This document shows positions 1 to 64,000 of a DNA stretch of 64,000 nt, one piece after another (position 1 is the first letter of the stretch; each line of letters opens with the position of its first letter). The DNA comes from Streptomyces sp. Q6. Lineage in GTDB: Bacteria > Actinomycetota > Actinomycetes > Streptomycetales > Streptomycetaceae. The position numbers and the translations under genes are program-made. The notes under the pieces are model-generated. The model did not search any database. It saw only the letters and a list, made by a program, of their open reading frames with translations, and had not been told where the DNA came from. The stretch is taken from the NCBI RefSeq assembly GCF_036967205.1, contig NZ_CP146022.1, positions 7,316,001 through 7,380,000 of the forward strand. Direction: 5' to 3'.

Positions 1-229
1 CGGTGCGCGGGACCGCCGTGGCCAGCGACTGCGGAGGCGGCGGCCCGAAGGCGACCGCGTCCCGCACGCCGTCCCAGGTCAGCGCGGGCACCGGGGCCGC
101 CAAGTGCAGTGCTCCGACCGGGGGTTGGGCGTACGGGATGCCGCGAAAGACATGGAGCGGCCCACGGGTGCGCCCGCGGACGAGTCCCGTCGTGGTGCGT
201 ACGGGAGCGGTGGCGGTGGCGTCGGTCAT
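1..229 (-). CDS. Carboxylesterase type B, N-terminal part (runs off left edge)
   Basis: Only the first 76 codons are present; the gene continues beyond position 1. The ATG at 229 is preceded by an AGGAGGG ribosome binding site about 10 nt upstream, which fixes the start. The translation has the N-terminal signature of the type B carboxylesterase family: a VRTTTGLVRG stretch, then FRGIPYAQPPVG, then WDGVRDAVAFGPPPQ. The catalytic GESAG serine lies outside the window. It has no signal peptide, so a cytoplasmic esterase acting on small carboxylic esters is expected. A second, complete member of the same family lies at 30664-32118. It is divergent from the conflict-type operon that begins near 478. 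Confidence 0.85.
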   Translation of the reverse strand, partial: MTDATATAPVRTTTGLVRGRTRGPLHVFRGIPYAQPPVGALHLAAPVPALTWDGVRDAVAFGPPPPQSLATAVPRT

Positions 230-477
230 ACGGTGTGTCCCTCCTGGGGGGCGAGGCCGCCGGGCGTGGTGGCCGCCGTACAGCATCCACGATGACACGA
301 GTCATCGGAGTATCTGTCCCGTACCGCGGAACGCCGCTGATCCGACCGCGCGCCGCGGGCTCCCGGGAACCTCAGCCTTCCCGGTGGTGGACCCAATCCG
401 CCCTGGTAGCAGTAGAGTTGACGTGGTAGCTTCGCCCGAAGTTCCGACGGGTGGGACCGACGCACGGGGGATGGTCG
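230..477. other. Divergent intergenic region, no gene
   Basis: About 250 nt separate the minus-strand esterase start from the plus-strand VMAP start. It must hold both promoters. A TTGACG hexamer near 417 could be a -35 element, but I cannot place a matching -10. I see no tRNA or long palindrome. Confidence 0.4.
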
Positions 478-1956
478 GTGGATACAGGCGCGGCACACGG
501 GCCGCGGGGCGTCCCGGTGCGCCTCGTGACGCTCCTCGCGAAAGAACTGATCGCACTGGGATGCATTCGCGATGCCGGTCAGCGTTCCCTGTTCATCGAG
601 CTCGTCGCCTCGGAGACGGGTCTCGAAGTGAGCGAGCGCGGCCTCGAACCGCGCGCCGAGATGGTCGCCCTGCTGAACAAGGTCCTGCCGCACGAGCGCG
701 GCCTGCCCGCGCTGAAGGGCGCGGTCGAGGCCCTCGCGTCGCCGGAGGCGGCCGAGAGCCTGGCCCGCATCGCCGTGCGCGAGGCGCGCGGTGTGGAGAC
801 CCGGGGCACTCCGTCGTTGCAGCCGGTGCTCAGCGTCAAAGTCGCCCGCCAGGCACGCGAGTTACTGGCCTCGGGCAGCCCCGTTCCGCGCGCCGCGCTG
901 CACACCGCGCTCGCCCGGGAACTACGCATCGAACTGCCCGACTGCGACGACGCCGTGGACTTCTTCGACCATCTGCTGGAGCAGAACGCGCAGTACGACG
1001 GGCTGCCCCCGGTGGTCGTCCTCGTCGAGGTGGCCGCCGACCTCGGCGCCGCCCGCGCCCCGGAACTGCGCGCCTGGTCGGACGGTTGGGCCGAGGACGC
1101 CGGACACGAGGCGACCCTGGCCGAGCGCCGGGAGCGGATCTCCGGGCGGGCCGCGGTCGACCCGACCGTGCCACGCGCCCTCGTCGTCATGATCGACCCG
1201 GCGGACGACAGCTCGGACCGGGTCTTCGTACGGCACTGGGTGAACGCGGCGGCGGGCATCTGGCAGCCGATCGCCCTCGGCGTGGAGTCCGCCACGCTCG
1301 ACACCCTCGCCGCCGTCGTCGACCGGGCGCTGCGCCACGGCGAGGCCCAGTGGGCGCACCGCCCGGACGACGGACCCGTGCACATCGAATTCGTCCTGCC
1401 GCACGCCCTGTTGAACCACGACATGGCCCGCCTGGAGATCGACAGCGACACCGCGCCGCTCCCGGTCAGCCTGCGCTACTACGTGCATCTGCGCAGCCTC
1501 GACCGGATGCGCGCCCGCGACCCGGCCCAGCTGCGCCGCTGGCGGGCCCGCTGGGGCACCTTCCAGTCGGCGACCGCCGCCGAGGCCTACCGGTGGAGCG
1601 CCCAGGGGCCGCTCGACCTCGGCCGCTGGCGCGCCCGCCTCGCCGCGCGGCCGGAGAAGACCGCCGTGATCCTCCAGCACCCCGCCGTGCGCGAGCAGGG
1701 CCTTGAGGCGCTGGCCGCCGCGCTCGCCGAGGGCGTCGGCCTCGCCGCCTGGGACCGGCGCGAGAACATGCCGGGCTCCGTCGAGGTGCTCCAGCTCATC
1801 CTCGGCACGTCCCCCACCCAGCTGCCGGCCAAAGTCCACCAATTGCGCACACAGGCGGAGACGGACGATGTGGGACCGCTCCTGGTGGGCAGACATATCG
1901 CGTTCCTGTGGGACGACCCCAACCGCCTGGTCGACTGTGAGGAGATGCCGGCATGA
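478..1956 (+). CDS. VMAP-type protein (vWA-MoxR associated conflict system) with N-terminal effector-associated-like domain
   Basis: First gene of the 478-9689 operon. Residues about 12-100 are a helical, EAD-like module (LIALGCIRDAGQRS region). The middle carries a VMAP-M-like segment. The C-terminal half has VMAP-C features, ALVVMIDP near residue 230 and HIEFVLPHALLNHD near 300. In the published vWA-MoxR-VMAP conflict systems, VMAP is thought to link a MoxR ATPase and a vWA protein to an effector; no enzymatic role is claimed. I prefer the GTG at 478 because GGGGG lies about 8 nt upstream; a GTG at 451 is in frame but has no ribosome site. The stop overlaps the next ATG (ATGA at 1953-1956). 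A rare TTA leucine codon at 862-864 suggests bldA control. Confidence 0.75.
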   Translation: MDTGAAHGPRGVPVRLVTLLAKELIALGCIRDAGQRSLFIELVASETGLEVSERGLEPRAEMVALLNKVLPHERGLPALKGAVEALASPEAAESLARIAVREARGVETRGTPSLQPVLSVKVARQARELLASGSPVPRAALHTALARELRIELPDCDDAVDFFDHLLEQNAQYDGLPPVVVLVEVAADLGAARAPELRAWSDGWAEDAGHEATLAERRERISGRAAVDPTVPRALVVMIDPADDSSDRVFVRHWVNAAAGIWQPIALGVESATLDTLAAVVDRALRHGEAQWAHRPDDGPVHIEFVLPHALLNHDMARLEIDSDTAPLPVSLRYYVHLRSLDRMRARDPAQLRRWRARWGTFQSATAAEAYRWSAQGPLDLGRWRARLAARPEKTAVILQHPAVREQGLEALAAALAEGVGLAAWDRRENMPGSVEVLQLILGTSPTQLPAKVHQLRTQAETDDVGPLLVGRHIAFLWDDPNRLVDCEEMPA

Positions 1957-2999
1957 CGGAGCAGTACGGTGCCGCCGGGGCGCCGCCCGCCTGGCGTGTG
2001 TTCCGGGCCGCCGGTGACCGGGCCCCGGTCGGCCAGGGACCCCGGTTGCCCGACCCGCCGCAGTGGCGCCGCTTCGCCGGCGGCCCGCCGATCCCCCTGC
2101 CCGATCTCGACGACACCCGGGCCGCAGAGCGCCGCCTGGGCGAGGCCCAGGACCTGGTGCAGCTGCGCGACGAGGAGATCGACGTCGTGAACGCGGCGAT
2201 CCTGCTGCGCCGCCCGCTCCTGGTGACCGGGCCGCCCGGTGTGGGCAAGTCCACCCTCGCGTACCTCATCGCCCAGGAACTGGGCCTCGGCCGCGTCCTC
2301 CAGTGGGGCATCGTCTCGCGCAGCAGGCTGTCCGGCGGACTCTATTCGTACGACGCGATCGGCCGCGCCCAGGCCGTCGCCGCCTGGCGGGCGGGCGCCG
2401 ACCCCGGCCAGGACGGTGAACTGCCGCCGCGGATGGGTGACTTCCTCACCCTCGGGCCGCTGGGCACCGCGCTCCTCCCGTATGAACAGCCCCGTGTCCT
2501 GCTCATCGACGAACTCGACAAGTGCGATGTCGACCTGCCCCACGACCTGCTGCACGTGATGGAGAACGGGTCCTACGAGATCCCGGAACTGATGCGCAGC
2601 GCCGAACCCGAGGCGAGCGTGTTCACCGACGACCCGGGGGTGCGGACCACGGTGCGCCACGGCCGGATCGAGTGCCGCGCGTTCCCGATCGTCGTGATCA
2701 CCAGCAACGGCGAACGCGAGTTCCCGCTGCCGCTGCGCCGCCGCTGCCTCCCGCTGGAGCTGCGGCTGCCCTCGCGCGAACAGCTCGTCGCGATCGTGTC
2801 GAGCCATCTGCGCGGCAGCGAGGACGTCGTGGGCCCCCTGCTCGACCAGTTCGAGCGCCGGGTGAAGGACGGAGGAACCCACTCGGTCGACCAACTCCTC
2901 AACGCCGTCCAGCTGGTGACCTCGCGTGGTTTTCAGCACGACACCCACGGGCGTAAGCTCGTCGAGATGCTGCTGCGCGACCTCGCGAAAGGCCGCTGA
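1953..2999 (+). CDS. MoxR-type AAA ATPase
   Basis: A 348-residue AAA+ ATPase. Walker A is GPPGVGKST at about residues 93-101, Walker B is VLLIDELDK at about 182-190, and the sensor-1 region VVITSNGEREF lies near 247, followed by arginine-rich PLRRRC. This layout fits the MoxR branch, whose members act as chaperone-like remodelling ATPases paired with vWA-domain proteins. It is translationally coupled on both sides: ATGA overlap with the VMAP gene and a TGATG junction with the next gene. In this neighbourhood it is probably the NTP-dependent switch that couples VMAP to the vWA-like/STAND protein. The N-terminal 60 residues are proline-rich and probably disordered. Confidence 0.85.
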   Translation: MTEQYGAAGAPPAWRVFRAAGDRAPVGQGPRLPDPPQWRRFAGGPPIPLPDLDDTRAAERRLGEAQDLVQLRDEEIDVVNAAILLRRPLLVTGPPGVGKSTLAYLIAQELGLGRVLQWGIVSRSRLSGGLYSYDAIGRAQAVAAWRAGADPGQDGELPPRMGDFLTLGPLGTALLPYEQPRVLLIDELDKCDVDLPHDLLHVMENGSYEIPELMRSAEPEASVFTDDPGVRTTVRHGRIECRAFPIVVITSNGEREFPLPLRRRCLPLELRLPSREQLVAIVSSHLRGSEDVVGPLLDQFERRVKDGGTHSVDQLLNAVQLVTSRGFQHDTHGRKLVEMLLRDLAKGR

Positions 3000-5900
3000 T
3001 GACCGGCTTGCCCAGGGAGCGTGCACCCGACCCGAGCGACGGCGGACACGGCGAGGCCACCGGGCACGACGAACCGGACTGGCGCGATCTCGCGGACTCC
3101 GCCTGGCTCGCGGCCGCGTGGCTCGCCTCAGGACGGCGCGACCCCGCGGAATCGCATCGGACGGAAGCGGATCATCCGGATGGCCCGGCGGAGCGGGACG
3201 AGATCCCGCCGCCGCGCTCCGCACCCGTTCGACCTCCCACCCCGCCCTCATCCCTGCCCGGGTCCCGGGCCACACCGTCCGCCCCCGACGCGGACGAGGA
3301 GTCGCACGACATCCGTATGCCCCTGTTCAAGTCCGCCCCCGAAGGCGCGGGCGCCGAATCCGTCTTCCAGCTGCCCCCGCTCCCGCCGCCCGACCCGCCG
3401 CGACCCCTGCGGCTCGCCCGTGCCCTGCGCGTACTCGGCCGCCGGGTGCCCTCGCGCACCCTGAACCTCCTCGACGAGGAGCGCACCGCCGAGCACGGCC
3501 TCAGCGACGGGTTGTGGATCCCGTACCTGCGACCGGAGCGGGAACCCACGTTCGACCTGGTGTTCCTCGTCGACGACACCCTCACCATGCGGGCCTGGCG
3601 CGGCACCGTCCGCCGTATCGCCGAGGAGGCCACGCAGAGCGGTGCGTTCCGTGACGTCCGTACCGTGCGCGTCTGCGTCCCCGCCACAGGACCCGCCGTC
3701 CTGCGCTGGCCCGGCGGCCGCACCGGCGACCCGCGGGAACTGCTCGACGGCAGCGGCAGGCGGCTCTGCCTCGTGGTCACCGACGGACTCGGCGCGGGCT
3801 GGGCCACCGCCGGCGCCGACACCCTGCTCACCCGGCTGGCGGGCGGCGGACCGACCGCCGTCGTCCACCTGTTACCGCCCTATCTGCGCCACCGCTCCTC
3901 GCTGTACCCGTTCCGCGCGCAGCTCGGCGCGGCCGGATTCGGCGCGCTCAACCGGCAGTTGACCTGCCGGCCACCGCACCCGCTCGCCGACCCGCTGCCC
4001 GAACCGGACGACGGCGGCGTCCCGGTGCCCGTGCTCAGCGCGCACCCCGCCTCGTTCGCGGCCTGGGCCGACCTCGTCACCGGCGAACCCGGCGTCCGGC
4101 GCACCCTGCCCGTCGTGCTCGCCGGCGGCCTCGCCAAGGGCGCCCCCGCGCCCGGACTGCGCACCCCGAGGATCGACGGCCCGCGCGCCGCGGCTGCCGT
4201 CGTCGCCCGCTTCCTCGGCCTGGCCAGCCCGATCGCCCGGCACCTCGCGCTGCTGCTCGCCGTGATCCCGCTCGACTTCGACCTCATCGAGGAGCTGCGC
4301 GAGCGCGCCGTCCCCGAAGCGGGCCCCGACCACGTCGCCGAGGTCATGATGGGCGGCCTCATCGACTGGGACCACGACGGCGGCGGCAGCCCCGAGTTCG
4401 CGGACGGCGTCCGCGAGGCGCTGCTCGCCACCGGGAACCGCAGCCAGCTGGCCCACGCCGTCGACCTGCTGGCCGACCTGCGCGCGGGCCAGGGCGCGGC
4501 CGCCCCGCTGCGAGCCGCCGTACGCGACCCCGAGCGCACGGCGCTGCCGGACCCCGAGACCTCGGGCCGCCCCTGGCTCCGCGTCGAACTGGCCGTGCTG
4601 CGGGCCCTGTCCGGGCCGCACGCCCGGCGCGCCGCGCGGATCATGGCGGGCATCACCTCCGGCGCACCCGTCGCGAACGGGGGTGGTCCGGGGGCGCACA
4701 GAGATAACGGTGCGCCTGGTGGGGAAGGGCTGGTTGCGGACAGCACCACCGAACCAGGAGACGATGTGCCGCCGACGGCGAGGCCTGAGACAACCGAACA
4801 CACTGATGCTGGGAAGGCTGACACGACCATGGACCTCAAGGCTCCCGAACACCGCTTCGTCCGGAGCGGTCAGCCGAAGATCATGGGAAATGTGCCGCCC
4901 AAGAACCCCAACTTCACGGGGCGCGAGATCCTCCTGGAAGCGGTCGAGGAACAACTGCGGCAGAAGGAGACCGCCGCCGTCCTGCCGCACGCGCTGCACG
5001 GCATGGGCGGCGTCGGCAAGTCACAGATCGCGATCGAGTACGTGTACCGGCACAGCGCCGAGTACAACGTGATCTGGTGGGTCCCCTCGGAGCGCGAGTC
5101 CCTGATCCTCGCCTCCCTCGCCGAACTCGCCGGCGTCCTCGGCCTCAACACCGGCCCGCAGGCCAACACCGCGGTGCCCGCCGTCCAGGAGGCGCTGCGC
5201 ACCGGGAAGCCGCACGACAACTGGCTGCTGATCTTCGACAACGCGGAGGACATCGACGCGGTCCGCGCCTACTTCCCCAGCGGCGGCCCCGGGAAGATCA
5301 TCGTCACTTCGCGCAACCGCGACTGGGAGCGGGTCGCCACGCCGCTCAGCGTCGACGTCTTCGACCGGTCCGAGTCCATCGCCCTGCTCCAGCGGCGCGC
5401 GCCCGATCTGAGCGACCAGGACGCCGACCAGCTCGCGGAGGCCCTCGGCGACCTCCCGCTCGCCATCGAGCAGGCCGGAGCCTGGCACGCCGCCACCGGC
5501 ATGCCCGTGGCCGAGCACCTCGAACTCCTCGCCCAGCGCCGCCTCGAGATCCTGGACCTGGACCCGAACCCGGACTACCCGGTGCCGGTCGCCGCGGCCT
5601 GGAACCTCTCCCTGGACCGCCTCGCGGAGGAGCACCCGGCGGCCCGTCAACTCCTGGAGATCTGCGCCCTGATGGCGCCCGAGCCGATCCCGCTGAGCCT
5701 GCTGCGCGGCGGCCGGAACGTGGTGATCAGCCCCGAACTCGACCCCGTCCTGCGCGACCCGGTGCTGCTCGCCCGCGCCACCCGTGAACTCAGCAAGTTC
5801 TCGCTGATCCGCCTCGACCACAAACGCGGCACGCTCCAGATGCACCGTCTGATGCAGAACGTGCTGGCGACCGGCCTCGACGAGGCCGCGGAGGCCACGA

Positions 5901-7351
5901 TGCGCAAGGCCGCCCACCAGCTCCTCGCCACCGCCAAGCCCGGCGAGGGCGCAGCGCCCGAACTCTGGCCCACCTACCAGGCGTTGCTGCCGCACGTACA
6001 GGCGTCGGGGGCGGTGCGCAGCTCGGACCCCTGGGTCCGCGACTTCGTCTACGACGTGGTGTTCTTCCTCTACTTCTGGGGAGCCCACGACACCTCGATG
6101 AGCATGGCCAGGGAGGCCTGGACGGCCTGGCAGGCCCAGTCGGGCGACGACGACATCCTGGTGATCAGGATGGCGAAGTTCCTGGCGTTCATGCTGCGCA
6201 AGTTCGGCAGCCCGGCAGAGGCGATGCGGCTCAACGAGACGGCCCTGGAGCGCTCCCGGGCCGGGCACGTCCCGGACGAGGAGCTCATCGGCTCCATGTG
6301 GCAGATGGCCATGGCCCAGCGTTATCAGGGCGACTTCGAGGCCGCCCGCGGACTCGACGAGGAGGCGCTGGCGATGGCCCGGCGACTCTTCGGCCCGGAC
6401 GACCCGCAGACCCTGGAGGCCGCGCACAACTACGGCGTCACCCTGCGCTGCTGCGGAGCGTTCGGCGAGGCGCGCGCCGTCGACGAGGAGACGGCCCGCC
6501 AGTTCGACCTGCTCTACGGGCCCACGAACGGACTGACGCTCAACTCGCTCAACGGCCTGGCGATCGACATCCGCGAGTCCGGCGACTACCGCGGTGCCCA
6601 CCTCCTCCAGGAATCCACCTACGAGACGTACGTGACGAACTTCGGACCCGACAACGCCGCCACGATCAAGGCCGCCCGCGACCTCGCCGTGTGCCGCCGC
6701 CGTGCCGGAGCCGTCGCCGCGGCGCGCGAGCTGACCGAGGACACCCTGGTCCGCTTCACCGAGCGCTACGGAACGCAGTACGAGGACACCCTGGCCACAC
6801 AGATGAACGCGGTGGTCGACCGTCGGCTCAGCGGCGACCTGGCGCTCTCGCGCGAACTGGGCGAGAAGAACGTGACGCGCTACCGCACCGTGTTCGGCGA
6901 GAGCCACGCGAGCACGCTGAGCGCCCTGGTCAACCTGGCCGCGACGCTGCGCGCCCTGGGTGAGATCACCGCCGCCGAGCAGCACGACGTCGAGGCCGTC
7001 GAGCAGTTCACGGCGACCGTCGGGGAGCGGCACCCCTTCACCCTCACCGCGCGTCTCGGCCGAGCCAACGACCACTACGCGCGCCTCGGGTTCGCGGCGG
7101 CCCGTGCCGTCGACGAGGCCGTGCTGCCGCTGCTGACGGACGTGTTGGGTCCGGAGCATCCCCTGACCCTGTCCTGCACCGCCAACCTGGGCCTGGACCT
7201 GCGCGGCCTCGGCGAGACGGCCGAGGCGGACCGGCTCCACGCGCAGGCGGTCGAGGGCCTCACCCGGGTCCTGGGCGTCGAACACCCCTGGCGGATGGCG
7301 GCCCAACTGCACCAGCGCATCGAGGTGGACATCGCCCCGCTGCCGATGTGA
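2999..7351 (+). CDS. Giant SAV_2336/vWA-like + NB-ARC (STAND) + TPR protein, FxsT-like
   Basis: A 1450-residue multidomain protein. Residues 1-130 are a low-complexity tail. A vWA-like SAV_2336-type domain follows, with FDLVFLVDDTLTMR near 184-200 standing where a MIDAS would be. A linker precedes IMGNVPPKNPNFTGRE near 628, the hallmark entry to the NB-ARC of FxSxx-system TPR proteins (FxsT). Walker A is GMGGVGKSQ near 668 and Walker B is WLLIFDNAE near 742. Tetratricopeptide repeats fill about 1050-1440. STAND proteins of this kind are nucleotide-gated sensors that oligomerise when the repeats detect a ligand. It starts by a TGATG junction with the MoxR gene. An in-frame TTA codon at 3872-3874 suggests bldA dependence. 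Confidence 0.85.
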   Translation: MTGLPRERAPDPSDGGHGEATGHDEPDWRDLADSAWLAAAWLASGRRDPAESHRTEADHPDGPAERDEIPPPRSAPVRPPTPPSSLPGSRATPSAPDADEESHDIRMPLFKSAPEGAGAESVFQLPPLPPPDPPRPLRLARALRVLGRRVPSRTLNLLDEERTAEHGLSDGLWIPYLRPEREPTFDLVFLVDDTLTMRAWRGTVRRIAEEATQSGAFRDVRTVRVCVPATGPAVLRWPGGRTGDPRELLDGSGRRLCLVVTDGLGAGWATAGADTLLTRLAGGGPTAVVHLLPPYLRHRSSLYPFRAQLGAAGFGALNRQLTCRPPHPLADPLPEPDDGGVPVPVLSAHPASFAAWADLVTGEPGVRRTLPVVLAGGLAKGAPAPGLRTPRIDGPRAAAAVVARFLGLASPIARHLALLLAVIPLDFDLIEELRERAVPEAGPDHVAEVMMGGLIDWDHDGGGSPEFADGVREALLATGNRSQLAHAVDLLADLRAGQGAAAPLRAAVRDPERTALPDPETSGRPWLRVELAVLRALSGPHARRAARIMAGITSGAPVANGGGPGAHRDNGAPGGEGLVADSTTEPGDDVPPTARPETTEHTDAGKADTTMDLKAPEHRFVRSGQPKIMGNVPPKNPNFTGREILLEAVEEQLRQKETAAVLPHALHGMGGVGKSQIAIEYVYRHSAEYNVIWWVPSERESLILASLAELAGVLGLNTGPQANTAVPAVQEALRTGKPHDNWLLIFDNAEDIDAVRAYFPSGGPGKIIVTSRNRDWERVATPLSVDVFDRSESIALLQRRAPDLSDQDADQLAEALGDLPLAIEQAGAWHAATGMPVAEHLELLAQRRLEILDLDPNPDYPVPVAAAWNLSLDRLAEEHPAARQLLEICALMAPEPIPLSLLRGGRNVVISPELDPVLRDPVLLARATRELSKFSLIRLDHKRGTLQMHRLMQNVLATGLDEAAEATMRKAAHQLLATAKPGEGAAPELWPTYQALLPHVQASGAVRSSDPWVRDFVYDVVFFLYFWGAHDTSMSMAREAWTAWQAQSGDDDILVIRMAKFLAFMLRKFGSPAEAMRLNETALERSRAGHVPDEELIGSMWQMAMAQRYQGDFEAARGLDEEALAMARRLFGPDDPQTLEAAHNYGVTLRCCGAFGEARAVDEETARQFDLLYGPTNGLTLNSLNGLAIDIRESGDYRGAHLLQESTYETYVTNFGPDNAATIKAARDLAVCRRRAGAVAAARELTEDTLVRFTERYGTQYEDTLATQMNAVVDRRLSGDLALSRELGEKNVTRYRTVFGESHASTLSALVNLAATLRALGEITAAEQHDVEAVEQFTATVGERHPFTLTARLGRANDHYARLGFAAARAVDEAVLPLLTDVLGPEHPLTLSCTANLGLDLRGLGETAEADRLHAQAVEGLTRVLGVEHPWRMAAQLHQRIEVDIAPLPM

Positions 7352-7452
7352 CAGCGGGGTGAGCACAGGCGTCGCGGGCGACCGGCCGTAGCCGGGCCCC
7401 GCGGCGCACAGGGGCAGGGCGGGATTCGGGACCGGCACGGGGGCTGAACGCA

Positions 7453-8601
7453 TTGACCACGGTTGTCTTCATTCACGGTACGGGCGTCAGAGAGCCACGC
7501 TTCACGCACCTGCGCACCCGGGTCACCACGGGCATCGACGAGGTCGCGCCGCACGCGCGCGTCGTCCCCTACTACTGGGGCGAGGCGCACGGAGCCACGC
7601 TCGCGGCCGGTGGAGCGAGCGTGCCGGAAGGGCCCGGCGGCACCGGTCGTGGCCTCGACGACGGCGACGAGGACGAGACGGAGCGGTGGGCACTCCGGTA
7701 CGCGGACCCGGAGGCGGAACTGGCGCTGGCCGCGGTCGGCGCGGGGGCCACCGTCACGGCCCCCGGGTCGGCGTTCCCCGACGAACGGCCGCGCCGCCTG
7801 TTGCTGCGACTGGGCGACATCGCGCCGGAGTTGGGACCCGGTCTCACCGCGTGCGCGACAGCTCTCGCCCGTTCCCCGCTCCTGCCGCCCGCCGCCTCGG
7901 CCCTGGACGCCGACGAACTCGCCCGGGTGCTCGCCCGCGCCCTCGCCGCCGGCGTCATCGGCGCCGCCCTGGCGAGCGACGCGCCCGTCCTGTGCACGGG
8001 AGACGCGCGGGACGCGGCCGTCGACCGTATCGCCGAGGCACTCGGTGCCACACCCGCGGGCGCCGACCGCGGACTGATCCTGCGCGCCCTCAAGCGGCCC
8101 GCGCTCAGGGCCGGCTCACGGATCGCGGTACGGCGCCGCCGGGCGCTCACCGACGCCGCGCACCCCGCCGCGGGCGACATCCTGCGCTACCTGGCGCGCG
8201 GCGACGGCGTACGCCACGGCCTGCGCGAGCTGATCGCCGCGCAGCGGCCCCCGATCGTGCTCCTCGGCCACAGCCTGGGCGGCATCATCGCCCTCGACAC
8301 CCTGATCCAGGGCCCGCAGCCGGGCGTCGAACTCCTCGTCACGGTCGGCTCCCAGGGACCCTTCCTGTACGAGACGGGCGCCCTGCCCTCCCTCGACCAT
8401 CCGGCGGAGCTGCCCGCGCACGTCCCCGCCTGGCTGAACCTCTACGACGTCCGCGACCTGCTCGGCTACCGCGGCGCCCCGCTCTTCCCCGGCCGGGTCA
8501 CCGACATCGCGACCGACAGCCGGCAGCCGTTCCCCGTCGCGCACAGCGCCTACTGGGACGACCCGGCCGTCTACCGCGCCATCGCGGACCAGCTCCCGTG
8601 A
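7453..8601 (+). CDS. Alpha/beta hydrolase, putative effector of the STAND operon
   Basis: A 382-residue serine hydrolase. It opens with the beta-strand/oxyanion motif VVFIHGTGVREPRF, contains the nucleophile elbow GHSLGG near residue 272, and ends with HSAYWDDPAVYRAI, whose histidine is a plausible triad member. The start is a TTG at 7453 with a weak upstream GGGGG, 101 nt after the STAND gene. The stop overlaps the next gene's GTG (GTGA at 8598-8601), so it is cotranscribed with the caspase. Its substrate cannot be read; lipase-like and peptidase-like activities are both possible. Next to a STAND protein it is a candidate toxic effector. Confidence 0.75.
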   Translation: MTTVVFIHGTGVREPRFTHLRTRVTTGIDEVAPHARVVPYYWGEAHGATLAAGGASVPEGPGGTGRGLDDGDEDETERWALRYADPEAELALAAVGAGATVTAPGSAFPDERPRRLLLRLGDIAPELGPGLTACATALARSPLLPPAASALDADELARVLARALAAGVIGAALASDAPVLCTGDARDAAVDRIAEALGATPAGADRGLILRALKRPALRAGSRIAVRRRRALTDAAHPAAGDILRYLARGDGVRHGLRELIAAQRPPIVLLGHSLGGIIALDTLIQGPQPGVELLVTVGSQGPFLYETGALPSLDHPAELPAHVPAWLNLYDVRDLLGYRGAPLFPGRVTDIATDSRQPFPVAHSAYWDDPAVYRAIADQLP

Positions 8602-9689
8602 GGCACCCGGAGATCGACCCCGCTCGCGTGACGGCGCTCGTCGTCGGCATCGAACGCTACCGGGCCGGCGACACCTGGCGGCTGCCCGGACCCGCCCACG
8701 ACGCCCTGCGCTTCCACACCTGGCTGCGCGAGCGCGGCGTGCCCGAGCGCAACATCCTGCTGCACCTCGCGCCCGTCGACGACGAGCGGCCGTGGCCCGC
8801 GCACGAACCCGCCGACCACGCCACGCTGCGCGACGCACTCGTGCGCGAACTCCCCGCACGCCAGGGGGACTTCCTGTGGGTGTGGTGGGGCGGCCACGGA
8901 GTCCTCGACCAGGACGAGCGGATCCGTCTCTACTGTTCCGACGCCACCGCCGACGACCGACGCAATCTGGACCTGGAGTCCGCCCGCAGACGCCTGTCCA
9001 GCGACTCCCTCACCGGATTCGGGCGGCAGACCTGGGTCGTCGACGCCTGCCAGACCTTCGACGAGCGGCACGGCTTCCCGCACTCCCTGCCCACCGAGCA
9101 CCTCCCCGCGGGCGGCCGTACCGACGTGCACGAGCAGGCTCTGCTGCTGGCCGCGACGCGCGGGCAGCGCGCCGTCAACGACCCGGAGCGACGCACCGGA
9201 CTCTTCTCCGACCTCGTCCTCACCTCGCTCGCCCGGACCGGCGGCGGCGCGGCACCCGACCCGGTGCCGCTCTTCGCCGACGTGCGCGACCTGGTCGAGA
9301 AGGAGTGGAGTTCGGGACGCACCGAGCAGCTGCCGACACTGATCCTCAACCGGCCGGGACACGCGGAGACGGTGCGGCCGCGCCCCGTACGGGCCGCAGG
9401 CCGCGGCACCCTCGCGGCGCTCACCCGCGTCGTCGAGGCGCTCCTCGCCTATCCGCTGGCCCACAGCCTCGACGAGCGCCAGACCCTGGTGCTGCTGCTC
9501 GACCCGAGGCTGACCGCCCACATGCGGCGCAACCCCGCTCCACGCCCCGACCTGGTCGCCGTCGTGCGCGCCCACGGCACCCGGAGCGACGATCTGTGGA
9601 CCTTGTACGAGGCGGTCACCTCGCTCGACGACGACCCGGGCAGAGCCGCCGAACTCCGCGACGCGATCGAGGGGTTGGCGGCCGACTGA
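8598..9689 (+). CDS. Caspase-like protease with C-terminal effector-associated domain
   Basis: A 363-residue protein starting at a GTG that overlaps the hydrolase stop. The N-terminal caspase-like fold opens with TALVVGIERYRAGD. It shows the catalytic dyad: His100 in WWGGHGV and Cys151 in WVVDACQTF. From about residue 272 to the end is a helical module (LTRVVEALLAYPLAH) resembling effector-associated domain 2. EADs recruit effectors to conflict-system scaffolds by like-with-like pairing. The VMAP protein at the head of the operon has a similar module at its N-terminus, so the protease is probably the cleavage effector released or activated by the VMAP/MoxR/STAND switch. Confidence 0.8.
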   Translation: MRHPEIDPARVTALVVGIERYRAGDTWRLPGPAHDALRFHTWLRERGVPERNILLHLAPVDDERPWPAHEPADHATLRDALVRELPARQGDFLWVWWGGHGVLDQDERIRLYCSDATADDRRNLDLESARRRLSSDSLTGFGRQTWVVDACQTFDERHGFPHSLPTEHLPAGGRTDVHEQALLLAATRGQRAVNDPERRTGLFSDLVLTSLARTGGGAAPDPVPLFADVRDLVEKEWSSGRTEQLPTLILNRPGHAETVRPRPVRAAGRGTLAALTRVVEALLAYPLAHSLDERQTLVLLLDPRLTAHMRRNPAPRPDLVAVVRAHGTRSDDLWTLYEAVTSLDDDPGRAAELRDAIEGLAAD

Positions 9690-9836
9690 CCACCGCGCAC
9701 CCGACGGGAATCGGCCAACAGGACGTTCCCGATCTTCGGCCGGGTCTGCGGGTTCCGGGACCGGGCAAGCTTCGTCATGATGGATACAGGACGGCGGCGG
9801 CATCGCGTGCCGTCGTAGGTGAAGGGGGAGCACACC

Positions 9837-10028
9837 TTGAAAGAGCCGGTACGCGCCGACCGTCCGGCGGACCATGTGGAGTCGGACCTGGTGGACCTCA
9901 CCGCGGTCAGCATCGTAGAACTCCGCCGGGACCCGGCCCTCGCCCCCAACCGCAGACTCCTCGACGACACCCGCCGCCCCCGCAGCAACGCGATAGGGAG
10001 CGGCAACCCCCAGGGCCGGGCCGAGTAG
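9837..10028 (+). CDS. FxSxx-leader-like small peptide, candidate RiPP precursor
   Basis: A 63-residue peptide whose TTG start at 9837 is chosen for the GGGGGAG ribosome site at 9824-9830; a GTG at 9819 is in frame but lies before that site. The N-terminal part contains DLVDLTAVSIVELRR, close to the leader motif of FxSxx-COOH peptides (DLxGVSLxEL type). The C-terminal part is basic and polar (RRPRSNAIGSGNPQGRAE) and lacks the terminal FxSxx motif. It lies 3 nt upstream of an HExxH-type putative peptide hydroxylase, the expected modifying enzyme. Core boundaries and product are unknown. Peptide-like coding is plausible but short-gene prediction is uncertain. Confidence 0.6.
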   Translation: MKEPVRADRPADHVESDLVDLTAVSIVELRRDPALAPNRRLLDDTRRPRSNAIGSGNPQGRAE

Positions 10029-10031
10029 CAC

Positions 10032-11809
10032 GTGACGACACCGTCCGTGACCGGGCCCGGCGCACGGGCCGGCTCCGGTCACCCCGCGCTGCGCATGCCG
10101 GGAGCACTCTTCGACGAACTGGCCACCGGAGGCGGCTCCGAGCAGGCCGTGGCCTTCCTGGCCAGAGGTGAACGGACCCGACGTCTGCTCCTGCTGCGCG
10201 AGCTGCTCGACCGGCTCGACGAACTCCCGGGCCTTCTGGGCCCGTTGGGGGACAGTGCCGATGCGTGGGCCGCGGTCGAGGAGGCGGCGCGGCGGGCACC
10301 GGCCGCGGTGGACGCCCTGCTCATGAGCCCGCAGTGCGGAGCGTGGATCGCGCACGCGCTGCGCCGGCTGCACGGCGCAGCGTCCGGGCCGCCGCTGTGG
10401 GCGGACGTCGGACACCTCGTGTGCGTCGCGCTCGCCGCCTGCGTACGGAGCGGCGTCGATGCCGATCTGACGGTCCCCGCGCGGCACGGAGCGGTGAGCC
10501 TGCCCACGCTCGGACTCCTCCAACTTCCCCGGACCGCGCAGGAGTTCACCGCTGTGCGGGTCGCCGTACGCGCGGGACGGGTGGCGGCGGGGACGGTCGC
10601 GGTCCGCCCGCTCGCCGATGCCGAATCGCCGGTGTGGCATCGGCTGCGCGCCCTGGGGGGCGACGCCGTCCACCTCGACGACCTCGACCCCTACCGCGAC
10701 CTCGACGAACCCGTCGCCCCCTCCAGGCTGCCCGCCGAGGAGGTCGCCCACTGGGAGCGGGCGCTGGACGAGGCGTACGCCATCCTGCGCCGACCCGGGC
10801 GGGCGGGCGGTGTCGGGACGATCCGGCCCGGCGACATCACCCGTATCGTCCCCTGGGGTGTCGAGGACCGTGCCGGAGCGCGGCTGAGCGCCTCCACCGC
10901 GGACGCCTTCGGCTCCATGCTGGTGTCCCGTCCGCAGACCGGACTCGACCTCGCCGAGTCCCTCGTCCACGAGTTCCAGCACAGCAAACTCGGCGCGCTC
11001 CTCCATCTGTTCCCGCTGCTCGACGACGACCGGGCCGAGCGGTACTACGCGCCGTGGCGGGCCGACCCGCGCCATCTGTCCGGCCTGCTGCACGGCGCCT
11101 ACGCGTTCACCGGGGTCACCGGTTTCTGGCGGGCCCGCATCGGGGACCGCCGGGCCGATCCGGAGAACACGGCACCCTTCCATTTCGCGCTGCGCCGCCT
11201 GCAGACCCGCCTCGTGGTGCGCACGCTCGCCACCCGCGGCGACCTCACCCCGGCGGGCAGCCGCCTGGTGACCGGTCTCGCGGCGACGCTCGACGGCTGG
11301 CTGCGCGAGCCCGTGGACCCCGACGCGGGAGCCCGTGCGCGGGCGGCGGCCGTCAGCCACCGGGTCGAATGGCGGCTGCGGAACCTGCGCTGCGCGGCGG
11401 CCGAGCGCGCGGACCTGGACCGGGCCTGGCGGGAGGGCGCGGAAGCGCCCGTGGCCCGGCACGAGCCCGTCATCGTCCCGGGGGCGTCCGCCGTGCACTG
11501 GTCGGACGCGCGGGGCGGCCTGTATCTCGCGCCGCGGCCGGGGCCCGGCGCCGACGCGTGCCTCGTGGCGGGGACCCGGAGCGGGCGCGCGCCCTGTACG
11601 CGGAGCGTCTGCGGCAGGCGCCCGGCGACGCGCACGCCCTGGCGGGGCGGATGCTGGCCGAAGCGGGGGCGCGGCCGGGGCTGCGGCGGCTGCTCGCCCG
11701 GCCCGAGCGGGTCGCCGCGGCGTGGGCCGCGGCCGGGGTGGAGCCCGGGGACGCGGCGGGCACCGGCCGGGTGATGGGGTGGCTCTGCGGCGAAGGCCAA
11801 CGGGCGTGA
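10032..11809 (+). CDS. HExxH-type putative peptide beta-hydroxylase, apparent 1-nt frameshift near 11570
   Basis: The protein carries HEFQH at residues 313-317, the metal-binding HExxH of the alpha-ketoglutarate-dependent HExxH peptide hydroxylase family found beside FxSxx-type peptides. Translation from GTG 10032 is convincing to about residue 513 (VHWSDARGGLYLAP). After that the reading frame becomes arginine/glycine-rich nonsense and stops at 11774. The -1 frame restores a sensible tail (ERARALYAERLRQAPGD through VMGWLCGEGQRA) ending at 11809. A lost G in the GCGGGGAC run at 11569-11574 explains this. It is either a real lesion in the last 80 residues or a sequence error. The HExxH is upstream of the break, so activity might survive. 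Confidence 0.7.
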
Positions 11810-11897
11810 GGAGGACGGGAGTCGGTTGTCGGCCACCCGGCACGGAGACGGCATCCTGTCAGTACTCTGTGGGGGACGACTCGCCGTCCTCACCCTA

Positions 11898-11911
11898 TCG
11901 AAGCGCTTCGA
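11898..11911. promoter_or_regulatory. LacI-type operator, copy 1 (upstream of the regulator gene)
   Basis: Perfect 14-bp palindrome TCGAAGCGCTTCGA with the CG-centred symmetry typical of LacI-family operators, 121 nt upstream of the repressor start. Identical 14-mers occur at 21758-21771 and 21884-21897 in the divergent sugar-operon region, so this copy implies autoregulation. Confidence 0.8.
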
Positions 11912-12031
11912 CGGACTCCTGGACAGGTGCCCGTCACCCCCCATAGGGTCGGGATGTTGCACGGTCATAGACACCCCGCCGGCGTCGAACCGCTTCGCCT
12001 CGGCGCCCTCGTCCCGGCTCAGGAGAACGAC

Positions 12032-13048
12032 ATGGTCACGCTCGCAGAGGTCGCCCGGCACGCGGGAGTCTCCGCCAGCACCGTGAGTTACGTCCTCAGC
12101 GGCAAGCGGTCCATCTCCGCGGCCACCCGTGAGCGCGTCGAGAGCAGCGTCCGCCAGCTCGGCTACCACCCGAACGCGGGCGCGCGGGCCCTGGCCAGCA
12201 GCAAGTCGAACATCATCGCGCTGATGGTGCCGCTCCGCACCGACATGTACATGCCGGTGATGATGGAGATAGCGATGGCCGTCGCCACCGCCGCCCGCAC
12301 CCACGGCTACGACATCCTGCTCCTCACCGGCGAGGAGGGCGCCCAGGCCGTACGCCGCATCGAGGGCAGCGCGCTCGCCGACGCCGTGATCGTGATGGAC
12401 GTCGAGCTGGACGACGAGCGGCTGCCGCTGCTGCGCTCCGCGAGCCGCCCCGCCGTGCTGATCGGTCTGCCGGCCGACACCACCGGGCTCACCTGCGTGG
12501 ACCTCGACTTCGCCGCCGCGGGCGCCCTGTGCGCCCAGCACCTCGCCGACCTCGGACACCGGGAGATCGCCGTCATCGGCGAGGCCGCCGCCGTCTACGA
12601 GCGGCGCACCGGGTTCGCCGAGCGGACCCTGACCGGCCTGCGCGAGCGCAGCAACGAACTGGGACTGCGCCTGCTGCACCGGCCGTGCGAAGGCTCGTAC
12701 GCCTCCGTCTCGGCAACGTTGTCGAGGATCTTCGACGAGCGGCCGGGCACCACCGCCTTCGTCGTCCAGAACGAGGCGGCGACCGACCCGCTGCTCGCCC
12801 TGCTGCGCCAGTCCGGGCGCGCGGTCCCCGAGGACATCTCCGTCGTCGCGGTCTGCCCCGACCAGGTCGCGGCCCACGCGTCGGTGCCGCTCACCTCGGT
12901 CGCCGTGCCCGCGCAGGAGATGGGGCGGCGCGCGGTCGAGCAGGTCATCGCGCAGATCGAGGGCCGGGGCTCGGACGAGGAAGTCGTGCTGCTCAAGCCG
13001 GAGTTGACCCTGCGCGACAGCGCGGCCCAGGCCCCCGCCGGGGTCTGA
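12032..13048 (+). CDS. LacI-family repressor of the xyloglucan locus
   Basis: A 338-residue regulator. The N-terminal helix-turn-helix is unmistakable (VTLAEVARHAGVSASTVSYV followed by LSGKRSISAATRERV), then a periplasmic-binding-protein-like effector domain. The ATG at 12032 is preceded by AGGAGAA at 12021-12027, so the longer in-frame reading from 11927 is not the start. The ligand is probably an oligosaccharide released from the polysaccharide handled by the neighbouring genes. It is convergent with the GH12 gene, 28 nt apart. The identical palindromes upstream of itself and between the SBP and GH3 genes define its likely regulon. Confidence 0.88.
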   Translation: MVTLAEVARHAGVSASTVSYVLSGKRSISAATRERVESSVRQLGYHPNAGARALASSKSNIIALMVPLRTDMYMPVMMEIAMAVATAARTHGYDILLLTGEEGAQAVRRIEGSALADAVIVMDVELDDERLPLLRSASRPAVLIGLPADTTGLTCVDLDFAAAGALCAQHLADLGHREIAVIGEAAAVYERRTGFAERTLTGLRERSNELGLRLLHRPCEGSYASVSATLSRIFDERPGTTAFVVQNEAATDPLLALLRQSGRAVPEDISVVAVCPDQVAAHASVPLTSVAVPAQEMGRRAVEQVIAQIEGRGSDEEVVLLKPELTLRDSAAQAPAGV

Positions 13049-13076
13049 GCCGCGCCCTCTTCGGCGTCGTACCGCG

Positions 13077-13796
13077 TCAGCTGCTGGAGACGCCGAAGCT
13101 GTTCGTCCTGAAGTCCAGGCCGCCGGACGACGAGGTGATCTCGTAGCCGAACTGGACGTCACCGATCGTCTCGTCGCCCCACCAGCCCTTGGTGTCCTTG
13201 ATCCACTTCAGGATCGGCAGGATGTTCACCGTGCCGGACGTGGAGTCCGAGGTGCGCAGGAACGAATAGACCTCGTTGGCGCCGTTGTCGCCCTTGTAGA
13301 CGGTCCACGTGTGCCCGCCGAGTGTGAGGTTTCCCTGCGAGGTGCCGAGCGGGCCGACCGCTCCGTTGTAGTTGACCCAGAGCATGACCTCGTGGTCGTA
13401 GTCGCTGTCCCAGATGTCGTACGACGTGTTGTACGCGCCCGACGACGGCACCGTCACGTTGTAGCTGCTGGTGAGGGAGGACAGCGAGCTCAGCGGCTTG
13501 TTCACGACCTTCTTCGCGTTCGGGTACGACTTGATGCCGCCCGTGTTCGGGTGGTTCGCCCAGACGCCCCAGTTCGACGAGGAGTTGGCCCAGATCGACT
13601 GGGAGCCCGCGCCCGAACCCCAGATGTTGTTGTAGAGCGTGTAGCCGTCCGATGTCGTGTAGTTGCCCCACTGGTCGGACGAGGACCAGATGAGCGCCTC
13701 GGCGGGCGAGGCGGTCAGGGCGATCACCGCTCCGGCCGCCAGGGCGGAGCCGAGGAGCGTGCGGCGGGGGATCGAGCGTCGTGCGGTGGCTGCCAT
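13077..13796 (-). CDS. Secreted glycoside hydrolase family 12 endoglucanase/xyloglucanase
   Basis: A 239-residue protein with a Tat-like signal (RRSIPRRTLLG, hydrophobic stretch, ASPAEA cleavage region). The mature domain has the GH12 beta-jelly-roll signatures: YTLYNNIWGSG, nucleophile Glu136 in DHEVMLWVNY and acid/base Glu219 in QFGYEI. GH12 enzymes cut beta-1,4-glucan backbones and many are xyloglucan-specific. The start ATG at 13796 has AAGGG 6 nt upstream; an in-frame ATG 15 nt earlier is less well placed. No carbohydrate-binding module is attached. It is last in the minus-strand operon, and the only secreted hydrolase in it, so it probably generates the oligosaccharides that the ABC transporter imports. 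Confidence 0.88.
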   Translation of the reverse strand: MAATARRSIPRRTLLGSALAAGAVIALTASPAEALIWSSSDQWGNYTTSDGYTLYNNIWGSGAGSQSIWANSSSNWGVWANHPNTGGIKSYPNAKKVVNKPLSSLSSLTSSYNVTVPSSGAYNTSYDIWDSDYDHEVMLWVNYNGAVGPLGTSQGNLTLGGHTWTVYKGDNGANEVYSFLRTSDSTSGTVNILPILKWIKDTKGWWGDETIGDVQFGYEITSSSGGLDFRTNSFGVSSS

Positions 13797-13837
13797 GGTG
13801 TCCCTTTCCATGGTCGGTCTCGCTCGGGTGGGGGGAA

Positions 13838-16051
13838 CTACCGCGTCCTCAAGTTGAGTTCGCGGTCCTCGCCGGCGGTCAGGCGCAGGTGCCCGTCACC
13901 GCCGTCCGGGGTCTTGAGGCCGATGTCCGCGTCACGGTCGGGGCGGACCAGGGCCGTGCAGGTCGCGCCGCTCCAGGTGAGGTCGACGCGGGCGCCGAAC
14001 CGTGTGCGCAGACCGCGTACCTCGCCGCGCCGCCAGGCGGCGGGCAGCGCGGGCAGCAGCACGAGGCGTTCGGGCGTTGACTGGAGCAGCGCCTCGGTGA
14101 GCACGGCGGGCAGGGTGTGCGCCGCGTCGGCGTTGTACACGTCGCGCGCCGGGTAGTGCGCGCTCATCAGCGAGGGGTGGAAGTAGTCGCCGGTCAGGAC
14201 CTGCCGCAGCGCGTCCGCCACCCGAGGGGCGTCGCGCAGCCGGGCCGCTATCAGGGCGTGGTGCAGATGGCCGTGCGCGGAGTGGTTCTCGGCGCCGCGC
14301 AGCTCCAGCGCGCGGTGGGCGGCCTTCGCCAGCTCCGGGGTGTCGTACGGGGTGATGTCGTGGTGCGGCCACACCGGGTAGAGATGGCTGAGGTGCCGGT
14401 GGTCGTAGGCGTCGTCGAGGCCCGGCCACGCCCACTCGGCGAGGGCCCCGTCGGCGTTGATCCGGTAGTCGGGCAGCCGCTCGGCGAGCGCCGTCCAGCG
14501 CTCCGCGTCCGGGCCCGGGTGCCAGGCGGCGGCGGTGCGCAGCGCGTGCCGGGCGGCGGCGATGTCCATCGTGGCGTTGAGCGTGCCCCAGCTCGCGTTC
14601 GCGGGCCGGTTCTCCGGCGAGTACGACGGCACGATCACGATGCGCCCGTCGGGTCCGGTCCGGGTGAGGAAGTCCTCGTAGAACAGGGCGACGTCGGCGA
14701 GGGCGGCGGCCAGCCAGGCGGGCCGTTCCCCGCTCGTCTCGGCCTGCTCCACCAGCGGCGTGAGCAGCCAGTCGGCGCCCGCCGTCCACAGGTGCATCGG
14801 CCACCGCCGCTGGAAGTGGAACGCGTGCCCGGACTCGCCGTCGGTGTGCGCGGGCGCGACGACGCCCCGCGTACCGAAGACGCTCCGCGCGTTGTCCCGC
14901 CAGTGCGCCAACTGGCCCTGGACCAGAGCGCTCTGGGCCTCGGTGACCTCGGGCAGTGCGCAGGCCGGGGCCGATGCCGTCTGGAGGTTGAGGTTGGCGT
15001 CGGTGGTGAACGCGCCCGACCAGGCCGTGTCCCACTCGCCGGTCCACAGTCCCGTGAGCCGGGGCGGCAGCGCACCCGACGCGCTGAGGAGGTGATAGCG
15101 CCCCGCCGCGAACAGGCGCTCCAGGAGGGCTTGACCGTCGGTCCTGCCGAGCAGTTCGCTCCCCGGCAGACCGCGTTCACCGCGCGGCGCGTCCAGGGTG
15201 AGCGACACCCGCTCGTACGCGGGACGGTGCAGCGCCTCGTGCCGGGCGAGCAGGGCCGTGTACGTGTCCTCGGCCGGGTCGTCCCCGTCGATGAACTCCG
15301 CGAGCGCGGCGGCCTCGGCGACCGCGTCGAGCTCGCCGAGGTGCCGGCGCACGCGAGTGAGCAGCAGCAGCCCCTGCGCGCCGTCGACCCGCAGCCCGCA
15401 GGCGCCCACCGACGTCCGGCCGCCGCGCACGACGGCGAGGGTGGTGCCCGTGTACGCCAGATCGCTGTCCGGGTAGCGGCAGCGCAGCGTCAACTGGGCC
15501 CCGTACGGGGTGAGAACGACCCCGCGCCCGACGCCGAGCCCGCCCGGCACCCCGGCGAGCCGGGGGTCGGGGAACACCTCGCCGTCGAGTCCCTGACCGG
15601 TGACGTACTGCACCACGACGTCGTCCGCCCGCGACACGAACACCCGCCCGCGCCACCCGCCGCACCACGCCTGGGCCACGCCCGTCGCGAAGTCGACGGC
15701 GCGCCGGTAGCCGCGCCACACCACGGTGTCGCGCACGAACCGGACCTGGAACGCCGGATGGAACGCCTGGACCCAGCGCAGCGGCCGCCCGTCCGTGAAC
15801 GACTCGGCCGCGTCCGTCTCGCCGGCCAGCAACCGGTCCTGGAGGTCGGCCAGCCGGGAGGCCAGGGCGGGGGGACGCGGCCGCGGTTCCCCGTCGGGGC
15901 GGACCAGCGAGTGATGGGTGACGACCACCCGGTCGTCGTACGGGTCGCCGAACGCGAGGGCGCCGTGCCGGCCGTTGCCGCTCAGAAAGGCGTCCTCCCA
16001 GCGGGCGGCCGGACTCGTCTCCCAGGTGCCGTGCGGATGTTCAGGCAGCAC
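13838..16051 (-). CDS. Glycoside hydrolase family 95 (alpha-L-fucosidase type), cytoplasmic
   Basis: A 737-residue protein of the GH95 type: FLSGNGRHGALAFGDP near the N-terminus, a long (alpha/alpha)6 catalytic region including LTGLWTGEWDTAWSGAFTTD, VPSYSPENRP and ATMDIAAAR, and a C-terminal beta domain. Characterised GH95 members remove alpha-1,2-L-fucose or alpha-L-galactose from xyloglucan side chains. No signal peptide is visible, so it should act on imported oligosaccharides. The GTG start at 16051 follows GAGG with 5-nt spacing and overlaps the GH42 stop by 11 nt, indicating translational coupling. Family assignment is firm; the exact sugar removed is inferred from context. Confidence 0.82.
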   Translation of the reverse strand: MLPEHPHGTWETSPAARWEDAFLSGNGRHGALAFGDPYDDRVVVTHHSLVRPDGEPRPRPPALASRLADLQDRLLAGETDAAESFTDGRPLRWVQAFHPAFQVRFVRDTVVWRGYRRAVDFATGVAQAWCGGWRGRVFVSRADDVVVQYVTGQGLDGEVFPDPRLAGVPGGLGVGRGVVLTPYGAQLTLRCRYPDSDLAYTGTTLAVVRGGRTSVGACGLRVDGAQGLLLLTRVRRHLGELDAVAEAAALAEFIDGDDPAEDTYTALLARHEALHRPAYERVSLTLDAPRGERGLPGSELLGRTDGQALLERLFAAGRYHLLSASGALPPRLTGLWTGEWDTAWSGAFTTDANLNLQTASAPACALPEVTEAQSALVQGQLAHWRDNARSVFGTRGVVAPAHTDGESGHAFHFQRRWPMHLWTAGADWLLTPLVEQAETSGERPAWLAAALADVALFYEDFLTRTGPDGRIVIVPSYSPENRPANASWGTLNATMDIAAARHALRTAAAWHPGPDAERWTALAERLPDYRINADGALAEWAWPGLDDAYDHRHLSHLYPVWPHHDITPYDTPELAKAAHRALELRGAENHSAHGHLHHALIAARLRDAPRVADALRQVLTGDYFHPSLMSAHYPARDVYNADAAHTLPAVLTEALLQSTPERLVLLPALPAAWRRGEVRGLRTRFGARVDLTWSGATCTALVRPDRDADIGLKTPDGGDGHLRLTAGEDRELNLRTR

Positions 16052-18029
16052 CGCGACCTCGCGTCTGCCGGGCGAGCGCCACCACGCCGAACCGGCCCAG
16101 GGGGACGGATCCGGTGTGCAGGTCACCGGTCAGCACGTCCCGGTACGGTCCGTCGCCCGGCAGCTCGACCGTCACCTCGCCGCGCCCGTGGTGCAGCAGG
16201 AACAGCAGCTCGCCACGGCGTACGGCCTCCACCCCTGCGGGGAGGCCGGACAGCGGAGGCCGTACGCCCGCCTCGGCGGCCGCGCCCGCGAGCAGCGAGC
16301 GCAGGGCCAGAGGATCGGGGAGGGTGGACAGGTACCAGGCGCGGCCGCGGCGCAGCACGGCGGGCAGCCCGTCGAGCTCCCCGCCCCGATAGGCGGCCAC
16401 TACGTCGGCGTCGTCGGCGGCCGTCAGCTCCTCCGACCACAGTGTCCCGCCGAACTCCCCGCACTCCACCCGCTCTTCGGCGTCAAGGGGCCACCACTCG
16501 TGCAGCGTGCGGATGCCGAACACCTCACGCAGGCGTACGTCCATGCCGCCGTCCCGCACCCGGTCGTCCTCGTCGGCGACGCCCGTGAAGAACCCGGCCA
16601 CGAGCGTCCCGCCGCCGCGCACGTACGCCACGAGGTTCTCGATCGCCGCGTCGTCCAGCAGGTACGACTGCGGTACCACGACCACCTTGTAGCCGCTCAG
16701 GTCGTGCGCGGGATGCGCGAAGTCGACGGTGAGGTGCGCCTCCCACAGGGCGCGGTGCCAGGCCCGTACGACGTCCTCGTACACGACCCGCGTCGAGGGC
16801 CGGGCGTCCTGGCCGCCCGCCCACCAGGAGTTCCAGTCGTGCAGCACGGCGACATCGGCCACCAGGTGAGTGCCCGTCACGTCCGGACCCAGCGCGGCGA
16901 GTTCGGCGCCGACGCGCTTCACCTCGGCGAACGTCCGCCCCTCCTCGCCCGCGTGGCCGAGCATCCCCGAGTGGAACTTCTCGGCGCCCTGCCGCGACTG
17001 CCGCCACTGGAAGTAGCAGACGGCGTCCGCGCCGCGCGCCACGGACTGGAGCGACCACAGGCGGTTGAGCCCGACCGGCTTCGGATGGTTCACGCCGCGC
17101 CAGTTCACCGGGCCCGCCGCCTGCTCCATCACCATCCACGGGCCGCGCGCCTGACTTCGCGTCATATCGGCGATCATCGCGTTGTACTGCCCGCCCAGCG
17201 GGTCCCGCGGATCCGGATAGACGTCGACCGAGACGACGTCCTCCCGCTCCGCCCACGCCCAGCCGTCCTGCCCGGTCCAGAACGCCATGAAGTTGGTCGT
17301 CACCGGGATGTCGGCGGGGGAGTGGCGGCGCACCAGGTCGCGCTCGGCGACGAAGCACTCCATGAGCGCGTCCGAGGTGAACCGCCGGAAGTCGAGGACC
17401 TGGGTGGGGTTGCGCAGGTACTGCGCGCGGCGCGGCGGGATCACGTCCTCCCACGTCTCGACGTGCTGGCTCCAGAAGGCGGTGCCCCAGGCCTCGTTGA
17501 GGGCGTCCAGCGTGCCGTACCGCGCGCGCAGCCAGTCGCGGAAGGCGCGCGCCGCCTCGTCGCCGTGGTCGACCGTGCAGTACTCGTTGTTGATGTGCCA
17601 CATCCGCAGCGCAGGATGCCGCCCGTACCGCTTCGCCAGATCCTCGGTGATCGCGGCGGCGTAGCGGCGGTACGCGCTGGAGGAGTGCGCGAACTGCTGG
17701 CGCGAGCCCCACCACACCGTGCGCCCGTCCTCGTCACGCGGCAGTGTCTCCGGGTGCAGCCGCCCCAGCCACGGCGGCGGGGAGGCGGTCGGTGTCGCGA
17801 GCACCACCCCGATGCCGTGCGCGTGCATCAGGTCCATCAGCCGGTCGAGCCACCCGAACTCCCGCGCCCCCGGGCGTGGTTCGAGCTTCGCCCAGGAGAA
17901 GACGCCCAGGGTGACCGAGGTGACGCCGGCCTCTTTCATCAGGCGTACGTCGTCGGCCCACACCTCCTCGGGCCACTGCTCGGGGTTGTAGTCGCCGCCG
18001 AAGAGGAGGCGGCCGTCGCGGGCGATCAT
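16041..18029 (-). CDS. Glycoside hydrolase family 42 beta-galactosidase
   Basis: A 662-residue GH42 enzyme. The opening LLFGGDYNPEQWPEEVW and SWAKLEP are diagnostic. The catalytic acid/base is Glu149 in HINNEY and the nucleophile is Glu302 in WMVMEQAAG. A trimerisation domain (YKVVVVPQSYLLDD) and a small C-terminal domain follow. It removes terminal beta-galactose, and in some relatives alpha-L-arabinopyranose, from oligosaccharides. It has no signal peptide, so it is cytoplasmic. It starts 42 nt after the permease stop and overlaps the GH95 start. In this operon it would trim galactosyl side chains once fucose has been removed. Confidence 0.9.
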   Translation of the reverse strand: MIARDGRLLFGGDYNPEQWPEEVWADDVRLMKEAGVTSVTLGVFSWAKLEPRPGAREFGWLDRLMDLMHAHGIGVVLATPTASPPPWLGRLHPETLPRDEDGRTVWWGSRQQFAHSSSAYRRYAAAITEDLAKRYGRHPALRMWHINNEYCTVDHGDEAARAFRDWLRARYGTLDALNEAWGTAFWSQHVETWEDVIPPRRAQYLRNPTQVLDFRRFTSDALMECFVAERDLVRRHSPADIPVTTNFMAFWTGQDGWAWAEREDVVSVDVYPDPRDPLGGQYNAMIADMTRSQARGPWMVMEQAAGPVNWRGVNHPKPVGLNRLWSLQSVARGADAVCYFQWRQSRQGAEKFHSGMLGHAGEEGRTFAEVKRVGAELAALGPDVTGTHLVADVAVLHDWNSWWAGGQDARPSTRVVYEDVVRAWHRALWEAHLTVDFAHPAHDLSGYKVVVVPQSYLLDDAAIENLVAYVRGGGTLVAGFFTGVADEDDRVRDGGMDVRLREVFGIRTLHEWWPLDAEERVECGEFGGTLWSEELTAADDADVVAAYRGGELDGLPAVLRRGRAWYLSTLPDPLALRSLLAGAAAEAGVRPPLSGLPAGVEAVRRGELLFLLHHGRGEVTVELPGDGPYRDVLTGDLHTGSVPLGRFGVVALARQTRGRGAA

Positions 18030-18071
18030 GATCTGCGGCTCCGGGAGGTTCGAGGGTGGTGGTGCGCGCCG

Positions 18072-19019
18072 TCAGCCCTTGACGGCGCCGGTGAGCATGC
18101 CCTTCTTGAAGTGGCGCTGGACGAAGGGGGAGGCGAGGGCCACGGGGACCAGGGCGAGGACCATCATGGCCATCTGCAGTCCCAGGGCGGAGAGTTCACC
18201 CGCGTTGACCCGCTGGCTCAGGCCCGTCGGGAGCGCGGTGTTCTTCTGCACGAGCTGCATCAGCACGTTCTGCAACGGCAGCTTCGCCGGGTCGTCGATG
18301 TAGATCATGGCGTTGAACCAGGCGCTCCAGTAGGCCACCGCGTAGAACAGCGAGATGACGGCGATCACCGCGCGGGACAGCGGCACGATGATCGTCCACA
18401 GGATCCGCAGTTCGCCGGCGCCGTCGATCCGCGCGCTGTCCGTCAGCTCCGGCGAGATGCCCATGAAGAACCCGCGCAGCACCAGGATGTTGAAGACGCT
18501 CACCGCGCTCGGCAGGATCAGCGCCAGGTACGAGTCGGTCAGGCCGAGCGTCTGCACCAGGAGGTACGTCGGGATGAGCCCGGCGCTGAAGAACATCGTC
18601 GTCATCAGGCCCATGAGCAGCGCCCGGTGCGCGAACGACCCGGGCCGCGACAGCCCGTAGGCGGCGAGGACCGACACCGCCATGGAGAACAGCGTGCCGA
18701 CCGTGGTCACGCCGAGCGAGACCAGCATCGCCCTGCTGACCTGGCCGCCGCTGAGCAGCTCCGTGTAGTTGACGAGGGTGAAGCCCTCGGGCCACACCAC
18801 CAGACCGCCCACGGAATCGATGACGTGCCGGGGCGACAGGCTCGTGACGATCACCACCCACAACGGGCCGAGCACCGCCAGACAGCACAGGGCGAGGATC
18901 AGACCCTTGGCGCCGAGGCCCGCCTTCGTGGGCGGCTCCTCCCACACCGGGCGCTCGGGGCCCTGCCACACCGAGCGCGGACGCGTCCCGGAGCGGGGTC
19001 GTTCGACCGTGGCACTCAC
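18072..19019 (-). CDS. Carbohydrate ABC transporter permease (second subunit)
   Basis: A 315-residue CUT1-type permease with six predicted membrane helices and the EAA loop DSARIDGAGELRILWTIIVP that contacts the ATPase. Overall it resembles LplC/YtcP-type permeases that pair with large binding proteins. The start is the GTG at 19019, overlapping the previous stop (GTGA). The operon contains no ATP-binding subunit; in Streptomyces such systems are commonly energised by the shared ATPase MsiK encoded elsewhere. It works with the upstream permease and the lipoprotein to import oligosaccharides. Confidence 0.87.
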   Translation of the reverse strand: MSATVERPRSGTRPRSVWQGPERPVWEEPPTKAGLGAKGLILALCCLAVLGPLWVVIVTSLSPRHVIDSVGGLVVWPEGFTLVNYTELLSGGQVSRAMLVSLGVTTVGTLFSMAVSVLAAYGLSRPGSFAHRALLMGLMTTMFFSAGLIPTYLLVQTLGLTDSYLALILPSAVSVFNILVLRGFFMGISPELTDSARIDGAGELRILWTIIVPLSRAVIAVISLFYAVAYWSAWFNAMIYIDDPAKLPLQNVLMQLVQKNTALPTGLSQRVNAGELSALGLQMAMMVLALVPVALASPFVQRHFKKGMLTGAVKG

Positions 19020-20038
19020 TTCTTGTACACCCCCTGCTCGCCGAGAAGATGCGCGAACTTGTTGGCGAGCAGGACGAGACACACCCCGACCACACCCTTG
19101 ACCAGGCCGACCGCGGCCGCGTAACTGAAGTCGCCGTTCTGGATGCCGGTGCTCCACACATAGGTGTCGAGCACTTCGGACGCACCCACTCCCACGGCCT
19201 TGCGTTGCAGCAGGATCTGCTCGAAGCCCACGGTCAGCGCGTCGCCGACCCGCAGGACGAGCAGCAGGGCGATCACCGGGCGCAGCGCGGGCAGCGTCAC
19301 GTGCCACATGCGGCGCCACCGGTTCGCGCCGTCCATCGCCGCCGCCTCGTACAGCTCGGGGCTGACGGAGGCGAGCGCCGCGAGGAAGACGATGACGCCC
19401 CAGCCGGCGTCCTTCCAGACCATCTGCGCCGTCAGCAGGTACTTGAAGATCCCGGAGTTCGTCATCAGGTCGAACCCGTCGACCCCGTGGTCCTGGAGGA
19501 TCTGCGCGATGAGACCGGCGCCGCCGAACATCTGCTGGAAGACGGTGACGACGAGCACCCACGAGAAGAAGTGCGGCAGATACATGATCGCCTGCGACAG
19601 GGCTCGCACCCGGGGCCTGACCACGCTGTTGATGAGCAGCGCGAGCGCGATCGGGATCGGGAAGAACAGGAGCAGCTGGATCACGAAGAGCAGCAGCGTG
19701 TTCCGCAAGGCGTTCCAGAAGTCGGAATCCTCGATCATCCGCTGGAACTGTTCGAGCCCCACCATCGGCGAGTGCAGGATCGCGGTGACACCGTTGGTGG
19801 AGACGTACGGGTTGTAGTCCTGGAACGCGACGACGTTGCCGAGCAGCGGAAGGTAGTTGAAGAGCAGCAGCAGCCCGATCGCGGGCAGCGTCATCAGGAT
19901 GAGCCCGCGGTCGCGGCGCAGCCGCAGCCGCCAGGTGACGCCGCCGGCCGGTCGTGCCTTCTTGCGTGTGCTGCGCGCCCGGCCCGGGACGGCCTTCTCG
20001 GAAGCGGTCCGGGGCGGTCGCTCGGCCTGGAGAGCCAT
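19016..20038 (-). CDS. Carbohydrate ABC transporter permease (first subunit)
   Basis: A 340-residue permease of the LplB/YteP type. The cytoplasmic N-terminus is basic (RARSTRKKARP), followed by helices beginning GLILMTLPAIGLLLLFNYLP. The EAA loop reads YEAAAMDGANRWRRMWHVTLP. The ATG at 20038 shares one base with the stop of the binding-protein gene (TGATG), and the stop overlaps the next permease gene. The pair forms the membrane channel of the oligosaccharide importer. Confidence 0.87.
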   Translation of the reverse strand: MALQAERPPRTASEKAVPGRARSTRKKARPAGGVTWRLRLRRDRGLILMTLPAIGLLLLFNYLPLLGNVVAFQDYNPYVSTNGVTAILHSPMVGLEQFQRMIEDSDFWNALRNTLLLFVIQLLLFFPIPIALALLINSVVRPRVRALSQAIMYLPHFFSWVLVVTVFQQMFGGAGLIAQILQDHGVDGFDLMTNSGIFKYLLTAQMVWKDAGWGVIVFLAALASVSPELYEAAAMDGANRWRRMWHVTLPALRPVIALLLVLRVGDALTVGFEQILLQRKAVGVGASEVLDTYVWSTGIQNGDFSYAAAVGLVKGVVGVCLVLLANKFAHLLGEQGVYKK

Positions 20039-21720
20039 CAGGACGCGCTGCCGTTCTCGTCGAGGAGCTTCTTGTACCAGTCGCGGAGCTTGTCGCCGCC
20101 CTGCGACTTCCAGTCGCTGATCGCCTGCTGGACGTCGCCGAGCTTCTTGTTGCCGCGGACGAAGTCGTTCTCCAGCTCCTCGAACTTGTCCTCCAGCGTG
20201 GCGTACCGGGAGGGCTCGATGATCGTCATTCCGTAGAACGGCGTCTTCTTGACGAACGCCCCCATGCGCTGCTGCCACTCGATCATGCCCCGGGTGACGT
20301 CGGGCAGATCGGGATAGGCGAAGAACGGCGCGGGTCCGCCCAGCATCTGCCAGGAGTTGAGCGCCTGGGCGTTGCCCTTCTCGGTCTTCTTCGGGACGCC
20401 GTCGGTGATCGTGAAGTGGACGCCCTCCTTGCCGTAGTAGGCGAGCATGTGCTCCTTCGTGCCCACGGGCGCGGCGGAGTAGTTCGCCGCGGCCAGGACG
20501 TTGCGCACGACCTCCTTGGACGCGTCCTTGCGGACGAACGCCCAGACGTTGGCGGGCGTGCCCGCGTACAGGGTCGGGTCGCCGCCCTCGGCGCCGAAGA
20601 TGTCCATGGCGGCCATCTCGAAGTCGGGGTAGGTCTTGCTGCCCTGCATCTCGGCGGTCTTGCCGTACCAGTAGGCGATGTCGCCGTTGCACATCATGAC
20701 CTTGCCGCTGGTGAAGCGGAGGAAGCCGTCGCCGGTCTGCGCCTTCGCGTCCGGGTGCACGACGCCCGCCGCGAACAGCTTGCGGGTCCACTCCAGGGCC
20801 TCGAGGTACTCGTCCGTCTCCAGGCGCTTGACGAGCTTGTCGCCCTCCAGCTTCCAGCCGAGTGCCTTCTCGCTGCCGCCGAGCGAACCGAAGAAGTTGA
20901 AGGCCGACCACTTCATGTCGTCGCAGCCGTAGACCCCCGCCTTCTTGTCCGTCATCTCCTTGGCGAGGTCGAAGAACTCCTGCGCGGACGTGGGTACGGA
21001 GTAGCCCTTCTTCTCGAACAGGTCCTTGCGGTAGAAGGGCGCGATGTTCGGCAGGTACGAGTACGGGTACGGGATGCCCCGCAGCTTCCCGCCGAAGATG
21101 CCCCGCCGCCAGGCGTCCGTCGGCATCGCCGCCAGGTTCGGGTACGCCTTGGCCTTGTCCCCGGCCAGGTACGGGCCGAGGTCCATCATCTTGGCGACCA
21201 GCGCGGAGGGGATCTTCCCGGACAGCTCCCAGCCGGGGACGATCATCACGTCCGGCAGCGAGCTGGAGGCGAGCACGGCGCCGATCTTCTCGCCGTAGGT
21301 GTTGCCGTCCTGGTTCTTCCAGGTGACCTTGACGCCGGACGCCTCATTGAGCGCGGTGTAGTACGCGCAGTCGGTCTTCGGTGGCGGACCCCAGAACGGG
21401 GCCATGATCGTCACCTCGGCGCCGGTGCCGAGCTTCTTCGGCACGGACGTGGCGAGCTTGTCCAGGTCGACCTTGGCCGTGTAGCCGGCGCAGGAACCAT
21501 TCTTCGACGCGATGTCGGGGGTGACGATGCTGCGCGCGGCGAAGGTCGGCAGCAACTTCTCCGCGGACTTCCCCGACGTCGTCCCCTCGCCCGAGTCGGT
21601 GCTCCCGCCGCAGGCGGCGAGCAGGGGCATTCCCCCGGCCACGGCCGCGGCGGCCACGGCGGTGGAGGCGAGGAAGCTTCTGCGGCTGGGGGCGGAAGCG
21701 GAGGGCGAGTTCGGCGTCAT
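20038..21720 (-). CDS. Oligosaccharide-binding lipoprotein of the ABC transporter
   Basis: A 560-residue extracellular binding protein. The signal is Tat-like (SRRSFLASTAVAAAA) and ends in a lipobox, LLAAC, so the mature protein is lipid-anchored. Its length is typical of the large LplA/YtcQ-type proteins that bind complex plant oligosaccharides, longer than the 400-450 residues of simple-sugar binders. An AAGGG ribosome site precedes ATG 21720. It is the first gene of the six-gene minus-strand operon, and the operator at 21758-21771 lies 38 nt upstream of the start, where a bound repressor would block transcription. Confidence 0.88.
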   Translation of the reverse strand: MTPNSPSASAPSRRSFLASTAVAAAAVAGGMPLLAACGGSTDSGEGTTSGKSAEKLLPTFAARSIVTPDIASKNGSCAGYTAKVDLDKLATSVPKKLGTGAEVTIMAPFWGPPPKTDCAYYTALNEASGVKVTWKNQDGNTYGEKIGAVLASSSLPDVMIVPGWELSGKIPSALVAKMMDLGPYLAGDKAKAYPNLAAMPTDAWRRGIFGGKLRGIPYPYSYLPNIAPFYRKDLFEKKGYSVPTSAQEFFDLAKEMTDKKAGVYGCDDMKWSAFNFFGSLGGSEKALGWKLEGDKLVKRLETDEYLEALEWTRKLFAAGVVHPDAKAQTGDGFLRFTSGKVMMCNGDIAYWYGKTAEMQGSKTYPDFEMAAMDIFGAEGGDPTLYAGTPANVWAFVRKDASKEVVRNVLAAANYSAAPVGTKEHMLAYYGKEGVHFTITDGVPKKTEKGNAQALNSWQMLGGPAPFFAYPDLPDVTRGMIEWQQRMGAFVKKTPFYGMTIIEPSRYATLEDKFEELENDFVRGNKKLGDVQQAISDWKSQGGDKLRDWYKKLLDENGSAS

Positions 21721-21757
21721 TGCGGTAACCCTTCGGGGACTTCGCGTCGCGCAAATG

Positions 21758-21771
21758 TCGAAGCGCTTCGA
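21758..21771. promoter_or_regulatory. LacI-type operator, copy 2 (in front of the binding-protein operon)
   Basis: Perfect TCGAAGCGCTTCGA palindrome 38 nt before the start of the minus-strand operon, identical to the copy before the repressor gene. Confidence 0.82.
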
Positions 21772-21787
21772 TGTTGCAGCGAGGTTA

Positions 21788-21801
21788 AGGGAGCGCTCCC
21801 A
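21788..21801. promoter_or_regulatory. CebR-like box between the divergent sugar operons
   Basis: AGGGAGCGCTCCCA differs at one end position from the TGGGAGCGCTCCCA box reported for the cellobiose/cellotriose repressor CebR. It lies between the two local LacI operators, so both divergent operons may also respond to cello-oligosaccharides. A similar box is at 60107-60120. Confidence 0.6.
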
Positions 21802-21883
21802 CGCCCACAAGACTGGTGCACGGATTTCCTGAACGACCTTTCTCCGCTGCCTACTTGACACCTGACAACCCCACTACCGAGCA

Positions 21884-21897
21884 TCGAAGCGCTTCGA
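21884..21897. promoter_or_regulatory. LacI-type operator, copy 3 (in front of the GH3-GH31 operon)
   Basis: Third identical TCGAAGCGCTTCGA palindrome, 36 nt upstream of the GH3 start codon. A TTGACA hexamer at 21855-21860 could be the -35 element of the promoter it blocks. Confidence 0.82.
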
Positions 21898-21932
21898 AAA
21901 CCTTCCGATCTCCATCGCCAAGGGACCCGTAC

Positions 21933-24809
21933 GTGACCGAAAGACACCCGTTCCGCCCCGACACCGCAGCGGCCGTGGACAAGCGCGTCGACGACCTTCT
22001 GGCCCAGCTCACGCTCGACGAACGCATCGCGCTCCTGCACCAGTTCACCCCGGGCGTGGACCGGGTCGGCCTCGCCGCCTTCCGCACCGGACAGGAGGCG
22101 CTGCACGGCGTCGCGTGGCTGGGCAGGGCCACCGTGTTCCCGCAGGCGGTGGGCCTCGGCGCCACCTGGAACGAGGACCTGGTGCGCCGCGTCGCGGACG
22201 CCGTCTCCGCCGAGGTCCGCGCGATGCGCGAACGCGACGACCGCGTCGGCCTCAACGTCTGGGCGCCCGTGGTCAACCTGCTCCGCAACCCCCTGTGGGG
22301 CCGCAACGAGGAGGGCTACTCCGAGGACCCGCACCTCACCGCCGCGATCGCCACCGCCTACACCCGCGGCCTGCGCGGCGACCACCCCACGTACTGGCGC
22401 ACCGCCCCCGTCCTCAAGCACTGGCTCGCCCACAACAACGAGACGGCCCGGGACACGTCGAACTCCTCCGTGCGCCCACGCGTCCTGCACGAGTACGACC
22501 TCAAGGCGTTCCGCGGCCCGGTCGAGGCGGGCGCCGTGGCCGGTGTCATGCCCGCCTACAACCTGGTCAACGGCCGCCCCAACCACGTATCGCCCTACCT
22601 GCGCGAGCAGTTGAGGACGTGGACGGACCAGGAGCTGCTCGTCTGCTCGGACGCGGGCGCGCCCAGCAACCTCGTCGACTCCGAGCACTACTTCGCCACC
22701 CACGAGGAGGCCACCGCCGCAGCGATCGTCGCGGGCGTCGACAGCTTCACCGACCACGGCACCGACTCCTCGGTCATCACCGGCCGCGTCCGGCGGGCTG
22801 TCGACCGGGGGCTGCTCACCGAGTCCGACATCGACACCGCGGTGCGCCGCCAGCTCGACGTGCGGGCGCGGCTCGGCGAGTTCGAGGACTTCGCGGGGGC
22901 GGACCCCTTCGAGGACGTCCGTGCCTTCGACACCGAGGAGCACCGCGCCCTCGCCCAGGAGGCCGCCGAGCAGGCGATCGTGCTGCTCAGGAACGACGGT
23001 CTGCTGCCGCTCGCCGACGACGCCCGGATCGCCGTGGTCGGCCTGCTCGCCGACGAGTGCAAGACCGACTGGTACAGCGGCACCCTGATCCGCCGCTCGA
23101 CCCCGCTCGACGGGCTGCGGGAGCGGTTCGGGAACGTGGCCTTCGCCGAGGGCGTGGACCGCGTCCGACTGCGCTGCGCGCAGGGGCAGTTGCGCGTCCC
23201 CGACGCCCCCGCCGGGGACGTGGTGAGCGAGGGCGACGGCTCCGCCCTCGACCCGGCCCTGCTCGCCGGCCGCACCGACCTGCCGCCGCTCACCGTCTCC
23301 CCGGACGCCGGCAGCGAACTCGCCCTCGTGGACTGGGGGAACGGGGTCCTCACCCTGCGCGCGCCCGACGGCCGCTACCTGTCCGTGGCCGAGGACGGTT
23401 ACGTACGGGCGTCCGCGGAGCAGCCCGGCGGCTGGATCGTGCGGGAGACGTTCACCCTGGAGCCCCAGGGCGGCGCTGCGGGCATCGAGCACGGGCACAG
23501 TGGTGGTCACCTCCTCAGGCACACGGGGACGGGCCGGTATGTCGTGGTCGCCGCCGACGGCGTGAAGGTTGCCGACGAGGGCACGGAATTCCTCGTCGAC
23601 GTCGTGGAGCGCGGTGAGGACGCCGTCGCGCGGGCGGCGGCCGACGCGGACGTGGTGATCGTCGTCGCGGGCAACGACCCGCACATCAACGGCCGCGAGA
23701 CCGAGGACCGCACGACCCTCGAACTCCCGCCCCACCAGGACCGGTTGTGGCGCGCCGCCCGCGCCGCCAACCCGAACACCGCGCTCGCCCTCGTCTCCGC
23801 CTACCCGTACGCCGTCCCCGACGCGGACGCCGCCCTGCCCGCGCTGCTGTGGACCGCCCACGGCGGACAGGCCGCGGGCCGCGCCCTGGCGCGGGTCCTC
23901 GCCGGTGACGTCAGCCCCGCCGGACGCCTCCCGCAGACCTGGTACGCCGCCGACACCGACCTGGCCGACCTGCTCGACTACGACGTCATCGGCTCCCGGC
24001 AGACGTACCTCTACTTCGAGGGCGAGGCGCTCTACCCGTTCGGACACGGCCTCGCCTACAGCGACTTCACGTACGACGGACTGTTCCTGCGGCACGCGCG
24101 GGACACGCTGGAGGTCACCTTCACCGTCACCAACACCGGCGGGCGCACCGCCGACGAGGTGCCGCAGCTCTACGTCCGGCCGGTCGGCATGCCCGTGCCG
24201 CGTCCGCGCCGCCAGCTCGTCGCCCACCGGCGGGCGACGCTCGCGCCCGGCGCCGCCGAGCGGGTCACGTTCACCGTGCCGCTCGCCGACCTCGGCCACT
24301 GGGACGTCGCGCGCGAGCGGTGGAGCGTCACATCGGGGACGTACGAACTGCTCGTCGGCGCCTCCAGCGAGGACATCCGTCTCACCGGATCCCTCACGCT
24401 CGACGCCGACGAGCAGGCCGCCCGCCCGGTCCTCGCGCGGGGCCTGGAAGCGGTGGCGTACGACGAGCAGCGGGGCACCGAGATCGTCGACCGTACGAAG
24501 AGCGCCGGTGACGCGGTCACGCCGTGCGCCGACGCCCGAACAGGCTCCGGATCCGGCGAACTCCTCTACCGTGCCTGCGACTTCGGCCCCGACGGCGTGA
24601 TCGGTGTACGGGCCGAGGTCGCGGGCGAGGGAGTCCTGGAGATCGGGGACGGGTGCACACTCGACGTACCGGCAACCGATGGCCCATACAGCTACGTCAC
24701 ACTGGACGCCGACTTCGCCGCCACGGGGGTGCGTGACCTGCGCGTCCGGCTGCGCGGTGCGCTCCGCATCGCCCGGCTCACCTTCATCACACGGGGGACC
24801 ACCACATGA
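21933..24809 (+). CDS. Glycoside hydrolase family 3 with beta-trefoil-like insert
   Basis: A 958-residue enzyme. The GTG at 21933 is chosen for AAGGGA 7 nt upstream. The GH3 barrel contains LAHNNETARD and a nucleophile Asp240 in LVCSDAGA, where most relatives have SDW. The alpha/beta sandwich domain (EQAIVLLRNDGLLPL; later LLWTAHGGQAAGRALARVL) is interrupted at about residues 450-550. The insert contains GRYLSVAEDGYVRA and GRYVVVAADG, resembling fascin-type beta-trefoil repeats. An FN3-like domain and a C-terminal beta-sandwich resembling a carbohydrate-binding module follow. No signal peptide is present. Expected activity is beta-glucosidase or beta-xylosidase on debranched oligosaccharides. 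It overlaps the GH31 gene by ATGA. Confidence 0.85.
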   Translation: MTERHPFRPDTAAAVDKRVDDLLAQLTLDERIALLHQFTPGVDRVGLAAFRTGQEALHGVAWLGRATVFPQAVGLGATWNEDLVRRVADAVSAEVRAMRERDDRVGLNVWAPVVNLLRNPLWGRNEEGYSEDPHLTAAIATAYTRGLRGDHPTYWRTAPVLKHWLAHNNETARDTSNSSVRPRVLHEYDLKAFRGPVEAGAVAGVMPAYNLVNGRPNHVSPYLREQLRTWTDQELLVCSDAGAPSNLVDSEHYFATHEEATAAAIVAGVDSFTDHGTDSSVITGRVRRAVDRGLLTESDIDTAVRRQLDVRARLGEFEDFAGADPFEDVRAFDTEEHRALAQEAAEQAIVLLRNDGLLPLADDARIAVVGLLADECKTDWYSGTLIRRSTPLDGLRERFGNVAFAEGVDRVRLRCAQGQLRVPDAPAGDVVSEGDGSALDPALLAGRTDLPPLTVSPDAGSELALVDWGNGVLTLRAPDGRYLSVAEDGYVRASAEQPGGWIVRETFTLEPQGGAAGIEHGHSGGHLLRHTGTGRYVVVAADGVKVADEGTEFLVDVVERGEDAVARAAADADVVIVVAGNDPHINGRETEDRTTLELPPHQDRLWRAARAANPNTALALVSAYPYAVPDADAALPALLWTAHGGQAAGRALARVLAGDVSPAGRLPQTWYAADTDLADLLDYDVIGSRQTYLYFEGEALYPFGHGLAYSDFTYDGLFLRHARDTLEVTFTVTNTGGRTADEVPQLYVRPVGMPVPRPRRQLVAHRRATLAPGAAERVTFTVPLADLGHWDVARERWSVTSGTYELLVGASSEDIRLTGSLTLDADEQAARPVLARGLEAVAYDEQRGTEIVDRTKSAGDAVTPCADARTGSGSGELLYRACDFGPDGVIGVRAEVAGEGVLEIGDGCTLDVPATDGPYSYVTLDADFAATGVRDLRVRLRGALRIARLTFITRGTTT

Positions 24810-27031
24810 AGTTCACCGACGGTTTCTGGCTCATGCGCGAAGGGGTCCGTGCCGCGTACGCCACCGAGGTCCGCGAGGTGCGGGCCGGCGCGGACCGGTT
24901 CACCGCCCACGCCGCCGTGCGACATGTGCGCGACCGGGGTGACACCCTCAACACCCCGCTCATCACGGTCGATTGCTTCTCGCCCGCCGAAGGCGTCATC
25001 GGTGTCCGCTTCACCCACCACGCGGGCAAGAAGCACCGCGGACCCGACTTCGAACTCGCGGCGGCCGACCGTGCGGGCGGCGCGCGCGTCACCCGCGACG
25101 GCACGGTCACCGAACTCACCACCGGACCGCTGGGCGTCCGCCTCGACACCGCGGGGGAGTGGGGCCTGGAGTTCCACGACACCGCGACAGGCCGCCGCCT
25201 CACGGCTGTCGAGCGCAAGGGAACCGCCTTCGCCACCACCCCCGACGGCACGCACCACATGGTCGCCCAGCTCGCGCTCGGCGTCGGCGAGCACATCTAC
25301 GGCCTCGGCGAACGCTTCACGCCGTTCGTCAAGAACGGCCAGACCGTCGACATCTGGCAGGCCGACGGAGGCACCAGCAGCGAACTCGCGTACAAGAACG
25401 TGCCGTTCCACCTCTCCTCGCGGGGCTACGGCGTCTTCGTCAACCACCCCGGCAAGGTCGCGTACGAGATCGGCTCGGAGTCCGTCGGGCAGCTCCAGTT
25501 CAGCGTCGAGGACCAGTCGGTCGAGTTCTACGTCGTCGCCGGGCCCGCTCCGAAGGACGTGCTGCGCCGCTACACGGCCCTCACCGGACGCCCGGCGCTC
25601 CCGCCGGCCTGGTCGTTCGGCCTGTGGCTGACGACGTCATTCTGCACGGAGTACGACGAGGACACCGTCACGTCGTTCGTCGACGGGATGGCCGAACGCG
25701 CCATCCCGCTCTCCGTGTTCCACTTCGACTGCTTCTGGATGCGCGAGTACCAGTGGTCGGACTTCGCCTGGGACCCGGACGTCTTCCCCGACCCGGCGGG
25801 CATGCTGCGCCGCCTCAAGGCGCGCGGACTGCGCATCAGCATGTGGATCAATCCCTACATCGCGCAGAAGTCCCAACTGTTCGCGGAGGGGCGGGAGTTG
25901 GGGCACCTGGTCCGCCGCCCCAACGGTGACGTGTGGCAGTGGGACCTGTGGCAGCCCGGCATGGCCCTGGTCGACTTCACCGACCCGGCCGCCCGCGAGT
26001 GGTACGCGGGCAAACTGCGCACCCTGCTCGACATGGGCGTCGACAGCTTCAAGACGGACTTCGGCGAACGGGTGCCGACGGACGTCGACTGGCACGACGG
26101 CTCCGACCCGGAGCGCATGCACAACTACTACACCCACCTGTACAACCGCACCGTCTTCGAACTGTTGGAGAAGGAGCGCGGCAGCGGCGAGGCCGTCGTC
26201 TTCGCGCGCTCCGCGACCGCGGGCGGCCAGCAGTTCCCCGTGCACTGGGGCGGCGACTGCTTCGCCTCGTTCACGGCCATGGCCGAGTCGCTGCGCGGCG
26301 GTCTGTCCCTGTCCCTGTCCGGGTTCGGTTTCTGGTCCCACGACATCGGCGGCTTCGAGGGAACCCCCGACCCGGCGGTCTTCAAACGCTGGCTCGCCTT
26401 CGGTCTGCTCTCCTCCCACAGCCGCCTGCACGGCAACGTCTCGTACCGGGTGCCGTGGGAGTTCGGCGAGGAAGCCGTCGACGTGGCCCGGCGGTTCACC
26501 CTCCTCAAGCACCGGCTGATGCCGTACCTGTACGGGGCCGCCGTGGAGGCGCACCGCGCGGGCGTCCCCGTGATGCGCCCGATGCTCCTCGACTTCCCCG
26601 GCGACCCGACGTGCCGCACCCTCGACCGCCAGTACATGCTCGGCCCCGACCTCCTGGTCGCCCCGGTCTTCACGGCCGAGGGGGACGTCGAGTACTACCT
26701 GCCGGAGGGCACCTGGACGCACCTGCTCACGGGCGAGCGGGCGCAGGGGCCGGCCTGGCGCCACGAGCGCCACGGCTTCGACAGCCTTCCCCTGTACGTG
26801 CGCGAAGGCGCGGTGCTGCCGCTCGGCGCGGACGACCAGCGCCCCGACGGCGACTGGCTCGACGGCCTGACCCTGCTGGTCGCTCCCGGCGCGCGGGACG
26901 TGACGGTGCCGGTGCCGGGGCTCGACGGGAACACCGCCGCCACCTACCGGGTGCGGCGCGGGGGCGAGGGCGATGCCGTGTCCGTCGAGGCGTCCTGCAC
27001 GGAACTGCCTTACCACGTGCGGGAGTTGTAG
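24806..27031 (+). CDS. Alpha-xylosidase, YicI-type GH31
   Basis: A 741-residue GH31 enzyme that aligns by eye with E. coli YicI. The nucleophile is Asp418 in KTDFGERVP and the acid/base is Asp484 in HWGGDC, within two positions of the YicI residues Asp416 and Asp482. The KTDFGERVP context is characteristic of alpha-xylosidases rather than alpha-glucosidases (which have DMNE). It releases alpha-1,6-xylose from xyloglucan oligosaccharides, the defining step of intracellular xyloglucan breakdown. No signal peptide is visible. The ATG overlaps the GH3 stop. It is followed by a hairpin terminator at 27036-27069. Confidence 0.9.
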   Translation: MKFTDGFWLMREGVRAAYATEVREVRAGADRFTAHAAVRHVRDRGDTLNTPLITVDCFSPAEGVIGVRFTHHAGKKHRGPDFELAAADRAGGARVTRDGTVTELTTGPLGVRLDTAGEWGLEFHDTATGRRLTAVERKGTAFATTPDGTHHMVAQLALGVGEHIYGLGERFTPFVKNGQTVDIWQADGGTSSELAYKNVPFHLSSRGYGVFVNHPGKVAYEIGSESVGQLQFSVEDQSVEFYVVAGPAPKDVLRRYTALTGRPALPPAWSFGLWLTTSFCTEYDEDTVTSFVDGMAERAIPLSVFHFDCFWMREYQWSDFAWDPDVFPDPAGMLRRLKARGLRISMWINPYIAQKSQLFAEGRELGHLVRRPNGDVWQWDLWQPGMALVDFTDPAAREWYAGKLRTLLDMGVDSFKTDFGERVPTDVDWHDGSDPERMHNYYTHLYNRTVFELLEKERGSGEAVVFARSATAGGQQFPVHWGGDCFASFTAMAESLRGGLSLSLSGFGFWSHDIGGFEGTPDPAVFKRWLAFGLLSSHSRLHGNVSYRVPWEFGEEAVDVARRFTLLKHRLMPYLYGAAVEAHRAGVPVMRPMLLDFPGDPTCRTLDRQYMLGPDLLVAPVFTAEGDVEYYLPEGTWTHLLTGERAQGPAWRHERHGFDSLPLYVREGAVLPLGADDQRPDGDWLDGLTLLVAPGARDVTVPVPGLDGNTAATYRVRRGGEGDAVSVEASCTELPYHVREL

Positions 27032-27035
27032 CGTT

Positions 27036-27069
27036 CCGGACGCGTCACCCCTGTCGATGACGCGTCCGG
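27036..27069. terminator. Bidirectional terminator between GH31 and amidase genes
   Basis: A perfect 12-bp inverted repeat, CCGGACGCGTCA and TGACGCGTCCGG, with a 10-nt loop. It sits 5 nt after the GH31 stop and 17 nt before the convergent amidase stop. Confidence 0.75.
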
Positions 27070-27085
27070 TCGCGGCGGGCGACCG

Positions 27086-28666
27086 TCACGCGGAACCGGC
27101 CGCGGCCTCCTCCGCGCTCAGCCGGGGCCGGGCGGCGGCGGACTTCAGGCGCGCGCCCGCCGACGGATCGGCGGGCCGCCGCGTGTGCCAGTCCGTCACC
27201 GCCTGATACGCGGCCGCCACCTCCAGGAGCCGGTCCTCCTCGTACGGCTGGCCGCCGAGGATCACGCCCGCGGGGACCCCCGCGTCGGAGAAGCCGATCG
27301 GGAACGCGATCTCCGGCAGCCCGAGGATGTCGAAGGGCACGGGCCCGGTCTGGAGGAGGACGTCGCAGCGGCCCATCACCCCGTCGAGGACCTCCCGGAG
27401 CAGATGCGTCTTCGCGCGCTGCGCCGTGATCCACTCGTCGCCGGAGATCATCAGTCCTTGCAGCCAACTGAGCAGTGACACACCGAACGCGGCGGGGTCC
27501 GCGCGCAGCCAGTGCCGGAACGGCTCGGTGCGCTCGGACAACCGGGCCGCGTTGAACGCACCGGTGAGCAGCGCCCAGTCGTCCGGATACGCCACGTCCA
27601 CCAGGGTGACGCCGGAGATGCCGTCGAGCCGGTCGAGGAACGCCTCGCGCAGCCCCTGCGCGGCACCGGTCAGGAAGTCGGCCGGCACCCCGATCCGAGT
27701 CGCCCTGCGCATCCGGACCGCGCCGCCCCGGCCCACGAGCGGCGTCGCCGCCCGCACGAGGTCGGGGACGGCGGGAAGGCCGAGCGTGCGCGGGTCGTGG
27801 GCGTCGGGCCCGGCCAGGACCGACAGCATCAGCGCCGCGTCCATCGCGTCCCGCGCGAGCGGCCCCGCGTGGTCGCGGGTGTACGAGAGCGGGATCACGC
27901 CGTGGATCGAGACGCGCCCCATGGTCGGCTTGAGCCCGGTGAGGTTCTGCTGGTTGGACGGCAGAACGATCGAACCGCCGGTCTGCGTCCCGATCGACGA
28001 CACCGCGAGCCGCCCCGCCACCGCGCACGCGGGCCCGGTCGACGAGCCGCCCGGGTCGACCGACGGGTCGTCGGGCGTCCAGGCGTTGACCGTGGTGACG
28101 GTCCCGTTCGGCGTCGTCGCGCGGGTCGTGGCGAGCGGACCCATCTGCCCCTTGCCGAGCACGATGCCGCCCGCCGCCCGCAGCCGGGCCACGGCCGTCG
28201 CGTCCTCGTCGGGCACGAAGTCCGCGAAGATGTTCGAGTTGCACCGGGTCGGTACACCGGCCGTGAAGTAGTTGTCCTTCACGCACAGCGGGATGCCGCG
28301 CAGAACTCCCCGCGGACCCCCGCCCCGGTCCGCCTTCCGCGCCGCGGCGAGCGCGGCGTCGCCGGTCACCTCCGCGTACGCCTGGTACGTCCCGTCGTAC
28401 CGCTCGATCCGCTCCAGATGCGCCTGCACCAGCTCGACCGCCGTCAGCTTCCCGCGCTTCATGAGGACGGCGGCCTCGGCGAGGGTGGCCTCCGACGCGT
28501 CGGCGCGGGCGGCGTCCCGTACGTCGATGTCGGGGAGCGTCGGCGCGGCCGGAGCGGCACTCGCCGGGGGCGCGGAGACCACGGTCCCGGTGGTCGCGAC
28601 GGCTGCGGTCGCGGCCGAAGCGGCCAGGAACGTCCGCCGGTTGAGGGTGCGCGACACCGCACTCAT
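27086..28666 (-). CDS. Tat-exported amidase (amidase signature family)
   Basis: A 526-residue amidase. It begins with a Tat signal, LNRRTFLAASAATAAVA, ending near PASAAPA, so it is secreted. The Ser-cisSer-Lys triad of the family is visible: Lys130 in PLCVKDNYF, the cis-serine in GGSSTG (208-209) and the nucleophile Ser232 in GTQTGGSI. The family hydrolyses amide bonds of varied carboxamides; the natural substrate here cannot be told. The ATG overlaps the stop of the small upstream gene (ATGA), so the two form an operon. Confidence 0.88.
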   Translation of the reverse strand: MSAVSRTLNRRTFLAASAATAAVATTGTVVSAPPASAAPAAPTLPDIDVRDAARADASEATLAEAAVLMKRGKLTAVELVQAHLERIERYDGTYQAYAEVTGDAALAAARKADRGGGPRGVLRGIPLCVKDNYFTAGVPTRCNSNIFADFVPDEDATAVARLRAAGGIVLGKGQMGPLATTRATTPNGTVTTVNAWTPDDPSVDPGGSSTGPACAVAGRLAVSSIGTQTGGSIVLPSNQQNLTGLKPTMGRVSIHGVIPLSYTRDHAGPLARDAMDAALMLSVLAGPDAHDPRTLGLPAVPDLVRAATPLVGRGGAVRMRRATRIGVPADFLTGAAQGLREAFLDRLDGISGVTLVDVAYPDDWALLTGAFNAARLSERTEPFRHWLRADPAAFGVSLLSWLQGLMISGDEWITAQRAKTHLLREVLDGVMGRCDVLLQTGPVPFDILGLPEIAFPIGFSDAGVPAGVILGGQPYEEDRLLEVAAAYQAVTDWHTRRPADPSAGARLKSAAARPRLSAEEAAAGSA

Positions 28667-28944
28667 CGCCGACCACCCCGGGCCTCGTCGATCGACGGAT
28701 AGAGGAGCGGCACCGCTCCCTGCTGCGCGGACGCGGCGCTCGACGCGGGCGGCGCCCACGACGCCAGCGCCGCCGGCGTCGACGCGACGAACGACCGCAG
28801 CGAGGCGAGGGCCTGGGCCCGCGTCGGCACCCCCGTCGCCGGGTCGGCCTCCTCCGGCAGCTTCTCCAGGTCGAACCCGGCGAGAGCGAGCCGCGCCCGT
28901 ATGTAGGCGTCCAGCTGCTCCCGGCTCAAGGGACCCACGCTCAC
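28663..28944 (-). CDS. Small uncharacterised protein cotranslated with the amidase
   Basis: A 93-residue protein. The GTG at 28944 follows GGAGGAG closely and is preferred over an ATG at 28965; another GTG 6 nt downstream is possible. The N-terminal half is helical and charged (LSREQLDAYIRARLALAGFD), then there is a conserved-looking TRAQALASLRSFVAST stretch and a low-complexity tail. No signal or membrane segment is visible. I do not recognise a named family. The 4-nt overlap with the amidase gene suggests it assists that enzyme. Confidence 0.6.
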   Translation of the reverse strand: MSVGPLSREQLDAYIRARLALAGFDLEKLPEEADPATGVPTRAQALASLRSFVASTPAALASWAPPASSAASAQQGAVPLLYPSIDEARGGRR

Positions 28945-29032
28945 GGCTCCTCCAAGATCGCTCACAGGTACGGGGACTTCATCACCCGCCCGTGAACGTT
29001 CCGTTGAGCGCGTGCTTCACAGCGGTTACGCG

Positions 29033-29054
29033 GTGCGGGGCGCGCGCCCCGCAC
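29033..29054. terminator. GC-rich palindrome, possible stem-loop
   Basis: A fully self-complementary 22-bp sequence with arms GTGCGGGGCGC / GCGCCCCGCAC. No T-run follows. It may be a transcription terminator or insulator between the amidase promoter and the graspetide region. Confidence 0.4.
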
Positions 29055-29127
29055 CCGGCGACCCGTGCCCCCCGCATGGAGAGCGGAGTCGGGATGTGTA
29101 AAGGCTTGTAAAGGCGGTATTTGAGAA

Positions 29128-29147
29128 GGGGGTCCGAAAGGGCCCCC
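29128..29147 (+). terminator. Stem-loop with GAAA tetraloop, followed by T-rich tract
   Basis: GGGGGTCC pairs with GGGCCCCC (one T-G wobble) around a GAAA loop; GCTTTCCCTTTCT follows. It looks like an intrinsic terminator or leader structure upstream of tgmA. No gene is seen on the plus strand that it would terminate. Confidence 0.5.
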
Positions 29148-29161
29148 GCTTTCCCTTTCTG

Positions 29162-29183
29162 ACGCTGTGTCATCACACAGCGT
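29162..29183. promoter_or_regulatory. Inverted repeat upstream of the graspetide precursor
   Basis: ACGCTGTGT and ACACAGCGT form 9-bp perfect arms with a 4-nt centre. The size and spacing suit a dimeric regulator binding site, 125 nt before the tgmA start. Confidence 0.45.
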
Positions 29184-29307
29184 GGCGGAAGCAACTCCTC
29201 CGTAGGTGTGATGCGTTCTAGAGAGTGAATCTGAGAAATTCCTCAGGAGAGTGACGCCGGAGAGTCACCATGCGCTTGACTTGGTGCACCCCCAACTAGG
29301 AGTACTC

Positions 29308-29499
29308 ATGCGACCGTTCGCCCTGAACTATGCCCGCCCCACACAAGAGGCAGAGGTCAGCGCGGTGTACACATACGACTCCGCACTGCAATTGAACGTA
29401 CTGGCCGACGGCGGAGTGGCCGCGCGCGACTACGCAGTGTTGCGAGAATGCGCCGCCACGACCTCCACCGCGGGTTCCAAAACCCATTTCGACGACTGA
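29308..29499 (+). CDS. tgmA: ATP-grasp-modified RiPP precursor (graspetide)
   Basis: A 63-residue precursor. The ATG at 29308 follows AGGAG with 5-nt spacing. The N-terminal leader starts MRPFALNYARPT, the signature of TgmA-type precursors recognised by the cognate ATP-grasp enzyme. The C-terminus, AATTSTAGSKTHFDD, is the likely core: Thr and Ser hydroxyls, or the Lys amine, could be joined to the terminal Asp side chains as omega-esters or an omega-amide. The maturase gene begins 15 nt downstream. The product is a macrocyclic peptide of unknown activity. No methyltransferase of the aspartimide-forming type follows. Confidence 0.88.
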   Translation: MRPFALNYARPTQEAEVSAVYTYDSALQLNVLADGGVAARDYAVLRECAATTSTAGSKTHFDD

Positions 29500-29513
29500 A
29501 CGGCCGCTCGGAA

Positions 29514-30521
29514 ATGACGGTGCTGATCCTGACGAGCGAACAGGATGTGACGGCCGACATGGCGGTCGTCGAATTGAACGCCGGGGGAATCCCCGTGCTC
29601 AGGCTCGACCCGGCCGAACTCCCGGGCGGTGTCGGCGTGTCCGGGGAGTTCGCGCACGGCGCCTTCCACGGCCATCTGTCCGTCGGCGGCCGGGTCGTGA
29701 GCATGGGCGGACTGCGCTCCATCTGGGTGCGCCGGCCGGGCACGCCCGCCAGCCGCGCGAGCGCCGCCTCGGCCTGGCTGACCGAGGAGGCCACGCAGAC
29801 GCTGTACGGAATGCTGCGCTGCACCGACGCGCGGTGGATGAACCACCCCGACGCCGCGCGCCAGGCCCGCCACAAACCCTGGCAGTTATGGCTGGCACGG
29901 GCCTGCGGACTGCCCGTGCCGGCCACCCTGATCACCACGTTCCCGCGCGTCGCCCGGGAGTTCACCGAGCGCTACCCCGATCTGGTCGTCAAGCCGGTCT
30001 CCGGAACGCATCCCGGGGACAACGGACTGGCCGTGCCGACCACCCGGGTCCGTCCCGGCGAGGACTACCGCGACGTCGCGCACGGACCGACACTGCTTCA
30101 GCGTCGGATCCGCAAGACCGCCGACATCCGCCTCACCTGTGTCGGCGAGCGGATGTTCGCGGCCCGCGCGGCGAGCGGGCAGGACACCGACGCCACCGAC
30201 GGCATCGTGGACGTGCGCTTCAGCGCCGGCGCGGGCCCCTGGCGCCCGGTGGCCGTGCCGCGCCGGATCGCCGACGCCGTCCACGGCTACCTCCGACGGG
30301 CCGGGCTCGCCTACGGGGCCTTCGACTTCGCCGAGGACACGGACGGCATCTGGTGGTTCCTGGAATGCAACCAGTCGGGTCAGTTCGGCTTCGTGGAGAT
30401 CGAGACGGGACAGCCCATCGCCCGCGCCGTCGCCCAGTGGCTCGCGGGGGAGCCGCTGGGGCCGCCGCTCGACCCCGGGGAGGAGGGCGAATGGACGCTC
30501 GGCGGCGCGGAGCACGGCTGA
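29514..30521 (+). CDS. tgmB: ATP-grasp ribosomal peptide maturase
   Basis: A 335-residue ATP-grasp ligase of the TgmB/graspetide type. It opens with VLILTSEQDVTADMAVVEL, contains the domain-2 stretch GLRSIWVRRPGTP and WMNHPDAARQARHKPWQLW, a nucleotide-binding LVVKPVSGTHPGD, and the metal-binding end WWFLECNQSGQFGFVE. It should phosphorylate Asp/Glu side chains of the precursor and form ester or amide crosslinks. ATG 29514 is 15 nt after the tgmA stop, with only a weak ribosome site, so translation may be coupled. A TTA codon at 29886-29888 suggests bldA dependence. Confidence 0.88.
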   Translation: MTVLILTSEQDVTADMAVVELNAGGIPVLRLDPAELPGGVGVSGEFAHGAFHGHLSVGGRVVSMGGLRSIWVRRPGTPASRASAASAWLTEEATQTLYGMLRCTDARWMNHPDAARQARHKPWQLWLARACGLPVPATLITTFPRVAREFTERYPDLVVKPVSGTHPGDNGLAVPTTRVRPGEDYRDVAHGPTLLQRRIRKTADIRLTCVGERMFAARAASGQDTDATDGIVDVRFSAGAGPWRPVAVPRRIADAVHGYLRRAGLAYGAFDFAEDTDGIWWFLECNQSGQFGFVEIETGQPIARAVAQWLAGEPLGPPLDPGEEGEWTLGGAEHG

Positions 30522-30663
30522 GCGTCCGCCGTCTTGATCTCCGGCCGGTCGGCACGGTACGAGAGGGGATGGTGCCCGGCGCAGGGCACGCGGCGCGTGG
30601 CGGACGTACGTACGACGTACGGCGCCGCCCCGCCCGACCGCCCGGCCGAGGGAGCCTCACCGC

Positions 30664-32118
30664 ATGACCGCTACGACCGCCGTCGTCACGACTCGCCAGG
30701 GAACTGTCCGAGGCCGCACCGAGGGCGGCGTCACCGCCTTCCTCGGAGTGCCGTACGCCGCGCCGCCGTTCGGCCCGCGCCGGTTCGCCGCGCCCGCCCC
30801 CGCCGAGCCGTGGACCGGGGAGCGGGACGCGACCGCGTACGGGCCGACCGCGCCCAAGGCCCCGTACGCGCCGCCCTTCGACGCGCTCATCCCGGAGACG
30901 TCCGAGGAGGGGGAGGACTGCCTCAACCTCAACATCTGGACCCCGGAGCCCGGCCCCGGTGCGCGCCTGCCCGTGATGGTGTGGCTGCACGGCGGCTCCT
31001 TCTCCAACGGCTCCGCGAACTCCTCCGGCTACCGCGGGGACGCCTTCGCCCGCGACGGCGTCGTCTTCGTCGGGGTCAACTACCGCCTGGGCACCGACGG
31101 CTTCCTGCACCTGCCGGGCGCCCCCGACAATCGCGGACTGCTCGACCAGATCGCCGCCCTGGAGTGGGTGCGCGACACCATCGCGGAGTTCGGCGGCGAC
31201 CCCGACCGCGTCACCGTCTTCGGCGAGTCCGCCGGGGCCGTGGCGATCGGACAGCTGCTCGTCGAGCCCCGCGCCCGCGGGCTGTTCCGGCGGGCCGTCC
31301 TCCAGAGCGGCGCCTGCCACCACTTCGTACGGCCCGACACGGCGCGCGCGATCGGGGCGTCGATGGCCGAGCGGCTCGGCGTCCCGCACACGGCCGAGGC
31401 GTTCGCCGCCGTGCCGCTGCCCGCACTCATCGCCGCGCAGGCCGCTCTGCGCGGCGACTTCGCGCGCCGGCCCGACCCGGCGGTGTGGGGCGACGCCGCG
31501 CTCAACGGCATGGTCTTCGAACCCGTCGCGGACGCACTCCGGCTGCCGGGACCCGACCTCGGCGTCGACCTCCTCGTCGGCTCCAACCGCGAGGAGAACC
31601 GCCTGTACATGGTGCCGTCCGGCCGACTGCACACGATCTCGGAGAGCCGCCTCGCGCGCGGCGCCCAGGCGTACGGCGCCGATCTCGACGGCTACCGCGC
31701 GGCGCGCCCCGGCGCGAGCCCCGGCGAACTGCTCCAGGCGATCGTCACCGACTGGTTCTGGCGCATCCCGGCCGTCCGCCTCGCCGAGTCCGTCCCGGGC
31801 AGCCACCTCTACGAATTCGCCTGGCGCTCGCCCCGGTTCGACGGCGAACTCGGCGCCTGCCACGCCCTGGAGCTCCCCTTCGTCTTCGACCGGCCGGACG
31901 ACCCCGCCTACCTGCCCCTGGCCGGCGAGGACGCCCCGGCCGAACTGGCCCGCGCGATGCACGGCGCGTGGGTCTCCTTCGCCGCCTCGGGCGATCCGGG
32001 CTGGGCGGCGTACGACCCGAAGGGCGACCGGACGACGATGGTCTTCGACGCTCCGGACTGCCGTACGGAGACGGACCCCCGCCCGGCGGAGCGGGAGGTG
32101 TGGGAGGGGGTGCGGTGA
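30664..32118 (+). CDS. Carboxylesterase type B
   Basis: A 484-residue type B carboxylesterase with FLGVPYAAPPFGPRRF near the N-terminus, EDCLNLNIWTP, the oxyanion motif WLHGGSF and the nucleophile Ser189 in FGESAGA. No signal peptide is visible, so it is cytoplasmic. It starts 142 nt after tgmB, with GTACG repeats and a GTGCCC/GGGCAC inverted repeat upstream, so it need not belong to the graspetide operon. A hydrolytic role on esters is clear; the substrate is not. Confidence 0.88.
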   Translation: MTATTAVVTTRQGTVRGRTEGGVTAFLGVPYAAPPFGPRRFAAPAPAEPWTGERDATAYGPTAPKAPYAPPFDALIPETSEEGEDCLNLNIWTPEPGPGARLPVMVWLHGGSFSNGSANSSGYRGDAFARDGVVFVGVNYRLGTDGFLHLPGAPDNRGLLDQIAALEWVRDTIAEFGGDPDRVTVFGESAGAVAIGQLLVEPRARGLFRRAVLQSGACHHFVRPDTARAIGASMAERLGVPHTAEAFAAVPLPALIAAQAALRGDFARRPDPAVWGDAALNGMVFEPVADALRLPGPDLGVDLLVGSNREENRLYMVPSGRLHTISESRLARGAQAYGADLDGYRAARPGASPGELLQAIVTDWFWRIPAVRLAESVPGSHLYEFAWRSPRFDGELGACHALELPFVFDRPDDPAYLPLAGEDAPAELARAMHGAWVSFAASGDPGWAAYDPKGDRTTMVFDAPDCRTETDPRPAEREVWEGVR

Positions 32119-32275
32119 GGCGCGTCCGGAGCGTGCGCCGTCGTGCCTCGGCCGTCCACATTTTGCGCGACCGTCACTTCCTCCCCCTTTTCTTCGGTAC
32201 CGCTCATCTTGAACACTCCCGTTGCCCCTCTTCGTGGATCGATCACCACCGAGGCAACAGGAGACCCCCACACCC

Positions 32276-34333
32276 ATGACCGAACTCAATCGGCGCCGCT
32301 TCCTCCAGATCGCCGGGGCCACCGCCGGCTTCACCGCCCTGTCCGGCTCCATCGACCGCGCCGCGGCCATCCCGGCCGCGCGCCGCAGCGGCACCGTCCA
32401 GGACATCGAGCACATCGTGGTGCTCATGCAGGAGAACCGTTCCTTCGACCACTACTTCGGGTCCATGAAGGGCGTGCGCGGCTTCGGCGACCCGCGTCCC
32501 GTGACGCTGCCCAGCGGCAAGCCGGTCTGGAACCAGAGCGGCGGCGGCAAGGAGACCCTGCCCTATCACCCCGACGCCGCCGACCTCGGCATGCAGTTCA
32601 TCGCGGGCCTCGACCACGACTGGGCGGGCGGCCACAGCGCCTTCAACAACGGCAAGTACGACAACTGGATCCCCGCCAAGGGCACCGGCACGATGGCGTA
32701 CCTGACCCGGGACGACATCCCGTTCCACTACGCCCTCGCCGACACGTTCACGGTCTGCGACGACTACCACTGCTCGTTCATCGGCGCGACCGACCCGAAC
32801 CGCTACTACATGCTCTCCGGCTACGTCGGCAACGACGGCACCGGCGGCGGCCCCGTCCTCGGCAACCAGGAAGCGGGCTACGGCTGGACCACGTACGCCG
32901 AGCGCCTGGAGAAGGCGGGCGTCTCCTGGAAGGTGTACCAGGACATCGGCGACGGCCTCGACGCGGCGGGCGGCTGGGGCTGGATCGACGACGCGTACCG
33001 CGGCAACTACGGTGACAACTCGCTGCTCTACTTCAACACCTACCGCAACGCCAAGCCCGGCGACGCCCTCTACGAGAAGGCCCGCACCGGCACGAACGCC
33101 AAGGCGGGCGACGGCTACTTCGACGTCCTCAAGGCCGACGTGAAGGCGGGCACCCTGCCCAAGATCTCCTGGATCGCGGCGCCCGAGGCGTTCTCCGAGC
33201 ACCCCAACTGGCCGGCGAACTACGGCGCTTGGTACATCTCGCAGGTCCTCGACGCCCTCACCTCCAACCCCGAGGTGTGGAGCAGGACGGCCCTGTTCAT
33301 CACGTACGACGAGAACGACGGCTACTTCGACCACGTCGTACCGCCCTACCCGCCGGCCTCGGCGAACCAGGGCCTGTCGACCGTCGACACGACCTCGGAC
33401 TACTACAAGGGCGGCGCCACCTACGCGGCAGGCCCCTACGGCCTCGGCCAGCGCGTCCCGATGCTCGTGGTCTCCCCGTGGTCCACCGGCGGCTACGTCT
33501 GCTCGGAGACCTTCGACCACACCTCGATCCTGCGCTTCATGGAGAACCGGTTCGGGGTGAAGGAGACCAACATCTCGCCGTGGCGCCGCGCCATCTGCGG
33601 CGACCTGACCTCCGCCTTCGACTTCTCCCTCAAGGTCACGGACCCGGCCGACCTGCCCGACACCACCGCCTACCTGCCGCCCGACCGGGTCCGCCACAGC
33701 AGTTACGTACCGAAGCCGCCCGCGCAGGGCGTGCTCCCCAAGCAGGAGCGCGGCTCGCGGCCGAGCCGTCCGCTCGCGTACGCGCCCTACGTCGACGGCG
33801 CGGCGGACGTGGCGACGGGCAAGTACAAGCTGACGTTCAGCGGCGGCGACCGGGCGGGCGCCGCCTTCCAGGTCCGCTCGCAGAACCGCACCGACGGGCC
33901 CTGGACGTACACCTCCGAGGCCGCCAAGTCGCTCTCCGACAGCTGGAACTCGGCCTATTCGAACGGGAGCTACGACCTCACGGCGCACGGCCCGAACGGC
34001 TTCCTGCGCGCCTTCAAGGGCAACAACAAGGCCGTCGAGCCCGAGGTCACCGCACGGCACGACGCGACGACCGGGAACCTGCTGCTGACCCTGAGCAACC
34101 CGACCACGGCCGACGCCCGCCTCACCGTCACCAACGCGTACGGCGGCCAGGCGCAGACGTACACGGTGCGGGCCGGCACGACCGTCCGGCAGACGGTCGA
34201 CCTGAGCGCCACCAAGCGCTGGTACGACCTGAAGATCGTCGTCGAGGGCAACGCCGGATACCTGCGACGCCTGGCCGGACACGTCGAGAACGGTCAGGCC
34301 GGCGTGAGCGACCCGGGTCTCGCGACCGCGTAG
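32276..34333 (+). CDS. Tat-exported phosphocholine-specific phospholipase C
   Basis: A 685-residue phosphoesterase of the phospholipase C/acid phosphatase AcpA superfamily. The N-terminus is a Tat signal (NRRRFLQIAGATAGFTAL), and the mature part begins with IEHIVVLMQENRSFDHYFGS, where Glu and Asn are metal ligands. SFIGATDPNRYYM and WIAAPEAFSEHPNWP are further family motifs. The C-terminal 180 residues form the two small beta domains typical of the phosphocholine-specific enzymes. ATG 32276 follows AGGAG at 32259-32263 with a slightly long spacing. It releases phosphocholine from extracellular phospholipids, a phosphate and choline source. A hairpin terminator follows. Confidence 0.9.
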   Translation: MTELNRRRFLQIAGATAGFTALSGSIDRAAAIPAARRSGTVQDIEHIVVLMQENRSFDHYFGSMKGVRGFGDPRPVTLPSGKPVWNQSGGGKETLPYHPDAADLGMQFIAGLDHDWAGGHSAFNNGKYDNWIPAKGTGTMAYLTRDDIPFHYALADTFTVCDDYHCSFIGATDPNRYYMLSGYVGNDGTGGGPVLGNQEAGYGWTTYAERLEKAGVSWKVYQDIGDGLDAAGGWGWIDDAYRGNYGDNSLLYFNTYRNAKPGDALYEKARTGTNAKAGDGYFDVLKADVKAGTLPKISWIAAPEAFSEHPNWPANYGAWYISQVLDALTSNPEVWSRTALFITYDENDGYFDHVVPPYPPASANQGLSTVDTTSDYYKGGATYAAGPYGLGQRVPMLVVSPWSTGGYVCSETFDHTSILRFMENRFGVKETNISPWRRAICGDLTSAFDFSLKVTDPADLPDTTAYLPPDRVRHSSYVPKPPAQGVLPKQERGSRPSRPLAYAPYVDGAADVATGKYKLTFSGGDRAGAAFQVRSQNRTDGPWTYTSEAAKSLSDSWNSAYSNGSYDLTAHGPNGFLRAFKGNNKAVEPEVTARHDATTGNLLLTLSNPTTADARLTVTNAYGGQAQTYTVRAGTTVRQTVDLSATKRWYDLKIVVEGNAGYLRRLAGHVENGQAGVSDPGLATA

Positions 34334-34341
34334 CCCCGCGT

Positions 34342-34384
34342 CCCCTCCGTCCTGTCCGAGGCCGTCCCCGCCGGGGCGGAGGGG
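34342..34384 (+). terminator. Terminator after phospholipase C
   Basis: CCCCTCCG pairs with CGGAGGGG, enclosing a smaller CCCCGCCGGGG hairpin. It begins 8 nt after the phospholipase stop. Confidence 0.6.
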
Positions 34385-34443
34385 GCTACGTCACATCCGT
34401 CGGGCCTGGAGGCATTCCTGGGGCGCCGCGATAGTGTGCCCCG

Positions 34444-35367
34444 GTGACGACGCAATCGAACACTCCTGCCGGTTGGTACCCGGATCCGCAGGGGACGCCC
34501 CAGACGCTGCGGTGGTGGGACGGGTCCCAGTGGACCGAGCACACGCACGCCGGACAGGCCCAGGCGCCCGCCGCGGGCCAGGTGCCGCAGCAGCAGGCCC
34601 ACCAGCCCCAGCAGGCCCACGCGATGCAGGGACAGCAGGCGCCGCCGCAGCAGCCGCCCGTGCAGCAGCAGGCCTACGGCGCTCAGGCCCAGCAGCACCA
34701 CGACTCCGCGCGCGTCCAGCGCCAGGTGCAGCAGCAGGCCGGTGTCGCGCCCGCCGGACAGGGCGGCGGCTCGCTGTTCACCGAGCCGGTCCTGGTGGTG
34801 AACCAGAAGGCCAAGCTGATCGAGCTGACGAACGAGTACAGCGTCATGGACCAGCACGGCAACGTGCTGGGTTCGGTCACCCAGGTCGGTCAGACGGCTC
34901 TGAAGAAGGCGCTGCGCTTCGTCTCCAGCGTCGACCAGTTCATGACCCACAAGCTGGAGATCCGCGACGCGTACGGCCAGCCGCAGCTGGTGCTCACGCG
35001 CCCGGCGAAGTTCATGAAGTCGCGGGTGATCGTCGAGCGCCCGGACGGCACGCCGGTCGGTGAGATCGTCCAGCAGAACATGATCGGCAAGATCAACTTC
35101 GCGATGAACGTGAACGGCCTCCAGGTCGGCGCGATCAAGGCGGAGAACTGGCGCGCCTGGAACTTCGCGATCGTGGACCAGAACGACCAGGAGGTCGCCC
35201 GCATCACGAAGACGTGGGAGGGACTCGCCAAGACGATGTTCACGACCGCGGACAACTACGTGTTGCAGATCCACTTCCAGCTCCCCGAGCCGCTGCTCAG
35301 CCTCGTCGTCGCGACGGCCCTGACGGTGGACACCGCTCTGAAGCAGGACTCGCGCGGCTTCGGATGA
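34444..35367 (+). CDS. DUF2510 + phospholipid scramblase-related protein
   Basis: A 307-residue protein starting at GTG 34444. Residues about 8-32 are a DUF2510 motif (AGWYPDPQGTPQTLRWWDGS). A glutamine/proline-rich linker of about 80 residues follows. The C-terminal domain (LFTEPVLVVNQKAKLIELTN onward) resembles LURP-one/scramblase-like beta-barrel proteins. No catalytic residues are recognised. The combination is common in Streptomyces, and its function is not established. A very stable hairpin follows at 35375-35398. Confidence 0.8.
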   Translation: MTTQSNTPAGWYPDPQGTPQTLRWWDGSQWTEHTHAGQAQAPAAGQVPQQQAHQPQQAHAMQGQQAPPQQPPVQQQAYGAQAQQHHDSARVQRQVQQQAGVAPAGQGGGSLFTEPVLVVNQKAKLIELTNEYSVMDQHGNVLGSVTQVGQTALKKALRFVSSVDQFMTHKLEIRDAYGQPQLVLTRPAKFMKSRVIVERPDGTPVGEIVQQNMIGKINFAMNVNGLQVGAIKAENWRAWNFAIVDQNDQEVARITKTWEGLAKTMFTTADNYVLQIHFQLPEPLLSLVVATALTVDTALKQDSRGFG

Positions 35368-35374
35368 CCGGGCC

Positions 35375-35398
35375 GGGGCGGGCCGCAGGGCCCGCCCC
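35375..35398 (+). terminator. Terminator after scramblase-related gene
   Basis: A perfect 10-bp stem, GGGGCGGGCC with GGCCCGCCCC, closed by a GCAG loop, 7 nt after the stop. Confidence 0.75.
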
Positions 35399-35523
35399 GC
35401 ACCGCGTCACCGGCCGGTCGGCTCATCGAGCCCGCCCGACGCGTTCCGCGCCGCCGCCGGGCACCGGCAGGCCGGCGGTGACGGCCACCGACGCGCTCGG
35501 CTGTCCTCGGTCGGGCTCGGTTC

Positions 35524-36504
35524 CTACGGCGCGAAGGCCACAGGGCTCTGCCCCGGGCCGCGCTCCTCGATCGCCGCAGGAGCTTGAACGGGCGCGGTCG
35601 CCTGCGCAGGCGCCGATTGCCGGGGCTGCCCCGGGATCGACGTGAGGACCACCACCGTGTTCTGCGGCTCGGGCGCGACCGCCGTCCCGCTCCGGGTCAG
35701 CAGCACCACACCCCGGGCCGCGAGCACCGCACCGGCTCCCGCCAGCGCGAACCCGGTGATCCCGCCCTGAAGGCGCTCGCCGAGCAGCGAGAGGCCGATG
35801 ACCGCCGCCGCGACCGGGTTCGCGAGGGTCACCATCGCGAGCGGCGCGCCGAGCCCGCCCCGGTACGCGGTCTGCGACAGCAGCAGCCCGCCCGCGGCGA
35901 ACGCCGCGACGAGCAGCGCCACCGCGATCACCCGCACGTCGAGCAGCGGCCCCGAGCGGTCGGTCACCGCGACGGTCACGGTCTGGGTGAGCGCGGAGGC
36001 GACACCCGAGGCGAGACCGGACGCGGTGGCGTGCCGCAGTCCGGGCTTGGCGCCGCGCCGGGCCAGGGCGCCGATCAGCACGGCCGTCGCGCCGGCCACC
36101 GCGAGCGCCTCGGGCAGCGAGAGCCTGTCGTCCGGCGCGGGGCCCGACGCCGTCACGAGCAGCGCGGCCAGACCGGCCAGCGTCAGGGCCGTGCCCCGCC
36201 ATTCGCCGGCCGTCACGTGCCGCCCGGCGATCCGCGCGCCCAGCGGAACGGCGGCGACGAGCGTGAGCGCGCCGAGCGGCTGCACCAGCGTGAGCGGGCC
36301 GTACTTGAGCGCGGCGACATGCAGCAGCGCGGCCGACGCGTTCAGCCCGACCGACCACCACCAGGCGCCGGTGCCGAGCAGCCGCACCAGGCCCGCTCCG
36401 GCGCCTGCGGTGCGGGCGGCGAGCCGTTCCTGGGCGACCGCCGCGGCGGCGTACGCCACGGCCGAGACGAGGGAGAGCGCGACGGCGAGCAGCGTGGCAC
36501 TCAT
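35524..36504 (-). CDS. DMT/EamA-family transporter
   Basis: A 326-residue membrane protein with about ten hydrophobic helices in two EamA-like halves; the second half ends TLANPVAAAVIGLSLLGERLQ, a typical EamA motif. The last 50 residues are a proline/alanine-rich cytoplasmic tail. It is predicted to move small metabolites or drugs. The ATG at 36504 shares one base with the stop of the PAP2 gene (TGATG), so the two are cotranslated and probably share TetR control. Confidence 0.82.
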   Translation of the reverse strand: MSATLLAVALSLVSAVAYAAAAVAQERLAARTAGAGAGLVRLLGTGAWWWSVGLNASAALLHVAALKYGPLTLVQPLGALTLVAAVPLGARIAGRHVTAGEWRGTALTLAGLAALLVTASGPAPDDRLSLPEALAVAGATAVLIGALARRGAKPGLRHATASGLASGVASALTQTVTVAVTDRSGPLLDVRVIAVALLVAAFAAGGLLLSQTAYRGGLGAPLAMVTLANPVAAAVIGLSLLGERLQGGITGFALAGAGAVLAARGVVLLTRSGTAVAPEPQNTVVVLTSIPGQPRQSAPAQATAPVQAPAAIEERGPGQSPVAFAP

Positions 36505-37484
36505 CACCGCGCTCCCGTCGAGACGAGCTGCGGGGCGGTCGTGACCGAGGTGGAGCCCGGGGTCGGCGAGACCTGCACCGGAATGCGGATCGGCATCCGG
36601 TCCAGGACGTCCGACGCGGACAGCGAGTCCGGCGGGGTGCGCGGCGACGCGGTGGGCGACCAGGGCGCGGGCGTCAGCGGGCCGCGCGCCGTGGCGGCCG
36701 GGGCGACCGCGTACGCGGGGACGGGCAGCAGATGCCGCCGCAGCCGCGCACCGCCCACCACGCGCGGCATGCGGATCACCGCGAGGGCGATGCCGAGCAG
36801 CGCCGTCGCCACGATCGCGTCGAGCCAGTAGTGGTTCGCCGTACCGACGACGACGAGCAGCGTGACCAGCGGGTGCAGCAGCCACAGCCAGCGCCACCGC
36901 GACCGCGTGGCGGCGATCAGGCCGATCGCGACCATCAGGGCCCAGCCGAAGTGCAGCGAGGGCATCGCCGCGAACTGGTTGGCCATCGTGTCGGTGGCCG
37001 GCTTCGCCGCGTACACCGAAGGGCCGTAGACCTGCGCGGTGTCGACCAGGTGCGCGGCCGACAGCATCCGCGGCGGCGCGAGCGGGAACGTGAGGTGCAG
37101 GACGAGCGCCGCCGCCGTCAGGACGGCGAGCACGCGTCGCGTCCACACGTAGTGGCGCGGGCGGCGCAGGTACAGGAAGACGAGCAGGGCGAGCGTCGCG
37201 GGGAAGTGCACGGTCGCGTAATAGGTGTTCGCGAGGTGCACGAGGGTGTCGCTGTGCAGCAGCGCGCTCTGGACTCCGCCTTCGCCGGGCAGGTGCACGG
37301 CGCGTTCGAAGCTCCACACGTGGTCGGCGTTGCGGAACGCCTCGCCGGTATGGCCGTTGGCCAGTTGCCGGCCGAACTTGTAGACGAGGAAGAGTCCTAC
37401 GACCAGCAGGAGCTCCCGGACCAGCGGCGGTCGGGCAGCGCGACTGTCCGGCTCCGGTTCGGCAGGCTCTATCAGGGAATTCAT
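36504..37484 (-). CDS. PAP2-superfamily membrane phosphatase
   Basis: A 326-residue multi-pass protein of the PAP2 superfamily. The catalytic motifs are present: FAAMPSLHFGWAL and ANHYWLDAI, with the first histidine as general acid and the second as nucleophile. It resembles the Aur1/Ipt1-like branch involved in lipid phosphate chemistry. AAGGGG precedes ATG 37484. It is divergent from a TetR regulator, with a long operator-like palindrome between them, so expression of this gene and the downstream exporter is probably repressed by that TetR. Confidence 0.85.
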   Translation of the reverse strand: MNSLIEPAEPEPDSRAARPPLVRELLLVVGLFLVYKFGRQLANGHTGEAFRNADHVWSFERAVHLPGEGGVQSALLHSDTLVHLANTYYATVHFPATLALLVFLYLRRPRHYVWTRRVLAVLTAAALVLHLTFPLAPPRMLSAAHLVDTAQVYGPSVYAAKPATDTMANQFAAMPSLHFGWALMVAIGLIAATRSRWRWLWLLHPLVTLLVVVGTANHYWLDAIVATALLGIALAVIRMPRVVGGARLRRHLLPVPAYAVAPAATARGPLTPAPWSPTASPRTPPDSLSASDVLDRMPIRIPVQVSPTPGSTSVTTAPQLVSTGAR

Positions 37485-37579
37485 CCCCTGGCCCCTTTTC
37501 GTGACGACTGGGTGGTGCGTGGTGGTGCGGGTGGCTTGTGGCGCCGCTACGGACGAGTGCGGACGCGGGAGCGCCCGTC

Positions 37580-37633
37580 ATCGATACGCCAGTGTACCGA
37601 AACGCTGGCGTACCGGTACACTGGCGTATCGAT
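37580..37633. promoter_or_regulatory. Large TetR-type operator between PAP2 and tetR genes
   Basis: ATCGATACGCCAGTGTACC (37580-37598) is repeated as a perfect inverted copy at 37615-37633, a 19-bp arm with a 16-nt centre. The centre holds a third CTGGCGTA half-site at 37605-37612. Three half-sites (TACGCCAG, CTGGCGTA, CTGGCGTA) in 44 nt suggest binding of two dimers. Confidence 0.8.
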
Positions 37634-37683
37634 AGGGGATGTGATCTCATCGACACACACCATCGAGCGAGGAGCGCAGAGTC

Positions 37684-38316
37684 ATGACGACGCGAGAACC
37701 GGCCACCGCGACAGCGACGACCACCTCGCGCCGTTCCAAGATCACGCCGGAGCGGGCCCAGGAGCTCTACGAGGCCGTGCTCGAACAGCTGCGAACGAAC
37801 GGATACGAGGCGCTCACGATGGAGGGCGTCGCCGCGCACGCCAGCTGCAGCAAGTCCACGCTCTACCGGCAGTGGAAGACGAAGCCGCAGATGGTGGCGG
37901 CCGCGCTGCTCGCCGGACGCTGCGTGAAGTTCTTCTCGGCCGACACGGGTACCCTCGCCGGAGACCTGGTCGCCGCCGCGCGCAACGCCGGGGCGCAGGC
38001 CAAGCGGGACACCTCGCTGATCCAGGCCCTCGGCCACGCCGTCCTCCAGGACGCCGAGCTGAAGTGCGCGCTGCGCGGGGCCCTGGTCGACCCGGAGATC
38101 GCGTCGATCGACGCGATGGTCGCGCGGGCGGTGGCGCGCGGCGAGATCGCCGCGGACCATCCGGGCCTGCGCTACCTGGCCGCGCAGCTCTTCGGAGTCA
38201 TGCGCAGTCGCCCCGTACTGGAAGGGTGCGACGCCGACGAGGACTACCTGGTCCGTTTCGTCGAGAGCGTCCTCATTCCGGGACTCGGCCTGACGCTTCC
38301 CGATCAGGCCACATGA
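37684..38316 (+). CDS. TetR-family regulator
   Basis: A 210-residue regulator. The helix-turn-helix lies at about residues 42-68 (LTMEGVAAHASCSKSTLYRQ followed by WKTKP). The C-terminal domain (LIQALGHAVLQDAELKCAL) resembles the TetR ligand-binding fold seen in several actinobacterial repressors. AGGAG lies 9-14 nt before the ATG at 37684. Its position beside the elaborate palindrome argues for autoregulation and control of the PAP2/DMT operon. The ligand is unknown. Confidence 0.87.
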   Translation: MTTREPATATATTTSRRSKITPERAQELYEAVLEQLRTNGYEALTMEGVAAHASCSKSTLYRQWKTKPQMVAAALLAGRCVKFFSADTGTLAGDLVAAARNAGAQAKRDTSLIQALGHAVLQDAELKCALRGALVDPEIASIDAMVARAVARGEIAADHPGLRYLAAQLFGVMRSRPVLEGCDADEDYLVRFVESVLIPGLGLTLPDQAT

Positions 38317-38397
38317 ACGGTTGACCGCCGGCCGCAGGGATGACCGGCCGGCGGTCCGCCTGCGCCGCACCGTGGGGACGGGGGCGGCGCGCACCCC

Positions 38398-38442
38398 GGC
38401 CGGGCGGGTTCCTCCACTGAGCGGAGGGGAACCCGCCCGGCC
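38398..38442. terminator. Bidirectional terminator
   Basis: GGCCGGGCGGGTTCC (38398-38412) pairs perfectly with GGAACCCGCCCGGCC (38428-38442). It lies between the convergent tetR and DUF2510 genes. Confidence 0.85.
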
Positions 38443-38474
38443 CGTTCACCTGCTCAGACGCGCTCCTTACCGGC

Positions 38475-39571
38475 TCAGACGTCCTCGCCGACGCCGCCGC
38501 CCATGCGCACCCGGGACTTCTTGATCCCCTTGACGAGCTTGTCGATCGCCGTGTTGTCCGGTCCGGCGGCCTTCTCCTTGGAGGTGCGCGGGATGTCGAC
38601 GCCGATGCGCACGACGACCAGCGTCTTCGCGTCGTCCGGCGACGGGAAGACCACGGACTCCACCCACGCGTCGATCGACGACTTGGTGTCCACGTTCCAG
38701 CGGACCCGGTAGCCCTTCTGCCCGGCGACCGTGACCTTCTCCGACAGGAGCTCGTCGTGGTTGAGGATCCCGCCGTAGACCTTGCCGCCGTAGGACGCCT
38801 TGGCGTTCTTGAGGATGTCCTCCTTCGCCGCCGCCTCGGCCGTCGTCGCGTCGAGCTTGAGGTCCTTCGCCGACGAGGTCGACGCCCCACCCTTGACGCA
38901 GGTCTGCGCCGTGTCGTCGGGGCACTTGTACGGCCCGGTCTGCACACCGGCGACGCCCGCGCCGTCGGTACCGGTCCAGTCGTCGAGGACGGGGAGCGCG
39001 ACCCCGTTGGTGATGTCGGTGGCGTAGCCCTCGTCGAGCGGGGCCCGCGGCGACCGCGGTGACTCGGGGGACGCGCTGCCACCGTCGCCGCCGCCGGGAC
39101 CACCGCCCCCGCCGGGCCCACCGGGGAGCGGCGACTGCGAGGCGGACCCGGCCCGGTCGTCGTTCTTGCCGCCGCCGCCATCGGAGGTGAGCGCGTACAC
39201 GCCGCCGGCTATCCCGGCGAGCACCGCCACGGCGACACCGACCGCGATCGCGACGCGCGCACGGCTGCGCGGCTTCGGCGGCAACTGGCCCGGATAGCCC
39301 GGGTAGTTGGGATACGCCTGATACATGCCGGGCGCGGTCGGCTGCTGCCCCGGCGGCTGCTGCGCGAGCGGAGCCGGGCCGGGCGCGGGGGCGGCCTGCG
39401 GGGCCGGGGGCGCCGGGGTGCCTGCGGCGTGTTCGGGGCGTTCGGCGGCGGGGTCGTGGCCGGACGGGTCTGGTCCGTCCACCGGCTGCCGTCCCACCAG
39501 CGTTCGGTGCGGGGGCCGTCCGGGACCTGCCCGGGATCGGGATACCAGGCTGCGGGAGTCTGCGACGTCAT
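38475..39571 (-). pseudogene. DUF2510 single-pass membrane protein, split by an apparent 1-nt frameshift
   Basis: The ATG at 39571 opens a DUF2510 motif (AAWYPDPGQVPDG and ERWWDGSRWTDQ). After about 50 codons that frame turns into arginine/proline-rich nonsense. The -1 frame continues sensibly: a proline-rich linker, basic PKPRSRARVAIAVG, one membrane helix, a glycine-rich stretch and an extracytoplasmic domain (YKCPDDTAQTCVKGG, with two cysteines) ending GGGVGEDV. One base appears to be missing in the C/G runs at about 39395-39425. Without that base the product would be a DUF2510 membrane protein of about 365 residues. The lesion is either a real mutation or a homopolymer error. Function unknown. 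Confidence 0.72.
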
Positions 39572-39822
39572 GGACGTCACAGTATGAGGCGAGCCTGAAA
39601 AGGAAATGAGAGGGTCCGGGCGACGGCCGGGATCGTTGTCCGCGCGTTCCGGACAGGGATCGCACGGAGCGGAGCGTACGGGCCCGCCCGGCTCCTCAGG
39701 CCCGATCAAAAGTCATCGGGTCCGAAGACCCACCACCGCGACGGGCCCCCGCGCATTACCCTCATGACCAGTACGGCCACGTACGGGGCAGGGCACGGGG
39801 AACGACACCGGGAGGGTGCGGG

Positions 39823-42498
39823 ATGACACAGGGACGGCACGCCGACGCCGCCTCTTCCGGCCCGCTGCTGTGGGAGCGGGAATCCGAACTCGAGGTCGCC
39901 GAGAGGGCGCTGGACGACCTGTGCGGGGACGCCGCCTCGTCCGGCAGCCTCGTCGTCTACAAGGGAGAGGCGGGCATCGGCAAGACCGCCCTGCTCTCCC
40001 GCGTGCACGACATGGCCAGGGGCCGGGCCACCGTCTGGTCCGCGCGCGGCGGGGAGACGGTCACCTCCGTCCCCTTCAACGTCGTACGCGGACTGCTCCA
40101 GCCCGCCCTCCTCGCGCTCTCCGAGGACGAGGCCCGCGAGTACTTCGGCGACTGGTACGACATCGCGGGCCCCGCCCTCGGGATAGCCGAGCCCACCGGG
40201 CGCCAGGCCGACCCGCAGGGTGTGCGTGACGGCCTCGTCGCCGCCGTGTCCCGACTGGCGCGGCTGCACTGGCCGTTGGTGCTGCTCATCGACGACGCGC
40301 ACTGGGCCGACCTGGAGACCCTGGAGTGGCTGGCCGCGTTCGCCGAGCGCCTCGACGACCTGCCGGTGCTCGTCGTCGTCGCCCAGCGCGACCCGGAGCA
40401 CGCGCAGGCGGCAGCCTGTCTGGACGCCGTGGCCGCCGCCGCCCGGCCCGGCGCCGCCAAGCTGCGCGCCCTCACCCCGGACGCCACCGCGGGCCTGACC
40501 CGCGCCACACTGGGCGCTCACGCCGACGACCCGTTCTGCCGCGAGGTCTGGGCGGTCACCGGCGGAAACCCGTACGAGACCGTCGAGTTGCTCGCCAAGG
40601 TGCAGGACAGCAGCCTCGCGCCCGAGGAGGAGTCGGCCGCCCGGCTGCGCGCCCTGAACCAGTCGGCGCGCGGGCGCGGGCTCGTCGCCCGCCTCGAAGG
40701 ACTCGGCACCGAGGCCACCCGCTTCGCCTGGGCCGCCGCCATCCTCGGCACCCGCATCGAGCCCGGCCTCGCGGCCCTGCTCGCCGGAATGAACCCGGAA
40801 CAGGCCGGGCGCTGCGCCGAGCGGCTGCGCGCCGCCCGCATCCTGACCGACGTCACGTACGGCACCGCGGACACCCTGGAGTTCGTGCACCCGCTGATCG
40901 CCTCCGCCGTCTACGACGCGATCCCGTCGGCCACCCGCACCGCCATGCACGGCCAGGCCGCGTGGGCGGTCACCGCATCCGGGCACGGACCCGCCGCGGC
41001 CTCCCGGCACCTGCTCGAAGTGCACCCGGACGACGACCCCGAACTCGTCGAGCAGATGCGGGCCGCGGCCAGCGAGCATCTCGCGGTCGGCGCGCCCGCG
41101 GCCGCCCGCCGCTGTCTGGAGCGCGCCCTCGCCGAACCGCCGCTGCCCGAGACGCGCCCGCACGTCCTGTACGAACTGGGCTGCGCCACCCTGCTCACCT
41201 CGCCCGCCACCACCATCAAGCACCTGGACGCGGCCCTCGACACGACACCCGGACTCGACGGGGACCAGCGTGTCGACGCCGTGTGCCGACTGTCCCAGGC
41301 CCTCGTCCACAACGACCAGCTGGAAGAGGCGCTGCGGCTCATCGACACCGAGGCCGAGCGGCTCGACCCCGGCCCCGCGCGGCTGCGTCTGCAAGCCGTG
41401 CACTTCATGTGGGAGGGCATCCACGCGGGCGAGGAGGACTCCCCGGGGCGCTCGCGCAACCTGGCCACCCTCGCCGACCGGCTCGGCGGCCGCGACAACC
41501 CGGAGCGGGTGCTGCTCATCCTGCGTGCCTTCGACGCGATGACCCGCGGGGAGAACGCGGAGGAGGTCGTCGAGCGCTGCGACCGCGCCCTCGTCAACGG
41601 CCGCCTCGCACCCGGACTCGGCTGGACCGACCCCGAATGGGGCTTCGAGGTTCTCGCCATGCTCGGCAGCGCCTACCTCTTCGCCGACCGGCTCGACCGC
41701 GCCGAGTCCCTGTTCACCGAGGCCGTCCGCGAGTACGAGACGGCCGGCTGGAGCGGCGGCCACCTCGCCATCGCGCACGCCTTCGTGGGATACGTCCACC
41801 GCAGACGAGGTCGCCTCACCGATGCCGAAGCGTTCCTGCGCGAGTCCCTGCGGCTCGCCGACCGCGTCGGGCACGGGCTGCCGATGCACTGGGACGCGGC
41901 GTGCATGCTCATCGACACGCTGCTCGCCCGCGGCAAGCCGGACGAGGCGCAGGACATCGCGGACCGCTACGCCTTCGGGCCGCCCTACCCGTCGACGATC
42001 GTGCTGCCCGACGCGCACTCGGTCCGCGGCCGGCTGCTCCTGGCCACCGGCCGGGTCGAAGAGGGCATCAACGAACTGGAGAGCGCCGCCAAGGCGTCCA
42101 TCGCGCGCGGCGGCCACAACACGATCATGGCGCCGTGGGCCCTCGACCTCGCTCGGGCGCTCGCCCTGACCGATCCGCGGCGCGCCGCCGAACTCGCCGG
42201 GGAGGCCCGCATCCAGGCCGAGCGCTTCGGCACGGACACGGCGATCGGCGAAGCGCTGCGCTGCGCGGCCTCGTTGGAGACCGGACAGAAGCAACTCACC
42301 CTGTACGCGAAGGCGGTGACGTATCTCGAAGCGTCGCCCTGCGCGTACGAGCACGCGCTGGCCCGCGTCGAGTACGGCATAGCGGGCCGCTCCCTCTCGG
42401 AGCTCAACCGCGGTCTGACGCTGGCCCGTTCGTGCGGGGCGGACGGGCTCGCGGCGCGGGCCAGGGAGGTCCTGGAGACGGGGCGGGGCCTGCGCTGA
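39823..42498 (+). CDS. Large LuxR-type (LAL) ATPase lacking a C-terminal HTH
   Basis: An 891-residue signalling ATPase. The N-terminal AAA domain opens with LLWERESELEVAERALDDL, has Walker A GEAGIGKTALL near residue 48 and Walker B LVLLIDDAHWADLETLEWL. A helical, TPR-like region fills residues 330-880. LAL regulators such as MalT end in a LuxR helix-turn-helix, but here the protein stops at VLETGRGLR and no HTH is readable in any frame of the next 360 nt. It may act as a signalling or inhibitory partner rather than a DNA binder. ATG 39823 follows GGAGGG with 6-nt spacing. Confidence 0.82.
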   Translation: MTQGRHADAASSGPLLWERESELEVAERALDDLCGDAASSGSLVVYKGEAGIGKTALLSRVHDMARGRATVWSARGGETVTSVPFNVVRGLLQPALLALSEDEAREYFGDWYDIAGPALGIAEPTGRQADPQGVRDGLVAAVSRLARLHWPLVLLIDDAHWADLETLEWLAAFAERLDDLPVLVVVAQRDPEHAQAAACLDAVAAAARPGAAKLRALTPDATAGLTRATLGAHADDPFCREVWAVTGGNPYETVELLAKVQDSSLAPEEESAARLRALNQSARGRGLVARLEGLGTEATRFAWAAAILGTRIEPGLAALLAGMNPEQAGRCAERLRAARILTDVTYGTADTLEFVHPLIASAVYDAIPSATRTAMHGQAAWAVTASGHGPAAASRHLLEVHPDDDPELVEQMRAAASEHLAVGAPAAARRCLERALAEPPLPETRPHVLYELGCATLLTSPATTIKHLDAALDTTPGLDGDQRVDAVCRLSQALVHNDQLEEALRLIDTEAERLDPGPARLRLQAVHFMWEGIHAGEEDSPGRSRNLATLADRLGGRDNPERVLLILRAFDAMTRGENAEEVVERCDRALVNGRLAPGLGWTDPEWGFEVLAMLGSAYLFADRLDRAESLFTEAVREYETAGWSGGHLAIAHAFVGYVHRRRGRLTDAEAFLRESLRLADRVGHGLPMHWDAACMLIDTLLARGKPDEAQDIADRYAFGPPYPSTIVLPDAHSVRGRLLLATGRVEEGINELESAAKASIARGGHNTIMAPWALDLARALALTDPRRAAELAGEARIQAERFGTDTAIGEALRCAASLETGQKQLTLYAKAVTYLEASPCAYEHALARVEYGIAGRSLSELNRGLTLARSCGADGLAARAREVLETGRGLR

Positions 42499-42858
42499 CC
42501 GCCGCGACCGGCCGGTGAGCGGCGCCGAGTCGCATCTGCCCGGCGCGGTCGTACGTGTCCTCGTGCGCGCGCCGGACCCGTCCGGTCCACGAGGCGCCCG
42601 GTCGTTCCGGCGCCCGCCCGGCCGGTGGCGCCGTCGGCCGGAGCCGCGGGGCGGGCAGTCGCCCGAGCCCCGGGTCGCCGTGCACGTCGCACCCCGCTGC
42701 CCCGTCGGCCGGGGCCGCCGCGCAGCCCGTCCCCCGGCGCCCCGCGAGCCGACGCCGCACGGCCCATCAGACGGCGCCCGCGCCGCCAGGCCGGCCGGCG
42801 GCTCCGTCGCCGAAAGGGACACCCGACGGCCCGAGAGGAAGGGCCGCCGGGGTGGCCG
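42499..42858. other. Convergent intergenic region, no gene found
   Basis: About 360 very GC-rich nt between the LAL ATPase stop and the pcaDC stop. Open frames exist but their translations are arginine/proline-rich and look non-coding. A weak hairpin, CGGCCC (42827-42832) with GGGCCG (42841-42846), may terminate the pca operon. I searched for a lost LuxR HTH and saw none. Confidence 0.5.
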
Positions 42859-43989
42859 TCACGCCAGGCCCTCCTCCGCGAGCACCCGCTGTGCGGTGGC
42901 GAACGCCGAGTTGGCCGCCGGTACGCCCACGTACACGGCGCACTGCTGGAGCACGGCGCCGATCTCGTCGGGGGTGAGGCCGTTGCGCAGGGCGGCGCGT
43001 ACGTGCATCGCCAGCTCGTCGAGGTGGCCGTGCGCGACCAGCGCGGTCATGGTGACCATGCTGCGCTCGCGCCGGGTCAGAGTCTCGTCCGTCCAGATCT
43101 CGCCCCACGCGTAGCGCGAGATGAAGTCCTGGAACCCCGCGGTGAACGGCGTCTGCCGCGCCTGCGCCCGGTCGACGTGCGCGTCGCCGAGCACCTGCCT
43201 GCGCACGGCCATGCCGCGCTTGACGCCCGTACCGAAGTGCGTGCGCAGCAGCCCGAGGACCGCCTCGGGGCGCTCGGCGACGGCGAGGTGCGAGGCGCCC
43301 GCCAGCTCGGCGAGTGCGGCGCCCGGCACCGCGTCCGCGATCTCCCGCAGATGGGCGGGCGGCGTCGCGGGATCGTCGCGCCCGGCGACCAGCAGCGTCG
43401 GCACACCGATCTCGGCGAGCCGGTCCCGCAGGTCGAAGGCGGCGAGCGCGTCGCAGCAGGCCGCGTACGCTTCGGGGTCGGCGTCCCGGTTGTCCTGCAC
43501 GAGCCGGTCGTCGCGGAACCCCGGCGTGAACCAGCGCGCTGGCGCGCTGTCGGCGACGCCCGCCGTGCCTTCCTTGCGCACCAGCGCGGCCCGCTCCTCC
43601 CAGGCCAGGGAGCCCCCGAAGTGCGCGGACGAGCAGAGCACGGCGAGGCGGTCGATCCGCTCCGGGTGGTGCACGGCGAGATACAGCCCGACAGCGCCGC
43701 CCAACGACACGCCCGCGTAGGCGAATCGCTCGATGCCGAGCTCGTCGGCGAGGGCGAGCACGAGCCCGGCGAGATCCGCCACCCGGGCCCCGGCCGCGAT
43801 CAGCCCCGCGTCGGACCCGCCGTGCCCCGGCAGGTCCCACCGCACGACGCGGTGCGTGACGGACAGCTCGGGCGCGACCCGGTCCCACAGCGCGAGCGAC
43901 GTCCCGAGCGAGGGCCCGAGGATCAGCGGGGGAGCCGAGGGCGACCCTTCGACGCGGTGGTGCGGCAGGGGTCGGGCGGACGTGGTCAT
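42859..43989 (-). CDS. pcaL: Fused 3-oxoadipate enol-lactonase / 4-carboxymuconolactone decarboxylase
   Basis: A 376-residue fusion. Residues 1-245 are an alpha/beta hydrolase (WDLPGHGGSD, nucleophile Ser95 in YAGVSLGG) matching the enol-lactonase PcaD. Residues about 255-376 match the decarboxylase PcaC (YAWGEIWTDETLTRRERSMV, HVRAALRNGLTPDEI). It converts 4-carboxymuconolactone to 3-oxoadipate via the enol-lactone. Such PcaD-PcaC fusions are the normal actinobacterial arrangement. ATG 43989 lies 123 nt after the pcaB stop with a modest TGGAG site. It is the last gene of the pca operon. Confidence 0.92.
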   Translation of the reverse strand: MTTSARPLPHHRVEGSPSAPPLILGPSLGTSLALWDRVAPELSVTHRVVRWDLPGHGGSDAGLIAAGARVADLAGLVLALADELGIERFAYAGVSLGGAVGLYLAVHHPERIDRLAVLCSSAHFGGSLAWEERAALVRKEGTAGVADSAPARWFTPGFRDDRLVQDNRDADPEAYAACCDALAAFDLRDRLAEIGVPTLLVAGRDDPATPPAHLREIADAVPGAALAELAGASHLAVAERPEAVLGLLRTHFGTGVKRGMAVRRQVLGDAHVDRAQARQTPFTAGFQDFISRYAWGEIWTDETLTRRERSMVTMTALVAHGHLDELAMHVRAALRNGLTPDEIGAVLQQCAVYVGVPAANSAFATAQRVLAEEGLA

Positions 43990-44112
43990 GGGGCTGGCTC
44001 CAGTCGGTGGGAGAGGGGGACGCGCACCGGACGTCCCACCCGCGCTCGGTCGCGGGGGACGTGGCGGTGCGGGCCGGGTGCGGGCGGGCAAGGCGGGGCG
44101 GACAGGGGCAGG

Positions 44113-45429
44113 TCAGCGGCGGGTCAGCGCCCGGTCGACCAGCGCCCCGGCCGCCCCCGTGTAGCGCGCCGGATCCATCAGTTCCGGGACGCTCACGTCG
44201 GCTTCTTCGAGCTCGGGAACGTCGGCCAGGACGGCCCCCAGGTCGCGGCCGTCGGAGGCGGCGCGCCGGGACGCCGTGGCGAGGAGTTCCTTCGCGCGGG
44301 CGCGGCCGAGCCGGCCGGACAGTTCCGCCGAGAGGCGCTCCGAGACGATCGCCCCGCCGGTCAGGGACAGGTGCGCGCGCATCACTTCGGGGCGTACCAC
44401 CAGCCCCTCGGCCAGTTCGGCGGTGTCGCGTGCGGCGCCGCCGACGACGCGCAACAGCTCCCGCAGGGTGGCCCATTCGGCATGCCAGGCGCCGGCCGGG
44501 CGTTCGTCCTCCGCCGCCATCGAGCCGTACAGCGTCGCCGCGAGCCCCGGTGCCCGGCGCGCCGCCGCCGCGACGAGCGTGGAGCGGACCGGGTTCGCCT
44601 TGTGCGGCATCGCGGACGAGCCGCCGCCCGCCCCCTCCGCCAGCTCCCCGATCTCCGTACGGGACAGGACCAGCACATCGGCGGCGATCTTGCCGAGCGC
44701 ACCCGCCGTGAAGGCCAGCGCCCCGGCCAGGTCCGCCACCGGCGACCGCAGCACATGCCATGGCAACTGCGGTGCGGCGAGGCCGAGTTCGTGCGCGTAG
44801 ACCTCGACGAGCGTAAGCGGCTCGGCCGACCCGTACGACTCGAACGCCGCCAGCGTGCCTGCCGCGCCGCCGAGTTGGACCGGCAGGGCGTCCCGCACGG
44901 ACCGCAGCCGGTCGCGCGCGTCGAGGATCAGCGACCGCCACCCGGCCGCCTTGAGGCCGAATGTCGTCGGCACCGCGTGCTGGGTGAGCGTGCGGCCCGG
45001 CATGACCGTGTCGCGGTGCGCCACGGCGAGCCGCGCCAGCACCTCTTCGGTGCGGGCGAGGTCGCCCGCCATCGCGTCCAGGCTGCGCGCCGCCACCAGC
45101 ATCAGCGCCGAGTCGAGCACGTCCTGGCTCGTCGCGCCCCGGTGCACGTACGGCCCGTGCTCCGCCCCGACCGCCGCCGTCAGATCGGCGACCAGCGGGA
45201 TCACCGGATTGCCCCCGGCGCGGGACCGCCGCGCCAGGTCCCGTACGTCGAACGACGAGGCGACCGCCGCGGCCGTCACCGCGTCGGCGGCCCCGGCCGG
45301 AGCGAGCCCGAGCGAGGACTGTGCCCGCGTCAGACCCGCCTCCGCGTCCAACAGGGCTTGAAGGAAGGCGGGTTCGGACGTGGTGCGCTCGGTGGGAGCG
45401 TCCTCGGTACCGGGGTCGAACAGGGTCAC
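44113..45429 (-). CDS. pcaB: 3-carboxy-cis,cis-muconate cycloisomerase
   Basis: A 438-residue member of the fumarase/aspartase superfamily, with the signature GGSSAMPHKANPV and HRGATSQDVLDSAL. It lactonises 3-carboxy-cis,cis-muconate, the ring-cleavage product of protocatechuate. The GTG at 45429 overlaps the pcaG stop (GTGA), so translation is coupled. Confidence 0.92.
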   Translation of the reverse strand: MTLFDPGTEDAPTERTTSEPAFLQALLDAEAGLTRAQSSLGLAPAGAADAVTAAAVASSFDVRDLARRSRAGGNPVIPLVADLTAAVGAEHGPYVHRGATSQDVLDSALMLVAARSLDAMAGDLARTEEVLARLAVAHRDTVMPGRTLTQHAVPTTFGLKAAGWRSLILDARDRLRSVRDALPVQLGGAAGTLAAFESYGSAEPLTLVEVYAHELGLAAPQLPWHVLRSPVADLAGALAFTAGALGKIAADVLVLSRTEIGELAEGAGGGSSAMPHKANPVRSTLVAAAARRAPGLAATLYGSMAAEDERPAGAWHAEWATLRELLRVVGGAARDTAELAEGLVVRPEVMRAHLSLTGGAIVSERLSAELSGRLGRARAKELLATASRRAASDGRDLGAVLADVPELEEADVSVPELMDPARYTGAAGALVDRALTRR

Positions 45430-46031
45430 GTGAACTCCAGGAAGACCGTCTCGCCCTCGCCCTGAAGGCGGATGTCGAAACGGTACGTGCCGTCCGGCCG
45501 CCGCCGTGCGATCAGCGTGTCGCGCCGCGCCTCGTCGAGCCCGGCGAGCAGCGGGTCGGCGGCGAGCGCCGCGTCGTCGCCCGCGAAGTAGATCCGCGTG
45601 AAGAGATGGACGAGCAGCCCGCGCGCGAACACGCACACACTCAGGTACGGGGCGTTGGACCCGCGTGCTCCCGGGCGCAGCGTCCGTGCGTACCAGTGGC
45701 CGTTGGCGTCGGTCTGGATACGGCCCCAGCCGGTGAACTCCACGCCGTTGCGGCCGAGGTAGCCGCCCGTCGCCGGGTCCCGCCGGATCGAACCGTCGAC
45801 CTGCGGCAGGTTGCCCTCCGGGTCGGGGCCCCACAGCTCCAGGAACGCGTCCGGCAGCGGGTTGCCCTCGCCGTCGTACACGTATCCCTGCACGGTGACG
45901 GTGTCCGGGTGGCCGACGGGCGCGATGTCCGCGCCGCCGGGGAACGGCAGCGCGTACCCGTAGAACGGGCCGACCGTGTGCGAGGGCGTGGGCAGCACGG
46001 CGGCCGGGTCGGTCGTGTCGATCTTCGTCAT
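45426..46031 (-). CDS. pcaG: Protocatechuate 3,4-dioxygenase, alpha subunit
   Basis: A 201-residue alpha subunit: SHTVGPFYGYALPF near the start, VQGYVYDGEGNPLPDAFLEL, and FTRIYFAGDD. The family forms an (alpha-beta) complex whose iron centre is built by the beta subunit; the alpha chain completes the active site. It starts 9 nt after the pcaH stop. Confidence 0.92.
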   Translation of the reverse strand: MTKIDTTDPAAVLPTPSHTVGPFYGYALPFPGGADIAPVGHPDTVTVQGYVYDGEGNPLPDAFLELWGPDPEGNLPQVDGSIRRDPATGGYLGRNGVEFTGWGRIQTDANGHWYARTLRPGARGSNAPYLSVCVFARGLLVHLFTRIYFAGDDAALAADPLLAGLDEARRDTLIARRRPDGTYRFDIRLQGEGETVFLEFT

Positions 46032-46040
46032 GGTGGTCGC

Positions 46041-46814
46041 TCAGCGCCCTTCTTCGATCCAGGTGGCCTGCGGTCCGTCGAGCACGATGTCCCAGTGGTA
46101 GCCCATCGAGAACTCGGGCACCGACTGGCTGTGGTCGTACGTCGCGACGAGCCGCTGACGGGCCGCGTCGTCGGTCACGGACTGGATGATCGGGTCGTAC
46201 GGGAACAGGGGGTCGCTCGGGAAGTACATCTGCGTCACGAGCCGCTGCGTGAACGCCGAGCCGAACATCGAGAAGTGGATGTGGGCCGGCCGCCAGGCGT
46301 TCACGTGGTTGCGCCACGGGTACGGGCCCGGCTGGATGGTGGTGAAGTGGTAGCGGCCCTGATCGTCCGTCAGCATCCGCCCCACACCGGTGAAGTTGGG
46401 GTCCAGCGGGGCGTCGTGCTGCTCGCGCTGATGGGCGTAGCGGCCCGCCGAGTTGGCCTGCCAGATCTCGACGAGCTGGCCGCGCAGCGGGCGCCCGGCG
46501 CGGTCGAGGAGGCGTCCCGCGACGGTGATGCGCTCGCCGATCGGCTCGCCGTTGTGCTGCCGGGTGAGGTCGTTGTCGATCTCGGTGATGTCGCGCTCGC
46601 CGAACGCGGGGGAGGACAGCTCCACCAGCTCCGGGTCCTTGGAGACGTCGATGTTCACCGGCGGCTGCTTCGGGTGGCGCAGCGTGGAGGAGCGGTAGGG
46701 CGCGTAGTCGCGGCGCGGGTGGTGCTCGACGGGCGCGCCGCCGGCGACGCGCTTCTCGTACGCGGCGTGCTCGGCCGCTATCTCCGCGTCGATGTCGTGC
46801 TGGGTGAGCGTCAT
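46041..46814 (-). CDS. pcaH: Protocatechuate 3,4-dioxygenase, beta subunit
   Basis: A 257-residue beta subunit that carries the non-haem Fe(III) site. The candidate ligands are visible: Tyr in SAGRYAHQREQ, Tyr in QPGPYPWRN, and two His in WRPAHIHFSMF. It cleaves protocatechuate between its hydroxyls to 3-carboxy-cis,cis-muconate. It is the first gene of the operon here, divergent from the MarR gene, with an operator-like palindrome 32 nt upstream of its ATG. Confidence 0.93.
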   Translation of the reverse strand: MTLTQHDIDAEIAAEHAAYEKRVAGGAPVEHHPRRDYAPYRSSTLRHPKQPPVNIDVSKDPELVELSSPAFGERDITEIDNDLTRQHNGEPIGERITVAGRLLDRAGRPLRGQLVEIWQANSAGRYAHQREQHDAPLDPNFTGVGRMLTDDQGRYHFTTIQPGPYPWRNHVNAWRPAHIHFSMFGSAFTQRLVTQMYFPSDPLFPYDPIIQSVTDDAARQRLVATYDHSQSVPEFSMGYHWDIVLDGPQATWIEEGR

Positions 46815-46845
46815 GGGGCTTCTTCCTTGGGCCGGGCTCTGTATT

Positions 46846-46863
46846 TACTCAGCGCACTGAGTA
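46846..46863. promoter_or_regulatory. Putative PcaV operator, copy 1
   Basis: TACTCAG and CTGAGTA, perfect 7-bp arms around CGCA, 32 nt before pcaH. It is suited to a MarR dimer. A related half (GCACTGAGCAATACTC read on the minus strand) lies at about 46964-46979. Confidence 0.7.
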
Positions 46864-46963
46864 TTTTTGGAGCGCTGCACACGGTGCCACCGGGGACGAA
46901 AACCGTCAAGAGTCACGGGGAGGACAGGGGGTTTCCACTCGACAGCGGGATACCGAGTGCCGG

Positions 46964-46979
46964 AGTATTGCTCAGTGCA
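46964..46979. promoter_or_regulatory. Putative PcaV operator, degenerate copy 2
   Basis: GAGTATTGCTCAGTGC shares GCACTGAG(C/T)A with the site at 46846-46863 when read on the other strand. It is about 100 nt before the MarR start, so it could serve autoregulation. Confidence 0.4.
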
Positions 46980-47080
46980 CCCGCACATCCGCACGCCCGC
47001 ACACTCGCCCATCGGCACACCCGCCCACCTGCACCACGCACCACTACGCCCCTGCACTGCGCACAGACCGGAGGACCGCG

Positions 47081-47554
47081 ATGGCCGCGGTGGACCTGAC
47101 CACCCATCCCGGGCATCTCGCCCGGCGGCTCCAGCAGGCCCACTACCTGCTGTGGAACGCGATGGTCTCGGAGGAGATCACGTCACCGCAGTTCGCGGTC
47201 CTGAACGCGCTCGTCGCCGAGCCGGGACTCGACCAGCGCACCGTCGGAGAGCGCGTCGGCCTCGACCGCTCGACGATCGCCGAGGTCGTCAGCCGGCTCA
47301 CCCGGCGCGACCTCGTCGACAAGGTGCGCGACCCGCAGGACGGCCGCCGCTGGCTGCTGCGGCCGACCGCGGAGGGGGCGCGCACCCACAAGAAGCTGAC
47401 CGTGCGCACCGCCCGCATGAACCAGGTCTTCCTGGCGCCCCTCGACGCCGGTGAGCAGCAGGTCTTCTTCGATCTGATCCAGCGGGTGTGCGACGCGGCC
47501 GAGGGGCTGCGCAGTCCGCAGGCGACGGCCGCCCCGGCCGTCACGCCTTCGTGA
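47081..47554 (+). CDS. pcaV: MarR-family regulator, PcaV-like
   Basis: A 157-residue winged-helix regulator (HLARRLQQAHYLLWNAMVSE, then LDQRTVGERVGLDRSTIAEV and the wing DPQDGRRWLLRPT). Its place divergent to pcaH matches PcaV of S. coelicolor, a MarR repressor relieved by protocatechuate. GGAGGA precedes ATG 47081 by 5 nt. The last 14 nt overlap the convergent DUF3048 gene. The gene name is inferred from context plus family. Confidence 0.82.
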   Translation: MAAVDLTTHPGHLARRLQQAHYLLWNAMVSEEITSPQFAVLNALVAEPGLDQRTVGERVGLDRSTIAEVVSRLTRRDLVDKVRDPQDGRRWLLRPTAEGARTHKKLTVRTARMNQVFLAPLDAGEQQVFFDLIQRVCDAAEGLRSPQATAAPAVTPS

Positions 47555-48476
47555 ACACCACCCACACCGGCCCCGGCGCGAAGGGCAGGGGCGTGCCGTC
47601 CGCCGTCGTGAACGTCGTCGGGTCGGCGGCGGCGGGCCGCTCCCACCGCGCGTCGTAGACGCGCCCGTCGCGCAGGACGAGCGCCTTCCCCGTACCCACC
47701 GTGCGCGACAGGGGTGACGTGTTGCCGAGCTTGTCGTGGAAGCGGGACGGCTGGATGTCGACGTACTGCACGACGGCCGTCGCGGCGGTGAGCCGCTCGC
47801 CGGTGGACGTGACGGCGGGACGCCCGTCCATGCTCACCCGCCAACGCCCCTGCCCGGCGGCCCAGGTGAAGGTGAAGCGGGCCGACGGGAAGCGCACCGT
47901 GCGCTCCGCCGCGGCCCGCCCGTCCGCCGGTGCCCGCGCCGCGAAGCGGAACCCGGCCGCCGTGCCCGCGTTCGTCCCCGACGTCGTACGGCCCAGCCTG
48001 CCCGGTCGCAGGAAGAGATTGTGCGGCGCCGGTCTGTCGCCGCCGCGGAAGTACGCCCCGCCCGCCTCGGCCGGGGACTTCGCGCGTAGCGACGCCGCGT
48101 CGATCAGCGGGAGCAGCCTGCCCTGGGCGCCGGAGAACGCGAGCGTCGGGCGGTCGAACTGGGCGAGCAGCTCCAGATCGGTCTCGCGCGCGCTGCGCAC
48201 CGGGCCCACGACGTCGGGCAGGCGCGAGCCGAAGACCGCCATCAGACGGCTCAGACCGCCCTCGACCTGTTCGGCGTAGACGATGTCCGCGTCCTGGAGC
48301 CCGGTCTGCGGCCGTGCCGCCCCCACGTTGTCGATCTTCACGGCGAGCAGGGCCGCGCCCCGGGCGGACGGCGACGCGTCCCCGTTCCCGTCCGGGGGCA
48401 GCCCGCCCGCCGTGCAGGCCGCGCTCGCGGCCCCGAGCATCCCCACGACGAACGCGCGCCTACGTATCCCGTCCAC
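47541..48476 (-). CDS. DUF3048 lipoprotein (YerB-like)
   Basis: A 311-residue exported lipoprotein: basic start MDGIRRRAFVVG, hydrophobic core, lipobox SAAC at Cys21. The mature domain has the DUF3048 features ALLAVKIDNVGAARPQTGLQ, DIVYAEQVEGGLSRLMAVF and VGPVRSARETD. Its C-terminal part ends TPLPFAPGPVWVVF. Biochemical function is not established. Confidence 0.88.
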   Translation of the reverse strand: MDGIRRRAFVVGMLGAASAACTAGGLPPDGNGDASPSARGAALLAVKIDNVGAARPQTGLQDADIVYAEQVEGGLSRLMAVFGSRLPDVVGPVRSARETDLELLAQFDRPTLAFSGAQGRLLPLIDAASLRAKSPAEAGGAYFRGGDRPAPHNLFLRPGRLGRTTSGTNAGTAAGFRFAARAPADGRAAAERTVRFPSARFTFTWAAGQGRWRVSMDGRPAVTSTGERLTAATAVVQYVDIQPSRFHDKLGNTSPLSRTVGTGKALVLRDGRVYDARWERPAAADPTTFTTADGTPLPFAPGPVWVVFTKA

Positions 48477-48551
48477 GGCCCAGGCATACCCGCACCAGGC
48501 CCGCGCTGATCCCCGTACGAGACGCTGTCCGTGAGGTCGCCGCTCCGGGGC

Positions 48552-49613
48552 TCAGCGCAGGACGTCCGCCAGGTCGAACGACACCGGCTCGTCCAGCTGC
48601 GCGTAGGTGCAGCTCTCCGGCGTCCGGTCCGGGCGCCAGCGGCGGAACCGGGCCGTGTGCCGGAAGCGTGCGCCGTTCTCCATGTGCTCGTACGCCACCT
48701 CGGCCACCCGTTCGGGGCGCAGCGCCACCCAGGAGAGGTCCTTCTTGCCGGTCCAGCGGCTGGTGGCGCCCGGCATCCGGGACTTCGCCTGGGCCGCCTC
48801 GTCGGACCAGGCCGCCCAGGGGTGGCCCTCGGCGGACTCCGTCCGCAGCGGCTCCAGCTCCTCGATCAGCTCGGCGCGGCGCTTCATCGTGAAGGACGCG
48901 CAGACCCCCACGTGCTGGAGGGTGCCCGCGTCGTCGTACAGGCCGAGCAGCAGCGAGCCGACGACCGGGCCGCTCTTGTGGAGCCGGTACCCGGCGACCA
49001 CGCAGTCCGCCGTCCGCTCGTGCTTGATCTTGAACATGAGGCGCTCGTCCTGCCGGTACCGCAGGTCGAGCGGCTTGGCGACGACGCCGTCCAGGCCCGC
49101 GCCCTCGTACTGCTCGAACCAGCGCCCCGCCAGCTCGGCGTCCGTCGTCGCCGGGGCCAGGTGCAGCGGCGCCGAGGCCTGCGCGAGGGCCTCCTCCAGG
49201 CGTGTCCTGCGCTCGGCGAGCGGCACGTCGACCAGTGCCTCGTCGCCCAGCGCCAGGACGTCGAAGGCCACGAAGGAGGCGGGCGTGCGCTCGGCGAGGG
49301 TCCGCACCCGGGAGTCCGCGGGGTGGATCCGCTCGGTCAGCGCGTCGAAGTCGAGCCGCCCGTCCCGCGCGATCACGATCTCCCCGTCCAGCACGCACCG
49401 CTCGGGCAGACGCTCGGCGAGCGCCTCCACCAGTTCGGGAAAGTACCTGGTCAGCGACTTGGTGGTGCGGCTGGTGAGCTCGATCTCCGGACCGTCGCGG
49501 AAGACGATCGCCCGGAAGCCGTCCCACTTCGCCTCGTAGTGCATCCCGGCGGGGATCCGGGCGGCGGACTTGGCGAGCATCGGCCGGACCGGCGGCATCA
49601 CGGGAAGATCCAT
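48552..49613 (-). CDS. ligC: ATP-dependent DNA ligase, LigC type
   Basis: A 353-residue ligase with the adenylated Lys29 in YEAKWDGFRA, motif III-like SFVAFDVLAL, motif IV GLDGVVAKPLDL and motif V FKIKHERTADCVV, then an OB-fold domain. LigC enzymes join nicks and breaks and act as backups in actinobacterial end joining and base-excision repair. It is divergent from a LigD-type polymerase gene 73 nt away, a repair pair also seen in other Streptomyces. No Ku gene is in the window. Confidence 0.9.
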   Translation of the reverse strand: MDLPVMPPVRPMLAKSAARIPAGMHYEAKWDGFRAIVFRDGPEIELTSRTTKSLTRYFPELVEALAERLPERCVLDGEIVIARDGRLDFDALTERIHPADSRVRTLAERTPASFVAFDVLALGDEALVDVPLAERRTRLEEALAQASAPLHLAPATTDAELAGRWFEQYEGAGLDGVVAKPLDLRYRQDERLMFKIKHERTADCVVAGYRLHKSGPVVGSLLLGLYDDAGTLQHVGVCASFTMKRRAELIEELEPLRTESAEGHPWAAWSDEAAQAKSRMPGATSRWTGKKDLSWVALRPERVAEVAYEHMENGARFRHTARFRRWRPDRTPESCTYAQLDEPVSFDLADVLR

Positions 49614-49686
49614 GCACCGATTCTCACCTTTATGCCCGCTGGTCGCCCGGTATGCGCCGTACGTTCCTTCGGCCTAGCGTGGACGC

Positions 49687-50730
49687 ATGGGCAGCAAGGG
49701 CGCGGCGGTGGAGCTGACGGCGGGCGGACGGCCCGTGCGTCTGTCCAGCCCCGACAAGGTGTACTTCCCGGACAGTGGCACGACGGTCCACACCAAGCTG
49801 GACGTGGCGAACTACTTCCTCGCGGTCGGCGACGGAATCCTGCGCGCCCTGCGGGACAGGCCCACGACCCTGGAGCGCTACCCCGACGGCGTCACCGGCG
49901 AGTCCTTCTACCAGAAGCGGGCCCCGAAGAACCTGCCCGACTGGATCCCCACCGCCACCATCACCTTCCCGTCGGGACGCACCGCCGACGAGATGTGCCC
50001 GACCGAGGTCGCCGCCGTCCTGTGGGCCGCCCAGTTCGGCACCCTCACCTTCCACCCGTGGCCGGTGCGCCGCTCCGACCCCGACCACCCGGACGAACTG
50101 CGCATCGACCTCGACCCGCAGCCCGGCACCGAGTACGGCGACGCCGTGCACGCCGCCCACGAACTGCGCCACGTGCTCCACGAGTTCGGCGGACTGCGGG
50201 GCTGGCCCAAGACCTCCGGCGGCCGCGGCCTGCACGTGTTCGTGCCCATCGAACCGCGCTGGACCTTCGTCGAGGTGCGCCGCGCCGCCATCGCCTGCGG
50301 ACGCGAACTGGAGCGCCGCATGCCGCAGGCGGTGACGACGGCCTGGTGGAAGGAGGAGCGCGGCGAACGCATCTTCGTCGACTACAACCAGACGGCCCGC
50401 GACCGCACCATCGCCTCCGCCTACTCCATCCGCGCCCGCCCCGGCGCCCCCGTCTCCGCCCCGCTGACCTGGGACGAACTCGGGGACGCGCTGCCCCGTG
50501 ACTTCGACATCGTCTCCATGCCCCGGCGGTACGCCGACGTGGGCGACGTGCACGCCGACATGGACAAGGAGCGGTACGCCCTCGACGCCCTCCTGGAACT
50601 GGCCGACCGCGACGAGAAGGACCGCGGCCTGGGCGACCTGCCGTACCCGCCGGAGTATCCGAAGATGCCGGGCGAACCCAAGCGGGTACAGCCGAGCCGG
50701 GCCAGGCACGAGGCCCGGCCCGGCGATTGA
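49687..50730 (+). CDS. LigD-type NHEJ polymerase (primase-polymerase domain only)
   Basis: A 347-residue stand-alone archaeo-eukaryotic-primase-type polymerase. The LSSPDKVYFPD start, the catalytic DxD in LRIDLDPQPG, the TSGGRGLHVFVPI nucleotide motif and the third acidic residue in IFVDYNQTARDRT are all present. Family members add ribonucleotides or deoxynucleotides to broken ends before ligation. It lacks nuclease and ligase domains, so it should work with separate ligases such as the divergent LigC. The last 50 residues are a charged tail. Confidence 0.9.
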   Translation: MGSKGAAVELTAGGRPVRLSSPDKVYFPDSGTTVHTKLDVANYFLAVGDGILRALRDRPTTLERYPDGVTGESFYQKRAPKNLPDWIPTATITFPSGRTADEMCPTEVAAVLWAAQFGTLTFHPWPVRRSDPDHPDELRIDLDPQPGTEYGDAVHAAHELRHVLHEFGGLRGWPKTSGGRGLHVFVPIEPRWTFVEVRRAAIACGRELERRMPQAVTTAWWKEERGERIFVDYNQTARDRTIASAYSIRARPGAPVSAPLTWDELGDALPRDFDIVSMPRRYADVGDVHADMDKERYALDALLELADRDEKDRGLGDLPYPPEYPKMPGEPKRVQPSRARHEARPGD

Positions 50731-50740
50731 GCCCTTCCCG

Positions 50741-52960
50741 CTAGGGCTGGAGTTCCCTGATGCGGATGTCCCGGTACGAGATGACGTCCGTCGTGCTGTG
50801 CACCTGGAGCCCGATGTAGCCGGACGCGTAGCGCCGGCCGTCGGTGCCCGGGTCGTCCGAGCGCGGCGGCTCGAAGAGCCGGCCGCCGGTGTTGTCGAAC
50901 TCGTTGATCAGCACGCCGTTGCGGTAGACCGAGTAGTGCTGGTCCACCACCTTGACCTCGTAGTCGTTCCACGTGCCCTTCTGGGTGACGCCCGCACCCG
51001 CGAGCCCGACCCGGTCGAAGCCGTAGATCGAACCGGTCTTGTACATGTCGCCGTCGGGCTTGTCGAGCACCTGCACCTCGTGCCCGTACTTGATGGCGAC
51101 CCACTCGGGACGCGGCTCCTCGGGGTTGTCGTGGACCCACGGGAAGCGCACGAACACACCGGCGTTGGCGTTGCCGGTACCCGGTGCGTCGTCCCGCCAC
51201 TGGAGCTTGAGCGAGAAGTCGCCGTACTTGCGGGTCGGCAGCCACAGCATGCCCATGCCGGACACGGTCGGGTCGCTGGTGATCGTGCCGTCGCCGTTCA
51301 GCAGGAACTTTCCGCCGCCGACCTGCTCCCACTTGGCGAACGACTCCTGCGTACCGTCCATGATCTTCCGGTAGCCGTCGGTCTGTCCGGGCTTGCCGAT
51401 CCCGGACTGCTTGGCGGCACGGTTGATCTTGTTGTACTCGCGCTGGTCGATGACGCCTTCCTTGAGGAGCCTGTCCGTGACCGTCTTCACGTGCTTGAGG
51501 AAGAGGGCCTGGGACGTCCACTCCTTCTCGTCCTCGATCAACTCGTTGATCCGGCACCGGTTGTCGGTGACCCGGTTCGGGACGCCCGTGTCGACCGAGC
51601 CGACGAAGACCGTCAACCGCTCGTCGTACTCGGGGCAGTTGGGCGCGGGCACGCCGCCGCCCGACGCCACGGCGAACACGAACGTCTGCGCCGCCGCGGT
51701 GTTGCCCGCCTTGTCGCTCGCCCGGTACGCCACCGAGTGCGCGCCCACGCGATCGACGACCACCGGCGCGGTGTAGGCGAGGTACGGCCCGCCGTCCAGC
51801 GAGTACTCGATCCGGTCGACGCCCGACGTGTCGTCCGTCGCGGCGAGGGTGAGCTTCGCGTCGCCGATGTACGCGCCGTCGGAGTTCTTGTCGCCGTCGA
51901 CCGTCAGGGACACGGTCGGCGGTGTCTTGTCCTCGACGGGCGGGGCGACGACCGTGAACGTGACGGTCTTCTCGGCGGCCCGGTTCCCCGCCTTGTCCGT
52001 CGCCCGGTAGCGCACCGTGCGGCCGCCCGGGTCGTGGAACATCACCGGGGCGGTGTACGGCTGCCAGGCGCCGTCGGCACCGACCGCGTACTCGATCGTG
52101 TTGACGCCGGAGCCGGTGTCCGACGCGGTCACCGTGACCGTCGCCATCCCGACGTACGCCCCGTCCGCGTTCTGCTCGCCGCTGACCGTCGCCGAGGTCT
52201 CCGGCGCCGTCGTGTCGTCCGTCGGCGGCGCGACCACGGTGAACGCGAGCGACTTCTCGGCGGCCGTGTTGCCCGCCTTGTCGGTCGCCTTGTACGTGAG
52301 GGTGTGCGCCCCGACCTGGTCGACGACCACGGGGGTCGTGTACGGCGTGTACCCGCCGCCGTCCAGCGCGTACTCGATCCGGTCGACCCCCGAGCCGGCG
52401 TCGGTCGCGGCGAGCGTCACCGCGGCCGAACCGATGAAGGCCCCGTCGGAGTCGGTCTGCCCCTCCGCCTTCGCGGAGGTCTCCGGAGCGGTCGTGTCGT
52501 CGCCGCCGCCGTCGGTCACGACGAGGATGCCCTGCATGCCCTCGTGGCCGGGGATCGTGCAGTGGTAGCGGTACCGGCCGGGCGAGAGGGTGACCTCGAC
52601 GGAGTGCTTGCCGCCCTCCGCGTCGAACGGGTTGGCCAGGATGTTCACCGGCACGTCGTTGTTGTACTCGGGGTCCGACACGTCGAACGTCAACGTGTGC
52701 GGCATTCCCGTGGTGTTGCCGGTCGCCGCGCTGTTCTCGAAGACGATCGTCGTCTGCCCGGCGACCGCCGTGGTCGGCGCCGACGCGTACGTGGTGATGT
52801 CGTCACCGGCCGTCCAGTTCAGCACCTGCGCCGCCGCCGCGCCGGGAGCCGGCGCCGCGGTCGCCGCGGGCAGCGCGCCGAGCCCGACGACCATCAGGAG
52901 CGCGCCGAGCAGAGCGGTCAGGAGTCTTCGGTGCCTCGTCATGGTGGGGGGCCTTGTCAT
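50741..52960 (-). CDS. Secreted cupredoxin + Ig-like repeats + DUF1080 protein
   Basis: A 739-residue exported protein. A signal peptide (RHRRLLTALLGALLMVVGLG) precedes a plastocyanin-like domain with copper-binding motif GMPHTLTFDV and YRYHCTIPGHEGMQG, the Cys-His-Met set of type 1 copper. Three repeats of about 95 residues follow, each starting DDTTAPETS-like and containing YRATDKAGN-type strands. The C-terminal DUF1080/3-keto-disaccharide-hydrolase-like domain has FSLKLQWRDD and GTWNDYEVKVV. The start overlaps the stop of the ThuA gene (ATGA). It probably partners the upstream dehydrogenase in extracellular sugar oxidation, the cupredoxin acting as electron carrier. That role is inference. 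Confidence 0.82.
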   Translation of the reverse strand: MTRPPTMTRHRRLLTALLGALLMVVGLGALPAATAAPAPGAAAAQVLNWTAGDDITTYASAPTTAVAGQTTIVFENSAATGNTTGMPHTLTFDVSDPEYNNDVPVNILANPFDAEGGKHSVEVTLSPGRYRYHCTIPGHEGMQGILVVTDGGGDDTTAPETSAKAEGQTDSDGAFIGSAAVTLAATDAGSGVDRIEYALDGGGYTPYTTPVVVDQVGAHTLTYKATDKAGNTAAEKSLAFTVVAPPTDDTTAPETSATVSGEQNADGAYVGMATVTVTASDTGSGVNTIEYAVGADGAWQPYTAPVMFHDPGGRTVRYRATDKAGNRAAEKTVTFTVVAPPVEDKTPPTVSLTVDGDKNSDGAYIGDAKLTLAATDDTSGVDRIEYSLDGGPYLAYTAPVVVDRVGAHSVAYRASDKAGNTAAAQTFVFAVASGGGVPAPNCPEYDERLTVFVGSVDTGVPNRVTDNRCRINELIEDEKEWTSQALFLKHVKTVTDRLLKEGVIDQREYNKINRAAKQSGIGKPGQTDGYRKIMDGTQESFAKWEQVGGGKFLLNGDGTITSDPTVSGMGMLWLPTRKYGDFSLKLQWRDDAPGTGNANAGVFVRFPWVHDNPEEPRPEWVAIKYGHEVQVLDKPDGDMYKTGSIYGFDRVGLAGAGVTQKGTWNDYEVKVVDQHYSVYRNGVLINEFDNTGGRLFEPPRSDDPGTDGRRYASGYIGLQVHSTTDVISYRDIRIRELQP

Positions 52961-55476
52961 GATTGCGCCTTCCTGGCCAGCTGATCGGCCGCGGGGGTCG
53001 CCGCGCCGCCCGTGTACGTCACCTTCCACAGCGCCGACTTGGCGTCCGAGGTGAAGAAGCCGCGCCCGTAGTCGAGGACGTACAGCGCGCCGTCCGGACC
53101 GAACTTCCAGTCCATGAGGTTCTTGATGCCGTCGTTCCCGATCGGGATGATCTTCTTCAGCGATTCGGAGTGGACCGGGATCGATCCGTCGCCGTGCGTC
53201 GCCGGGTCCGTGAGGACCGCGTTGCGCGGCTGGTCGGAGTCGTAGAAGTCACCGACGAACCACTTGCCGTCCCAGTAACTCGGCCACTTGTCGGCGTTCG
53301 GGATCGTGGCGTCGTACCGGTAGACGGGCCCGTCCATCGCGGCCTGCCCGCCGCCCTTCAGCCACGGCAGCAGATACGTGGCCTCCTCCTTCTTGTACGA
53401 GGGGACGCCGTCGGCGTCGCGCGGGTAGTCCGGGGCGCCGCCCTGGGGGGAGTACCAGATGTTGTTCCCGGTCACCGGGGGCAGGTTGACGAGGCCGTCG
53501 TTGTTCGGCGACTCGTTCTTCGGGTGGTCGCAGTCGTACCAGCCGAGCGGCTTCGTCGGGTCCGGCAGATTGCGGTCGCGGTAGGGCTGCTTGTTGCCCA
53601 TGCAGTACGGCCAGCCCCGGTTGCTCGCCTTGGTGATGACGGCGAACGTGTCGTACTTCGCCGGCCCCCAGGTCGTCGACGGCTCGCCCGCGTCCGGCCC
53701 GACCCAGCCCGCGTACAGCGTGTCGGTCTTCTTGTCGACGGAGATGCGCGCGGGGTTGCGGACGCCCATCACATAGATCTCGCCGCGTGTCTTCCCGCCG
53801 CCCTCGGCGGTCTCCTTGCCGGTGAAGAGGTTCCCCTCCGGCAGGGTGTACGTCCCGTCGGCCTCCGGGTGGATGCGCAGGATCTTGCCGTTGAGGTTGT
53901 TGGTGTTGCCCGCGGTGCGGCGCGCGTCCGCGAACGAGACGCCCTTGTAGTTCGGCTCCGGGTTGTTGCCGGAGTAACCGTCGCTGAACCGCGAGGAGTT
54001 GTTGTCACCGGTCGCGATGTAGAGATTGCCCTTCGAGTCCCAGGCCATCCCGCCGCCCGCGTGGCAGCAACTGTGGATCTGCACCGGCCACTTGAGCAGC
54101 ACCTTCTCGCTGCCCAGGTCCAGCTTGTTCGTGGCCCGGTCGAGCGTGAAGCGCGAGACGCGCCGCTCGGCCATGTGCGTGTCCCGGTTGATCTGCGCGT
54201 GCGGCGTGTAGTGCAGGTACACCCACCCGTTCTCCTCGAACCCCGGGTCGAGCTCGATCCCGAGGAGCCCCTCCTCGACCTTGACGAGCTCGTCGCCGCC
54301 GCCCTTGTTGCCGAAGACGGTGAGCGCGCCGGCCAGGGTGACCTTCTTGGTCTTCGGGTCGTAGACGTGGATCTCGCCCCGGCCCTTGCCGATGTCGGGG
54401 TTGTTCCAGTCGGTGATCACCGGCTGGGAGGAGTCGGCGCCGCCGCGCCCGATGTAGAGGACGCGTCCGTCCGGTGCGGTGACCAGGCCGTGCGGCTCGC
54501 CGATCTGGTCGTTCTGCCCCGGCTGGTTGGCGACGGTGAGCCGCTCCGCCTTGTAGTTGGCGTTGATCGCGGCCTTGCAGTCGGCCCGGACGATCCGCGA
54601 CGTCCAGAGCAGCGCGCCGCGCAGATGGTCACGGAAGTCCACCTCGTCGTACGAGGCGACGGTCCCGCCCATCCCGGTGTAGAAGGAACGGCCGCCGTCG
54701 TAGTCACGGCACCAACTCACCGGGTGGTCCCAGCCGTTGGCGCTCTCGCCGGGCTTGTACGTCGACTCGCGCACCCGGGCCACGGTGTGCACGTCGCCGG
54801 ACGGGTTCTTCACCCAGTTCAGCCAGCGGTCGGGCCGCTTCCACTGCGTCGGCAGGTTCTTGGTCGCCGGGTTCTGCCGGTCGCCGACCTCGACCGTCGC
54901 GCGCTGCACGGCGGTGGGCGACGACGCGGCGGGCCGGGCGCCCACCAGACCGGTGAACCAGTCCGAGTACGGCTCGGCGCGCGCCGCGTCATGGACGCCG
55001 ACGAACCCGCCGCCCGCCTCCATGTACGTCTCGAGCCCCGCCTCCTGGTCGGGATCGAGGACGTCCCCGCCGCCCGTCAGGAAGACGACGGAGTTGAACC
55101 GTCCCAGCCGGGTGGCGTCGGTGAAGACCGAGGCGTCGTCGGTCGCCTCGATCTTGAACCGCTGCCCGGCGGGTCCGGAGAGGCCGATCTTCTCGATGGC
55201 CTCGATCCCGGCGTTCACCAGGGGCGACTCGTCGCCGCCCGCCGCGGTCCCGTAGAAGACCAGGACCTTCACGTTGGCGCCGCCGGGCGGCGACGGCAGG
55301 GACATCGTTGTCAGTCCCGGTTCGGGTGCCGGCCGGGCGCTGGCGGTCGGACCGCTCAGCAGCCCGGCGGCGACGGCCCCGGCGGCGATGCCCACCGCCC
55401 AGACCCGGCCCCGTCCGCGTCTGCTCGCTCTGAACTCTCGTACGGGCAACGGCTTTTGATGCGGTAAGTGCCGCAT
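52957..55476 (-). CDS. Secreted ThuA + PQQ-type sugar dehydrogenase fusion
   Basis: An 839-residue exported protein. After a basic start and a membrane segment (VWAVGIAAGAVAAGLL), residues about 60-300 are a ThuA-like domain (VLVFYGTAAGGDESP, GGGFVGVHDAARAEP, WCRDYDGGRSFYTGMG). Residues about 310-830 are a glucose/sorbosone dehydrogenase-type beta-propeller (EPHGLVTAPDGRVLYIGRGG, GLLGIELDPGFEENGWVYLH, HSCCHAGGGMAWD, with vicinal cysteines). Such propellers use PQQ to oxidise sugars. ATG 55476 is favoured over GTG 55488. A TTA codon at 55465-55467 is the fourth codon. The downstream cupredoxin protein overlaps it by 4 nt. Confidence 0.83.
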   Translation of the reverse strand: MRHLPHQKPLPVREFRASRRGRGRVWAVGIAAGAVAAGLLSGPTASARPAPEPGLTTMSLPSPPGGANVKVLVFYGTAAGGDESPLVNAGIEAIEKIGLSGPAGQRFKIEATDDASVFTDATRLGRFNSVVFLTGGGDVLDPDQEAGLETYMEAGGGFVGVHDAARAEPYSDWFTGLVGARPAASSPTAVQRATVEVGDRQNPATKNLPTQWKRPDRWLNWVKNPSGDVHTVARVRESTYKPGESANGWDHPVSWCRDYDGGRSFYTGMGGTVASYDEVDFRDHLRGALLWTSRIVRADCKAAINANYKAERLTVANQPGQNDQIGEPHGLVTAPDGRVLYIGRGGADSSQPVITDWNNPDIGKGRGEIHVYDPKTKKVTLAGALTVFGNKGGGDELVKVEEGLLGIELDPGFEENGWVYLHYTPHAQINRDTHMAERRVSRFTLDRATNKLDLGSEKVLLKWPVQIHSCCHAGGGMAWDSKGNLYIATGDNNSSRFSDGYSGNNPEPNYKGVSFADARRTAGNTNNLNGKILRIHPEADGTYTLPEGNLFTGKETAEGGGKTRGEIYVMGVRNPARISVDKKTDTLYAGWVGPDAGEPSTTWGPAKYDTFAVITKASNRGWPYCMGNKQPYRDRNLPDPTKPLGWYDCDHPKNESPNNDGLVNLPPVTGNNIWYSPQGGAPDYPRDADGVPSYKKEEATYLLPWLKGGGQAAMDGPVYRYDATIPNADKWPSYWDGKWFVGDFYDSDQPRNAVLTDPATHGDGSIPVHSESLKKIIPIGNDGIKNLMDWKFGPDGALYVLDYGRGFFTSDAKSALWKVTYTGGAATPAADQLARKAQS

Positions 55477-55666
55477 GTGTTCACCCACCCCTCGTCGGAC
55501 ACAGCAACAGCGCGGATGAAGCTAGACCTCTTTTCATGACTCGCCAATACCTATGACCGCAATGGCACGAACTTTGTCCTGAGTGTGGATAAACGAAGAT
55601 CACGTGACTACCGTGCACCGTGCGCGAGATGCGTCAGGAAGTCCTTACGAGGGTGGGGAGTTGGCC

Positions 55667-56674
55667 GTGACGGAACACGACACACCGAACCAGTCGAACG
55701 ACCAGGACAGACGGGCGCTCAGTCGCCGCATGCTGATCGGCGGCGCGGTGGCGGCGACGGCCGGGGTGACATCGTTGTCGATCGCGGCGACCGCACCACA
55801 GGCGGCGGGCGCCGACACCCCACCGCGCACGGCGCCGGCGGGCGGCGAGGTCCGGCGCGTCAAGCTGTACGCGGAGAAGCTCGCGGACGGACAGCTCGGC
55901 TACGGCTTCGAGAAGGGCAAGGCGTCGGTCCCGGGCCCGCTCATCGAACTCAACGAGGGCGACACCCTGCACATCGAGTTCGAGAACCTCACGGACGTCG
56001 ACGCGAGCCTGCACGTGCACGGCATGGACTACGAGATCTCCAGCGACGGTACGCGGATGAACCGCAGCCACGTCGAACCGGGCGGCACCCGGACCTACAC
56101 CTGGCGCACGCACGCGCCGGGCCGCCGCAAGGACGGCACGTGGCGGGCCGGGACGGCGGGCTACTGGCACTACCACGACCACGTCGTCGGCACGGACCAC
56201 GGAACGGGCGGCATCAGGAAGGGCCTGTACGGGCCGGTGATCGTGCGCCGCAAGGGCGACGTCCTGCCCGACCCCGGCAAGACGTTCACCATCGTCTTCA
56301 ACGACATGACCATCAACAACAAGGCGGCGCACGAGGCGCCCACGTTCGAGGCGACGGTCGGCGACCGGGTCGAGATCGTCATGATCACGCACGGCGAGTA
56401 CTACCACACGTTCCACATGCACGGTCATCGCTGGGCGGACAACCGCACCGGGATGCTCACCGGCCCCGACGACCCCACCCAGGTCCTCGACAACAAGATC
56501 TGCGGCCCGGCGGACTCCTTCGGGTTCCAGATCATCGCGGGCGAGGGGGTGGGCGCCGGGGCGTGGATGTACCACTGTCACGTCCAGAGCCACTCGGACA
56601 TGGGGATGGCGGGGCTGTTCCTCGTGAAGAAGGCGGACGGGTCGATCCCGGAGTACGACCCGCCGCACCACTGA
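55667..56674 (+). CDS. Two-domain small laccase (SLAC)
   Basis: A 335-residue multicopper oxidase very like S. coelicolor SLAC over its whole length. GTG 55667 follows GGGGAG with 6-nt spacing. A Tat signal ([16 protein letters not shown]) leads to cupredoxin 1, which includes [10 protein letters not shown] and [11 protein letters not shown]. Cupredoxin 2 has [13 protein letters not shown] and [15 protein letters not shown], supplying the type 1 copper and the trinuclear cluster. It oxidises phenols with reduction of oxygen to water, outside the cell, as a trimer in characterised homologues. It is followed by a strong inverted repeat. Confidence 0.93.
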
Positions 56675-56689
56675 GGGCCACGACGGGCC

Positions 56690-56737
56690 CTAGGTGTATT
56701 GACCCGCGTCAACAACCCTGCGGGTCAATACACCTAG
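56690..56737. terminator. Strong bidirectional terminator, 18-bp perfect arms
   Basis: CTAGGTGTATTGACCCGC (56690-56707) and its exact complement (56720-56737) flank a 12-nt loop. It starts 16 nt after the laccase stop and includes the TAG stop of the minus-strand amidohydrolase remnant, so it fits a terminator shared by convergent genes. The AT-containing arms are unusual for this genome. Confidence 0.75.
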
Positions 56738-56940
56738 ATCCCGGCCGCCCGGTGCGTGATCCGGCCACCGACGACCGTCAACTGAACCGGCACGTCCGGG
56801 AGTTCGGTTGCGGGCGTCGCGGCCGGGTCCGCGCCGAACACCGTCAGGTCGGCGCGGTACCCGACGGCCAGACGTCCGGCCTCGCGCTCCTCACCGGCGG
56901 CGTAGGCCGCGTTGACCGTCATCGCGTGCAGGGCCTCGAC
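56734..56940 (-). pseudogene. C-terminal remnant of an amidohydrolase (YtcJ-like)
   Basis: About 67 codons read EALHAMTVNAAYAAGEE, then GRLAVGYRADLTVFGADP and VQLTVVGGRITHRAA, the end of a large metal-dependent amidohydrolase of the YtcJ type. All upstream catalytic portions are missing. Similarity stops abruptly at about 56937, where the C-terminal coding of a different gene begins on the other strand. It has no ribosome site of its own and is probably not translated. Confidence 0.72.
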
Positions 56941-57077
56941 ACAACACCCTCTACACCGGACCGATCGCCGCCGCCCTCGACGGCGTGGACCTCGCGCTGC
57001 CGGTGGGCATGGTGGTGGCCTGCTGCTGCTACGCGGCCACGATGCGCAGGCCGACCGCCGCGTCGCGCCTCGGCTGA
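56940..57077 (+). pseudogene. C-terminal remnant of an NCS1-type (cytosine/allantoin) permease
   Basis: Forty-odd codons read NTLYTGPIAAALDGVDLALP then VGMVVACCCYAATMRRPT and stop at 57075-57077. The pattern matches the last segment of NCS1 nucleobase permeases (NxxxxGPxAxxLxGxDxxxxxG). The rest of the gene is absent, the sequence to the left belonging to the amidohydrolase remnant on the opposite strand. Confidence 0.55.
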
Positions 57078-57210
57078 ACCGGGCGGGGGCCTTCGCGTGA
57101 GGCTGCGGCCGGCCGCCCTCCCGGCCCCCGCCTTATGTACGCCCGCCCCCACCCGGGTGTAGACCATCGGTAACACCTGCACCAGCCAACGGGTCGTCGA
57201 GGGAGCCGAG

Positions 57211-58797
57211 TTGAGCAAGGACCGTACGTACGACTACGTCATCGTCGGGGCCGGGTCCGCCGGGTGCGTGCTGGCCGGCCGGCTCAGTGAGGATCCGGGG
57301 GTGAAGGTCGCCCTCGTCGAGTCCGGGCCGCGGGACCGTAAGACCGAGATCCGGATACCCGCCGCGTTCCCGAAGCTGTTCAAGACGCCGTACGACTGGG
57401 ACTACGCCACGGCCGGTCAACCGGAGCTCGACGGGCGGGAGTTGTACTGGCCGCGTGGGCACATGCTCGGCGGGTGCTCCTCCATCAACGCCATGATGTG
57501 GGTGCGCGGACACCGCGACGACTACGACACCTGGGGCGAGGCCGCCGGCCGTGAATGGGCGTACGAGCAGTTCGTACGGTACTTCCAGCGGGCCGAGCGG
57601 TGGGGCGGGGAGCGCGCCGAGAAGTCCGTGTACGGCACGCTCGGGCCGCTGCACATCTCCCCGCCGCGCGCCGCGAACCCCACCACGGCCGCCTTCCTCG
57701 ACGCCTGCCGCGCCCAGGGCCTGCGGGACCTGGGGGAGTTGAACCAGGACGACCACAGCGGCTTCGCGCTCACCCCGCTCAACCAGTACCGGGGCCGCCG
57801 GTGGAGCGCCGCCGACGGCTACCTCAAGCCCGCCGCGCGCCGCCCCAACCTCGACATCTACACCGACGCCCGCGTCACCCGCATCGACTTCGACGGCACC
57901 CGGGCCGCCGGCGTCGCGGCCGAGGGCGTCCCCGCGGGGACGCTGCGCGCCACCCGCGAGGTCATCCTCGCCGCGGGCGCCATCGGCTCGCCGCAACTGT
58001 TGCAGCAGGCGGGCATCGGGGACCCGGAGACCCTCGCCGCCGCCGGGATCGACACCCGCGTCGCCTCCCCGGACGTCGGCCGGCACCTCCAGGACCACCT
58101 GTCCTACGCCGTCACCGTGCGCTGCCCCCGCCCCGTCTCGCTGACCGGGGCCGACACCCCGGCCAACATCGCCCGGTTCCTGCTCGGCGGCCGCGGCCCG
58201 CTCACCTCGAACGTCGGCGAGGCCGTCGCCTTCCTCCGGACCCGGCCCGAACTCGCGGCGCCCGACATCGAGTTGGTGTACGCGCCGGTGCCGTTCGTGA
58301 ACCACGGCCTCACCCCGCCCACCGAGCACGGCCTCACCCTCGGCGTGATCCTGCTGCAACCCGGCAGCGAGGGCCGTATCACCCCGACCGCCGACGGCGG
58401 CCGCCCGCGTATCGACCCCGGCTATCTGACCGACGACGCCGATCTGCGGACGCTCGTCGCGGGCGTGCGCCGCGCCGAGGAACTCCTCGCCGACCCGGCG
58501 CTGAAGCCGTTGCACTCGGGGCCGATGGCCGGCTACCCGGGCGTCGTCGACGACGAGGAGCTGGCGCGCTCGATCCGGGCCGGCGCGGAGACCCTCTACC
58601 ACCCCGTCGGCACCTGCCGGATGGGCGCCGACGAGGGGTCCGTCACCGACCCGGCGCTGCGTGTGCGCGGCACCGAGGCGCTGCGCGTCGTCGACGCCTC
58701 CGTCATGCCGCGCATCACCCGCGGACACACGCACGCGCCGACGGTCGCCCTCGCGGAGAAGGCGGTGGAACTCATCCGCGAGGACGCCGGCAGGTGA
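57211..58797 (+). CDS. GMC-family FAD oxidoreductase (choline dehydrogenase-like)
   Basis: A 528-residue GMC flavoenzyme. The FAD-binding Rossmann motif is VIVGAGSAGCVLAGRLSEDP, with the second signature WPRGHMLGGCSSINAM. The C-terminal catalytic histidines are in TLYHPVGTCRMG and RGHTHAPTVALAEKA. It starts at TTG 57211, preceded by GAGGGAG with 5-nt spacing. No signal peptide is visible. It oxidises a primary or secondary alcohol; choline, aryl alcohols or polyethylene glycol are all possible. Its place near the laccase is suggestive of aromatic alcohol metabolism, not proof. Confidence 0.87.
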   Translation: MSKDRTYDYVIVGAGSAGCVLAGRLSEDPGVKVALVESGPRDRKTEIRIPAAFPKLFKTPYDWDYATAGQPELDGRELYWPRGHMLGGCSSINAMMWVRGHRDDYDTWGEAAGREWAYEQFVRYFQRAERWGGERAEKSVYGTLGPLHISPPRAANPTTAAFLDACRAQGLRDLGELNQDDHSGFALTPLNQYRGRRWSAADGYLKPAARRPNLDIYTDARVTRIDFDGTRAAGVAAEGVPAGTLRATREVILAAGAIGSPQLLQQAGIGDPETLAAAGIDTRVASPDVGRHLQDHLSYAVTVRCPRPVSLTGADTPANIARFLLGGRGPLTSNVGEAVAFLRTRPELAAPDIELVYAPVPFVNHGLTPPTEHGLTLGVILLQPGSEGRITPTADGGRPRIDPGYLTDDADLRTLVAGVRRAEELLADPALKPLHSGPMAGYPGVVDDEELARSIRAGAETLYHPVGTCRMGADEGSVTDPALRVRGTEALRVVDASVMPRITRGHTHAPTVALAEKAVELIREDAGR

Positions 58798-58806
58798 CCG
58801 GGTCGG

Positions 58807-60027
58807 TCACGAACCCACGCTGACCGTGAAGCGCCGCGGGTTCCCGTCGTGCGCCGCGCCCGACACGTCCGGCTGACCGTCGGGTCGCACGTCGTCGTAC
58901 GGGAAGGCGTACCCGATGGGCGAGTTGGCGTGCACGATCCGCGACCAGTGGTTCGTCGTCGCGTCCGTGTAGTAGTCGGCGGTCGTCGTGCCGTTCGGCT
59001 GCTCGGGGTGGGTGAGCATGATGCTGCGGTTGAATCCGGCGGCGAGCCGGGCCAGGAGGCCCTTCTTGTCGTCGGAGTCGGCCGGGTTGTTGGTGAACGG
59101 GCCGTGGTTGCAGGTGAAGATGTCCTTCGACACCGGCTTGGTGAAGGTGTGGCCGCCGTTGAACGTGAGCGTGTCGCCGCTGACCCGGCCGGTGAACACC
59201 CCGCGCCCGCCCTGAAGGTCGATCTTCAGATCGGTGGAGCTGTACGTGCTCCAGACCCGGTCGATGTACGCGGTCCAGACGTCCCGGAACGGCATCTGGT
59301 CGGGCCGGTCGAAGTAGGGCGCCATGAGGTTCTGCGGCGAGATGACGCGCAGTACCTTCCCGTCGCCGCCCTTGATGACGAGCTTGTCCCAGGGCTGCCC
59401 GTCCTTCGCGGCCTGCGCGGCGAGATCCGCGGCGATCCTGTCGACCGCGCCGTCGGGCAGCGGTGCGACGGTGTGTGTGGCGTCGCCCTCCAGGGTCAGG
59501 CCGATGGGCAGGGCCGTGACCAGGTCGACGTAGCTGATGTTCGCGTACAACTGGTCGGAGTTGAAGGTGAACTCGGCGAACGACCAGGTCTTGCCGTAGT
59601 TCGCGTCCGCCTCCGTGGCGAAGGCCGGCTCGACCAGCGAGGGGCCCGGGTTGAGGAAGAAGTCCAGGGTGTCGTCGCGGACGAAGTAGACCCGGGCGCC
59701 GTACATCTGAGGCAGCGTCACCACCTTCGGCGCGGATCCGGCCGCGCCCAGCGGGATGGCGCAGTCGACGGGCAGCGGGGACTGCGGGGCGCTCGGCGAC
59801 GTGGGCCGGTAGACGCTGCCGTCGGCGCGCAGCAGCACCCAGTTGCCGGTCGCCTGCTCGTGGCCGGTGACGTAGGCGCGGACCGTGCCGCTCAACGACG
59901 TGTTCTCCAGGGCCAGTTCACAGGTGGTGGGCGCCGCGCCCGCCGTCCAGGACGGAACGGTCAGTGAGGCGGCGGCAGTTGCGACGGTCGCTCCGGTGCC
60001 CGCGAGAAACTTTCTGCGCGATATCAC
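58807..60027 (-). CDS. Secreted GH64 beta-1,3-glucanase
   Basis: A 406-residue glycoside hydrolase family 64 enzyme. GTG 60027 follows AGGAG with a suitable spacing and opens a Tat signal, ISRRKFLAGTGATVATAAA. The mature protein has the thaumatin-like GH64 features ARVYFVRDDTLDFFLNPGPS, TWSFAEFTFNSDQLYANISY and, near the end, HWSRIVHANSPIGYAFPYDD. It releases laminaripentaose-type products from beta-1,3-glucans such as fungal walls. No carbohydrate-binding module is attached. The CebR-like box at 60107-60120 lies 80 nt upstream. Confidence 0.9.
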   Translation of the reverse strand: MISRRKFLAGTGATVATAAASLTVPSWTAGAAPTTCELALENTSLSGTVRAYVTGHEQATGNWVLLRADGSVYRPTSPSAPQSPLPVDCAIPLGAAGSAPKVVTLPQMYGARVYFVRDDTLDFFLNPGPSLVEPAFATEADANYGKTWSFAEFTFNSDQLYANISYVDLVTALPIGLTLEGDATHTVAPLPDGAVDRIAADLAAQAAKDGQPWDKLVIKGGDGKVLRVISPQNLMAPYFDRPDQMPFRDVWTAYIDRVWSTYSSTDLKIDLQGGRGVFTGRVSGDTLTFNGGHTFTKPVSKDIFTCNHGPFTNNPADSDDKKGLLARLAAGFNRSIMLTHPEQPNGTTTADYYTDATTNHWSRIVHANSPIGYAFPYDDVRPDGQPDVSGAAHDGNPRRFTVSVGS

Positions 60028-60106
60028 GATCGGCACTCCTGAAAGTGGGGGTGTGTGGGGGAGCCCCACTGTGGCGAGAGGGACCAGGAGCGTCAAGACT
60101 TATGAC

Positions 60107-60120
60107 GGGGAGCGCTCCCA
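60107..60120. promoter_or_regulatory. CebR-like box upstream of the GH64 gene
   Basis: GGGGAGCGCTCCCA matches the CebR consensus at 13 of 14 positions. Its place 80 nt upstream of the beta-1,3-glucanase start suggests control by cello-oligosaccharides or by a related LacI regulator. Confidence 0.6.
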
Positions 60121-60294
60121 AAGATTTCTTTCGTTCAAGAGTTGAATAATGAAGGGCCGCGGGTGGCTGGTCTGGACCTTCCCTGGTCAGGGCGGTGCGA
60201 GGGCGATTGTCAGTGCCCGGTGCAAGACTCGGCAGTCCAGGAAGAGTCCGGGAGCAATCCAGGAAATCGACCCCTCGACGAGGAGGGTACGACC

Positions 60295-61086
60295 ATGATC
60301 ACCACGGATTTCGTGAACGGCGCACCGAACTGGCTGGACCTCGGGACGCCCGACATGGACGGAGCGATCTCCTTCTACGGAGGTCTCTTCGGCTGGCGGT
60401 TCCAGTCGGCAGGTCCTGACGCCGGCGGGTACGGGATGTTCCAGCTCGACGGGAAGACGGTCGCGGGCGCCATGACCGTCACCGCCGAGCAGGGTGAGCC
60501 GGCCTGGAGCGTCTACTTCCAGAGCGCCGACGCCGACGCCACGGCGAAGGCCGTCGAGCAGGGCGGCGGCGCGGTGCTCCTCCCGCCCATGGACGTCTTC
60601 GACCTGGGCCGGATGGCGATCCTGGCCGACCCGGCGGGCGCGTCCTTCGGCATCTGGCAGCCGGGACGGAACAAGGGCCTCGACCACGTGACCGAGGACG
60701 GCGCGCTGAACTGGCTGGAGCTGTACGTCCCGGACGTCGCCGCGGCCAAGGAGTTCTACGGCTCGGTCTTCGGCTGGGGCACCTTCGACGTGGACTTCCC
60801 CGGCGGCACGTACACCTCCGTCAACCCGGCGGGCACCGACGAGAACGGGATGTTCGGGGGTGTCGTCCCGCTGGACACGGACCCCGTGGAGAAGCCGGCG
60901 GGCGCCCACTGGGTGCCGTACTTCCATGTCCCCGACGTGGACGCCGTGGCCGACAGGACGCAGGAGCTCGGCGGTACGGTGCGGTTCGCGCCGGTCAGCA
61001 TCCCCGGCGTCGGGCGGATCGCCAAGCTGGCGGACCCGTACGGCGCGGGGTTCGCCGTCATCAAGGGGGACCCGAACCAGCAGTGA
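60295..61086 (+). CDS. Double VOC-domain protein (glyoxalase/bleomycin-resistance-like)
   Basis: A 263-residue protein with two vicinal-oxygen-chelate modules: GAPNWLDLGTPDMDGAISFY at the start and GALNWLELYVPDVAAAKEFY near residue 135. Each has the usual ADPxGAxF-type strand near its end. AGGAGGG at 60281-60287 precedes ATG 60295 by 7 nt, so the longer upstream reading is excluded. Such proteins bind small molecules or metals; no substrate can be assigned. Confidence 0.85.
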   Translation: MITTDFVNGAPNWLDLGTPDMDGAISFYGGLFGWRFQSAGPDAGGYGMFQLDGKTVAGAMTVTAEQGEPAWSVYFQSADADATAKAVEQGGGAVLLPPMDVFDLGRMAILADPAGASFGIWQPGRNKGLDHVTEDGALNWLELYVPDVAAAKEFYGSVFGWGTFDVDFPGGTYTSVNPAGTDENGMFGGVVPLDTDPVEKPAGAHWVPYFHVPDVDAVADRTQELGGTVRFAPVSIPGVGRIAKLADPYGAGFAVIKGDPNQQ

Positions 61087-61177
61087 CGCCCCGGGGGTCC
61101 GTGGCCGGATCGGAGCGACGAGCCGCGTTGATCCGGCGTTGATCGAACGTTTTGCGCCGGGCGGCAGGCTCCTCGGC

Positions 61178-61420
61178 ATGCACGCGAACACGACCCTCAC
61201 CCCTGCCGGCCCCACCTGGCAGGAACAGGCCCTGTGCGCCCAGACCGGTGGCGACTTCTTCTTTCCCGAACCGGGCAGCTCCGTACGCGAGGCGAAGCTG
61301 ATCTGCCGGATGTGCGACATCCGGCAGATCTGCCTCGAGTACGCGCTGACCCACGACGAGCGCTTCGGCGTCTGGGGAGGGCTCTCCGAGAAGGAGCGCC
61401 GGCACCTCAGGCGTACGTGA
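61178..61420 (+). CDS. Short WhiB-like (Wbl) iron-sulphur regulator
   Basis: An 80-residue Wbl protein. The four cluster cysteines are Cys20 (ALCAQ), Cys43 and Cys46 (ICRMC) and Cys52 (RQICLEY), spaced C-x22-C-x2-C-x5-C. The GVWGGLSEKERR beta-turn and basic C-terminus (RRHLRRT) match the family. Wbl proteins bind a [4Fe-4S] cluster and act with sigma factors. ATG 61178 has only a weak upstream AGG. The 3' end overlaps the convergent glycosidase gene by 14 nt. Which Wbl class it belongs to cannot be told from length alone. Confidence 0.85.
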   Translation: MHANTTLTPAGPTWQEQALCAQTGGDFFFPEPGSSVREAKLICRMCDIRQICLEYALTHDERFGVWGGLSEKERRHLRRT

Positions 61421-63884
61421 CCGTGAACTCCCGTGTCCCGGCCGGCACACGGACGTCGTCGCCGCACGCGGAGACGTCCAGTCGCCGCCCGTCCGCGACC
61501 GCCGACCGCACCGGTCCGAACCGGCACGGGTAGACGAACCGCACCCCGCCCGGCGCGGCCCCGATCCGTACCGTCACCGTGCGCGCCCCGGCGTCATGCG
61601 TGAGCCGGTACCCGAAGGGTTCGCCGAACAGGGTCGGGGCGTCCTCGACCCCGGCCGACTGCCCGCTCGGCACCCAGTGCGCACGGATGCCCGGCGCGAT
61701 GTACAGATGCGGGTCGCGGTCCTCGTCCGCCTCGAAGAAGAGCAGGTCGCGGACCAGGAGGAGATACTCGGCGGCCGCCCAGCCGTGCGGGATGTCACCC
61801 ATGTACCAGTGCCGGTCGGGGACCTCCCGGAAGTCGGAGGCGAGCGGGAAGGCGTGCTGCTCGTTCCACGCGCCGAGCGCCGCCGCCCGCCCCTGCGTCC
61901 GAGGGAACGCCGCTCCGACCACCCAGCCGAGCAGTTCGTCCGCGCGCTCCGGGTTCCCCGCCAGCAGGTAGGCGTGCGCCAGCTGCATCGTCAGATACGG
62001 CCCGTACGCGTTCCACGCCGCCTCGTGCCGGAAGCCGCCCGTCACGAAGTGCGCGTACATCGTGTCGAGGGTGTATCGCGCGGCCCGGTCCACCTCGTCG
62101 CCGAGCTTGCTGCCCATGTGCAGCCGCAGCGGATGGAAGTACGCCGCCGCGCCGATCATCGTCGAGTCGAGCCGCCCCACGTCACCGGGCCCTGTCGGGA
62201 TGTACGTCTCCCAGGCCCCGCGCCGTGCCTGCTCCCCGAGCACCCACCGCACGGACGCGGCCGTGGCGGCCTTCAGGTCGTCGAAGGCGCCCCACAGTTC
62301 GGACACCTCGGGCGCGCCGATCCGCTCCGCGAGCCGCGCCGCCTCGTACAGCCCGGCCAGGCCCCACAGATCGTCCCAGTAGTGCGGCTTGTCGCGCTCG
62401 CCCAGGTGCTCGGCGCTCCACCCGCTGTGCAGCAGCCCGTACCCGTCGCGGTTGTCCCGCAGCCACCGCGCCCCGTCCAGGACGTACGGCTGGTACAGCT
62501 TCGCGCCGAAGGCGGTCGCGGGCCCGCGCGTACGGTCGTAGCGCCCGATCGCCCACAGCGCCTGCCCGTTGCTGTCCCACTCCCGGTCGTCCTTCTCGTG
62601 CGGCCCGCCGTAGAACCCGTACTCGGCGCACGGGCCGATCCGTCCGCCGCCCCGGTTGAACTTCAGCGGATAGTGCGTCCCCAGCTGATGCTCGGCGAGG
62701 GTGGAGTCGCCCACCAGCGAGCACGCCGTGGCCTCCACCGACGAGTCCCTGATCCAGAACGAGTCGTAGACCGTGGGTCCCGGATGGATCTCCCCGAGGT
62801 CCGAGAGGATCAGCAGCTGCGAGCGGGCCTCGCGGAACATGTCCGCCAAGTGGGCCACCGGGCGCGGCAGTTCGGGCTGCACCCCCTGGCAGGTCAGCTT
62901 CCGCGTCCAGAACTCCCGGTTCGCGGCCTCCAGTTCGTCGGCCGGCGTCGCCCGCAGCTCGGCCAGGTCGTCGGCGCCCGCGTACAGGTCCACCGGCAGC
63001 CGGACGTCGACCTCCATCACCTCGTCCTCGGTGATCCGGTACGGCCAGCTGAACACCGCGCTGCACAACCCGGCCACCTGGTCCTGCGCCTGCGGCGACC
63101 CGTTGAGCTTGCCGCCCATCACCAGGTCCCGGAACGGACTGTGGTGCAGGTACGTGTCCGGGTCCGCGCTGAACTCCGGGTTGCCGTACACCCCGTACTG
63201 CTGGGGCGCCGTGTCGAACACCGGACCCCAGCCGCTGTTGGTCTCCACCCGCTGCTCGGCGGGCAGATACCGCAGGAACGTCAGCCGCCGGTCCGTGATC
63301 TCGCGCCCATTGCGGTCGTGCCGCTGGAAGCCGCTCGGCCCGGCCGCGAGCAGCGCCGCGCACAGCAGCCCCTCCCGGGCCTGCCCGGTCGGCGAGCCCA
63401 CGGTCAGCCGGGTGACGACGGCGTCCCGCTGCCGCGCCCCGACCGGCACGGCGAACGTCCGCTGCACGAACTCGACCCCGTCCGCCGTACGGAACGTGGT
63501 CAGCGCCACCGGCAGATGCGGCGCCTCCCTCCGCTGCTCCACCGTCCCGCCGTCGGTCAGCTGCGGCAGGTGCAACGCACCCGTCGCCGGGTCGAACAGG
63601 AAGAACGACAGGCAGTACTTGTCGTAGACCGGCTCGATCTCCCCGGCCTGCCCGATCAGCGACTCCTGCCGGTGGTCCTTCACACCGACCATGCCCCAGT
63701 ACCGGTACAGCGCGTTCGAGGCGAACGCCGCCTCCTTCGAGTCGTACGACCCCGCGTCGTAGTCGTCGCTCCACCGCCGGAACGCCTGCTGCGCCCACCA
63801 CGGCACGGGATACGGCACCTGCGCCCGCCCGGCCCAGCTGCGCCACATGACCTCGTAGAACATCCACTCGTGCGTCTGCGCCAT
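61407..63884 (-). CDS. (alpha/alpha)6-barrel glycosidase-like protein, substrate unknown
   Basis: An 825-residue protein with no signal peptide. An N-terminal beta domain (about 1-330) precedes a six-hairpin region with YDSFWIRDSSVEATACSLVG, EWDSNGQALWAIGRYDR, WSAEHLGERDKPHYWDDLWG and AWNEQHAFPLASDF. The aspartate/glutamate-rich helices resemble glycogen-debranching and GH15/GH63/GH78-type folds, but I cannot assign a family. A C-terminal beta domain follows. ATG 63884 is preceded by AGGGGG with 8-nt spacing. It is probably an intracellular exo-glycosidase. Confidence 0.72.
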   Translation of the reverse strand: MAQTHEWMFYEVMWRSWAGRAQVPYPVPWWAQQAFRRWSDDYDAGSYDSKEAAFASNALYRYWGMVGVKDHRQESLIGQAGEIEPVYDKYCLSFFLFDPATGALHLPQLTDGGTVEQRREAPHLPVALTTFRTADGVEFVQRTFAVPVGARQRDAVVTRLTVGSPTGQAREGLLCAALLAAGPSGFQRHDRNGREITDRRLTFLRYLPAEQRVETNSGWGPVFDTAPQQYGVYGNPEFSADPDTYLHHSPFRDLVMGGKLNGSPQAQDQVAGLCSAVFSWPYRITEDEVMEVDVRLPVDLYAGADDLAELRATPADELEAANREFWTRKLTCQGVQPELPRPVAHLADMFREARSQLLILSDLGEIHPGPTVYDSFWIRDSSVEATACSLVGDSTLAEHQLGTHYPLKFNRGGGRIGPCAEYGFYGGPHEKDDREWDSNGQALWAIGRYDRTRGPATAFGAKLYQPYVLDGARWLRDNRDGYGLLHSGWSAEHLGERDKPHYWDDLWGLAGLYEAARLAERIGAPEVSELWGAFDDLKAATAASVRWVLGEQARRGAWETYIPTGPGDVGRLDSTMIGAAAYFHPLRLHMGSKLGDEVDRAARYTLDTMYAHFVTGGFRHEAAWNAYGPYLTMQLAHAYLLAGNPERADELLGWVVGAAFPRTQGRAAALGAWNEQHAFPLASDFREVPDRHWYMGDIPHGWAAAEYLLLVRDLLFFEADEDRDPHLYIAPGIRAHWVPSGQSAGVEDAPTLFGEPFGYRLTHDAGARTVTVRIGAAPGGVRFVYPCRFGPVRSAVADGRRLDVSACGDDVRVPAGTREFTVTYA

Positions 63885-64000
63885 GGAGTTCACCCCCTGT
63901 GCGCACCGTGGCACCGCGGCGGCGACCCCGCCAGAGCCCGCGGCCGCCCCCTTATTCGCTGGGCCCGGCAGCGCGGTCCGGGCACACTTCTCCCATGTCC
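63885..64000. other. Right-edge region upstream of the glycosidase
   Basis: The last 116 nt hold the minus-strand leader of the glycosidase gene, including AT-containing TTATTCGC that could be part of its promoter. No other gene is supported before the window ends. Confidence 0.35.

Follow-up and report, generated by a model that had tools for sequence, protein, structure and literature searches.

What kind of system is formed by seven genes that stand together at positions 478 to 11,809 of a 64,000-nt stretch of Streptomyces sp. Q6 DNA (hereafter, the window), and what would a small peptide and an HExxH protein do beside a caspase-like protease? Sequence and profile searches confirmed all seven, i.e. 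the VMAP, MoxR, STAND (NB-ARC/TPR), hydrolase, caspase, peptide and HExxH genes of the preliminary description (Table 1), and found neither a radical SAM gene nor an exporter among them. The 147-nt gap ahead of the peptide gene (9689 to 9837) had been given correctly. The coupling of the first five genes stood only within two groups: the MoxR gene overlaps the VMAP and STAND genes, and the hydrolase gene overlaps the caspase gene, but 101 nt separate the two groups. With slightly less than even confidence we assign the locus to the RxD peptide subtype of VMAP ternary conflict systems, working by the mechanism set out below.

Table 1. Features of the conflict operon and the adjoining peptide/HExxH pair (window coordinates).
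Feature	Position	Strand	Basis
VMAP: N-terminal EAD2 (residues 24-95), VMAP-M0, VMAP-C	478..1956	+	Pfam above cut-offs
MoxR-type AAA ATPase	1953..2999	+	AAA and AAA_5 over cut-off
SAV_2336-N (presumed vWA) + NB-ARC + TPR protein	2999..7351	+	NF041121, NF040586, Pfam NB-ARC/DUF7779/TPR
Alpha/beta hydrolase, TTG start, G-H-S-L-G-G nucleophile elbow	7453..8601	+	Sub-cut-off hydrolase/esterase matches; conserved elbow
Caspase-fold protease (His100/Cys151), C-terminal EAD2 (residues 279-357)	8598..9689	+	Fold model, dyad, PF19956
Purine-rich ribosome-binding-like stretch, 6 nt before TTG start of peptide gene	9821..9830	+	Read from sequence
63-aa RxD-type precursor peptide	9837..10028	+	Homologous frames, dN/dS
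C-terminal tail G-R-A-E, member of [G/A]-R-A-[E/D] motif	10014..10025	+	64/71 sequences
Alpha-ketoglutarate HExxH peptide oxygenase (predicted)	10032..11774	+	Frame ending at 11809 carries homologous C-terminus

The VMAP-C domain scored 113.9 bits against a cut-off of 27 (PF20028); the gene could also start at a GTG at 451. Walker A K99 and Walker B D186/E187 of the MoxR-type protein are kept in all 57 aligned sequences, and the Pfam bpMoxR model stayed below its cut-off on this protein. In the third protein a SAV_2336-N domain (NF041121, 400.8 bits) is joined to an NB-ARC/TPR part, whose FxSxx_TPR-type entry, previously read from the letters, proved real (NF040586, 847.6 bits, cut-off 300); the NB-ARC P-loop K is kept in 65 of 66 aligned sequences. 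The presumptive vWA label given to this protein goes by its context and by the conserved D192, T196 and T261-D262, which we liken to a MIDAS, whereas profile searches, Pfam included, matched no vWA profile in it.

The hydrolase/esterase profile matches of the fourth protein all lie below their respective cut-offs, and its H-S-L-G-G is kept in 48 of 48 aligned sequences. For the caspase-like protease a sequence search against the PDB returned nothing, and the match came from the fold model only; this model, together with the conserved His/Cys active-site residues, bears out the predicted caspase fold. Among the folds it matched best are those of a paracaspase and metacaspases, enzymes that cut after basic residues. 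EAD2 (PF19956) exceeds the Pfam cut-off on both VMAP and the caspase, and the same EAD on a core protein and an effector marks the caspase, judged by its domains, as a putative EAD2-coupled effector. A correlation of distances between the two EAD2 domains came to a partial r of 0.09, a value that 34 of 200 shuffles attained, and so carried no pairing signal beyond shared ancestry; across the eight remaining pairs of parts the partial r ran from 0.22 to 0.79, which shows joint inheritance only. VMAP had been expected to lose its EAD2 in loci lacking the caspase, but this was not borne out: all 10 loci that have no caspase next to them retain the domain, versus 24 of 25 with one; in a further group, with no caspase match above 34 bits nearby, it is present in 5 of 8.

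Whether the peptide/HExxH pair belongs to this operon was examined in the 62 homologous loci whose upstream flank reached 9.5 kb or more. NB-ARC/TPR was found in 59, SAV_2336-N in 58, MoxR in 57, the caspase in 47, the hydrolase in 44 and VMAP, which often falls at the edge of the retrieved flank or outside it, in 41. The pair is tied to the NB-ARC/TPR module (17/18 versus 5/32), and the association holds in the other direction too (59/62), so that the proposed link to the VMAP operon was upheld and no rarity of co-occurrence was seen. NB-ARC/TPR without HExxH occurs in three regions (L139, L141, L154).

A homologous peptide frame precedes HExxH in 71 of 81 sequences, the window included, in a pattern search. 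Over 53 codons the peptide gene gave dN 0.09 and dS 0.29 against locus L039 (Streptomyces longispororuber, where the HExxH gene reads through), and dN 0.22 and dS 0.42 against L040. The [G/A]-R-A-[E/D] tail is carried by 64 of the 71 peptides and by 1 of 692 control C-termini; two peptides missed by the pattern (L061, L062) have other tails, and including them the share is 64/73. Glu or Asp closes 66 of the 71, a Pro lies within residues -5 to -8 in 50, and two arginines between leader and core are near-invariant (70/71 each). From the R-x-R segment to the tail, a glycine is the sole residue conserved in at least 80% of the 71 peptides, and therefore no side-chain target common to most of them lies there. 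Among 30 distant loci, in hunts that were incomplete, 13 have a peptide-like frame with the leader pattern, including the window (L170); in another hunt, with a stricter filter, the majority of loci yielded none. Some distant HExxH peptides end in R-x-D without a preceding G/A (KRFD, SRLD, SRRFD, SRRLD, DRQD); other ends are e.g. GGYST, GGYRRRR, NSWTA, DGDES, DECGR and LQPD.

The peptide, called FxSxx-leader-like at first, has to be renamed: it ends in GRAE, not FxSxx, and stands beside a zincin-like gene, which by sequence makes it an RxD-type precursor, although a match in kind only, because Glu stands for Asp in most of the peptides. The components of FxSxx systems are named FxsA, FxsB and FxsT (partly after NCBIfam). 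The locus shares with these systems an NB-ARC/TPR part over the FxSxx_TPR cut-off, but differs in this part being fused to a presumed vWA-type protein, in the C-terminus of the peptide and in the lack of FxsB. The reported absence of the usual radical SAM/SPASM gene extends, for the FxsB type, to the whole 8.95-Mb genome, where the best FxsB-type match scored 29.1 bits against a cut-off of 370. Membership of the FxSxx systems was rejected on account of the tail and the missing FxsB.

For the RxD type, Kaur, Burroughs, Iyer and Aravind (2020) report NB-ARC/TPR fused to a vWA protein (PMC7159879), and therefore the kind of system, presumed to answer viruses, is already described; in the sections of their paper considered here, a radical SAM gene is mentioned only for the FxSxx and FtsH-associated types. 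Our operon and theirs have in common VMAP, MoxR and a presumed vWA-type protein, the NB-ARC (AP-ATPase)/TPR fusion to the latter, a caspase with an alpha/beta hydrolase, and a zincin-like gene adjoining a small peptide, with no radical SAM mentioned. The AP-ATPase and TPR fused to the presumed vWA protein, and the lack of a radical SAM gene, agree with the RxD subtype. Their zincin, called a peptidase there, would by our inference correspond to the HExxH gene, a term that the paper does not use. The ambiguously worded legend of their Fig. 4C mentions mutual exclusivity for peptide-modification parts and trypsin or hydrolase-caspase pairings; in the loci studied here, 8 of 17 with the fusion have both the pair and the caspase. 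Among the papers listed, literature searches turned up no experiment on these systems.

The HExxH protein is present as a stand-alone protein, as described, but its gene shows a frameshift, true or from the assembly, near 11567 and ends at 11774 or 11809; in each of three relatives looked at, a single frame continues through this point. The fold model and the conserved metal-site residues support an alpha-ketoglutarate HExxH-oxygenase fold. The matches were to the ChlB HExxH domain and SjiH, in comparisons covering folds that Foldseek ranks high, where low-ranked folds could not appear; for SjiH no published work was found, the 5 of 101 papers listed all being unrelated letter matches. By description, not by sequence comparison, the pair also resembles PflC/PosC and PesO in its metal-site motif and small precursor gene alongside, and the PflA/PosA and PesA precursors in their R-x-D-like C-terminal end; those enzymes are described from RiPP clusters (PMC12636437, PMC13060819), whereas the present enzyme is associated with a conflict system. 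The GRAE tail points to oxidative trimming with amidation no less than to plain hydroxylation. In the PosC results considered, R, M and D of ARMD are each individually dispensable, hence the conserved R-A-[E/D] need not mean the PosC reaction, and a Gly at the cut position is absent from those results (PMC12636437).

It is possible, if rather unlikely, that the enzyme makes no cut and confines itself to beta-hydroxylation of a side chain, be it Asn, Pro or the Asp/Glu at the terminus; R-A-[E/D] would then serve for recognition, in the manner of the R(V/T)DN end that nitrilobacillins carry next to their hydroxylated proline. NCBIfam calls the family a peptide beta-hydroxylase, PesO is described as hydroxylating the Pro just ahead of C-terminal R(V/T)DN (PMC13060819), and the frequent upstream Pro and the terminal Glu/Asp, itself a possible target, fit this; on the other hand, it leaves the strict G/A at -4 without a role and meets only the single conserved glycine ahead of the tail. 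We consider it very unlikely that the protein is a zincin metallopeptidase freeing a C-terminal peptide toxin or signal by hydrolysis, as proposed in section 24 of PMC7159879: PflC is reported to turn hydrolytic when the leader is missing (PMC12636437), but the modelled oxygenase fold disfavours a peptidase.

The peptide might instead be an exported or toxic RiPP, its release regulated by VMAP/NB-ARC, with the caspase as leader protease rather than executioner. A peptide toxin was also weighed by Kaur et al. in the part considered (PMC7159879), and the two arginines would suit a protease whose best fold matches cut after basic residues; yet these arginines persist where no caspase was found beside the pair (e.g. 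L072, L073, L082) and no exporter is found among the seven genes, which makes this improbable. Least probable of all is an independent RiPP pair merely travelling with the operon. In its favour, HExxH persists in 3 of 58 long-flank loci (L047, L066, L106; the 62 with L114-L117 left out) whose core is not intact; the two-way association with NB-ARC/TPR counts against it.

The reading as an RxD-type conflict system has its gene set, linkage, folds, intact active-site residues, shared EAD2 and tail motif supported by sequence or model. Every functional step proposed for it, the order of events and the trigger are inferred. The 63-residue precursor would be bound through its conserved leader (ESDLxDL ... 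RLL), and the HExxH enzyme would oxidise the [G/A]-R-A-[E/D] tail, most likely at Gly/Ala; the tail would be shed, leaving a peptide that ends in an amide and is possibly also hydroxylated at a side chain. The NB-ARC/TPR arm of the vWA-type protein might then read the modified peptide, which, as a ligand or licence of the system's own making, would fix the threshold for the MoxR-vWA switch. Upon a trigger, presumably a phage or other invader, VMAP would recruit the caspase by EAD2-EAD2 contact, and the protease and its partner hydrolase would damage or kill the cell.

In a bolder version, the iron oxygenase takes off the tail by backbone oxidation and the amidated self-made ligand alone arms the NB-ARC/TPR sensor, which we term NLR-like and which would drive a caspase tethered through EAD2; the supply of oxygen, iron and alpha-ketoglutarate would then gate immunity. 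This version appears to us speculative and unlikely. The tail motif and the oxygenase fold yield a specific prediction, i.e. loss of the last four residues, a C-terminal amide and a need for alpha-ketoglutarate, and the NB-ARC/TPR association points to a candidate reader of the peptide. The oxygenase reading would correct the peptidase label of the original description and, should the bolder version hold, peptide amidation would be connected with a caspase-type immune switch in a bacterium.

The seven plus-strand genes of the cassette span positions 478 to about 11809 of the window (contig 1, 7316001-7380000, in an 8.95-Mb genome; window G+C 72%), and the preliminary description listed them correctly, together with the gap preceding the peptide gene. 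Judging from open frames and sequence, the upstream neighbour of VMAP appears to lie on the opposite strand. Genes for a LacI-type regulator and sugar hydrolases follow downstream, therefore the cassette seems to end there. Near position 11567 the HExxH gene, encoding a predicted alpha-ketoglutarate-dependent peptide oxygenase, carries a single-base frameshift at a G run; all three relatives examined keep one frame. An AAA_16 and TPR protein (39823-42498) has no apparent relation to the cassette.

Genes of the cassette, with positions in the window
Gene	Position	Strand	Features
VMAP	478-1956	+	VMAP-C, VMAP-M0 and N-terminal EAD2 domains
MoxR-type ATPase	1953-2999	+	overlaps VMAP gene
1450-residue protein	2999-7351	+	SAV_2336-type N-terminal domain joined to NB-ARC and TPRs
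Alpha/beta hydrolase	7453-8601	+	101 nt after the 1450-residue protein gene
Caspase-like protease	8598-9689	+	C-terminal EAD2; overlaps hydrolase gene
63-residue peptide	9837-10028	+	147 nt after caspase gene
HExxH gene	from 10032	+	directly after peptide gene

The best 80 of 141 HExxH relatives, the nearest of which in HExxH sequence were from Streptomyces, were retrieved with at most 10 kb of each flank. In the 62 loci with at least 9.5 kb available upstream (18 with shorter flanks were excluded), we found NB-ARC/TPR in 59, SAV_2336-N in 58, MoxR in 57, caspase in 47, hydrolase in 44 and VMAP in 41, a count biased towards detecting homologues, as the profiles were derived from those same loci. 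The reverse sample comprised the best places of a SAV_2336-N search in 199 genomes of the genus, i.e. 50 listed loci with an open frame of at least 1370 residues (window excluded; up to 20 kb around each). NB-ARC/TPR was fused to the SAV_2336-N protein in 18 of these 50 loci, which are not independent events and therefore yield no p-value, since some share one genome or close kinship; HExxH lay nearby in 17/18. The sole exception, L158, has a weak NB-ARC/TPR match (232 bits). HExxH occurred in only five of the 32 unfused loci, always beside a separate NB-ARC/TPR gene; such a gene was also present without HExxH in three regions (L139, L141, L154). The link between the peptide/HExxH pair and the operon, as claimed in the preliminary description, is supported from both directions.

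Caspase and hydrolase accompanied 8 of the 17 fused HExxH loci, and the peptide tail is RAE or RAD in all eight. At L165 (5947-8478) an extra NB-ARC/TPR gene (1363 bits), besides the fused one, lies between HExxH and the hydrolase/caspase genes.

Several loci are rearranged. An opposite-strand Na+/H+ exchanger gene (PF00999) separates the TPR gene from the following genes in L041, L044, L062, L065, L067, L072, L082, L089 and L112, dividing the cassette into two parts that remain together; PF00999 was matched in 9/10 inserted genes scanned at this junction. In L066 (9289-9630) the start of the VMAP EAD2 seems to run into the end of the caspase EAD2, with no core genes found between them and the peptide and HExxH retained; it seems a natural remnant, as if a deletion had occurred between two EAD2 domains. 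HExxH separates the best MoxR and SAV_2336-type matches from the best VMAP and NB-ARC/TPR ones in L116 and L117, an arrangement suggestive of two core sets flanking a single peptide pair.

Among 81 sequences (the window and 80 loci), a pattern search found a homologous small frame preceding HExxH in 71; of the ten that it missed, L061 and L062 carry the frame after all, with different tails. The leader ESDLxDL, an RLL segment, two arginines and the C-terminus are conserved. Over 53 codons, dN and dS of the window's frame were 0.09 and 0.29 against its nearest relative, and 0.22 and 0.42 against locus L040, consistent with a translated frame. The C-terminal end is [G/A]RA[E/D] in 64/71 peptides, with G or A at position -4 in 68 and at -5 in 22; among 692 control C-termini, taken from plausible longer frames of these loci, it occurred once, and that single case may also be a peptide frame. 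The FxSxx label of the preliminary description was wrong: the window's peptide ends in GRAE. Among the other tails, FxSxx was seen once.

Distant loci have R-x-D tails with other residues (KRFD, SRLD, GRVD, SRRFD, SRRLD, DRQD) or dissimilar ends (such as GGYST, GGYRRRR, NSWTA, DGDES, DECGR and LQPD). A sister class (L124, L128, L130, L132, L155), with peptides ending in or near C-V-S and HExxH convergent to the core, had no caspase or hydrolase matches. In a tree of 114 distinct HExxH sequences, all 70 RA[E/D] tails fell into one 78-leaf clade (support 0.957), whose remaining eight leaves are L001 (the window's second copy in the set), five with odd tails and two for which no tail was called. 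The tail therefore tracks the enzyme lineage, which would be expected if the enzyme reads the tail, and common descent alone would match this equally.

This association was described by Kaur et al. (2020; PMC7159879). Of the VMAP systems in actinobacteria, about 20% encode a small peptide, whose type is FxSxx, RxD or acidic, together with a zincin-like 'metallopeptidase'. Fusion of NB-ARC/TPR to the vWA protein goes with the latter two types, and the FxSxx type is accompanied by a radical SAM gene; the authors further noted the pairing of caspase with hydrolase and regarded EADs as homotypic adaptors. The zincin is probably the HExxH gene studied here, a term that the paper does not print. The window locus thus belongs to a described kind. 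The legend of their Fig. 4C is readable as making peptide parts and caspase pairs mutually exclusive; our loci carry both.

An HExxH enzyme is reported to hydroxylate a proline that adjoins a C-terminal R(V/T)DN (PMC13060819). We found no publication joining HExxH peptide enzymes with conflict-system peptides among the matches listed, and the PMC12636437 text mentions none of FxSxx, VMAP, Kaur, conflict or actinobact. We hypothesize that the RxD end serves as the same sort of signal in conflict-system peptides as in the precursors of HExxH enzymes, and that, within the family, oxidative trimming and amidation may be likeliest in the window's clade, where G/A precedes R. We propose this only as a hypothesis because PosC is still active when R, M or D of ARMD, the tail motif of its precursor, is changed individually (PMC12636437), and the PosC results considered here do not include Gly at the cut position. 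The class of locus is already known, and its likely chemistry is now specific enough for direct testing.
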